Positions 1 through 31,175 of a stretch of 31,175 nucleotides of DNA are shown in pieces (position 1 is the first letter of the stretch; each line of letters starts with the position of its first letter). Origin of the DNA: a virus. Under the pieces are notes generated by a model. It had not been told where the DNA came from. It ran no database searches and saw only the letters and a program-made list of their open reading frames with translations. The position numbers and the translations under genes were made by a program. The stretch is taken from IMG/VR virus record IMGVR_UViG_3300032087_002392, positions 1 to 31,175 of that record; one strand, given 5' to 3'.

Positions 1-2
1 AA

Positions 3-131
3 ATACCTGATATGATAGAACCATTAGCTCAAGGCTATGAAGAATTTAAAAATAGTGTAAAAGAAGACAGGCAACCATTAACATCATTAGAAAGATCATT
101 AAAGATACAAAGTTGGGTAAATCAATGGTAA
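3..131 (+). CDS. Gfo/Idh/MocA-type oxidoreductase, C-terminal end only (partial)
   Basis: Only the last 42 codons are present; the start lies before the window. The tail has the pattern EPL....EEF..SV.....PLTS.E..L.I..WV, which resembles the C-terminus of Gfo/Idh/MocA NAD(P)-dependent sugar dehydrogenases, where a conserved His/Glu-Pro-Leu stretch precedes a final helix. The stop overlaps the start of the DegT-type aminotransferase by 7 bp, so the two are translationally coupled. An oxidoreductase followed by an aminotransferase is the usual order for making an amino sugar from a keto-sugar nucleotide. The identification rests on a short tail and the neighbour, so it is tentative. Confidence 0.45.
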   Translation: MPDMIEPLAQGYEEFKNSVKEDRQPLTSLERSLKIQSWVNQW

Positions 132-1168
132 AATATTATGATATGACATCAATTACTGAGCAAGTAAAAGATATGACTAGGCTTGAACTAGATACAATAA
201 TGAACAGCAATAACTATATTTACGATACAAAAGATTTTGAAGAAAGATTTAGACAGTTTACAGGTGCTGGTTATTGTGTAGGTGTATCTAGTGGCACAGC
301 TGCCTTACACTTAGCATTAAAGGCAATAGGCATTAAACCAGGTGACCAAGTTGCCACGGTATCTCATACGTTTAGAGCCACAGCGGCTGCTATAAAATAT
401 GTTGGTGCTGAACCTGTTTATGTTGACATAGAGCAACTTTCTTATTGTATGGATCCAGATGAGTTAGAAAATACATTAGAAAATAATCCTACTATAAAAG
501 CAGTTATAGTTGTTCACTTATATGGTAATTCAGCAATGATAGAAAAGATTGCTGAGATGTGTAAGAAAAGAAATGTAAAACTAATAGAGGACTGTTCACA
601 GGCACACGGTACTCGTAGAGTTAATAAACACGTGGGTACTTTTGGTGACATAGGAACTTTTAGTTTTTTCCCAGGCAAAGGCATAGGTGCTTTTGGTGAC
701 GCTGGTGCTTGTATTACTATGAATAAAGAATACAATGATTATATCTCTGAAGCAAGAAGTTGGAAAGAAGATGAGATAGGTTATAATTATAGAATGTCAA
801 CAATTAATGGTAGATTTTTATATCATAAGATTGATAATTTTAAAAAAGTATTAGAAGAAAAAACATTAATTGCTAAAGAATATGACAGGCACTTTCGTAA
901 TTGTTCAGTAAGAGGTCAAGTAACACATAGTTACCACATTTACCCTATACTACACAAACATAGAGATAAACTTATTTCGTATGCTAAAGAAAAAGGCGTA
1001 GAATTAAAATGTCATTATGCTTTACCTGTACACAAACTACCTGCTTATAAAACAGATAAGTATTCACTACCTGTTACAGATTTAATATCATCACAGCAGG
1101 TAAGTTTACCAATTTATCCTGGCGTGGATTATAAAAAAGTTATAGAGGTAGTAAAACAATATGATTAA
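125..1168 (+). CDS. DegT/DnrJ/EryC1/StrS-family PLP-dependent sugar aminotransferase
   Basis: 347 aa. This family transfers an amino group, usually from glutamate, to a keto-sugar nucleotide for LPS, O-antigen or capsule synthesis. Seen: the cofactor-pocket stretch SSGTAALHLAL (about residues 55-65), the phosphate-binding EDCSQAHG with Asp156, and FFPGKGIGAFGDAG, whose Lys185 should form the Schiff base with PLP. The length is slightly below the usual 360-390 aa. I chose ATG 125 rather than the in-frame TTG 12 bp upstream; it overlaps the preceding stop. It overlaps the next gene by 8 bp, in an unbroken surface-sugar operon. The family is secure; the sugar substrate cannot be read from sequence. 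Confidence 0.92.
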   Translation: MVKYYDMTSITEQVKDMTRLELDTIMNSNNYIYDTKDFEERFRQFTGAGYCVGVSSGTAALHLALKAIGIKPGDQVATVSHTFRATAAAIKYVGAEPVYVDIEQLSYCMDPDELENTLENNPTIKAVIVVHLYGNSAMIEKIAEMCKKRNVKLIEDCSQAHGTRRVNKHVGTFGDIGTFSFFPGKGIGAFGDAGACITMNKEYNDYISEARSWKEDEIGYNYRMSTINGRFLYHKIDNFKKVLEEKTLIAKEYDRHFRNCSVRGQVTHSYHIYPILHKHRDKLISYAKEKGVELKCHYALPVHKLPAYKTDKYSLPVTDLISSQQVSLPIYPGVDYKKVIEVVKQYD

Positions 1169-2021
1169 TTTTATACCATTTTTTAAAAGAAAAGATTTTA
1201 ATGACGGCATTGAAGAACCTGAAGAAGTAAAACACTTCAATAGTTTTGGTGAAGGCTATGATTATTATTTAGATAGTTATAGGACATCTATGGGTTGGTA
1301 TCATACAAGAGACCAAGCAAAGTTTTCTGTAGCGAGTGATGAGATTACAGAGATAATGCCAGAGAGTGGTAGACCTTTTGATATGATAAGAGTAAAAGGT
1401 TTAAAAGATAAAAATATAATTGAGTCAAAAACTTTAGCAGAGACATATGTATTTAATGAGGCAGATATAGATGGCACAATTGTATCAAGTGGTTGTGACC
1501 ATTTAATTAATGGTAATTTTAACAAATGGGTTGATGATAATGATTTTGATATTGCGATACCATTAAGAAGAAAATCCAGAGTAAACAATGCTCTAATAAT
1601 ACAAAAGAAAAGAACTAAAAATACTATTGACTTTTTTAATTATAGACTAGAAAAGTTTTACGAACTTAAAGAAGAAAGTAGAGCGTGGTATGGTGACCAG
1701 AGAAGTTATGAAAGTTTATTTTTAGAAAAAGGTATACTAACTAAAGGTGTCAAAGGCTCTGGTAGATTAGGTTTACATAATATAATGGGTTGTAAAGTTT
1801 TAATTATACCTTATGGTGGTGATGTAGTAGGTACAAATATTGATGATGTTTATGGTCATTATTTTTTTCCTAACGCTTTGTTTTTTGACTACAAAGGCGA
1901 TAGAAAAAGAAAATATAAAATAGGGCTTGAAAGAGCAAGAGCTAAGTTTAGAGAGAATAAAGATCAATTTGCTAACAATGATGACTTCATCAATTTCAAT
2001 AGTAAAAACACCAATGAATGA
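1161..2021 (+). CDS. Putative GT-A-fold glycosyltransferase-like protein
   Basis: 286 aa, not firmly recognised. Residues about 102-140 read like the nucleotide-sugar and metal site of GT-A enzymes: an acidic DID, then SSGCDHLING with Asp113, then DFDIAIPLRRK. Further on, WYGDQRSYESLF (GDQ at 178-180) matches the GDQ..L element seen in many small GT-A glycosyltransferases, including the one at 7057 in this window. There is no signal peptide or membrane segment, so it is probably cytoplasmic. It sits between an aminotransferase and a sugar kinase-like gene, with 4-8 bp overlaps typical of this operon. The C-terminal 30 residues are low-complexity and Asn-rich. The function is inferred from these motifs and the neighbourhood. 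Confidence 0.5.
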   Translation: MINFIPFFKRKDFNDGIEEPEEVKHFNSFGEGYDYYLDSYRTSMGWYHTRDQAKFSVASDEITEIMPESGRPFDMIRVKGLKDKNIIESKTLAETYVFNEADIDGTIVSSGCDHLINGNFNKWVDDNDFDIAIPLRRKSRVNNALIIQKKRTKNTIDFFNYRLEKFYELKEESRAWYGDQRSYESLFLEKGILTKGVKGSGRLGLHNIMGCKVLIIPYGGDVVGTNIDDVYGHYFFPNALFFDYKGDRKRKYKIGLERARAKFRENKDQFANNDDFINFNSKNTNE

Positions 2022-2760
2022 ACACACTATTAAAGAGTTAAAAGGTTTTTCTGGTAGTAAAATATATTTAATGAGAAACAATACTGGTTTGTTTATTAGA
2101 AAAATGGAAAATGTTGATAGAAACTATATTAAGTTAAACGAACTATCTCAACATTTTAATGTGCCTAAAGTTTACACTTACAGTAATAACGTTTTAGATA
2201 TGGAATACATACACGGACTAGATATGAAATCTTATTTAGCTGTTAGAGATACAAAAAGACTTACAGATTTTTTAACAGATACATTATCTAAATTTAGTGA
2301 TGATGTACAAATGAACGATTATACAAGTGTTTATGTAGATAAACTAAAATATATAAAACTACCTAGTGAAATAATATTTACTAAAGAACAATTATTAGAA
2401 AAGTTACCTAAAAGATTACCTAGATCAAAATACTTTGGTGATCTAACACTAGAAAATATAATATATGGTGAAGATGGTCAGTTTTATTTTATAGATGGTA
2501 TGACAAGTGAATATGATTCATATATATTTGATATAGCTAAGTTAAGACAAGATTTAGAATGTAAATGGTTTTTAAGAGACACTAAATTATTATTAGATGT
2601 TAAAGTAGAAAACATACAAGATAAATTATTAGAAAAGTTTGAACTAGCAAATAATAATTATATACTAATATTAATGTTATTAAGAGTTTATAGATATACA
2701 AAACCATTTAGTAAAGAAGAGGCATTATTAATAAAAGAAATGAATAGACTATGGAAATAA
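1978..2760 (+). CDS. APH/choline-kinase-like phosphotransferase
   Basis: About 260 aa. The kinase-like fold is indicated by an N-terminal GFSGSKIYLM loop followed by FIRKM (possible ATP-binding Lys), a hinge-like LDMEYIHGLD, the catalytic segment YFGDLTLENIIY (Asp and Asn as in the aminoglycoside/choline kinase HGD....N motif, with His replaced by Phe), then FYFIDG with the metal-binding Asp. It would phosphorylate a small metabolite such as a sugar, choline or an amino acid. It is followed with a 10-bp overlap by a nucleotidyltransferase, as in LicA-LicC-like kinase plus cytidylyltransferase pairs, so the phosphorylated product may be activated next. The start is uncertain: ATG 1978, 1981 or 2014 are all in frame, and none has a clear ribosome-binding site. 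2014 would give an 8-bp overlap with the gene upstream. Confidence 0.7.
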   Translation: MMTSSISIVKTPMNEHTIKELKGFSGSKIYLMRNNTGLFIRKMENVDRNYIKLNELSQHFNVPKVYTYSNNVLDMEYIHGLDMKSYLAVRDTKRLTDFLTDTLSKFSDDVQMNDYTSVYVDKLKYIKLPSEIIFTKEQLLEKLPKRLPRSKYFGDLTLENIIYGEDGQFYFIDGMTSEYDSYIFDIAKLRQDLECKWFLRDTKLLLDVKVENIQDKLLEKFELANNNYILILMLLRVYRYTKPFSKEEALLIKEMNRLWK

Positions 2761-3776
2761 TTTTACCAGCGGCTGGATTATCAACTAGATTTCCTAATAT
2801 GAGACCAAAATTTACCTTAACTGATTACAAGGGTATGATGATGTTTGAGAGGGCAATACAATACTACATTGGCAAATACAACGTTACAATAGGAATATTA
2901 AAAGAACACGACACAAAATATAATATATCAACATACATAAAAAATACATATGATAAGCTTGTCAATGTAGTTGTATTGGACGAACTCACAACAGGACCTG
3001 CTCATACTGTATATGAAATACTAAAGAGGGCCAATATATCAGATGATAAAGAATTTTTTATAAAAGATTGTGATAGTTTCTTTGACCATATACCAACAGA
3101 GGGTAATTATGTTTGTGTATCAAGTATAACTGAACACGAGGTATTAAAAAGATTATCTAGTAAATCATTTGTCATATCAAACGACCAAGGTATTATAAAC
3201 GGTATCATAGAAAAAAAAGTGGTGTCAGATAAGTTTTGTGTTGGTGGTTATAAGTTTGATAACGTAGGTGTATATAAAAAAACTTATGAAAAACTACGAA
3301 ATAAAAATGTAAAAGAAATATTTGTATCTCATATTATACAAGATTGTTTAATGAACAAACATATATTTTTAGAAAAACAGATTACAAACTATGTAGATGT
3401 AGGTACGGCTGAAGATTGGTTTGAATACAATGATAGACCAGTTATATTCTGTGATATAGATGGCACATTAATTAAGGCACAACCTAAAGCAATGTACCAC
3501 GAGGCACCTGTGGCTTTAGAGGAAAATGTAAAGACACTATTAAAGTACCAAGACAAAGGCTCTCAAATAATATTTACCACAGCCAGATTTAAAAAATATG
3601 ATGATAGAACGAGAGAGATACTAGATAGTTTAGGTTTTAAAAATTATGAACTAGTGAGTGGCCTACAAAACGTTAGAAGAATTATAGTCAACGATTATAA
3701 CGAGGCTAACCCATATCCAAGAGCGACATCAATTAATCTAAAAAGAGATACAGATAATCTAAAAGACTTCATATGA
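2751..3776 (+). CDS. Fusion: sugar-phosphate-type nucleotidyltransferase plus HAD phosphatase
   Basis: 341 aa, two catalytic domains in one chain. Residues 1-225 are an NTP_transferase domain: ILPAAGLSTRF...RPK near the N-terminus (nucleotide-binding loop and Lys20) and KDCDSFF with Asp106 and Asp108 as probable metal ligands. Residues 230-341 are a small HAD-type phosphatase: FCDIDGTLI (nucleophile Asp235, Asp237), FTTAR (Thr276/277) and IVNDY (Asp315). The pair suggests that one polypeptide both activates a phosphorylated precursor and removes a phosphate from the same or a related intermediate. It overlaps the kinase gene upstream by 10 bp and the WavE-like gene downstream by 4 bp. The domains are clear; the substrate is unknown. 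The N-terminal loop is not the KdsB type. Confidence 0.82.
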   Translation: MEIILPAAGLSTRFPNMRPKFTLTDYKGMMMFERAIQYYIGKYNVTIGILKEHDTKYNISTYIKNTYDKLVNVVVLDELTTGPAHTVYEILKRANISDDKEFFIKDCDSFFDHIPTEGNYVCVSSITEHEVLKRLSSKSFVISNDQGIINGIIEKKVVSDKFCVGGYKFDNVGVYKKTYEKLRNKNVKEIFVSHIIQDCLMNKHIFLEKQITNYVDVGTAEDWFEYNDRPVIFCDIDGTLIKAQPKAMYHEAPVALEENVKTLLKYQDKGSQIIFTTARFKKYDDRTREILDSLGFKNYELVSGLQNVRRIIVNDYNEANPYPRATSINLKRDTDNLKDFI

Positions 3777-4588
3777 TAGATGTGGTTTATACTGGCGATA
3801 TAAGACACAATCAAAAGTTAAAGAAGAAGAATCATAACTTACTTTTGAACGAGTTGAGAAAATTAGGTGAGGTAAAAATAAGTGAGTTTTACAATGGTGA
3901 GGGTGAGAGAGATTTTACCGATTGCCCTTTTAATAGAGGTGGTAGAGACGCCTACTGGCATCCTGACAATTTAAGACGAGGTCAAGGTGGTGGTGTTCAA
4001 GTATGGCAGTACCTAAACGCTATACGCTTGACAAATAATCCATATGTGATAAGATTAAGAAATGATAACTGGTTTACAGAGAGCTCTATAAAAGTTATTA
4101 TAAAAGAACTTAAACAAATTATAAATGGTGAAAATGATTTATCTTACTTTGGATCAAATTGGTTAGAGGGCAATATGGGCACAGAGTATGAGGTTATGAA
4201 AAAATATAAGGGTGTAGAAGATTTTGTAATAGCTGTTAAACGAGAGGCCTTAAATAGTTATGATGAAGTAATGGCTAAATTAAAATCAATAGGTGTAAAT
4301 CATTTAAGAAGTGGTAATAAATGTTTTGAGTTTATAAGTAATAGTAAAAAGAAACACAAAGTTTTATGTAGAATATATTTGACAAGGCAAACATACGAAG
4401 ATTATCCTAGTGATAAACAAGTTTGTTATGATTATCTAGTAAGTTATTGTACTAGCAGAGACGGTATAAGTAAAATGAAACCTGCCTTTGATTGGTTTGA
4501 AAATTATGAGCCTTGGAAAAATATAAAATATAAAAAACAAGAACAAGTGAGAAATGAAAATGGATTTAGGTTTCGTCTATACAGGTGA
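3773..4588 (+). CDS. WavE-like LPS-synthesis/glycosyltransferase family protein, paralogue 1
   Basis: 271 aa. It opens with VVYTGD, a beta-strand followed by a Gly, and contains YVIRLRNDNWF (Arg94, Arg96, Asp98), similar to the R.RTD element of the WavE lipopolysaccharide-synthesis family. A second conserved block near the end reads RIYLTRQTY......CYDYLVSY. The next gene has the same blocks in the same order, so the two are a tandem duplication that has diverged. An insert around residues 45-75, rich in Gly and Arg (GGRDAYWHP, RGQGGG), is absent from the neighbour. It starts inside the stop of the nucleotidyltransferase-HAD gene (ATGA). The role is inferred to be sugar transfer or surface-glycan assembly. 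Confidence 0.55.
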   Translation: MIDVVYTGDIRHNQKLKKKNHNLLLNELRKLGEVKISEFYNGEGERDFTDCPFNRGGRDAYWHPDNLRRGQGGGVQVWQYLNAIRLTNNPYVIRLRNDNWFTESSIKVIIKELKQIINGENDLSYFGSNWLEGNMGTEYEVMKKYKGVEDFVIAVKREALNSYDEVMAKLKSIGVNHLRSGNKCFEFISNSKKKHKVLCRIYLTRQTYEDYPSDKQVCYDYLVSYCTSRDGISKMKPAFDWFENYEPWKNIKYKKQEQVRNENGFRFRLYR

Positions 4589-5261
4589 AAAAAGATTTGA
4601 AAAGATAGGTAGAGAAAATCACAAACTCTTATACAATACTTTATCAGAGTTTACATCATTTAAAATTTATGATGAATGTAAGAAAGATAGAAAAAGTGAT
4701 GAGTTTGTATTATCAGCACCAAATCAAATATGGGATTTTTATAAAGCTTTACCTGCTGTAAAAGAACGTATAGTAGTTAAGATGAGAACTGATATATGGT
4801 TTTCAAAGTCCAGTATACCACACGTAGTAAATGAAATATTAGCGACAATACAAGGCAAAAGAACATTTACATTAATAGGTTCAGAGTTAAAAACACACTA
4901 CAATAATGAATACGATACATACGATTTACCAGAATTTTGGGTTGGTCATAAGAGTGATAAGGCTAAAGTAAAAACGGCTGACTTTATTACAATTGCTGAT
5001 AAAGAAGCATTAAGACCAAAAGATGAAATATATAATATGTTAAAAACAGAAAAGTCTAAAAGTGGAAATAGACTATGGCAAAGAATAAGAAAGGGGCCTG
5101 GTAAATATTCTTTTGGTCAAATATATTTAATTAGAGCAAATTATAAACCTGTACATTTAAATGATAATTATATGGCTTATCAGTTTGCTGAGGGTTATAA
5201 TAAAAGAAAACATAAAGAGGCACTAAAATTTTATAATGAACATTTATCATCAAATAGCTAG
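4554..5261 (+). CDS. WavE-like LPS-synthesis/glycosyltransferase family protein, paralogue 2
   Basis: 235 aa and paralogous to the gene just upstream. GFVYTGEKRF matches its start; VVKMRTDIWFSKSSI (Arg78, Asp80) matches its RLRNDNWF block; GQIYLIRANY...NYMAYQFAEGY matches its last block. Here the R.RTD.WF motif is complete, so this copy is closer to the WavE pattern. ATG 4554 is used (MKMD...); ATG 4560 is also in frame. It overlaps the previous gene by 35 bp and the next by 26 bp. Two adjacent diverged copies suggest successive transfers of related sugars onto one acceptor, but acceptor and donor are unknown. Confidence 0.55.
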   Translation: MKMDLGFVYTGEKRFEKIGRENHKLLYNTLSEFTSFKIYDECKKDRKSDEFVLSAPNQIWDFYKALPAVKERIVVKMRTDIWFSKSSIPHVVNEILATIQGKRTFTLIGSELKTHYNNEYDTYDLPEFWVGHKSDKAKVKTADFITIADKEALRPKDEIYNMLKTEKSKSGNRLWQRIRKGPGKYSFGQIYLIRANYKPVHLNDNYMAYQFAEGYNKRKHKEALKFYNEHLSSNS

Positions 5262-6048
5262 AAAAGATTGTTTATCACACCAACTTTGGCCTCATTTTAA
5301 AAAAGGTTGGCCAGAGACAGATAAAATTGTACACTTTTTCTGGGGTTTAGGTGATGGCCAGACAGAGGATATTAGACAATGTATTAATAAAAAAGAAGAA
5401 TGGTGGTTTGTAGATACAGGTTATATTACTGAACAGATAACTAGATACCCTAGTCCTATTATACACGATCCTAGTAAAACTTATTTTAGAATTATAAAAG
5501 GTGGCCTTCATACAATAAGAGGTAAAGTAGGCAATGGTAAAAGATTAAATAAATTAAGATCACAAGGTATAGATGTAGATTTTAAAGGTTGGTATACAGG
5601 CGAGACAAAACATATATTACTTTGTCCTTCTTCACCTACGGTGACTTACCATATAAATGGCATATCACAACAAGACTGGATAAATCAGGTGTCAGCAGAA
5701 TTAAAAAAATATACAAAAAGAGAAATAAGAGTTAGAAATAAACCAAGACCTGGTAATCAATGGTGGAACAAAGACATAAAAGAAGATTTAAAAAATTGTC
5801 ATTGTCTAGTTACCAATATGAGTATGGCGGCCATAGACGCTGTATTAAACAAAGTACCAGCGATTACTCACAATATGAATGTAGCCTCACCGGTGTCAGG
5901 TAGAGATTTAGCAAAGATAGAAAAACCACTAAAACCTGGTAGAGAAACAATAAGAGAGTGGTTACAATTTGTCGTAGAGAACCAGTTTACTATGGCAGAG
6001 ATAAATAATGGTACAGCCCATAAAACTTTAACGGAGCAACAAGTATGA
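5236..6048 (+). CDS. GT-B-like surface-glycan glycosyltransferase, putative
   Basis: 270 aa. The N-terminal part (ARKDCLSHQLWPHFKKG) is not familiar. The C-terminal part, about residues 190-225, has NCHCLVTNMSMAAIDAV followed by KVPAIT and ASPVSG. This resembles the donor-binding half of GT-B glycosyltransferases and capsule/Kdo-transferase-like proteins, where a Ser-rich turn and a helix with A.DA lie next to a G.P.I strand. No signal peptide or membrane helix is seen. It overlaps upstream by 26 bp and touches kdsA by 4 bp; the direct coupling to kdsA makes a role in placing Kdo or a Kdo-like sugar attractive but unproven. Confidence 0.45.
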   Translation: MNIYHQIARKDCLSHQLWPHFKKGWPETDKIVHFFWGLGDGQTEDIRQCINKKEEWWFVDTGYITEQITRYPSPIIHDPSKTYFRIIKGGLHTIRGKVGNGKRLNKLRSQGIDVDFKGWYTGETKHILLCPSSPTVTYHINGISQQDWINQVSAELKKYTKREIRVRNKPRPGNQWWNKDIKEDLKNCHCLVTNMSMAAIDAVLNKVPAITHNMNVASPVSGRDLAKIEKPLKPGRETIREWLQFVVENQFTMAEINNGTAHKTLTEQQV

Positions 6049-6815
6049 TAATAATAGCAGGACCTTGTCAATTAGAATCAAAAGAACACGCCCTTACAAT
6101 AGCAAATAAAATGAAAAAGATTTGTGATGATAATGGCTTTGATTATATATTTAAGGCTAGTTTTGATAAAGCAAATAGAACTAGTATTAATGGTAAAAGA
6201 GGTTTAGGTTTAGAAGAAAGTAAAGAGATATTTAAAACATTGAGAGAACAAGGTTTTAGTACACTAACAGATGTACACGAGCCACATCAATGTGAAGAAA
6301 TGGCCAAGTTTGTAGATGTGCTACAGATACCTGCTTTTCTATGCCGACAAACAGATTTATTATTAGCAGCTGGTAAAACAGGTCTAATGATTAATGTAAA
6401 GAAAGGCCAGTTTCTAGCACCTTGGGATATGAAAGGTGTTGTAGATAAACTCACATCAACAGGTTTACCAAAAGAAAAAATTATGTTATGTGAAAGAGGC
6501 ACATTTTTTGGTTACAATCAATTAGTGGTAGATTACAGAGGCCTAATACAGATGAAAGAATTTGGTACAAAGATATGTATGGACGCTACTCATTGTGTAC
6601 AACAACCAGGTGGCAAAGGAGATAGTAGTGGTGGTAATAGAGACTATGCTCCATATATGGCCTACGCTTCAACAATATTTAAACCAGAAGCTATCTTTAT
6701 GGAAACACACGAAGACCCCGACAATGCTCCTAGTGATGGTCCGAATATGATAAAGTTAGACGATATGGAAAAAGTAATTAAAACAATTAAAGCTTATAAT
6801 GATGTAGCAGTATGA
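6045..6815 (+). CDS. kdsA: 3-deoxy-8-phosphooctulonate synthase (Kdo-8-phosphate synthase)
   Basis: 256 aa. It condenses phosphoenolpyruvate with arabinose-5-phosphate to Kdo-8-phosphate, the first committed step to the Kdo sugar of LPS inner core. All family blocks are present: IAGPCQLES, FKASFDKANRTS, TDVHE, QIPAFLCRQTDLL, VKKGQFLAPWDM, ERGTFFGYNQLVVDYRGL, DATHCVQQPGG and FMETHEDP. Cys8 in AGPC, the His of DATH, the Glu of METH and the Asp of PSDGPN match the four metal ligands of the metal-dependent class (Aquifex type); the E. coli metal-independent class has Asn in place of the Cys. The N-terminus is very short but starts where the barrel begins. It lies inside the surface-sugar operon with 4-bp overlaps on both sides. 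Confidence 0.95.
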   Translation: MIIIAGPCQLESKEHALTIANKMKKICDDNGFDYIFKASFDKANRTSINGKRGLGLEESKEIFKTLREQGFSTLTDVHEPHQCEEMAKFVDVLQIPAFLCRQTDLLLAAGKTGLMINVKKGQFLAPWDMKGVVDKLTSTGLPKEKIMLCERGTFFGYNQLVVDYRGLIQMKEFGTKICMDATHCVQQPGGKGDSSGGNRDYAPYMAYASTIFKPEAIFMETHEDPDNAPSDGPNMIKLDDMEKVIKTIKAYNDVAV

Positions 6816-7060
6816 AAATTAGATACTATAAAAACATTAACGGTTGGAGATGGTTAGGTTTTTTTATAGCAATGGCTAGTGTATCTATTTTATCATCAGC
6901 TAATATATCAACTCAATGGGTTGGTTGGAGTTTAAGTGTGGTGGCTTGTGTAATGTGGGTTTACTTTGGTTTAAAAGATAAAGATTGGCCAAGAGCTTTA
7001 ATGGAATTAATGTATTTAATATTAAGTATGAGAGCTGTTTACAATTGGATTAATTTATGA
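6812..7060 (+). CDS. Small three-helix membrane protein
   Basis: 82 aa, mostly hydrophobic. Three likely membrane helices: about residues 12-28 (WRWLGFFIAMASVSIL), 35-54 (WVGWSLSVVACVMWVYFG) and 60-80 (RALMELMYLILSMRAVYNWI). The last two helices resemble those of the small membrane protein encoded at 24946-25257 (GW..VG/W..FGL, then R.L...N/E..YLI.SM...YN), so this phage may carry two related copies. It overlaps kdsA and the next glycosyltransferase by 4 bp each. The function is unknown; being in the sugar operon, it could help membrane-bound glycan handling. Confidence 0.7.
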   Translation: MKIRYYKNINGWRWLGFFIAMASVSILSSANISTQWVGWSLSVVACVMWVYFGLKDKDWPRALMELMYLILSMRAVYNWINL

Positions 7061-7749
7061 TAAATGTAGTGTGTGTTAATTGGGGTTTAAAGTTTAAACC
7101 TGTCTATACTCAAAATTTATATAATATGGTAAAGCGACACCTTACCGTGCCATTTAAATTTATATGTTATACAAACCACATTAAATTACAAAAAGTAGTT
7201 AAAGAAGATAACTTTGAGGCAAGAAAATTACCATTTGCTGAAGAATATACAGGTTATTGGAACAAACTATCTTTGTTTAGTCCTGAAGCCAATCTTATGG
7301 GCCCCTGTTTATATTTTGATTTAGATGTGGTCATACTAGGTAATATAGATTGTTTTGCTAACTTTGGTAATGATGAGACTTTTGGTGTAATGAGAGACTT
7401 TGGTCAACCTCAGATGTTTTATAATTCTAGTATATTAAAGTTTAATAATTCAAATGCTACTGCTGGTATCTGGAAACCATTTTTAGAAAAGCAGTCAGAA
7501 TTTATGAGACTACAAGGCGACCAAAATGTCATAACAGATTTAGTTGATAAAAAACCATTAGTTAAAAATGTAAAGATATTTGATGATACTTGGACACAAT
7601 CATACAAATGGCTAGACCGTAGTCAGACCAGATTTCATAAGAATAGTTGGACCTTTGAACAATCAAAGAATGCTAAAGTGGCTATCTTCCACGGCAATCC
7701 AAAACCACACGAATCAGACCAGGAATGGGTAAAATCCAACTGGAAATAA
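7057..7749 (+). CDS. GT-A glycosyltransferase (GT8-like), last gene of the sugar operon
   Basis: 230 aa. NVVCVNWGLKFKPVY at the start is the nucleotide-binding strand. CLYFDLDVVILGNID carries a textbook DxD (Asp88, Asp90) for metal and nucleotide-sugar binding. LQGDQNVITDL (Asp155) is the GDQ acceptor-side element, and a late His in IFHGNPKPH fits the third metal contact of retaining GT8-type enzymes. The length is normal for compact phage and bacterial members. It ends the operon; the following 150 bp carry an inverted repeat and a new promoter. Donor and acceptor are not predictable from sequence. Confidence 0.8.
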   Translation: MINVVCVNWGLKFKPVYTQNLYNMVKRHLTVPFKFICYTNHIKLQKVVKEDNFEARKLPFAEEYTGYWNKLSLFSPEANLMGPCLYFDLDVVILGNIDCFANFGNDETFGVMRDFGQPQMFYNSSILKFNNSNATAGIWKPFLEKQSEFMRLQGDQNVITDLVDKKPLVKNVKIFDDTWTQSYKWLDRSQTRFHKNSWTFEQSKNAKVAIFHGNPKPHESDQEWVKSNWK

Positions 7750-7751
7750 CA

Positions 7752-7855
7752 TAAAATCACCCTTCCAGGCAGATGTTCTGGTTATGTTCTTTTAAAAAGC
7801 AAGTAAAATCAACGAAAATTAACGCTTGACTCCACGGCCAGACCTGATATATTAT
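7752..7855 (+). promoter_or_regulatory. Promoter module A: paired AATCA elements, inverted repeat, sigma70-type promoter
   Basis: -35 TTGACT (7826-7831) and TATATT (7848-7853) or TATTAT (7850-7855) with 16 or 18 bp between. Upstream lie TAAAATCAC (7752-7760) and TAAAATCAAC (7804-7813), 52 bp apart, with an imperfect inverted repeat CCAG/CTGG (7765-7781) between them. The same arrangement occurs near 10708 and 16573. It drives the small-gene cluster from 7900. The stretch 7750-7899 holds no convincing conserved gene; a 16-codon frame beginning at ATG 7862, near the predicted transcription start, is noted as a possible leader peptide. Confidence 0.75.
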
Positions 7856-7899
7856 GTGTATATGACAAAGAAAAAAACACTAACAAAAAAGGAAACACT

Positions 7900-8079
7900 A
7901 TGGGTAAAGTAAAACAATGGGCTGAAGATACAGCTGAGAAAAAAGTAGATAATATTATATACAAATTAAAAGATGGTCAAATTGATTTGACAGAAGCTAC
8001 GAGCTTGACAATGAAAGTAGAAAATGTTAATATGTTAGGTATTGATGAGAACAATGTTGAGGAGGTGTTGACACAATAA
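7900..8079 (+). CDS. Small hypothetical protein, first gene after promoter A
   Basis: 59 aa, not recognised. MGKVKQWAEDTAEKKVDNII is a charged helical start, and DGQIDLTEATSLTMK looks like a second helix; there are no membrane or export signals. An AAAGGA ribosome-binding site precedes ATG 7900 at good spacing, and the stop overlaps the next start as TAATG. It is the first gene of the transcription unit driven from 7826, so it is probably made early. It may be a small soluble protein that acts on a host target, but nothing in the sequence shows which. Confidence 0.75.
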   Translation: MGKVKQWAEDTAEKKVDNIIYKLKDGQIDLTEATSLTMKVENVNMLGIDENNVEEVLTQ

Positions 8080-8495
8080 TGACAACTTTTAATGTTTGCT
8101 ACGCTAGAGAATATATTGATCCAGAAAATGAAAGTGAAAATTTTTGGTCTTATGATACCATATACAGAAATGTACCTATTAAGTATCTTAAAAAATTTAC
8201 AGATAAAAAAATGAAAATGAAGATTTTAAAACATTGTGATTGGAACTATAAAGATATGGCTACCAACCATACAAATGTCACTAACATTGAAATCATTATG
8301 GAAAAAGATTATTACACTTCTTACTATGATGTGTTTGGTGATGTTGTTGATGATGAGAAAGATAAAAAAAGAATGTTTAACGATTATGGTCAAAATTGGG
8401 ACAGACAATCTATGAGAAAAGATTTTAATCCTGCTTTTACTAAATCAAAGTTATTACATTATAACAACAAAAAAACTTATGATTGGACACTTTAA
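8079..8495 (+). CDS. Hypothetical protein rich in Asp, Lys and Tyr
   Basis: 138 aa, not recognised. Soluble, with many aromatic and charged residues. The middle has IEIIMEKDYYTSYYDVFG, followed by a very charged DDEKDKKRMFNDYG and a C-terminal basic-aromatic tail. No known motif, membrane helix or signal peptide. It starts in TAATG with the gene upstream and ends in TAATG with the gene downstream, so the three are co-translated. Confidence 0.7.
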   Translation: MTTFNVCYAREYIDPENESENFWSYDTIYRNVPIKYLKKFTDKKMKMKILKHCDWNYKDMATNHTNVTNIEIIMEKDYYTSYYDVFGDVVDDEKDKKRMFNDYGQNWDRQSMRKDFNPAFTKSKLLHYNNKKTYDWTL

Positions 8496-8914
8496 TGAGA
8501 TATCCACACGAAACATTTTATTTTAATCAAAAACCTGTTATTGACAGATTTAAAGATAGAGAAGCCAAAGGTGGTGAATATAGAAAAGTATATTGGGAAA
8601 ATATGCCATTTAAAAAAGGTGATATTGTAAAACACAGACAATACGGATATTGTTTTGTATGGCACATAATGACAAAAGGGCCTTACCAAGGTCAGTTAGA
8701 TTTAGCAACCGTAACACATATGAGAAGAATTGCTAACGGTGGTATTAGAGCTGGTCAAAAGTTAAGAGCAGATATTAACGAAGTTGATCAAATGAATTTT
8801 AAGAATGATGATGAATATACAAAATGGTTTCAATTGAATGTTGAACCATCAGGTTGGGTAGAACCAACAGACGAGTGGATAAAAGCTGGTAAACATAAAA
8901 AAGGAGTTGCCTAA
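8495..8914 (+). CDS. Hypothetical protein, possible small beta-rich domain
   Basis: 139 aa, not recognised. ATG 8495 (TAATG with the gene upstream) is preferred over an in-frame TTG 12 bp earlier. The segment FKKGDIVKHRQYGYCFVWHI, followed by QLDLATVTHMRRIANGG, alternates like short beta strands (KKGD.V..R.YG resembles the opening of small SH3-like barrels), and the tail EPSGWVEPTDEWIKAGKHKKG is polar. That fold reading is inference only. No export signal. It is the third gene of the unit from promoter A. Confidence 0.65.
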   Translation: MRYPHETFYFNQKPVIDRFKDREAKGGEYRKVYWENMPFKKGDIVKHRQYGYCFVWHIMTKGPYQGQLDLATVTHMRRIANGGIRAGQKLRADINEVDQMNFKNDDEYTKWFQLNVEPSGWVEPTDEWIKAGKHKKGVA

Positions 8915-9177
8915 TGAAAACGATTACTATTACAGTAAAGAAGAAAACATTAGCACAGGTTTATAATCAAGTAAAAATGTGTGAAGACCTTGGTTTTCCT
9001 AGTTTTTGTAAAGGCGAACCTATTAACGACTTGATGAAAGAAATTAAGAGAGATATTAATAAACAAAAGAAAGCAGATAAAGATTTAGGCTGGAGAGAAT
9101 TTTTTGATTTCTGGCCATTATCAATAGTAACACCAGCAATGTTATTATTATTACTATACGGAGCAATGACACAATGA
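8914..9177 (+). CDS. Small protein with C-terminal membrane helix
   Basis: 87 aa. The first 65 residues are polar and basic (MKTITITVKKKTLAQVYNQV, then many Lys); residues about 68-84 (FWPLSIVTPAMLLLLLYGA) form one hydrophobic helix at the very end. This tail-anchored layout would place the basic domain in the cytoplasm against the inner membrane. It starts as TAATG with the previous gene after AAGGAG and overlaps the DUF3310 gene by 4 bp. No family recognised. Confidence 0.7.
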   Translation: MKTITITVKKKTLAQVYNQVKMCEDLGFPSFCKGEPINDLMKEIKRDINKQKKADKDLGWREFFDFWPLSIVTPAMLLLLLYGAMTQ

Positions 9178-9452
9178 AATATAATGAAGATAAAATAATT
9201 AAAGAAATATCAGACTATGTATCTGGTACATATACAGAGCATTATAGTACAACTAAAGACGGTTTTCAAGTACAAGATATGTTGAGACATTTAGGTATTG
9301 ACAAGGATTTTTGTCAAGCCAATGCTATCAAATATCTTGCTAGATATGGTAAAAAGAATGGTAAGAACAGAAAAGACTTGCTTAAAGCAATACACTATGT
9401 TATACTATTAATGTCAAGTGAAGATAACAATAAGGAGGAAAATGGCAGTTGA
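9174..9452 (+). CDS. DUF3310 family phage protein
   Basis: 92 aa. The block FQVQDMLRHLGIDKDFCQANAIKYLARYGKKNGKNRKDLLKAIHYV, seen across about residues 44-78, matches DUF3310: a helix, a Cys-x-A/G-N-A-I-K-Y-L-x-R core and a K-A-x-x-Y-I/V end. DUF3310 occurs in many phages, often near nucleotide-metabolism genes (T7 gp1.7, a nucleotide kinase, carries a related domain), but most short members have no assigned activity. Its tail overlaps the next gene by 11 bp, and AAGGAGG inside that tail is the next gene's ribosome-binding site. Confidence 0.8.
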   Translation: MKYNEDKIIKEISDYVSGTYTEHYSTTKDGFQVQDMLRHLGIDKDFCQANAIKYLARYGKKNGKNRKDLLKAIHYVILLMSSEDNNKEENGS

Positions 9453-9876
9453 TACAGATATATTCTTTAATAAAGATGATGTAAATAAAAATCTATACAG
9501 AAAGAAAACTTATTATACTCTGGTTGTAGAGCAAGAAGTTTTAGCTAATAACAAAGATGAGGCTGATAAAAAATTTACAGAGTGTGGTATAGATCACTCA
9601 AAAGTTAACCACGATATAACTGAAACAAAAGATGGTGTTGAGACTTATATGGTAGACGCCAACTATTCAGATTCAGATACTACAAAATATATGGGTAGAA
9701 TTGTGTATGATACAGATACGTATAACCAAACTTTAGAAGAGGCTCAGGAAAATGGTGATGTTACCATAGATTCATATGAACCAGAAAAAGAAGTAATGAC
9801 AACTAAAGAAGAAGACGCTAACGCTGATGTTGTTAGAGATAAAGATGGTAATGTTCAATCGGAGGTAACACAATAA
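9442..9876 (+). CDS. Acidic hypothetical protein
   Basis: 144 aa, strongly acidic (Asp, Glu, Thr rich), with no Cys cluster beyond one Cys and no membrane helix. ATG 9442 is fixed by TAAGGAGGAAA just upstream. An N-terminal part with TYYTLVVEQEVLANNKDEAD may be a beta strand and helix pair; the rest (DTDTYNQTLEEAQENGDVTI, PEKEVMTTKEED) looks flexible and highly charged. Such acidity is common in phage proteins that mimic DNA, but there is no direct evidence for that here. Ends as TAATG with the next gene. Confidence 0.65.
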   Translation: MAVDTDIFFNKDDVNKNLYRKKTYYTLVVEQEVLANNKDEADKKFTECGIDHSKVNHDITETKDGVETYMVDANYSDSDTTKYMGRIVYDTDTYNQTLEEAQENGDVTIDSYEPEKEVMTTKEEDANADVVRDKDGNVQSEVTQ

Positions 9877-10022
9877 TGGATATGTTTTTTCTAATGATGA
9901 TGATATTGATTTTAGGTTGGTTAGTTTACTTATTGTATTTAACTAATGACGCTAAAAAAATATGTGATAGAATGTTAGATAGATTTAAAAAAATGAAAAA
10001 AGATTTAAAGGACTATGAATAA
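9876..10022 (+). CDS. Short single-pass membrane protein
   Basis: 48 aa. Residues 3-23 (MFFLMMMILILGWLVYLLYL) are one hydrophobic helix directly after the start; the remainder is a basic amphipathic helix (KKICDRMLDRFKKMKKDLKDYE). ATG 9876 overlaps the previous stop (TAATG) and follows GGAGG at 9861-9865. It overlaps the next gene by 8 bp. Its size and N-terminal anchor fit a small inner-membrane effector, but it has no recognised family. Confidence 0.65.
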   Translation: MDMFFLMMMILILGWLVYLLYLTNDAKKICDRMLDRFKKMKKDLKDYE

Positions 10023-10263
10023 TAAACCTAATGAGTGGGAACAAGGCGTGATAGATGGCGCTGTAGAGTATTCTATTATGGAGTGGAGATCACTTGATAG
10101 AAGTACAAAGACAATTGTAAAAACTTATAAAGAGGCTAAAGAATTGTTTAAAAAAACTATTAAGAAACATAGACAGACCTTGGCCTACGCTATTAATAAA
10201 GATGGTAGATATGCTAATCTTAATCATTTACCAGAATTTAAGAAGGAGCTAGCTGATGAGTAA
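10015..10263 (+). CDS. Small basic hypothetical protein
   Basis: 82 aa, not recognised, predicted mostly helical and Lys-rich in the middle (TYKEAKELFKKTIKKHRQTLAYAINK). It starts with NEWEQGVIDGAVEYSIMEW, which has an acidic-aromatic face. It overlaps the membrane protein upstream by 8 bp and the gene downstream by 8 bp, so it is certainly part of the same unit. Confidence 0.65.
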   Translation: MNNKPNEWEQGVIDGAVEYSIMEWRSLDRSTKTIVKTYKEAKELFKKTIKKHRQTLAYAINKDGRYANLNHLPEFKKELADE

Positions 10264-10471
10264 TCAAAGACCAGGTAAAGTAGTAAGAGCTGCCGATCCA
10301 ACAATGAAAGATATGACAACTCTAAAGTTTTTTAAAAATGCTCAAAAATTATTAGAACAAGAGGGTAAAACAGATGAGGCGTTTTATTTTGAACAGATGG
10401 TAGATTGGTTATCTAGTGGCCACCAATTACCTACCACGGAAGAACAAACAATAAAGGCACTAGGAATATAG
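10256..10471 (+). CDS. Small hypothetical protein
   Basis: 71 aa, not recognised. Two probable helices, TLKFFKNAQKLLEQEGKTDEAFYF and a shorter one around MVDWLSSG, follow a basic N-terminus (SNQRPGKVVRAA). AGGAG lies 7-8 bp upstream of ATG 10256. The helix-turn-helix spacing is not that of a classic DNA-binding motif. Confidence 0.6.
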   Translation: MSNQRPGKVVRAADPTMKDMTTLKFFKNAQKLLEQEGKTDEAFYFEQMVDWLSSGHQLPTTEEQTIKALGI

Positions 10472-10478
10472 GAGGACT

Positions 10479-10685
10479 ATGATAACAGAAATAACAATGG
10501 TTGATACGTTAAATTTGGCGATTGATCAATTAGATAAAGGTTTGACCATAGATTGTAAAAAGACCTTGGTTGACCAAAGAGACAAATTACAAAACGAGAT
10601 AGACTCGTTTGATAAATGGGCTGAGACTCAATCAGATATTGATACATCAATACAACTAGAGATTGATAGTGAGGCAGGAAAGTAG
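10479..10685 (+). CDS. Small acidic coiled-coil-like protein, last gene of unit A
   Basis: 68 aa, not recognised. TLNLAIDQLDKGLTIDCKKTLVDQRDKLQNEI has a heptad-like spacing of Leu/Ile and could form a short coiled coil. It starts 7 bp after the gene upstream, with AGGAGG in front of ATG 10479. It is the last gene before promoter module B; no further gene is credible between 10686 and 10846. Confidence 0.6.
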   Translation: MITEITMVDTLNLAIDQLDKGLTIDCKKTLVDQRDKLQNEIDSFDKWAETQSDIDTSIQLEIDSEAGK

Positions 10686-10707
10686 ATGATGTACTACTCA
10701 CATAAGC

Positions 10708-10813
10708 TAAGAATCACCAATCCTGGCGTGTCCAGGTGTGTTCCAGGTGTAGAAAATCAAGTAAAATCAATACTTTTTACAGGCTTGACAATTGGAACGA
10801 TTTGTTATATACT
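10708..10813 (+). promoter_or_regulatory. Promoter module B: paired AATCA elements, hairpin, sigma70-type promoter
   Basis: -35 TTGACA (10785-10790), 17-bp spacer, -10 TATACT (10808-10813). Upstream, TAAGAATCACC (10708-10718) and GTAAAATCAA (10761-10770) have their AATCA cores 53 bp apart; an extra AAAATCAA copy sits at 10753-10760. Between them is a hairpin CCTGG/CCAGG with a 5-nt loop (10722-10736), followed by a direct repeat TCCAGGTGT (10731 and 10741). The hairpin has no U-tract, so it may be a processing or pause signal rather than a terminator. This module covers the gene-free gap 10686-10846. Confidence 0.78.
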
Positions 10814-10846
10814 AATATCATTAACTTAACAGAGAGAGGAATACAT

Positions 10847-11197
10847 ATGTTTTATACAAAAGAAATGCTACACAAAGAGTTTAAGATGGTCACAGAAAAA
10901 GACCAAAGTAAAAAGAAAGAAACATTTACTAACAGAGTTGAATATTTAAAAACTCTTAAAGAAGATATGATTAAAGCTCCAAAGAACTTTAGTAATCTTA
11001 ATTTAACAACAGATAATCTACAAAATTTAATTGATGATTGGTCTGCTCCAAAACCACTTGACGCTTTTTACAAAAGAATATTTGGTATGACTTATGCTGA
11101 GAAGAAAGCACAAGAAGAACTAGAATACGTTATATATGAAAATGGTGAGAAAAAAGAAGTTAGAAAATCTAAAAAAGAAACACAATCAGTACATTAA
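10847..11197 (+). CDS. Hypothetical protein, first gene after promoter B
   Basis: 116 aa, not recognised. Lys-rich and helical, soluble. Blocks FTNRVEYLKTLKEDMIKAPKNF and DAFYKRIFGMTYAEKKAQEEL alternate charged and hydrophobic residues. AGAGAGAGGA precedes ATG 10847, about 27 nt after the predicted transcription start; the same ACAGAGAG leader motif precedes the gene at 16702. Its last 62 bp overlap the next gene in another frame. Confidence 0.65.
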   Translation: MFYTKEMLHKEFKMVTEKDQSKKKETFTNRVEYLKTLKEDMIKAPKNFSNLNLTTDNLQNLIDDWSAPKPLDAFYKRIFGMTYAEKKAQEELEYVIYENGEKKEVRKSKKETQSVH

Positions 11198-11441
11198 ATC
11201 TTTAGGTGTCAACATTGATGTTGATACTGGTGAGATTGTGTCTTCGTTTGAGGGTTATGATTTTCCAGATTTATCGTGTAGGCCAAGTTTACCTACAAGT
11301 GATAATATAGCAGGTGTTGGTTTGAAAAAACAATATGCTACACAGGTGCCTGCTGGTAAAACAATAAGTGTGGCTTACAATAAGGGTCCTTATATGATTG
11401 TTGATGATAAGGATTTTAAAACTATGGGAAGGAAAATATAG
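11136..11441 (+). CDS. Hypothetical protein with long 5' overlap
   Basis: 101 aa, not recognised. The first 20 residues (ATG 11136; ATG 11142 and GTG 11145 are also in frame) are very basic and lie in the overlap. The distinctive part begins at SLGVNIDVDTGEIVSSFEGY and continues with Pro/Gly-rich PDLSCRPSLPTSDNIAGVG and a beta-like end. There is no later ATG before codon 87, so translation must start within the overlap. A 62-bp overlap is longer than elsewhere in the window; either the two frames are both used, or the upstream stop is a recent change. Confidence 0.55.
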   Translation: MKMVRKKKLENLKKKHNQYIKSLGVNIDVDTGEIVSSFEGYDFPDLSCRPSLPTSDNIAGVGLKKQYATQVPAGKTISVAYNKGPYMIVDDKDFKTMGRKI

Positions 11442-11442
11442 T

Positions 11443-11682
11443 ATGAAAACTATGATGATGATAACCATTGCTGTTTTAATGACAATGACAATGGCTAAGA
11501 GTGATGAGACAAAGACTATAACTCCTAAAGAGTTTGCTACAGCAATTGCTGAAACACCAAAAAAAGTTGGTAACCATTTAAAAAATGAATGGGAAGAAAC
11601 TAAAGAGTTTCAAAAAGCTGGTTGGGCTGAAATGAAAACTAAATGGCCTTGGAACAAAATCTTTAAAAGTGAGACTCAATAA
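11443..11682 (+). CDS. Small exported protein
   Basis: 79 aa with a Sec-type signal peptide: a Lys-containing start, MMMITIAVLMTMTM, then AKSDE as a plausible cleavage region near residues 18-20. The mature part is helical, with TPKEFATAIAETPKKVGNHL and a Trp-rich KAGWAEMKTKWPWNKIF tail. GGGAAGGA lies before ATG 11443. First of a set of envelope-directed genes running to 13482. Function unknown; periplasmic or membrane-associated location is inferred. Confidence 0.7.
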   Translation: MKTMMMITIAVLMTMTMAKSDETKTITPKEFATAIAETPKKVGNHLKNEWEETKEFQKAGWAEMKTKWPWNKIFKSETQ

Positions 11683-11888
11683 TGGCTGCTGATTTTGTTT
11701 GTACTAGTGCTAATGACGGTACACATTTATTCAGACCTGTTTCTGCCAGAGGACATACTTTCTGGCAAGAACAAAACTTTAATAAATTTGTAATTGATAA
11801 TAATGAAGAATACTATATTGTAAAAAGTGTAGATAGTGAGAAAATTTGTGATGAAATTAGAAAAAATAATTTGGATTTTACTAGTTAG
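11682..11888 (+). CDS. Small hypothetical protein
   Basis: 68 aa, not recognised, no export signal. It starts as TAATG with the exported-protein gene and ends 38 bp inside the surface-antigen lipoprotein gene. It contains FVCTSANDGTHLFRPVSARG and a helical EEYYIVKSVDSEKICDEI. The single soluble protein among envelope genes could act on the cytoplasmic side of the same process. Confidence 0.6.
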   Translation: MAADFVCTSANDGTHLFRPVSARGHTFWQEQNFNKFVIDNNEEYYIVKSVDSEKICDEIRKNNLDFTS

Positions 11889-12336
11889 TTTGTTATTAAC
11901 AAATTGTGCTATGAATAGATCAAATGTAGGTGCCGGTTTAGGTGCTACCACAACAACAGGTGCTTGTGTATCAATGGGTGTGGATAATCCTTACGCTATT
12001 GCTGGTTGTGCTGTTGTTGGTGCCTTTAAGGGTGCTGATCTTATGTATAATTCAGATTATGATGTACACAATGCTGTCTTTGTAGACCATTTAAATACAA
12101 GTCCTAATGGCTCAAGTTATACAAATTGGTTTAATTCTAAAACTGGCAATTCTGGTATAATTAAAACTTATAGTACATATATTAAAGGGCCTATTAAGTG
12201 TAAAGACTATGACGCTACGGTAGACATATCAAGTAAATGGCCATTAGTTGGTATTGGTGGTGTAAATAGATCAATGGTGTTTGGTACTGCTTGTCAGTTA
12301 CCTGATGGCCAATGGATTGAGGATCCTACAAATTAA
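11851..12336 (+). CDS. Surface-antigen-like lipoprotein (RT0821/17-kDa antigen family type)
   Basis: 161 aa. A lipoprotein signal peptide, KLEKIIWILLVSLLLTNC, ends in a lipobox-type LLTNC with the Cys at residue 19 as lipid site. Then a small-residue, glycine-zipper-like stretch (VGAGLGATTTTGACVSMG, then AIAGCAVVGAFKGAD). The C-terminal domain shows the pattern of bacterial surface-antigen proteins: FVDHLNTSPNGSSYTNWFN, TGNSGIIKTYSTY, the Cys of IKCKDYDATV, and GTACQLPDGQWIE. This family is common in alphaproteobacteria, where members are outer-membrane lipoproteins. ATG 11851 is chosen because it begins the signal peptide. A phage copy probably alters the infected cell's surface; that is inference. 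Confidence 0.72.
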   Translation: MKLEKIIWILLVSLLLTNCAMNRSNVGAGLGATTTTGACVSMGVDNPYAIAGCAVVGAFKGADLMYNSDYDVHNAVFVDHLNTSPNGSSYTNWFNSKTGNSGIIKTYSTYIKGPIKCKDYDATVDISSKWPLVGIGGVNRSMVFGTACQLPDGQWIEDPTN

Positions 12337-12713
12337 TGAGAAAAATATTTTATTTTATTACAACAGCTTTTTGGATTTTCATATTAATGGCCACATTTGA
12401 AGCAATGGCCGGTGAAAAAATATTACACAGTAAAATTAAATCTATATCACCAGAAAAAACCGATGGTCAATATTGTTTTGTAAAAGTGGTAATTAAACAA
12501 ACGGGTGATGAGATTATTAAAGAGGAAATTTTGGAGTGTGCTGATGGTAAAAAAGGCATTGATACCCCAGGTTATTGGGATTTATTTGCTCAGTTTTATT
12601 ATAGAGACGTAAACGCTACAGAATACTGCCGATATTATAGTCGGGAGGGACACGCTTTTAAAACACCAGGAAAAGTGTGTTTACAAGTAAATGGTGAATG
12701 GGAGGTTAGATGA
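12336..12713 (+). CDS. Exported protein of unknown function
   Basis: 125 aa with a Sec signal: RKIFYFITTAFWIFILMAT, then EAMAG as likely cleavage site near residue 25. The mature part is about 100 residues with four Cys (YCFVKV, LECADG, YCRYYS, KVCLQV), which could form two disulfides in the periplasm. It starts as TAATG with the surface-antigen gene and ends in ATGA with the next small gene. No family recognised. Confidence 0.7.
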   Translation: MRKIFYFITTAFWIFILMATFEAMAGEKILHSKIKSISPEKTDGQYCFVKVVIKQTGDEIIKEEILECADGKKGIDTPGYWDLFAQFYYRDVNATEYCRYYSREGHAFKTPGKVCLQVNGEWEVR

Positions 12714-12856
12714 TTAGAAATATAATCATAATTGCTCTTGTATTAGTAATAATGTATGATGTATCTGCTGAAGAGTCATTATCCTATATTCAAATGGGAC
12801 TTGACTTTTTAAAAGAGATCGTATATAATGTAGAGAGGAGTGTGGAAAAAATATGA
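12710..12856 (+). CDS. Very small exported or membrane protein, contains an internal promoter
   Basis: 48 aa. Residues 2-15 (IRNIIIIALVLVIM) are hydrophobic and followed by YDVSAEE, so it is either a signal peptide with cleavage after VSA or an N-terminal anchor; the remainder is a short amphipathic helix (MGLDFLKEIVYNVERSVEKI). It joins both neighbours by ATGA overlaps and follows GGGAGG (12700-12705), supporting translation. The promoter for the downstream lipoprotein gene lies inside its coding sequence. Confidence 0.65.
   Translation: MIRNIIIIALVLVIMYDVSAEESLSYIQMGLDFLKEIVYNVERSVEKI
12801..12829 (+). promoter_or_regulatory. Sigma70-type promoter inside the 48-codon gene
   Basis: -35 TTGACT (12801-12806), 17-bp spacer, perfect -10 TATAAT (12824-12829). 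Predicted start near 12836, giving a leader of about 17 nt with AGAGAGGAG before ATG 12853. Unlike modules A, B and C it lacks the paired upstream elements. It would allow extra expression of the LPP20-like lipoprotein and glutaredoxin. Confidence 0.7.
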
Positions 12857-13482
12857 AAAACTACATAAAAGTAATAGGTATATTATTGGCTGGTTTGTTA
12901 GTAGCAAACTGTTCTAGTACAACCTATAATATGAAGTCAGAAAAAGGCAAGGTATTGAATAAAGTACCTGCTTGGTATATGAATGACTTTAAAGTAAAGA
13001 AAGCGTGTGGTACTACAAAGTTTGGTAAAAACAAAAACAAAGAGTGTATCTTTGGTGTTGGTACTGCCGTGTCGCCTGATTTACAATTAGCAATCGAAAA
13101 AGGTATGATGATTGCCAAGGCTGATTTAGCTGATATTGTAAAAGGTGAAATGAACAAACAATCTAAACAATACATAACTGAAATTGGTAAGACTAACTCA
13201 TTGTCTGTTGTATCAGATGTTGAGGTAACTTTAATCAATATAATATCTAAAACACAAGTTAGAGGTTATGAGACGTGGCAAAAAGATGTCACTATAACTA
13301 AAAACGGATATTATAGAGTTTGGATTGGCTTAAGATTGCCAATGGGTGAGTATAATAGAATGTATAATTATACCATTGAGCAAGCATTAGACTCTTTCAA
13401 GTTAAAAGAAAAGTCTGATATTGCTTATAAACAACTATTGGAAAATACAGGTAATACAAATGAAAATAACAATTTACAGTAA
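12853..13482 (+). CDS. LPP20-like lipoprotein
   Basis: 209 aa. The signal peptide KNYIKVIGILLAGLLVANC ends in a lipobox-type LVANC with Cys19. The mature N-terminus has VPAWYMNDF, then CIFGVGTAVSPDLQLAIEKG and MIAKADLADIVKGEMN: the pattern of LPP20-type lipoproteins (a P-x-W opening, a G-x-G-x-A turn, and a long helix of the form A...A...A...LA). Many bacterial members sit in the outer membrane. The C-terminal part, YYRVWIGLRLPMGEYNR, is a beta-strand region followed by a helix. It is served by its own promoter at 12801 as well as read-through. A role in remodelling the host envelope or blocking superinfection is possible but not shown. Confidence 0.72.
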   Translation: MKNYIKVIGILLAGLLVANCSSTTYNMKSEKGKVLNKVPAWYMNDFKVKKACGTTKFGKNKNKECIFGVGTAVSPDLQLAIEKGMMIAKADLADIVKGEMNKQSKQYITEIGKTNSLSVVSDVEVTLINIISKTQVRGYETWQKDVTITKNGYYRVWIGLRLPMGEYNRMYNYTIEQALDSFKLKEKSDIAYKQLLENTGNTNENNNLQ

Positions 13483-13732
13483 GAATAATTGTATATACTG
13501 CTCCAAGGCCAAGACCTTGGTAAAAAACCTTGGCCTAGAGTATGAGGAAAAGTCATTAGAAAAAGACTTTGGCTCTGACCCTAGTAAGATGTTAGAAGAC
13601 ATTGGTAAAAATGTTAGAGCTATGCCTCAAATTAAAATTGATGATGAGTTAATTGGTGGTTATAATCAATTAATTGAATACTTTGAGAAACAAGGTAAAG
13701 TTAATTTTAAGGGTGAGATCATAGGTGAGTGA
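13460..13732 (+). CDS. grx: Glutaredoxin
   Basis: 90 aa. ITIYSKNNCIYCSKAKTLV carries the redox-active C11-x-x-C14, RAMPQIKIDDELIGGYNQL carries the cis-Pro loop and the GG of the glutathione site. Glutaredoxins in T4-like phages are thought to supply electrons to ribonucleotide reductase and other enzymes. Tyr precedes Cys14 (CIYC), a variation of the common CPYC. ATG 13460 is the real start; in-frame upstream codons lie in the overlap with the lipoprotein gene (23 bp). The next gene starts at GTG inside its last codons. An 8-bp inverted repeat (AGGCCAAG at 13506, CTTGGCCT at 13529) lies just after the active-site codons. Confidence 0.92.
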   Translation: MKITIYSKNNCIYCSKAKTLVKNLGLEYEEKSLEKDFGSDPSKMLEDIGKNVRAMPQIKIDDELIGGYNQLIEYFEKQGKVNFKGEIIGE

Positions 13733-14216
13733 CGATAAAATAATACCATTTCCTAAAAATCGTATTGTTAATCAAAGAAGTAGAGAACTTGATGAACAAA
13801 GGCGAAAGATGAGTAGTAAAGCTGCCAAAGAAATAGAAAAACAACAAACAAAACAATTTGTTGAAACTTCGGTAGATGATATGAGTATGAATTTATTAAA
13901 ACAATTTTATGATATGGCTGTCAAAACTGATAAACATAGTTTTACAAAAGACTTGGCTTTGTTAGTTGATATAATGAGAGGTTTATTATACAGAGACTTT
14001 AATATGAATCACCCAGCACAGAAATTATCAGACAAAATGGTAAAGTTAAAAGTAAATAGAGACGGAACTCAATCGGCACAAATAGATTATTCAACCGTCA
14101 CAGATACAAAATCTAAAAATGGCAAACCATTAAGTAAAGATTTTAAAGAAGAACTAAAAGATTTAAACGAAACTGGTATTAAATTTGATCCAGATGACGA
14201 TAACGGAATTACATAA
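13725..14216 (+). CDS. Conserved hypothetical phage protein
   Basis: 163 aa starting at GTG 13725, overlapping the glutaredoxin stop by 8 bp. It begins DDKIIPFPKNRIVNQRS, then a basic helix (QRRKMSSKAAKEIEKQQTK), a central hydrophobic helix (FTKDLALLVDIMRGLLYRDF) and an acidic end (DLNETGIKFDPDDDNGI). Soluble; no catalytic motif seen. The layout resembles small conserved proteins in marine T4-like phages, but I do not recognise a named family. Confidence 0.7.
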   Translation: MSDDKIIPFPKNRIVNQRSRELDEQRRKMSSKAAKEIEKQQTKQFVETSVDDMSMNLLKQFYDMAVKTDKHSFTKDLALLVDIMRGLLYRDFNMNHPAQKLSDKMVKLKVNRDGTQSAQIDYSTVTDTKSKNGKPLSKDFKEELKDLNETGIKFDPDDDNGIT

Positions 14217-14269
14217 AGTAATCGCCTTAACAGGTTGTAAAATAGTCCAAAAATAAAAAGGAGAAAATT

Positions 14270-14608
14270 ATGTTTGGAACAAAAAAAGTAGAAAACAGAG
14301 GCAGAAAGAGTTTGTCAAAAAAACAAACAATTCTTAATGCTTTATTAAGAGGTCAATCAATCGCTTGGAAGACTTTAAACACAAAGTTTGGTCTTAAATC
14401 ACCAAGAGCTATGGTTGATACTTTAAGAGCTGAAGGTTATATGATCTACGGTTCAAAAGTAAAAGGTAAACACGTGTACAGACTTGGTACACCAACGAGA
14501 GCTATTATCTCAGCTGGTATCAAAGCGTTATACGGTACGCCTTTCAAATACGACAATGCTTCAGTTGTAGCACCTACAAAAGCTACAGTTGCTTCTATTG
14601 ACGCTTAA
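14270..14608 (+). CDS. Small basic winged-helix-like DNA-binding protein
   Basis: 112 aa. GRKSLSKKQTILNALLRGQ, SIAWKTLNTKFGLKSPRAMV and DTLRAEGYMIYG form three helices with a recognition-type helix in KSPRAMVDTLR, followed by KVKGKHVYRLG as a wing: a compact winged helix. It is strongly basic, fitting DNA binding. AAAAGGAG lies ahead of ATG 14270, one of the best ribosome-binding sites in the window, and a stable hairpin follows at 14624, suggesting high expression from a defined message. Similar small proteins occur widely in marine T4-like phages. It could be a regulator or an abundant nucleoid-type protein. Confidence 0.75.
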   Translation: MFGTKKVENRGRKSLSKKQTILNALLRGQSIAWKTLNTKFGLKSPRAMVDTLRAEGYMIYGSKVKGKHVYRLGTPTRAIISAGIKALYGTPFKYDNASVVAPTKATVASIDA

Positions 14609-14623
14609 TCAAAATAACGGTGT

Positions 14624-14643
14624 GGTGGCGAGCAATCGCCACC
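14624..14643 (+). terminator. Stable hairpin after the winged-helix gene (possible terminator)
   Basis: GGTGGCGA and TCGCCACC form a perfect 8-bp stem around a GCAA tetraloop (GNRA type). The following bases, TATCATTTATGG, are only modestly T-rich, so termination may be partial; protection of the mRNA 3' end is an alternative. The stem closely resembles that of the strong terminator at 27323-27348 (GGTGGCTA/TAGCCACC). Confidence 0.55.
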
Positions 14644-14651
14644 TATCATTT

Positions 14652-14831
14652 ATGGATTTACAACACGGATTATTATTAGGTTTTATCGGCTGTACATTTA
14701 CAGTAATAGGTTTTTTTATAGCATACATAGTTGCTATAAAAGTTGTTTTTAAAAAAAAGAATAAATTAACAAATGCTTTAGATGATTTAAATAAAAATAT
14801 GCCAGGATGGAAAGGTGATGATTGCCAATGA
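14652..14831 (+). CDS. Small membrane protein
   Basis: 59 aa. Residues 7-32 (LLLGFIGCTFTVIGFFIAYIVAIKVV) form one long membrane helix, followed by a basic KKKN and a polar tail (ALDDLNKNMPGWKGDD). The start at ATG 14652 is 8 nt after the hairpin at 14624-14643; no Shine-Dalgarno sequence is visible between them. The stop overlaps the next gene (ATGA). Function unknown. Confidence 0.65.
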   Translation: MDLQHGLLLGFIGCTFTVIGFFIAYIVAIKVVFKKKNKLTNALDDLNKNMPGWKGDDCQ

Positions 14832-15064
14832 GTGAGTTTACAGAGGGAGCATTTAACTTTTTAAAAAGAATTATTAGAGGGTCTTCATTAATGTTGGCCG
14901 TCATATATACATTAGGTCACATATGTATAGCAATGACCGTGGTGACTTTATTAACAGGCGCCAGTTTGTGGGAGGCAGGTGCTGTAGCACTAATTGAGCC
15001 TACAATAAATGGTGTGTGGTTTTACATACTACACTCAACTTGGAAAAAATTATATGGCAAATAG
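14828..15064 (+). CDS. DUF2061-like membrane protein
   Basis: 78 aa. Two likely membrane helices, around residues 16-40 (SLMLAVIYTLGHICIAMTVVTLL) and 45-65 (WEAGAVALIEPTINGVWFYIL). The spacing, with T-x-x-x-x-x-x-G after the first helix, E-P/T in the second and a final YILHSTWKKL, resembles DUF2061 small membrane proteins, whose function is unknown. ATG 14828 overlaps the preceding stop. Neighbours are another small membrane protein and a short soluble one. Confidence 0.5.
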   Translation: MSEFTEGAFNFLKRIIRGSSLMLAVIYTLGHICIAMTVVTLLTGASLWEAGAVALIEPTINGVWFYILHSTWKKLYGK

Positions 15065-15209
15065 AATTAAAAAATCAGAGTATCAAAACTATGCTGATTG
15101 TATAAGAAGTGATCAGGTATCAGCACCTGAAATAGTTGAATTATTTGAAGACAAAGCATTTTATAAATGGTATAAGAAAAAATATTTAAATGATACTAGT
15201 AGACCTTAA
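15054..15209 (+). CDS. Small conserved protein upstream of RNase H
   Basis: 51 aa. SEYQNYADCIRSDQVSAPEIVELFEDKAFYKWYKKKY is one compact helical protein with many aromatics. ATG 15054 gives an 11-bp overlap with the membrane protein upstream; its end overlaps the RNase H gene by 20 bp. The coupling hints at co-production with RNase H, but no function is known to me. Confidence 0.65.
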   Translation: MANRIKKSEYQNYADCIRSDQVSAPEIVELFEDKAFYKWYKKKYLNDTSRP

Positions 15210-16035
15210 TCAAGTTTTAATATCAAACCTTATGGCACAAGTCAGAGGTAAGGGTGATGTAAAACCAAATAAAGAAATGATAAGACAAATGGTGTTAACT
15301 TCATTGAGAGGTTTTAATGCCAAGTTTAAACAAGAATACGGTACAATGGTTTTATGTTCAGACGCCAGCGATCCTTGGCGAAAAGACTTTTTCCCTAACT
15401 ATAAACACAGTAGAAAACAAGCCAGACTAGATGGCCCTTTTGATTGGGATAATATATTTAAAATAATTACCGAGATTAAAGAAGAAATAAAAGATAACTT
15501 TCCTTACATTATGATGTATGTAGAGAACTCTGAAGCAGATGATATTATAGCAACACTAATTAAATTACAAGAGGAAGACATCTATCTTGTTATATCAGGT
15601 GACAAAGACTTTATACAACTACATCATTATGGTAATGTATATCAATGGTCACCATTTTTAAAATCATTTATTGGTGAACAAGAGGATCCTGTAAAATTTT
15701 TAAGAGAACAGATAATAAAAGGTGACCGATCAGATGGTGTACCAAACATATTATCAGATGACGAAATTTTTGTTAGAGGTGATAGACAAAAACCTATTAC
15801 TAAACAAAAGTTGGCTGAATGGTCTAATTTAGACAACATACCACTAGGTTCAGAAACAAAGAAGAACTATAACAGAAATAAGAAGCTAATAGACCTATCT
15901 CAAATACCATTGACGATAGAAAATAACATTATAAATAGCTTTAGAAATTATAAAGTACCTGACAGGTCGCTCCTGTTGCCTTACTTTATGAAAAACAAAC
16001 TGAAATCATTGATTGAAAACATTAACGATTTTTGA
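15190..16035 (+). CDS. rnh: T4-type RNase H (FEN-1-like 5'-3' nuclease)
   Basis: 281 aa versus about 305 in T4. It removes RNA primers from lagging-strand fragments and acts with gp32. The acidic metal-binding residues of the FEN/5' nuclease family are visible: ILVDLNQ (Asp5), CSDASDPWRK, ENSEADDIIATL (Glu, two Asp) and VISGDKDFIQL. KDFFPNYKHSRK is the Lys/Arg-rich arch segment. The C-terminal part, with PITKQKLAEW and a long basic helix, is the domain that in T4 contacts DNA. ATG 15190 lies within the end of the small gene upstream. The enzyme fits with gp32 and gp59 further right, all parts of a T4-like replication system. Confidence 0.9.
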   Translation: MILVDLNQVLISNLMAQVRGKGDVKPNKEMIRQMVLTSLRGFNAKFKQEYGTMVLCSDASDPWRKDFFPNYKHSRKQARLDGPFDWDNIFKIITEIKEEIKDNFPYIMMYVENSEADDIIATLIKLQEEDIYLVISGDKDFIQLHHYGNVYQWSPFLKSFIGEQEDPVKFLREQIIKGDRSDGVPNILSDDEIFVRGDRQKPITKQKLAEWSNLDNIPLGSETKKNYNRNKKLIDLSQIPLTIENNIINSFRNYKVPDRSLLLPYFMKNKLKSLIENINDF

Positions 16036-16056
16036 CAATATATATTGGAGATAATT

Positions 16057-16575
16057 ATGGCAGAACAACAACCAAGAAACTCACAACTAATGAGTAAAGA
16101 GGCTATGACGGCTATGGCAAGCACTTCTGGTGTTTCCGGTAAAACCGTACACGAAATCTTTACTTTAATAAACAACGCTAAAGATAAACCTAAAAAAATA
16201 GAAGTTTTAAAACAGTACGATAAACCGTATTTAAGACAACTATTAAAGGCCGCTTTCTATTCTAAAATAGAATGGGACTTACCAGACGGAACGCCGCCAT
16301 TTATGGCAAACGAGGCACCAGTTGGTACACAGCATACACTTTTAAGAAACGAGACAAGAAGATTGTTTAACTTCATAAAAGGTGGTAATAACACTCTATC
16401 TAAAACAAGAAAAGAAACCTTGTTTATTCAGATGTTAGAGGGTTTACACACGACAGAAGCTGATTTATTAATCAACATTAAAGACAAAAGATTAAACCAA
16501 GTTTACAAAGGCCTTACAGAGGCTGTAGTAAAAGAGGCTTTTGGCTGGAATGATGATTTTATGAAAAAAGCTTAA
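16057..16575 (+). CDS. DUF6433 family protein
   Basis: 172 aa. Recognised from the blocks KIEVLKQYDKPYLRQLLKAA, IEWDLPDGTPPFMANEAPVGT, LFNFIKGGNNTL, RKETLFIQMLEGLHTTEADLL and KGLTEAVVKEAFGW, a family found in marine T4-like phages with no assigned activity. TTGGAG precedes ATG 16057, which is preferred over an in-frame ATG 12 bp earlier. Ala/Ser-rich N-terminus, soluble, helical. It is the last gene before promoter module C. Confidence 0.82.
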   Translation: MAEQQPRNSQLMSKEAMTAMASTSGVSGKTVHEIFTLINNAKDKPKKIEVLKQYDKPYLRQLLKAAFYSKIEWDLPDGTPPFMANEAPVGTQHTLLRNETRRLFNFIKGGNNTLSKTRKETLFIQMLEGLHTTEADLLINIKDKRLNQVYKGLTEAVVKEAFGWNDDFMKKA

Positions 16576-16677
16576 GAATCAACGAATTTTGAGGGCGTCC
16601 ATTGTGTCGCCCTTAAAAAAACTCAATAAAATCAACACTTTTAATCGCTTGACAAAACACATTTTTTACTGTATATT
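16573..16677 (+). promoter_or_regulatory. Promoter module C: paired AATCA elements, hairpin, sigma70-type promoter
   Basis: -35 TTGACA (16649-16654), 17-bp spacer, -10 TATATT (16672-16677). Upstream, TAAGAATCAAC (16573-16583) and ATAAAATCAAC (16627-16636) have their AATCA cores 53 bp apart, as in module B. Between them a stem TTTTGAGGGCG/CGCCCTTAAAA (16587-16597 with 16608-16618, one G-U pair) can form; no U-tract follows it. A TATAAATA octamer overlaps the -10 end (16677-16684) and could be a T4-type late start as well. The leader has AGAGAGGA before ATG 16702. Confidence 0.78.
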
Positions 16678-16701
16678 ATAAATATAAACAGAGAGGATAT
16701 T

Positions 16702-17031
16702 ATGAAAAAGTTTGTTATGACAATATTGATAGTAAATGGCCTGATATGGGGTTTACTTTCAAATATAGCGAAAGCAGATGACTATAATACGGCGGTAATT
16801 GGCCACGTTATACAATCTAAAGTGAATGGCGAGAATGTTGATGTTAACGCTTTGATGAGTTATGAGTTAGAAAAACTAGCTCACAAATACTCTATTGAAA
16901 TGGTATCAATACTTCAAGCTTACTTACCTGCTATTTTAGATGGTGTGATGACCGATTTAAGATTACAGGCAGATGAAAAATATAAATGTGCTTTATTAAA
17001 AGATTCTAAAATTAAGGACGATTGTAAATGA
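16702..17031 (+). CDS. Exported protein of unknown function
   Basis: 109 aa. A clean signal peptide: MKKFVMTILIVNGLIWGLL, then SNIAKADD with predicted cleavage after AKA near residue 25. The mature part, about 84 aa, is helical: AVIGHVIQSKVNGENVDVNALMSYELEKLAHKY, followed by IEMVSILQAYLPAILDGVM, with two Cys near the C-terminus. First gene after promoter C. It ends as ATGA with the small membrane protein downstream. The periplasm is the likely site. Confidence 0.75.
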   Translation: MKKFVMTILIVNGLIWGLLSNIAKADDYNTAVIGHVIQSKVNGENVDVNALMSYELEKLAHKYSIEMVSILQAYLPAILDGVMTDLRLQADEKYKCALLKDSKIKDDCK

Positions 17032-17159
17032 TTGAAATATTTTTAGAAGCTCCACTTGAATTGAAAATTATTATATTGGCGGGACTATCACTAGTCATAT
17101 ACGAATTTTTAAGAAAAGAGGTTTCAAGTTGGAAAAAGCAAAAGTCAAAAAAATACTGA
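17028..17159 (+). CDS. Short single-pass membrane protein
   Basis: 43 aa. LELKIIILAGLSLVIYEFL (about residues 10-28) is a membrane helix, with a basic tail (RKEVSSWKKQKSKKY) that would face the cytoplasm. ATG 17028 overlaps the preceding stop (ATGA), and its last 31 bp overlap the SprT-like gene. Its place in front of a protease and a peptidoglycan hydrolase fits a small lysis-related or regulatory membrane peptide, but that is only position. Confidence 0.6.
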   Translation: MIEIFLEAPLELKIIILAGLSLVIYEFLRKEVSSWKKQKSKKY

Positions 17160-17536
17160 AAAAAGAATTATCATCCAGACGTAAGTATAAAACAACTTAC
17201 AAGGATATAAAATATTACTTTGAAATGATTAATAAAATTGTATTTAAAAACAAATTAGCACCTTTCAACGAGATTAAAATTAAAAAGATTTACAAAGATA
17301 AATCTAAAAAGTTTTGTTATGGACAAGTAACAACTTGGGTATGGGAAAGAAAAGGCACACAACAATTTTGGTTAGAAATGTTGCCTGAATACCGAAACAA
17401 AAAAGATTTTGTGGACACTTTAGGACACGAAATGGTACATCTATATCAAATGGCCAATTTAGGTGATACTGGCAATCATAATAAACTGTTTTATAGTTTT
17501 AGGCCGAAATTAAATGCTATAGGAATTGACCTATAA
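17129..17536 (+). CDS. SprT-like zinc metalloprotease domain protein
   Basis: 135 aa. TLGHEMVHLYQ (His100, Glu101, His104) is the HExxH zinc site, and GNHNKLFYSF supplies a third His (117) at the SprT distance. The N-terminal block YYFEMINKIVFKNKLAPF is the standard SprT opening, with N-x-x-x-F-x-x-x-L. The start is TTG 17129, supported by AAAGAGG 9-10 bp upstream; no ATG occurs before the domain begins. There is no zinc-ribbon after the protease domain. SprT/Spartan proteins cut DNA-linked proteins in cells; in a phage the target is unknown. Confidence 0.82.
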   Translation: MEKAKVKKILKKELSSRRKYKTTYKDIKYYFEMINKIVFKNKLAPFNEIKIKKIYKDKSKKFCYGQVTTWVWERKGTQQFWLEMLPEYRNKKDFVDTLGHEMVHLYQMANLGDTGNHNKLFYSFRPKLNAIGIDL

Positions 17537-17557
17537 TGAAAGTGAGAGAGATATATA

Positions 17558-17854
17558 ATGAGAAAAGTAAAAGAGTTAGACCCTTATATTAAGTCACGTG
17601 TTGGTGAGGCACTATTACAATTAGATGGCCTTACAAAACCATCAAACAGACCAGGCACTAGTAAATTATATTATACTGGTAATTGGGCAAAAGACATTTA
17701 CGACAACTATACAGAAAAACAAGCAGAGACAATCTTCGGTAAGGTTGAGAAGTTAAAACCACATTTAACTTTCTTTCAATCAAAATTAGATACATTTAAA
17801 GATGAAGATGGTAGAGAATGGGGAGGATATGATTATTATGCCAAAAAAATATAA
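17558..17854 (+). CDS. Hypothetical protein
   Basis: 98 aa, not recognised. Soluble and mainly helical, with a turn-rich middle (GLTKPSNRPGTSKLYYTGNW). TEKQAETIFGKVEKLKPHL is a likely helix. GAGAGAG lies before ATG 17558. The 3' end overlaps the glucosaminidase gene by 17 bp, so the two are coupled; it could be a partner of the enzyme, but there is no direct sign. Confidence 0.65.
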   Translation: MRKVKELDPYIKSRVGEALLQLDGLTKPSNRPGTSKLYYTGNWAKDIYDNYTEKQAETIFGKVEKLKPHLTFFQSKLDTFKDEDGREWGGYDYYAKKI

Positions 17855-18542
17855 TTGGGATAAAGTATTAGATACAACTTGGCGTATCACAAAGATAAGT
17901 TTTGCTATTGCTTTAGTTTGTTTATTAGCTTATGGTTACGGTACTTTTAAACCTAATAAGTGGGCAAAAGACAAAGTAAATGATGATGTTGAGAACTTTT
18001 ATTTACAAAAGATAGCAGATTTAGATTTAAGAGAACCAGAGTTTACATATAGCAATGATATACAATTTGTTAGAGCTTTACATAAATGTATAGACTATAT
18101 TAATTTTACAACGCCTCGTATGGATAGAGTGCCGTTTGAAATGATTATAGGTCAGGCAGCTTTAGAGACAGGTTGGGGTACAAGTAGATTTGCCACAGAG
18201 GGTAATAATCTTTTTGGTATTAGAACTTGGTCTAAAGATGTACCACATATGGTGCCACACGGCGTAAAAGGTTGGCCAGGTTGGGGTGTTAGAATATTTG
18301 CTACAAAATGTGATAGTGTAGCAGAATATGTTAGACTATTAAATGAACACCCAGCGTATGCTGACTTTAGAAAGCTAAGGGAAAATATGTTAGTAAATAA
18401 TTATACTTTAGACCCTATTGCTTTAATTAAAACTTTAGATAAATTTTCTACAACTGCTGACTATGATAAGCGAGTTATAAGAATAATTAACAAAGTTAGA
18501 AAGTTAGAAGAAACTTACGCCAGCGACAAAGCAATCAAATAA
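17838..18542 (+). CDS. Membrane-anchored glucosaminidase (Bax/PF01832 type), probable endolysin
   Basis: 234 aa. Residues 17-36 (ITKISFAIALVCLLAYGYG) form one N-terminal helix with weak hydrophobic character and several Ala/Gly/Ser, as in signal-anchor or signal-anchor-release lysins. Residues about 95-230 are the glucosaminidase: GQAALETGWGTSRFATEGNNLFGIRTW with Glu110 as the catalytic acid, then VAEYVRLLNEHPAY. It would cut the glycan strand of peptidoglycan from the periplasmic side. Three ATGs are in frame; 17838 is taken because GGGAGG (17821-17826) is 11 bp upstream. It precedes a coiled-coil membrane protein and a small lipoprotein that may complete a lysis unit. Confidence 0.8.
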   Translation: MPKKYNWDKVLDTTWRITKISFAIALVCLLAYGYGTFKPNKWAKDKVNDDVENFYLQKIADLDLREPEFTYSNDIQFVRALHKCIDYINFTTPRMDRVPFEMIIGQAALETGWGTSRFATEGNNLFGIRTWSKDVPHMVPHGVKGWPGWGVRIFATKCDSVAEYVRLLNEHPAYADFRKLRENMLVNNYTLDPIALIKTLDKFSTTADYDKRVIRIINKVRKLEETYASDKAIK

Positions 18543-18550
18543 ATATAACT

Positions 18551-19507
18551 ATGTTTTTAACATTACTAACTTTTATATCGGCCATTAGTATTTCTGTTAT
18601 AGCAGCTGGTTATTCAATCATAGGTCTAGCAACACTTTTTGCTGGTGCTTTTGTTCCTATCATTGCTATGGGTTCTGCTTTAGAAGTAGGTAAATTAGTG
18701 GCTGCCAGTTGGCTATATCAAAACTGGCGCTCAGATGTTCCAAGATTATTAAAGGCGTACTTATTTGGTGCCATTGTAGTTTTAATATTCATTACATCAA
18801 TGGGTATTTTTGGTTTCTTATCAAAAGCTCACCTTGACCAAGTAAAACCTACATCTGGTAATAATATAAAAATAGAATTATTAGACAATCAAATTAGTCA
18901 ACAAGAGTTAATTATTACTAGATCACAAAATACACTTGATAGATTAGATAAAGCTTTAGATGTTTACATAGACAAAGAATATGTAAGTAGAGGTTTAAAA
19001 GAACGTAAGAAACAAAAAGAAGAACGAGACGAATTAAATACAGCAATCAACAATGCTAGTGATAAAATTGCTGAACTTACAAATAAAAAGTCATCTTTAA
19101 AATTAGAACAAGATAAGATAGAGGCCGAAGTAGGTCCAATCAAATATATCGCTGAAATGATATATGGCGAACAAGCAGAGAATTATTTTGACCACTCTGT
19201 TAGAATAGTTATATTGATATTGATATTTGTATTTGATCCTTTGGCAGTATTACTATTGATAGCTGCTAATATTTCATTAAGACAATGGAATATGAAAAGA
19301 AAATTAAGTAAAGTAAATGATGAAGAATATCTACAACACAAGATAGAAAAGTTAGAAAAAAGAAATAAAAAACTAAAAGGTTACCAAGGTTTTGTAAATA
19401 AACTAGGTTATAAAGAGTTAGATGGTCTTAATCCAGATGAGATTAAACTGAAATTAGATCAAATTATGGACTGGAACGATAATGACAAAAATAATACTAA
19501 TAATTAG
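18551..19507 (+). CDS. Coiled-coil membrane protein, four predicted helices
   Basis: 318 aa. Two hydrophobic segments in the first 45 residues, a third at about 69-92 (AYLFGAIVVLIFITSMGIFGF), then some 100 residues of coiled coil (LDNQISQQELIITRSQNTLD, LKERKKQKEERDEL, KLEQDKIEAEV), a fourth segment at about 219-242 (IVILILIFVFDPLAVLLLIA) and a second charged coil at the end (HKIEKLEKRNKKLKG). The central coil should lie on one side of the membrane. It is 8 bp downstream of the glucosaminidase and its end overlaps the lipoprotein gene at 19482 by 26 bp. The function is not known; it is not a standard spanin because it has four membrane segments. Confidence 0.7.
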   Translation: MFLTLLTFISAISISVIAAGYSIIGLATLFAGAFVPIIAMGSALEVGKLVAASWLYQNWRSDVPRLLKAYLFGAIVVLIFITSMGIFGFLSKAHLDQVKPTSGNNIKIELLDNQISQQELIITRSQNTLDRLDKALDVYIDKEYVSRGLKERKKQKEERDELNTAINNASDKIAELTNKKSSLKLEQDKIEAEVGPIKYIAEMIYGEQAENYFDHSVRIVILILIFVFDPLAVLLLIAANISLRQWNMKRKLSKVNDEEYLQHKIEKLEKRNKKLKGYQGFVNKLGYKELDGLNPDEIKLKLDQIMDWNDNDKNNTNN

Positions 19508-19655
19508 CATAATAGTTTTGACAGGTTGTATGAAAACGACCTGTGTATCTCATAGTGTATGGACAACAAAATGTGAGAAAAAAGTAGATTGGAAAGACCC
19601 TAAATTTTCTTTGATGAGAACCATTATCACTAATGGTGCTAATATGGGAAACTAA
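19482..19655 (+). CDS. Small lipoprotein overlapping the membrane-protein gene
   Basis: 57 aa. KIILIISIIVLTGC is a lipoprotein signal with a VLTGC lipobox and Cys16 as lipid site; the mature part is 42 residues with further Cys (TTCVSHS, TKCEKK) and a polar tail. ATG 19482 lies within the last codons of the upstream coiled-coil membrane protein, another frame. An outer-membrane-type small lipoprotein overlapping an inner-membrane coiled-coil protein recalls i-spanin/o-spanin pairs, but the partner's topology is unusual. Promoter 19658 follows directly. Confidence 0.7.
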   Translation: MTKIILIISIIVLTGCMKTTCVSHSVWTTKCEKKVDWKDPKFSLMRTIITNGANMGN

Positions 19656-19657
19656 GC

Positions 19658-19687
19658 TTGACAACCTTGGTGGATATGATATATTAT
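19658..19687 (+). promoter_or_regulatory. Sigma70-type promoter, next ATG at the predicted start point
   Basis: -35 TTGACA (19658-19663), then TATATT (19680-19685) or TATTAT (19682-19687) at 16 or 18 bp. The next gene's ATG is at 19692, only 4-6 bp beyond the -10, so transcription would begin at or within a base or two of the start codon. No Shine-Dalgarno sequence is present. Confidence 0.75.
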
Positions 19688-19691
19688 AGAT

Positions 19692-19886
19692 ATGATTACT
19701 AATGAAGATATAAAAAGACTAAATTTACCTAAACTGACACCTGTACAGATTAGAAGAATATCAAACGCTGAAAACAGATGTAAAAACGCAATGACCGATT
19801 GGAGTAAAAACTATTGGTATAATGTTTTCAAAAAACTATGTGAGAAATATGACGCTATGGATTATTTCAGAAAGGTTATACATTAA
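19692..19886 (+). CDS. Small conserved-type protein, probable leaderless message
   Basis: 64 aa. Helical and basic: TNEDIKRLNLPKLTPVQIRRISNAENRCKNAM, then a Trp/Tyr-rich WSKNYWYNVFKKLCEKY. No motif recognised. ATG 19692 has no ribosome-binding site and lies at the expected transcription start of promoter 19658. It ends as TAATG with the next gene. Confidence 0.65.
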   Translation: MITNEDIKRLNLPKLTPVQIRRISNAENRCKNAMTDWSKNYWYNVFKKLCEKYDAMDYFRKVIH

Positions 19887-20521
19887 TGAATGTTTTTTAT
19901 TTAGATAAAGACCCCGTAAAAGCAGCTCAAATGAGTTGTGATAAACACGTGGTAAAAATGATTTTAGAATCAGCACAATTACTTTCTACTTGTCATAGAG
20001 TATTAGACGGTGTGGAATATTATGGCAAAACTGCCAACGGTAGAAAAATCAAAAGGTGGAAACACCCTAATTCAAACTACGAACAAATACTATACAAAGC
20101 AGGCTGGGTAAAACACCCTAGCACAATATGGTTATTTGAATCTGCTTACAACTATATGTGGTTGTACAAACATATGATGGCTCTTAATGATCAGTATAAG
20201 AAAAGATATAATCATACAAAAGACCACGTTGCTATACAAAAACTAGGTGCTATATTATCAGAGCCACCTAAAAATTCTAAAATAAATAAAATGGCAACTG
20301 ATCCACAACCTGCTATGCCGGATGAATGTAAAGTACCAGGTGACGCTGTTCAAAGTTATCGTAATTATTACGTGATGAAGAAAAGAAGATTTGCTACCTG
20401 GAAAGCACCGTCTGTTGTACCACAATGGTATACAGATATGATTGAAGCTGACAATAAAAATGTACAGTATAATCAATATGATAGTTTTGACGCCAAATGG
20501 CCAGAGACATTTAAGGAATAG
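19886..20521 (+). CDS. Conserved phage protein of unknown function (MxFYLDxDPxxAAQMxCDKHV type)
   Basis: 211 aa. NVFYLDKDPVKAAQMSCDKH, VVKMILESAQLLSTCHRVLDG, and KHPSTIWLFESAYNYMWLYKH are strong conserved blocks of a protein family widespread in T4-like and other large phages; I know of no assigned activity. Conserved Asp, Cys, His and Lys near the start (CDKHV, then KM..E) and a later H-P look like a possible active or metal site. Soluble, mixed alpha/beta. TAATG with the gene upstream. Confidence 0.8.
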   Translation: MNVFYLDKDPVKAAQMSCDKHVVKMILESAQLLSTCHRVLDGVEYYGKTANGRKIKRWKHPNSNYEQILYKAGWVKHPSTIWLFESAYNYMWLYKHMMALNDQYKKRYNHTKDHVAIQKLGAILSEPPKNSKINKMATDPQPAMPDECKVPGDAVQSYRNYYVMKKRRFATWKAPSVVPQWYTDMIEADNKNVQYNQYDSFDAKWPETFKE

Positions 20522-20522
20522 T

Positions 20523-20690
20523 ATGGACTATGAAGAACAAGAAAAATTGTCTTTAGAAGAATCTAAAAGACAAACTAAAGAAAGAAAAAACAAAGGTAAA
20601 AATATGATTAGACCATTTACATTTGACGAAGAAAAAATGTTATGGGATGGTTTAAGAGAGGAAAAAGATAATGAGAAATCAATTAATTGA
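20523..20690 (+). CDS. Small charged hypothetical protein
   Basis: 55 aa, nearly all helix-forming and charged (EEQEKLSLEESKRQTKERKNKG), then RPFTFDEEKMLWDGLREEKD. ATG 20523 is used; earlier in-frame starts lie in the gene upstream. It starts 1 bp after the previous stop and overlaps the next gene by 20 bp, so it belongs to a run of small co-translated genes. Unknown function. Confidence 0.6.
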   Translation: MDYEEQEKLSLEESKRQTKERKNKGKNMIRPFTFDEEKMLWDGLREEKDNEKSIN

Positions 20691-20892
20691 AGCGTTACAA
20701 GAACACGCTAAAGGTCACATAGCAAAACACAAAGCAAATGTAGAAGTATTACTAGAAAAAATAAATGGTATTGCTGAACATCCTGATGTTGTTGAAACAA
20801 TTGAAAAAGAATTAAAGATAATTGCTGAGTATGATGACCAGTTAGAAATGCTTGATAAGTATTTTATAACTAAAGACCCATTTAAAAGTTAA
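20671..20892 (+). CDS. Conserved small phage protein (marine T4-like type)
   Basis: 73 aa. RNQLIEALQEHAKGHIAKHKANVEVLLEKINGIAEHPDVVETIE is a pattern I associate with a small protein conserved in T4-like cyanophages; no function is assigned. Fully helical, soluble, with an AEHPD turn in the middle. GAGAGGAAAAAGA in front of ATG 20671 provides a ribosome-binding site. Ends as TAATG with the next gene. Confidence 0.75.
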   Translation: MRNQLIEALQEHAKGHIAKHKANVEVLLEKINGIAEHPDVVETIEKELKIIAEYDDQLEMLDKYFITKDPFKS

Positions 20893-21197
20893 TGCCTTTA
20901 TATACGTTTTATAATAAAAAAACTAAAAAAGAGCATACTGATATGATGACCATATCAGAAATGGAGACATATTTAGAACAAAATCCACACATTAACCAGG
21001 TCCCTAAAGGTCTAAATATTGTAGCAGGGGTTTCAGGCCTCTCATACAGGCAAGATGGCGGATGGAAAGACAATTTAAGTAGAATAGCAGAGGCTCACCC
21101 TAAAAGTGCCCTTGCCGATAGATATGGTAAAAAAACAATCAAACAATCTAAAACAGAACAAGTATTAGCGAAACACAGGAAAAGAAGAGGTAAATAA
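20892..21197 (+). CDS. Conserved small phage protein
   Basis: 101 aa. PLYTFYNKKTKKEHTDMMTISEMETYLEQNP resembles the N-terminal strand-and-helix of small FmdB-type proteins common in marine T4-like phages, but the zinc-binding Cys pairs are absent. The second half has SYRQDGGWKDNLSRIAEAHPKSALA and ends in a strongly basic tail (KHRKRRGK) that could bind nucleic acid. Begins at the preceding TAATG; the next gene starts 1 bp after its stop. Confidence 0.7.
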   Translation: MPLYTFYNKKTKKEHTDMMTISEMETYLEQNPHINQVPKGLNIVAGVSGLSYRQDGGWKDNLSRIAEAHPKSALADRYGKKTIKQSKTEQVLAKHRKRRGK

Positions 21198-21198
21198 T

Positions 21199-21591
21199 AT
21201 GGCAGATATACCAGATTATATGCGAGATTTTGATATGGACCAAGACTATGGTTTTACACCGGTGTCTTCAAAGCCAAAAACTGATAGTACGCCTGCTGTT
21301 GATCCAAAATTGGTAGAAAACTCTAACATAGAAATTTCTAAAGTTAAATCAGATGTTTCATCAATCAAATCAATGATGAACGAGATAATGCAAATAGTAG
21401 CAGAAAAAGAAACTATATCAAAAGAAGTACAAGACAAAAATATAACAGATAGGTTTAAAGAAATTGAAAAAGTAATATTACCATTTTTATACAACTTATC
21501 AAAGTCAGATGAACCTTACATACATTGGCCAAATAGAGGACCGATTATTAAGGCACAAATAGAAAAGGTATTAAAACTTACAAGGGGGTAA
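21199..21591 (+). CDS. Conserved hypothetical phage protein with WPNR motif
   Basis: 130 aa. DIPDYMRDFDMDQDYGFTPV is an acidic start; SKVKSDVSSIKSMMNEIMQIV is a coiled coil; ILPFLYNLSKSDEPYIHWPN, then RGPIIKAQIEKVLKLTR, is the conserved end. I associate the PYI-x-WPNR block with a protein of marine T4-like phages; its role, possibly structural, is not known to me. AGAGGTAAATAAT leads ATG 21199. Confidence 0.7.
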   Translation: MADIPDYMRDFDMDQDYGFTPVSSKPKTDSTPAVDPKLVENSNIEISKVKSDVSSIKSMMNEIMQIVAEKETISKEVQDKNITDRFKEIEKVILPFLYNLSKSDEPYIHWPNRGPIIKAQIEKVLKLTRG

Positions 21592-21594
21592 TTT

Positions 21595-21765
21595 ATGGAA
21601 GCGAAAGCAAAACATAAAGAACTAAAAAGAAAAGTGAATGAAGCTGAAGACATAAGAAACAATGATAGGTCTTCACATAGTTGGTATGAATTAAAAAACC
21701 TAAAAAAGTTAAAGTTAAAAGCAAAGGAAAAAATAAATGAGACTAAGCAAAAACTTTTCGCTTAA
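21595..21765 (+). CDS. DUF465/YdcH-like small protein
   Basis: 56 aa. AKHKELKRKVNEAEDIRNND and ELKNLKKLKLKAKEKI match the two helices of the DUF465/YdcH family, with the signature LKK-x-KLK-x-K-x-x-I near the end. Members are short antiparallel helical hairpins of unknown role. AAGGGGG precedes ATG 21595 with 6-bp spacing. Its last 29 bp overlap the peptidase gene. Confidence 0.65.
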   Translation: MEAKAKHKELKRKVNEAEDIRNNDRSSHSWYELKNLKKLKLKAKEKINETKQKLFA

Positions 21766-22252
21766 AGAGCTTATTAAAAGCGAAACAGCGACAAGAAAGA
21801 ATATCAATAATAATCCTAATGAGGATAATATTGAGAACTTACAAAGACTTTGTGACCACGTTTTACAACCAGTCCGAGACCATTTCGGTAAAGTTGTATC
21901 AGTATCAAGTGGGTTTCGTAGTCCAGAATTGTGTGTAGAGATTGGCTCAAGTGTAAATTCACAGCACGCCTCTGGCCAGGCGGCCGATTTTGAAATCTAT
22001 GGGTTGTCAAATAAAACATTGGCCGATTGGATACACGATAACCTGGATTTTGACCAGTTGATATTGGAATACCACAAAAAGGACGAACCTAATAGTGGGT
22101 GGGTACATTGCTCTTACAAGAATGGTGACGACAATAGAAAAGAATACTTAATAGCATTTAGAGACGCTAACGGTAAAACGGCTTACCAAAAAGAATATTC
22201 AGACGCTGCTGGTGGACCTACACCTGAAGAAGTCAATGAATCTTTGATTTGA
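21737..22252 (+). CDS. Peptidase M15A-family peptidoglycan endopeptidase
   Basis: 171 aa. Zinc-site blocks of Peptidase_M15_3: SSGFRSPELC, SQHASGQAADFEI (His77 and Asp84) and GWVHCSYK (His124). The N-terminal FSLKELIKSETATRKNINN is the usual opening of this phage-borne subfamily. It would cut peptide cross-links; no signal peptide or membrane helix is visible, so it needs another way to reach the wall, or may be carried in the virion. With the glucosaminidase at 17838, the phage has two kinds of wall enzyme. Bases 21850-22050 look more GC-rich than the neighbours, a possible mark of transfer. Confidence 0.85.
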   Translation: MRLSKNFSLKELIKSETATRKNINNNPNEDNIENLQRLCDHVLQPVRDHFGKVVSVSSGFRSPELCVEIGSSVNSQHASGQAADFEIYGLSNKTLADWIHDNLDFDQLILEYHKKDEPNSGWVHCSYKNGDDNRKEYLIAFRDANGKTAYQKEYSDAAGGPTPEEVNESLI

Positions 22253-22276
22253 CACCGATTTAATTAAGTATGAAGC

Positions 22277-22305
22277 TTGACAAATAAGCTAAATTATGGT
22301 ATAGT
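22277..22305 (+). promoter_or_regulatory. Sigma70-type promoter just upstream of the exonuclease gene
   Basis: -35 TTGACA (22277-22282), 17-bp spacer, -10 TATAGT (22300-22305). The next ATG, 22315, leaves nine bases, so the message would have a leader of only a few bases. A GAGGA stretch (22306-22310) would fall upstream of the predicted start and could serve only read-through transcripts. Confidence 0.75.
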
Positions 22306-22314
22306 GAGGATATT

Positions 22315-23004
22315 ATGGCATTTAATTTTATAGAACTAGACAAAACTGTATTACCTAAAACAAAAGGTATGAAAGTGGATGGTCACCGTTTTTACAATAT
22401 AGACGGTAAAAACTATCCCTCTGTTACCACAGTATTAGGTATCAGAAAAACTGAACAATTAAAAGAGTGGCGAGAAAAGATTGGCGAAAAAGTTGCCAAT
22501 TGGGAAATGGGCAGAGCAGCTCGTAGAGGTAAATCTTTCCACACCCTCGTAGAACAATACATCAAAGGCGAAACTCCTAGTATTAGAGATGTTTTACCAT
22601 TAGGTTTATTTAAGTTGATGAAACCTTACATAGACCAAATTGATAATATACATTTACTAGAGGCAATTATGTATAGTCCAAAACTTACAATTGCTGGTCA
22701 AGTAGATTGTGTTGCTGAGTACAATGGTAAGTTGTCTGTAATTGATTTCAAAACAGCTAATAAAGAAAGATTAGAAAGTTGGATTGAGAATTACTTTTTA
22801 CAAACCACGGCTTATGCTCATATGTATGAAGAAACATTTGGTAAAAAGATAGAGCAAATAGTCATTTTGATTGCTAGTGAAGACGGCTCTGTTCAGACTT
22901 TCGTTAAGAACAAAGCAGACTACGAAGAAGAACTTGGCAAATCTATTCAAAACTTTTATAAATATTTTGAAGAAAAAACAAAAGATAAGATAGCGAGTAA
23001 ATAA
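22315..23004 (+). CDS. PD-(D/E)XK exonuclease (MGME1/Cas4/RecB-like)
   Basis: 229 aa. The nuclease core is visible: MGRAARRGKSFHTLVEQYI (His76, Glu80), TIAGQVDCVAEYNGKLSVIDFKTANK with Asp131, Asp144 and Lys146, then NYFLQTTAYAHMYEE. This is the RecB-like family to which Cas4 and the mitochondrial exonuclease MGME1 belong; the N-terminal SVTTVLG is typical of the MGME1-like phage members. It has no Cys cluster, so there is no iron-sulfur site. It probably trims single-stranded or flap DNA in replication or recombination. The start is set by ATG 22315 right after promoter 22277. Confidence 0.85.
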   Translation: MAFNFIELDKTVLPKTKGMKVDGHRFYNIDGKNYPSVTTVLGIRKTEQLKEWREKIGEKVANWEMGRAARRGKSFHTLVEQYIKGETPSIRDVLPLGLFKLMKPYIDQIDNIHLLEAIMYSPKLTIAGQVDCVAEYNGKLSVIDFKTANKERLESWIENYFLQTTAYAHMYEETFGKKIEQIVILIASEDGSVQTFVKNKADYEEELGKSIQNFYKYFEEKTKDKIASK

Positions 23005-23028
23005 CATCTTATCAAATAGGATAAGATG
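23005..23028 (+). promoter_or_regulatory. Hairpin that includes the start codon of the next gene
   Basis: CATCTTATC (23005-23013) and GATAAGATG (23020-23028) form a perfect 9-bp stem with a 6-nt loop. The 3' arm contains ATG 23026-23028 and the last G of the weak AGG ribosome-binding site. Read-through messages would therefore have the start codon paired. AGTAAATA (22996-23003) resembles the T4 late promoter TATAAATA at 6 of 8 positions; a start six bases further would remove part of the 5' arm. Confidence 0.6.
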
Positions 23029-23361
23029 AAAAAACTAATAATAATTTTAAGTATTTTATTTGCTAGCATAGCATATGCTGACCACGAAGATGAGATAGGT
23101 TCATACTATTTTCAACAAGTGCCAGCGTTATGTGGTTCAATAGATAAGATAAACATATATCTTGACCATTTCAATTTTAAACCATATAATCTCTCTTTAG
23201 GTAGAGAGGGTATGAGAGAAGATGGACAACCAGTTTATATGATAACTTACTATGTGAACGAAGATGAAACACAAACAACGGCTGTAATAGATGTTCCAAA
23301 TCAATCAGAGAGTTGTATATTGTTTCATACATTTGATCTGACAAAACCTAACAAAGGATAA
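23026..23361 (+). CDS. Exported protein with start codon in a hairpin
   Basis: 111 aa. A Sec signal peptide, KKLIIILSILFASIAYADH, with cleavage likely after AYA at residue 18. The mature domain (IGSYYFQQVPALCGSIDKI, then MITYYVNEDETQTTAVIDV and ESCILFHTFDL) is mixed beta with two Cys that could pair. It sits two bases from a lipoprotein gene, so both are envelope proteins made together. The preceding hairpin at 23005-23028 should limit translation unless opened. Confidence 0.75.
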   Translation: MKKLIIILSILFASIAYADHEDEIGSYYFQQVPALCGSIDKINIYLDHFNFKPYNLSLGREGMREDGQPVYMITYYVNEDETQTTAVIDVPNQSESCILFHTFDLTKPNKG

Positions 23362-23363
23362 TT

Positions 23364-23555
23364 ATGAAAAAACTTGTGTTGATAATAATATCAAGCGTCT
23401 TATTGACAGCTTGTAGTATAAGTGAACCAAGACTTTCTTTTGGTAAAAAATGTACCGAAAAGGAAGATAAAATTGTTTACTCATACATTTGGTTATATGA
23501 TAAACAAGTTGGCAACCCAGCTGATAAAGATACTTGTAAACTTCTCAAAGAATAA
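23364..23555 (+). CDS. Small lipoprotein
   Basis: 63 aa. KKLVLIIISSVLLTAC is a lipoprotein signal with a lipobox LLTAC and Cys17 as lipid site; the mature part, 46 aa, has two further Cys and is charged. AAAGGATAA lies before ATG 23364. It has no family that I recognise. Paired with the exported protein upstream. Confidence 0.75.
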   Translation: MKKLVLIIISSVLLTACSISEPRLSFGKKCTEKEDKIVYSYIWLYDKQVGNPADKDTCKLLKE

Positions 23556-23568
23556 TTAGGCAATAAAC

Positions 23569-23597
23569 TTGCCAAAATCATTTACTTATGATATATT
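23569..23597 (+). promoter_or_regulatory. Sigma70-type promoter before the structured leader
   Basis: -35 TTGCCA (23569-23574), 17-bp spacer, -10 TATATT (23592-23597). Palindromic GGTACC starts directly at 23598 and GTTAAC at 23604, at the predicted start point, which would suit an operator. The next safe gene is the gp33-like gene at 23670, about 65 nt away. Confidence 0.7.
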
Positions 23598-23680
23598 GGT
23601 ACCGTTAACACACCAGAAAGGTACCGGGGTGTATGGATGCGAGAGTGGAAATACACCCTTTAAAACATTATGACAAGTAA
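23598..23680 (+). promoter_or_regulatory. Structured leader with 15-codon upstream reading frame
   Basis: A 9-bp stem GGGGTGTAT/ATACACCCT (23626-23634 with 23651-23659, one G-U pair) has a 16-nt purine-rich loop. An alternative 5-bp stem ACACC (23610-23614) with GGTGT (23628-23632) uses the same bases, so the two exclude each other. The longer stem covers ATG 23633, which opens a 15-codon frame ending at 23680, 11 bases past the gp33-like start at 23670. Two GGTACC palindromes (23598, 23620) can also pair. The gene at 23670 has no clear ribosome-binding site, so coupling to the small frame is plausible. Confidence 0.5.
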
Positions 23681-23885
23681 AGAATTTAGTTTAAAAATAG
23701 AAAACATTGTAAAAGAAAAATCCATATCACATATGGAGGCTGTATTGTGGTATTGTAAAGAGAATCAAATAGATGAGGGTACAGTTGGTAACCTTATATC
23801 AAAATCATTAAAAGAAAAAATTAAATTAGAGGCTACTAATTTAAAAATGTTAAAGTATCCAAAGTGTGGCCAATTACCAATGTAA
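23670..23885 (+). CDS. 33: Probable gp33-like late-transcription coactivator
   Basis: 71 aa. HMEAVLWYCKENQIDEGTVG, NLISKSLKEKIKLEATNLKML and a C-terminal KCGQLPM match, by eye, the small gp33 proteins of marine T4-like phages: a helical core with A-x-L-x-Y-C-E/K and a final L-P-hydrophobic tail. T4 gp33 (112 aa) is longer. gp33 connects the sliding clamp to RNA polymerase bearing gp55 at TATAAATA late promoters, which occur further right in this window. The identification is by pattern only and should be held loosely. Its start is embedded in the structured leader described above. Confidence 0.5.
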   Translation: MTSKEFSLKIENIVKEKSISHMEAVLWYCKENQIDEGTVGNLISKSLKEKIKLEATNLKMLKYPKCGQLPM

Positions 23886-23886
23886 T

Positions 23887-24357
23887 ATGTTAGAATTTGA
23901 TTATAAAATAGATTATAAAAATACAACATTTAGACCAAATGATACACGATACAGAATAGGTCGTGGTGAACAAGGCGTATTATTAGTTAGACCATATACA
24001 GATGTTATTTGTAAACATTGGCGATTTAAGACCGTAAGAGAAGCAAGAAAAAGTGCTGAACACATTTATAATATGTACGCTGATTATAGAGTATTAAAAG
24101 ATTTTATAGGTATGGATATGTGTAGAAAGTTTTTAGAAATGGGTTTTACAAGAGCTAGACGATATGCTAATCACAAAGACGGTAAGAAGTATGGTAAAGA
24201 CGGAAAAGTTTTACCACAAGAGAAAGATTGGGCTACAAGTGAAAAAGCTAAGGCGGCTAGAACATTTAAAAGATGGCGTGATGTGGTAACACACGATCCT
24301 ATATACATAGAAATGAGAAAACAATGGCGAGAACAAGAATATGTATGGAGGGTTTGA
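23887..24357 (+). CDS. DUF4385 family protein
   Basis: 156 aa. FDYKIDYKNTTFRPNDTRYR, IGRGEQGVLLVRPYTDVICK, HWRFKTVREARKSAEHIYNM, and DFIGMDMCRKFLEMGFTRAR followed by RYANHKDGKKY are the full signature of DUF4385, conserved in T4-like phages and some bacteria with no assigned activity. Highly basic. ATG 23887 is used; an in-frame GTG 21 bp upstream lies within the gp33-like gene. It overlaps the helicase-loader gene by 17 bp. Confidence 0.9.
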   Translation: MLEFDYKIDYKNTTFRPNDTRYRIGRGEQGVLLVRPYTDVICKHWRFKTVREARKSAEHIYNMYADYRVLKDFIGMDMCRKFLEMGFTRARRYANHKDGKKYGKDGKVLPQEKDWATSEKAKAARTFKRWRDVVTHDPIYIEMRKQWREQEYVWRV

Positions 24358-24949
24358 AGTATTTAAAGCTTACTTGGCAATAAAGTTACATTTTACAACG
24401 GATACATATAATTATGAAGAATATGGTGGAAAAGTTAATTGTAAACTTGAAACATTTACTAAAAGAAATGACAGATATTTCTTTCACAAATTATCAAAAC
24501 AGTATAACCAAGATAACATTGTTGACTTTTTTGTTGCTAATTTTATACACAATAATAAAAAATGGGTAGGGAATTTATTACAGAATGACGGAAAAGACGT
24601 TTACTTGGACTTTAAAAAGCGTAAAGAGGCTTTTGGATATCATTTTAGGGACGATATGGTACGGATTAGTGATGACTTTACTTCTCGCAATCTTTCTTTT
24701 GATGATGGTTTTGTATGCCGTGGCGGACAACATCCTAGATTGTTACGCTTACTTATTCAAAAAAGAACGTCTTTCCAATCCATCATTGTGCTTGACCACT
24801 TTTTGTCGTTTAGTAAAAATTGGGATAAAGAAATTACCGAAAATGTGGTATGGCCTAAAATCTCATCTACGATTGCCAAGTTAAAACCTTTTGTTAAATT
24901 CAATCCTACCGAATGTAAACTAATAATGAAAAAGGTATTTGTTAAATGA
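24341..24949 (+). CDS. 59: gp59-type helicase loader
   Basis: 202 aa, against 217 in T4. gp59 loads the gp41 helicase on gp32-coated forks. The blocks GGFEVFKAYLAIKLHFTTDTYNY, VNCKLETFTKRNDRYFFHKL and IVDFFVANFIHNNKKWVGNLL, then YLDFKKRKEAF, are those of this family: an aromatic, basic N-terminal domain and a helical C-terminal half (LRLLIQKRTSFQSIIVLDHF). It is near gp32 and RNase H, as expected for the same replication machine. ATG 24341 gives the conserved G-G-F start. A 99-codon frame in another phase across 24585-24884 is a shadow. Confidence 0.85.
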   Translation: MYGGFEVFKAYLAIKLHFTTDTYNYEEYGGKVNCKLETFTKRNDRYFFHKLSKQYNQDNIVDFFVANFIHNNKKWVGNLLQNDGKDVYLDFKKRKEAFGYHFRDDMVRISDDFTSRNLSFDDGFVCRGGQHPRLLRLLIQKRTSFQSIIVLDHFLSFSKNWDKEITENVVWPKISSTIAKLKPFVKFNPTECKLIMKKVFVK

Positions 24950-25257
24950 CAATAGAACCAATTAAAGAAAAACTAGACGAAAAGATTGCTAAGTTAAATT
25001 CAAGCAGAGTTTATAAAAAGGTAACACCTAAGGGCGACTTATCTTGGTATATTAAATGGGCAAGTAGTATTATGTTAATAATAACTATGATACTTACATC
25101 ATCAAATATATTTCCTATAAATTTATACATTGGTCTATTTGGTATGGCAGGTTGGTTAGTTGTTGGTTTACTATGGCACGATAGAGCTTTAATAGTTTTA
25201 AACGCTGTATCATTAGCTATCTACTCTATGGGTATTATAAATTATTATTATGGCTAG
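24946..25257 (+). CDS. Small membrane protein, relative of the one at 6812
   Basis: 103 aa. A polar N-terminal 30 residues (IEPIKEKLDEKIAKLNSSRVYKK) precede three membrane helices: about 34-52 (IKWASSIMLIITMILTSS), 56-77 (NLYIGLFGMAGWLVVGLLW) and 80-101 (RALIVLNAVSLAIYSMGIINY). The last two resemble those of the 82-aa protein in the sugar operon. It overlaps gp59 by 4 bp and the next gene by 8 bp. Function unknown. Confidence 0.7.
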   Translation: MTIEPIKEKLDEKIAKLNSSRVYKKVTPKGDLSWYIKWASSIMLIITMILTSSNIFPINLYIGLFGMAGWLVVGLLWHDRALIVLNAVSLAIYSMGIINYYYG

Positions 25258-26134
25258 AGAGGGCGGATCATATCCTAATATTGTATTTTGTTTAGGCAAC
25301 GGCCAAAGTAGAATGGGTGTTGACTTAAAAAAATTAAGACAACACGGTAAGATTTATGGTTGTAATGCCATTTACAGAACCAATCCAGATGACATAGATG
25401 TTTTAGTTGGTGTTGACCAAGGTATAATGCACGAAATGTATCATAGTGGTATTTGTGAAAAGATACCAACTTATTTTAGAAACTGGTCAAAAGTACCTGC
25501 TGAACTATATGAAAATATGATTAAGGCTGGTGCTTCAGATGAAGATTTAAGATTAGCAAGAGAAGAAGGAGCTTTTTATGAAAATGATAGAACTGGTTGT
25601 AAAGAGTTTGTAATGCACGGTTCAAGTGTATCAGGTGTGGCACACGTGGTAAGAAGTGATAAAACAAAAGGCAGAAAATTTGTACAACAAAAATCTATAA
25701 AAATATCTTGGCTAAAAGATGGTAATAAATCAAAATGTTTAAATGACATAGAAGATTTTAAAGATAAAGGTTGGGCTGCTGGGCCGACAGCGGCTTACAT
25801 ATCTTGTTTATTAGAACAACCAAATGAGGTCTATCTACTAGGTATGGATTTAAATAGTACAACAGGTAAAGTTAACAACATATTTGCTGGCACACCAAAC
25901 TATGTGTTAAAAGACCACGCTCCTACACCTAGTGTAAATTGGGTACAACAATTAAAAGAGACATTTTTTGACTTTTCTGGTAAACATAAGAGTAAAAAGG
26001 TGATGTTTTATAAAGTACAAAATAGTATCAAAGGTGGTGATGAGGTAAACAAGGTGGTAAGAGAATGGACAGACCATAAAGGCAACCTGGACTATATGAA
26101 TTATGATGAATTTTATAAGAAGTTTAATTTGTAG
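25250..26134 (+). CDS. MptE/DUF115-like Rossmann-type protein
   Basis: 294 aa. NIVFCLGNGQSRMGVDLKKLRQHGKIYGCN, seen over about residues 10-39, is a Gly-rich nucleotide-binding strand-loop, G-N-G-x-S, followed by a strand ending in C-N: the pattern of DUF115/MptE-like pyrophosphokinase-type and some sialyltransferase-like folds. Later, GPTAAYISCLLEQPNEVYLLGMDLN matches the second strand-helix-strand with a G-x-D. It may act on a nucleotide-sugar or pterin-like substrate. The long middle (residues 80-170) is less conserved-looking. A relative in marine phages is likely, but the activity is unknown. Confidence 0.6.
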   Translation: MAREGGSYPNIVFCLGNGQSRMGVDLKKLRQHGKIYGCNAIYRTNPDDIDVLVGVDQGIMHEMYHSGICEKIPTYFRNWSKVPAELYENMIKAGASDEDLRLAREEGAFYENDRTGCKEFVMHGSSVSGVAHVVRSDKTKGRKFVQQKSIKISWLKDGNKSKCLNDIEDFKDKGWAAGPTAAYISCLLEQPNEVYLLGMDLNSTTGKVNNIFAGTPNYVLKDHAPTPSVNWVQQLKETFFDFSGKHKSKKVMFYKVQNSIKGGDEVNKVVREWTDHKGNLDYMNYDEFYKKFNL

Positions 26135-26139
26135 GAGCA

Positions 26140-26168
26140 TTGACAAAATCACAAGGTTATGATATATT
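26140..26168 (+). promoter_or_regulatory. Sigma70-type promoter, near-leaderless
   Basis: -35 TTGACA (26140-26145), 17-bp spacer, -10 TATATT (26163-26168). The following ATG at 26178 leaves nine bases, so the leader would be about 2-4 nt. No ribosome-binding site lies in that gap. Confidence 0.75.
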
Positions 26169-26177
26169 AGTAGAAAT

Positions 26178-26345
26178 ATGTTTGATAAAATTATATACAA
26201 ACTTTTAGACAAAATAGTAAGTTGGTGTGAGAGTTATAAAGAGTACAGAATTAAGAAGTCTTTACCAAAGGCAACCTATGATGAAAAGGCTAAACAAGAA
26301 AGCTTAAGAAAATGGGTAAGTCAACGTGAGAAGTCTTATAAATAA
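26178..26345 (+). CDS. Small basic hypothetical protein upstream of gp32
   Basis: 55 aa. Helical and strongly basic: DKIIYKLLDKIVSWCESYKEYRIKKS, then a tail QESLRKWVSQREKSYK. No recognised family. ATG 26178 lies just beyond promoter 26140, without a Shine-Dalgarno sequence. Its last codons contain the TATAAATA octamer that may act as a late promoter for gp32. Confidence 0.65.
   Translation: MFDKIIYKLLDKIVSWCESYKEYRIKKSLPKATYDEKAKQESLRKWVSQREKSYK
26337..26344 (+). promoter_or_regulatory. Possible T4-type late promoter upstream of gp32
   Basis: The octamer TATAAATA is identical to the T4 late-promoter -10 element. It overlaps the end of the small gene; a start near 26350 would give gp32 a leader of about 57 nt carrying AAGGAG. 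One chance match in AT-rich coding DNA is quite possible, so confidence is moderate. Confidence 0.4.
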
Positions 26346-26406
26346 AAATGATACCGATTATACAGGTAACACAAATACAACGAATACAAAGTAATAAGGA
26401 GAAAAT

Positions 26407-27297
26407 ATGGACTTTGAAACATTAAAAACATCATCAAGTAATTTTGATAAACTAACAAAAGCACTTGAAACAAACCTCAAACCTGAGGATCAATCCAACA
26501 AAAGAAAATACGAAGACGATAGATTCTGGAAACCAGAACTAGATAAAACTGGTAATGGCTTTGCTGTAATCAGATTTCTACCTGCTATAGAGGGCGAAGA
26601 TTTACCTTGGCAGAGAGTTTGGTCTCACGCTTTCCAAGACAAAGGTGGCTGGTATATTGAAAACAGTTTAACAACATTGTCTCAAAAAGATCCTGTGTCG
26701 GAAGAAAACACAAGATTGTGGAACACAGGACTAGATAGTGATAAAGAGATAGCTAGAAAAAGAAAAAGAAAGTTATCTTACTATTCTAATATTATGATTG
26801 TAAGTGACCCAAAACATCCTGAAAACGAGGGCAAAGTATTCTTATTCAAATTTGGTAAAAAGATATTTGATAAGATTACTGAAGCAATGCAACCGGCGTT
26901 TGATGATGAACAACCGATTAACCCATTTGATTTTTGGAAAGGTGCTAACTTTAAACTAAAAATTAGAAAAGTTGATGGTTATTGGAACTACGACAAATCC
27001 GAGTTTGAGGGCGTAAGTCAAGTTGCTGTTGATGACGAGAAAATCAAAGCAATTTGGAAACAACAACACCCTCTAAAACCTTTTGTTGACCTTAGTAATT
27101 TTAAAACCTATGATGAACTCAAAGAGAAACTGAATAGGGTAATTACAGGCGACAGAAATGCTAGTACCGTTGAGAATGTAAACCTCCCGCCTCAAACCAA
27201 CGGCACAGCAAAAAAAGCTGAAGTTAATGCTCAACCAGAAGCTAGTGATGGTGACGATACTTTGTCATACTTTAGTAAATTAGCTGAGGAAGAGTAA
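26407..27297 (+). CDS. 32: gp32-type single-stranded DNA-binding protein
   Basis: 296 aa (T4: 301). It coats single-stranded DNA and organises replication and recombination proteins. Blocks: an N-terminal cooperativity segment (residues 1-25), KYEDDRFWKPELDKTGNGFA, VIRFLPAIEGEDLPW, WYIENSLTTLSQKDPVSE, KRKLSYYSNIMIVSDPKHPE, and NPFDFWKGANFKLKIRKVDG in the OB-fold; the C-terminal 40 residues are acidic with a final YFSKLAEEE, the tail that binds partner proteins. The whole protein contains no cysteine, so the zinc site of T4 gp32 (His64, Cys77, Cys87, Cys90) is missing. AAGGAG precedes ATG 26407. A strong terminator follows. Confidence 0.95.
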   Translation: MDFETLKTSSSNFDKLTKALETNLKPEDQSNKRKYEDDRFWKPELDKTGNGFAVIRFLPAIEGEDLPWQRVWSHAFQDKGGWYIENSLTTLSQKDPVSEENTRLWNTGLDSDKEIARKRKRKLSYYSNIMIVSDPKHPENEGKVFLFKFGKKIFDKITEAMQPAFDDEQPINPFDFWKGANFKLKIRKVDGYWNYDKSEFEGVSQVAVDDEKIKAIWKQQHPLKPFVDLSNFKTYDELKEKLNRVITGDRNASTVENVNLPPQTNGTAKKAEVNAQPEASDGDDTLSYFSKLAEEE

Positions 27298-27322
27298 TAC
27301 TCTCTCTCTTAACTATGCTTAA

Positions 27323-27354
27323 AGGGGTGGCTAGAAATAGCCACCTCTTTTTTT
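27323..27354 (+). terminator. Rho-independent terminator after gp32
   Basis: An 11-bp stem AGGGGTGGCTA/TAGCCACCTCT (27323-27333 with 27338-27348, one G-U pair) around a GAAA tetraloop runs into seven T's (27348-27354). This is the clearest terminator in the window. It separates the early/middle-type gp32 unit from the virion genes served by the late promoter at 27364. Confidence 0.92.
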
Positions 27355-27363
27355 GTTTACGCT

Positions 27364-27371
27364 TATAAATA
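27364..27371 (+). promoter_or_regulatory. T4-type late promoter for virion genes
   Basis: A perfect TATAAATA octamer in a true intergenic gap, between a terminator and a virion gene. In T4 transcription starts about six bases beyond the octamer; here that base is 27377, the A of the next ATG. No -35 element is visible, as expected for gp55-dependent late promoters. The message would be leaderless. Confidence 0.75.
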
Positions 27372-27376
27372 TTGTT

Positions 27377-27928
27377 ATGGCTTCGATATTAGACCCATTA
27401 AAAGATAGACAAGGTGGTATTAAAAAGTCTGCTGATTGGTATAGAAAAAATGTACGATCAATAGCAGATACGGTTACCGCTAGAAAGTTAATGAATAGTG
27501 GTAAATTGATAGGTAAACCAAGCACAGGCCGTTTAAATATGTTTTTCTACGACCCTAAAACAAAAGCTAAACTACCATATTATGATAGATTTCCACTTGT
27601 ATTACCACTAGAACCAATTAAAGGTGGTTTTTTAGGTATGAACTTTCATTATTTACCATATCTTTTAAGGTTTAGATTATTAGAAAGATTACAAAAGTTT
27701 TCAGATGGTGGTTTTAAATCAACAACTAAAATGAATGTAAGCTATGATATTGTGAAAGGTATTAATCTAGTAAAGCCAACACTTAAAAAATATTTGTATG
27801 GTTATGTTAGATCAAATTTTTTAAGAATAGATTTTGATGAGTCTGCTTTAGCAGCTTATCTACCTGTACAAAGATTTGTTAAAGCAGGTACAAGTAAAGT
27901 ATGGGCAGACAGTAGAGGTATGATTTAA
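27377..27928 (+). CDS. T4-like virion protein, possibly the DNA end protector gp2
   Basis: 183 aa. RQGGIKKSADWYRKNVRSIA, PSTGRLNMFFYDPKTKAKLP, YYDRFPLVLPLEP, GGFLGMNFHYLPYLLRFRLL and PTLKKYLYGYVRSNFLRIDF are conserved in T4-like marine phages, where I recall the family being labelled DNA end protector (gp2) or simply structural; T4 gp2 itself is longer (274 aa). Basic and soluble. ATG 27377 is the start; an earlier in-frame TTG would lie upstream of the late promoter. First gene of the late unit, no Shine-Dalgarno sequence. The gp2 label is uncertain. Confidence 0.6.
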   Translation: MASILDPLKDRQGGIKKSADWYRKNVRSIADTVTARKLMNSGKLIGKPSTGRLNMFFYDPKTKAKLPYYDRFPLVLPLEPIKGGFLGMNFHYLPYLLRFRLLERLQKFSDGGFKSTTKMNVSYDIVKGINLVKPTLKKYLYGYVRSNFLRIDFDESALAAYLPVQRFVKAGTSKVWADSRGMI

Positions 27929-28008
27929 TGACATACACGATAGAAGAAATTATAGAAGCAATGAAAAAAATTTGTCCAGAAGCCTGGAAAGATAAAAGGA
28001 AAAACTAA
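27928..28008 (+). CDS. Very small conserved-looking protein
   Basis: 26 aa. TYTIEEIIEAMKKICPEAWK is a complete short helical protein. It joins both neighbours by TAATG overlaps, which is good evidence that ribosomes pass through it. AGAGGTATGATTTA stands before ATG 27928. Whether the peptide has a function or merely couples the two virion genes cannot be said. Confidence 0.55.
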   Translation: MTYTIEEIIEAMKKICPEAWKDKRKN

Positions 28009-28991
28009 TGGCCATTTTAAGAGGCGGTAAAAGAATTGGTGGTTTTGATGTAAGGATTGGTATACCACGTGACCGATCTTTAGACAATGTACAAGGTGAT
28101 AGTAGATTAAAACAAAGAGCAGGTGGTAATCCAGATTCTACAATGGGTAGAATACAAGCATATGTAAACGAGGCAGAGGGTTTTGCTAGAAAGGCAAGAT
28201 ACTATATTGAATTTAATTTACCAAATGGTGTAGGTGAAAACTTATTTGGTACTTCCGATAATGACGCTACTTACTCTAATGAAATTACAGATGAAACAAG
28301 AGGTTTTGCTTTATCAAAAGATTTAAGAGCAGTACAATTGGCCAACGCTAGACGAGTACAAGCATTTTGTTCAGCAGTAGATATGCCTAGTAGAGAAATT
28401 TTAACAAAAGAAGTTAAGCACAATGGCCCTAGTAGAAAAATAGCTTATGACGCTCAGTTTGCTGACATAACAGCAACATTTTATACAGACAAATTTTTAA
28501 GAGAACGAAGTTATTTTGAACTATGGCAAAAAGCTGCTTATAGTACAAGCACATTTAATTTTAATTATTACAACGATTATGTATCACCAGTTAACATATT
28601 ACAATTAGGTAATTATGCTAGCGCAAACGAAAGAGATGATGTAACATACGCTGTAAAATTATTTGATTGTTTTCCAAAAACTATTAGTCCTGTTTCGTAT
28701 TCACACGATACAAACCAGGTACAGACGTTTACAGTAACGTTTTCATTTAGATATTGGGTCAATTATTTTATTGATGAAGCAGATAATGTTTCATTGTTAG
28801 GTCAAAAAGAGTTTAACGTACCAACAGTTAAATATGGTGGACTGTTTGGTGGTTTATTCAGTAAATTACCGCCTGAATTAAGAAGAGCAGGACGTGATGT
28901 ATTGAATGATATAAGAAGACGAGTACCAATAGGACCTATAACTGGTGGAAGAGCATTTCCTCCATTTAGAGTAGCACCAAAAAATATATAA
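28008..28991 (+). CDS. 54: gp54-type baseplate tail-tube initiator
   Basis: 327 aa (T4 gp54: 320). It sits on the baseplate and nucleates tail-tube polymerisation. The core has the tail-tube fold: ARKARYYIEFNLPNGVG, RRVQAFCSAVDMPSREILTK, RKIAYDAQFADITATFYTDK, FLRERSYFELWQKAAYSTST and VKLFDCFPKTISPVSYSHDT followed by QTFTVTFSFRYWVNYFI. The C-terminal Pro/Arg-rich extension (RRRVPIGPITGGRAFPPFR) is beyond the fold. AAAGGAAAAA leads ATG 28008. Paralogous gp48 and gp19 share the fold, so gp54 versus another baseplate tube protein is inferred from length and context. Confidence 0.8.
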   Translation: MAILRGGKRIGGFDVRIGIPRDRSLDNVQGDSRLKQRAGGNPDSTMGRIQAYVNEAEGFARKARYYIEFNLPNGVGENLFGTSDNDATYSNEITDETRGFALSKDLRAVQLANARRVQAFCSAVDMPSREILTKEVKHNGPSRKIAYDAQFADITATFYTDKFLRERSYFELWQKAAYSTSTFNFNYYNDYVSPVNILQLGNYASANERDDVTYAVKLFDCFPKTISPVSYSHDTNQVQTFTVTFSFRYWVNYFIDEADNVSLLGQKEFNVPTVKYGGLFGGLFSKLPPELRRAGRDVLNDIRRRVPIGPITGGRAFPPFRVAPKNI

Positions 28992-29014
28992 AAATTATAT
29001 AATAAGGAGATATA

Positions 29015-29749
29015 ATGGCATTACCAAAAATTGAAACGCCGACATATGAACTGACTTTACCATCACAAGAGATTAAAGTTAAGTACAGGCCGTTTTTAGT
29101 AAAAGAAGAAAAGATACTTTTAATGGCAATGGAATCTCAAAAAGCAGATGAGATTTTTCAAGCAACAAAACAAATAGTAGCGTCTTGTACGTTTAACAGT
29201 TTGAAAGTAGAAGACTTACCAACATTTGATTTAGAATACATCTTTTTACAGATTAGAGCTAAATCAGTAGGTGAGATCACTAAATTTAAAGTGTTGTGTC
29301 CAGATGATAAAAAAACTTATGCTGATGTTGAAGTTGACTTAACAAAAGTTAATGTTGAAGTTGATGATAAACACACAAACAAACTAGTAGTAGATGAAAA
29401 AAGAAATTTAGGTGTTGTACTTAAATATCCAACAATGAATGTATTAAAATCAGGCACTATGGAAAACCCTACGACAGAGCAGATATTTGATGTTCTAACG
29501 GAGTGTGTTGACCATATATACGAGGGCGATAAAATATATCCAGCGAAAGATAGTACACAACAAGAAATAAAAGAATTTTTTGAAGATTTATCACAAGATT
29601 CTTTTGTAAAAATTAAATCATTTTTTGACACTATGCCTCGTTTAAGACACGAGATTGAGGTAACAAATCCAGTTACCAATGTGAAAAGTAAAGTAGTTTT
29701 ATCAGGACTAAATGATTTTTTCGAATCAGCCTCGCCCACAATAGCCTAG
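29015..29749 (+). CDS. 26: gp26-type baseplate hub protein
   Basis: 244 aa (T4: 208). LPKIETPTYELTLPSQEIKV and YRPFLVKEEKILLMAMESQK, ASCTFNSLKVEDLPTFDLEY and LQIRAKSVGEI are the standard N-terminal blocks; SFVKIKSFFDTMPRLRHEIE and LSGLNDFFESA close it. In T4, gp26 is needed for assembly of the central hub. AAGGAG is 6 bp before ATG 29015. Just before the stop, the codons GAT TTT TTC form a slippery T TTT TTC, and the -1 frame continues for 63 more codons with a conserved-looking sequence, so a longer gp26 product is likely (see next entry). Confidence 0.88.
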   Translation: MALPKIETPTYELTLPSQEIKVKYRPFLVKEEKILLMAMESQKADEIFQATKQIVASCTFNSLKVEDLPTFDLEYIFLQIRAKSVGEITKFKVLCPDDKKTYADVEVDLTKVNVEVDDKHTNKLVVDEKRNLGVVLKYPTMNVLKSGTMENPTTEQIFDVLTECVDHIYEGDKIYPAKDSTQQEIKEFFEDLSQDSFVKIKSFFDTMPRLRHEIEVTNPVTNVKSKVVLSGLNDFFESASPTIA

Positions 29750-29910
29750 AGGCCTACTTCGAAACTAATTTTGCTCTGATACAACATCATAAATATAGCT
29801 TGAGTGAACTAGAGAATCTAATGCCTTGGGAACGAGACGTTTATGTGTCTTTGTTGTCAAATTGGATTAAACAAGAAAACGAGAGAAAAAGAGAGAAAAA
29901 AAATGGCTGA
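29716..29910 (+). CDS. Extension of gp26 reached by -1 frameshift (gp26-X)
   Basis: Open in the -1 frame from 29716 to TGA 29908-29910. It reads ...NSLEAYFETNFALIQHH, then KYSLSELENLMPWERDVYVS and LLSNWIKQENERK: a conserved-looking helical domain with M-P-W-E-R-D. No ATG precedes the domain (first ATG 29821, inside it), so translation from an own start would lose most of it. The slippery heptamer TTTTTTC is 29716-29722; a GCCTC/GAGGC stem (29729-29733 with 29749-29753) follows after six bases, and two TTCGAA palindromes can extend it. This is the layout of tail-assembly frameshifts such as lambda G/GT. It ends 8 bp into the next gene. Confidence 0.7.
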   Translation, partial: FFRISLAHNSLEAYFETNFALIQHHKYSLSELENLMPWERDVYVSLLSNWIKQENERKREKKNG

Positions 29911-30232
29911 TGATATAAAAAAGGTTGATGATATAAAAGTCGCAGAACCAAAACAAAAAATACAAGTTGATTTAGAGGTAGACACTTCCGTTAAAGACCT
30001 AGGTGTCAACCCATACGCTAAACTAATTCATATGGCAAGAGCTGTTGACGCTTGGAGAATATTTCCAAGATTGTTCTTAACAGTTTACATAATCTTATTA
30101 TATAAATGTGTAATTTGGTATATGAACTTATCAGGTCCTACTATGGAACAAAGTGGTTTAATCAGTATCGTAGTTGGTGCTGGCGCTGCCTGGTTTGGTT
30201 TATACACAGGAACAAGTAAGAGTAAGAAGTAA
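29903..30232 (+). CDS. Holin-like small membrane protein in the baseplate operon
   Basis: 109 aa from ATG 29903, which overlaps the end of the gp26 extension by 8 bp; earlier in-frame starts fall inside that frame. A charged N-terminus of about 40 residues (DDIKKVDDIKVAEPKQKIQV) precedes YAKLIHMARAVDAWRIFPRL and two membrane helices, about 58-76 (FPRLFLTVYIILLYKCVIWYM) and 84-102 (SGLISIVVGAGAAWFGLYTG), with a basic SKSKK end. Similar small proteins sit near baseplate genes of marine T4-like phages. Two helices and a charged tail resemble holins by topology only; virion or lysis role is undecided. Confidence 0.65.
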   Translation: MADDIKKVDDIKVAEPKQKIQVDLEVDTSVKDLGVNPYAKLIHMARAVDAWRIFPRLFLTVYIILLYKCVIWYMNLSGPTMEQSGLISIVVGAGAAWFGLYTGTSKSKK

Positions 30233-30357
30233 TGGAAATTACAGCAGAGTTATTACAAGTAATAAATGATACAAGTTGGACTGATGGTATTGGTACACTT
30301 GTTGTATTACTAGTTGCCTATGCTGTGTACAAGTACATTAACAAAAGGTTCAAATAA
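30232..30357 (+). CDS. Very small single-pass membrane protein
   Basis: 41 aa. Acidic N-terminus (EITAELLQVINDTSWTDG) outside, then GIGTLVVLLVAYAVYKYI as one membrane helix and a basic end (NKRFK). It starts and ends in TAATG overlaps with both neighbours, which supports translation. Paired with the two-helix protein upstream, it could be a partner such as an antiholin-like peptide, but no family is recognised. Confidence 0.65.
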   Translation: MEITAELLQVINDTSWTDGIGTLVVLLVAYAVYKYINKRFK

Positions 30358-31175
30358 TGGCTGTATTAGAATCAGATATAAAAGCTCTGTTTAAAACTAT
30401 AACTAGCGAGACTATGAAGACGGTCAGCGCAGGTCAGAAAACTATCATATCACCTACAACAGTTAGAAATCTAGCAAAAGAGATAACTGAACAGGCAGAG
30501 AGTGGTAGTATTTTTAAGTTTGAAGAAGCACTTAAAAAAACAGAGTCTATAATTGATAAATTAGGTATTAATTTAGATGATTTTAATAAAGGCCTATCAG
30601 ATAGAATAAAACAACTTGGCGAACAAAAAGTTAAAGCAGAGGCCGAAGTACAAGAGTTAAGACAAAGTAACATAGCGGCTGAAGTAAAAACTATCAAAGA
30701 AGGCAAAGAGTTTAGAATAGAAACTAATATACTTACTAGAAAAGAAATTAAAGAACGAACTTCTTTACTAAACAATCAAATAAAACAGACAGACAAAAGA
30801 GAAAAAGAAATCATCAAACAAAGAGAAAAACTTTTAAAGAAAGATGAACTTACAGTAGCAGACAAAGAAAAAATAATTGCTGATGAAAAAGAAATCACAC
30901 AACGAAGAGCTGCTATAGCTACAGAATCAGAAACATTAGGTATAGATAATACTGCCGATACAGGTGGTGATAGATTAGAACTGCCACCAATGTTGGCAGG
31001 TTTTGTTGACGCTTTAATGGGACCATTTAACGCCATTGGTGAGGCAGGTATGATGTTAAAAGATACTGTTATGGGTATAGGCGAGACATTTATGTTTTTA
31101 GGTAAGGGTGCTTTGAAAGTTGTAGTAAAAGCATTTAGAGCTTTATCATTTATATTAAAACCAATACCAATAGCA
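30357..31175 (+). CDS. Large tail or baseplate-hub protein, N-terminal 273 codons (partial)
   Basis: Open to the end of the window. Residues about 55-185 are coiled coil with dense Lys and Glu (EEALKKTESIIDKLGINLDD, KQLGEQKVKAEAEVQELR, NNQIKQTDKREKEIIKQREK). From about 205 the protein changes to Gly/Met/Phe-rich hydrophobic segments (MLAGFVDALMGPFNAIGEAG, MMLKDTVMGIGETFMFLGKG, ALKVVVKAFRALSFILKPIP). Coiled coil followed by such segments is typical of tape-measure and related hub proteins; in T4 the length-determining protein is gp29. The position after gp26 agrees. The rest of the gene is needed to decide between tape measure and another tail protein. Confidence 0.65.
   Translation, partial: MAVLESDIKALFKTITSETMKTVSAGQKTIISPTTVRNLAKEITEQAESGSIFKFEEALKKTESIIDKLGINLDDFNKGLSDRIKQLGEQKVKAEAEVQELRQSNIAAEVKTIKEGKEFRIETNILTRKEIKERTSLLNNQIKQTDKREKEIIKQREKLLKKDELTVADKEKIIADEKEITQRRAAIATESETLGIDNTADTGGDRLELPPMLAGFVDALMGPFNAIGEAGMMLKDTVMGIGETFMFLGKGALKVVVKAFRALSFILKPIPIA

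Follow-up and report, generated by a model that had tools for sequence, protein, structure and literature searches.

A gp26 gene of a T4-like pelagic myovirus and its probable -1 frameshift extension into a gp51-type domain: short and long forms of a predicted tail assembly chaperone

The tail assembly chaperone (TAC) genes of several phage groups offer close parallels to the locus described here. In phage lambda a short chaperone, gpG, and its -1 frameshift extension, GT, are encoded just before the tape-measure gene (PMC5009743). The TAC locus of Vandenendeviridae and Andersonviridae has a conserved T-run at the 3' end of TAC-N, an open -1 frame, and the tape-measure gene downstream (PMC12846349). 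TAC genes of T4-like phages were identified by Vladimirov, Gautam & Davidson (2022; Virology 566:9-15), according to two papers that cite this work (PMC10885494 and PMC12846349), the second of which credits it with the T-rich slippery sites in T4-like TAC-N genes; in the account given by the first, some T4-like phages have separate short and fused long genes instead. The proteins of T4 itself, gp26 and gp51, have been listed as hub assembly chaperones (PMC3004832). In none of the papers searched was frameshifting demonstrated experimentally for these phages.

The window, by which we mean the whole 31,175-base virus record analysed, comes from a T4-like pelagic myovirus. Its gp26 gene (29015..29749, + strand, taken as frame 0) encodes a short product, TAC-N, of 244 aa and ends with a TAG stop codon at 29747-29749; at the level of sequence profiles the protein belongs with T4 gp26 (PF12322, E=1.5e-61; phrog_150, E=4e-68), and it is matched by 753 phage records. 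Towards the other end of the window, positions 113-7749 appear by eye to hold a sugar or surface-polysaccharide gene block (aminotransferase-like, nucleotidyltransferase-like and glycosyltransferase-like), and 6045-6815, likewise judged by eye, reads like KDO-8-phosphate synthase.

Just ahead of the gp26 stop is the heptamer T TTT TTC (29716..29722, + strand), set in the slippery X XXY YYZ phase as GA[T TTT TTC]. A sequence-only reading of this DNA had picked out the same heptamer, 25 bp before the stop; the site and its phase hold good, the gap being 24 nt. The -1 frame is then open, as that reading had it, for 63 codons (29719-29907) up to a TGA at 29908-29910. The product of this frame (29719..29910, + strand), FRISLAHNSLEAYFETNFALIQHHKYSLSELENLMPWERDVYVSLLSNWIKQENERKREKKNG, is the gp51-like C-terminal domain, TAC-C, which matches phrog_634 ('baseplate hub assembly catalyst') at E=6e-29, and its fusion to gp26 through the frameshift would be 298 aa long. 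Beyond the gp26 stop, substitutions at codon positions 1/2/3 of the -1 frame stand at 0.25/0.11/0.47 and dN/dS in relatives is about 0.12, a mark of purifying selection; this pattern indicates that the frame is translated.

Alignment of the locus in relatives, proposed in the sequence-only reading as a check on conservation, bore out both heptamer and -1 frame. In each of the 80 closest IMG/VR relatives TTTTTT[C/T] keeps this phase and the -1 frame encodes the domain, and an in-phase TTTTTT[C/T/G] is present in 208/208 loci outside the Ackermannviridae-type phages. These 208 loci, assembled from six collection scans and 17 named phages with Ackermannviridae-type loci counted apart, include pelagiphages, cyanophages and phages of Vibrio, Aeromonas, Stenotrophomonas, Pseudomonas, Rhizobium, Sinorhizobium, Caulobacter and Nitratidesulfovibrio. 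Chance provides few such sites: in-phase T6 heptamers number 6 in the 7,902 codons of the window, and 0.008 would be expected within the last 11 codons of a gene. At terminal slippery sites in the other window genes the -1 frame never extends more than 3 codons past the stop, gp26 being the sole exception.

Synonymous bases were compared in 111 representatives less than 90% identical to one another, and those of the heptamer are fixed in 111/111. The codon preceding TTT is GAT, TCT, AGT, AAT or GCT, always ending in T (log10 P -22), and the first Phe of the heptamer is always TTT, against a gp26 background of 73% TTT and 27% TTC (log10 P -20); both values suppose independent sequences, and overstate that independence because the sequences are related by descent. 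At a control motif in the same gene, FFxTMP, TTC and TTT are used 40 and 35 times. Since the preceding amino acid varies with its T fixed, and the Phe is always TTT, the constraint acts on nucleotides. Twenty-one Ackermannviridae-type loci (L086, L087, L090 and L220-L237; Klebsiella May, Vibrio YC, Vibrio D493 and relatives) lack a T6 heptamer, yet a gp26 homologue is followed there by the gp51-like domain in the -1 frame; the stop region of the May type reads ATTTTCAT[TC]TAAT[TG]TTTGA, and several of these loci have no nearby ATG. As they keep the -1 arrangement without the heptamer, another form of coupling presumably operates somewhere in the superfamily.

The heptamer is followed by a stem-loop, GCCTC/GAGGC (29729..29753, + strand), whose arms occupy 29729-29733 and 29749-29753 around a 15-nt loop, the GCCTC arm starting exactly six bases after the heptamer. 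All this agrees with the sequence-only reading, which further placed the gp26 stop within the loop and had flanking TTCGAA palindromes lengthen the stem. Most of the TAG is indeed in the loop, but the 3' arm opens with its last G, which leaves the stop only partly within the loop; the palindromes are present, at 29720-29725 and 29758-29763, and the outer GAA/TTC pairs could form in 27 of 36 stem-bearing relatives, but these pairs are absent from the consensus fold.

The stem-loop is found in 36 of 48 window-clade representatives and missing in the other 12. Its fold in the window has an energy of -8.5 kcal/mol, against -3.0 kcal/mol for a synonymous null with codons drawn according to gp26 codon usage; none of 100 recodings was as stable, and the mean z of the window-clade group against synonymous recoding is -3.1. 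A null whose codons are drawn from the -1 frame itself is biased, and gives a window-clade mean z of about -0.8 to -0.9; by dinucleotide shuffling the window stem is not unusual (z -0.56). RNAalifold revealed no covariation or compensatory change in the window-clade stem, because the stem columns are invariant. Codon choice within the stem is nearly fixed: its Leu is CTC in 34/36 (background, 1.2% of Leu codons) and its Glu GAG in 36/36 (background 25%), while all four letters turn up at the third position of the Ala codon, immediately beyond the stem. Cyanophages have hairpins of unrelated sequence at the same place (mean z -2.5 against synonymous recoding), that of S-PM2 being 14 base pairs long. 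The window thus possesses the downstream RNA stimulator that is common, but not universal, in the lambda G/GT class. Rfam and tRNA scans returned no match.

Upstream, 8 nt before the heptamer, AGGA (29704..29707, + strand) is a tentative candidate for an internal Shine-Dalgarno-like stimulator. Such 4-mers precede the heptamer in 61% of the 111 representatives, compared with 37 +/- 4% after synonymous recoding, an excess that is only suggestive because it is partly due to an invariant Gly codon. It is conceivable, though we would not favour it, that the T4-like TAC frameshift has a three-part signal of the dnaX kind, comprising an internal Shine-Dalgarno-like element 8-10 nt upstream, the T6 heptamer and a downstream hairpin, with the hairpin replaced between clades by others unrelated in sequence and the heptamer unchanged in all T4-like phages except those of T4's own group and Ackermannviridae.

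The -1 domain could instead be expressed as an independent small gene, gp51, with a start codon of its own or through stop-start re-initiation, in line with many database entries: separate gp51 CDSs are annotated in Mosig, S-PM2, HTVC008M and others, and an ATG overlaps the gp26 stop in D525, Mendera, RHph_N34, Cr30 and phiM7. The structure of the frame makes this very unlikely. In the window a -1-frame TGA (29713..29715, + strand) abuts the heptamer and closes the frame to upstream initiation, and further on the frame first meets a start codon, TTG, 84 nt after the heptamer begins and already inside the conserved domain, in keeping with the claim of the sequence-only reading that this coherent domain has no usable start. 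With the TGA adjoining the heptamer and conservation extending back to the first (slip) residue of the domain, no start codon could supply it whole. Every one of the 208 loci has a -1-frame stop at 3-54 nt upstream, and 207 of them lack any ATG, GTG or TTG between that stop and the heptamer, the exception being L196; on these grounds an own start codon was rejected. The annotated starts differ in place from phage to phage, and a gene with its own start does not account for the frozen synonymous bases of the heptamer. Five T4-like loci (L085, L088, L089, L093 and L094) carry, besides the heptamer, an ATG overlapping the gp26 stop (TAATG/TGATG), and the C domain might there also arise alone. Public gp51 annotations (L082 5762-5896, L083 4720-4893, L097 4253-4390) start at differing internal sites and lose the beginning of the conserved domain; a joined CDS would be a better gp51 annotation than such internal-start calls.

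Slippage might be transcriptional rather than ribosomal, the polymerase rather than the ribosome generating the fusion on the T-run. The site is a homopolymer, reaching T7 or more in 38/208 loci and T8 in HTVC008M, but in most loci the run is just six T and then a C, which is short for efficient polymerase slippage, and the fixed X XXY YYZ phase together with the codon-constrained downstream stem fits slippage by the ribosome; we judge the transcriptional route even less probable than a separate gene. That the open frame is a pseudogene, a chance occurrence or an assembly error would be a natural concern with a metagenomic contig, and the sequence-only reading had itself named a resequencing error in the T run as grounds for refutation. 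Such an error is excluded by L001, 98% identical to the window, and by hundreds of other records with the same arrangement of frames; the arrangement is common to 208 loci, isolate genomes among them, and purifying selection acts on the -1 frame, facts that together reduce the chance of this explanation practically to nil.

To identify the products, 110 fusion sequences, each joined over the slip site, were combined in one profile. T4 gp26 aligns only to the N part of this profile (HMMER 1e-24), whereas the alignment of T4 gp51 passes the junction and covers the whole fusion, C domain included (HMMER 2e-16; hhalign 97.7%); T4 therefore has two separate genes, 26 for the short form and 51 for the long one. 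The suggestion of the sequence-only reading that the extension might stand in for T4 gene 51 or 28 is thus correct for gp51, though the match is to the entire fusion and not only to the -1 domain; a relation to gp28 was rejected (hhalign probability 0.2). AlphaFold models the short form with pLDDT 87, leaving its last six residues (239-244), those after the slip site, disordered. Residues 1-95 of the model match 3fgx (Z 8.0), the HK97 tail assembly chaperone 2ob9 (Z 7.7), YqbN 3klu (Z 6.6) and 5ir0 (Z 5.3), the next match scoring 2.5; these are modest Z values for the N-terminal domain alone, and among the matches only 2ob9 is titled a TAC. Given the resemblance of the N-terminal fold to the HK97 chaperone, the products are best read as TAC-N and TAC-NC, and not as the baseplate-hub structural proteins originally supposed. 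The C domain is modelled as three helices (pLDDT 78); Foldseek found no usable match to it on its own, and a PDB sequence search with both alignments yielded nothing meaningful.

Downstream, a small predicted membrane protein (29903..30232, + strand; phrog_10198), 48% identical to Mosig QOI69097 over 58 aa, overlaps the end of the -1 frame. After it comes the start of a probable tape-measure gene (30357..31175, + strand), which runs off the window; in HTVC008M and Cr30 the annotated tape-measure gene has this position, the gp26/gp51 pair lying one small gene before it. The truncated 30357 ORF resembles Mosig, S-PM2 and T4 gp29 only weakly in sequence, and the HTVC008M tape-measure protein used as query detected no homologue in the window.

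We consider it highly probable that one gene gives rise, by -1 ribosomal frameshifting, to a short and a long tail assembly chaperone, gp26 being the TAC-N of this T4-like pelagic myovirus; comparative evidence strongly supports the programmed frameshift of lambda G/GT architecture put forward in the sequence-only reading. Most ribosomes would terminate at 29747-29749 to give TAC-N, while a minority, paused at the GCCTC/GAGGC hairpin when on T TTT TTC, would shift one base backwards, from TTT to TTT in the P site and from TTC to TTT in the A site, and continue in the -1 frame as far as 29908, producing the 298-aa TAC-NC with its helical domain of gp51 type. On the model of lambda gpG/gpGT, coating of the tape-measure protein would fall to the N part and recruitment of tail-tube subunits to the C domain. 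Such a mechanism would show how abundant T4-like viruses of the ocean encode the long tail chaperone that is a separate gene 51 in T4, explain why the gp51 start is annotated inconsistently among the genomes of cyanophages and pelagiphages, in their hundreds, and support a chaperone role over a structural one for gp26 and gp51.

Lambda G/GT combines a short chaperone with a -1 extension, as is proposed for the window. Lambda uses a heptamer other than T TTT TTC, the one seen in the window with a clear hairpin after it, and the likeness drawn here is one of architecture. The Vandenendeviridae/Andersonviridae TAC locus differs in its GTTTTT motif and belongs to a different phage lineage. T4 fits the type with separate short and fused long genes, a point tested independently here: its long form, gp51, is a gene of its own, of 249 aa, on the strand opposite gene 26 and made without frameshift, unlike that proposed for the window. 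The T4-like TAC-N/TAC-NC genes of Vladimirov et al. (2022), a study known to us through the papers that cite it, are of the same gp26/gp51 family as the window. As represented there, the idea is not new: the window system belongs to this published class as a well-supported added member, to whose description the present analysis contributes the synonymous constraint on the stem, the Shine-Dalgarno-like element and the metagenomic survey.
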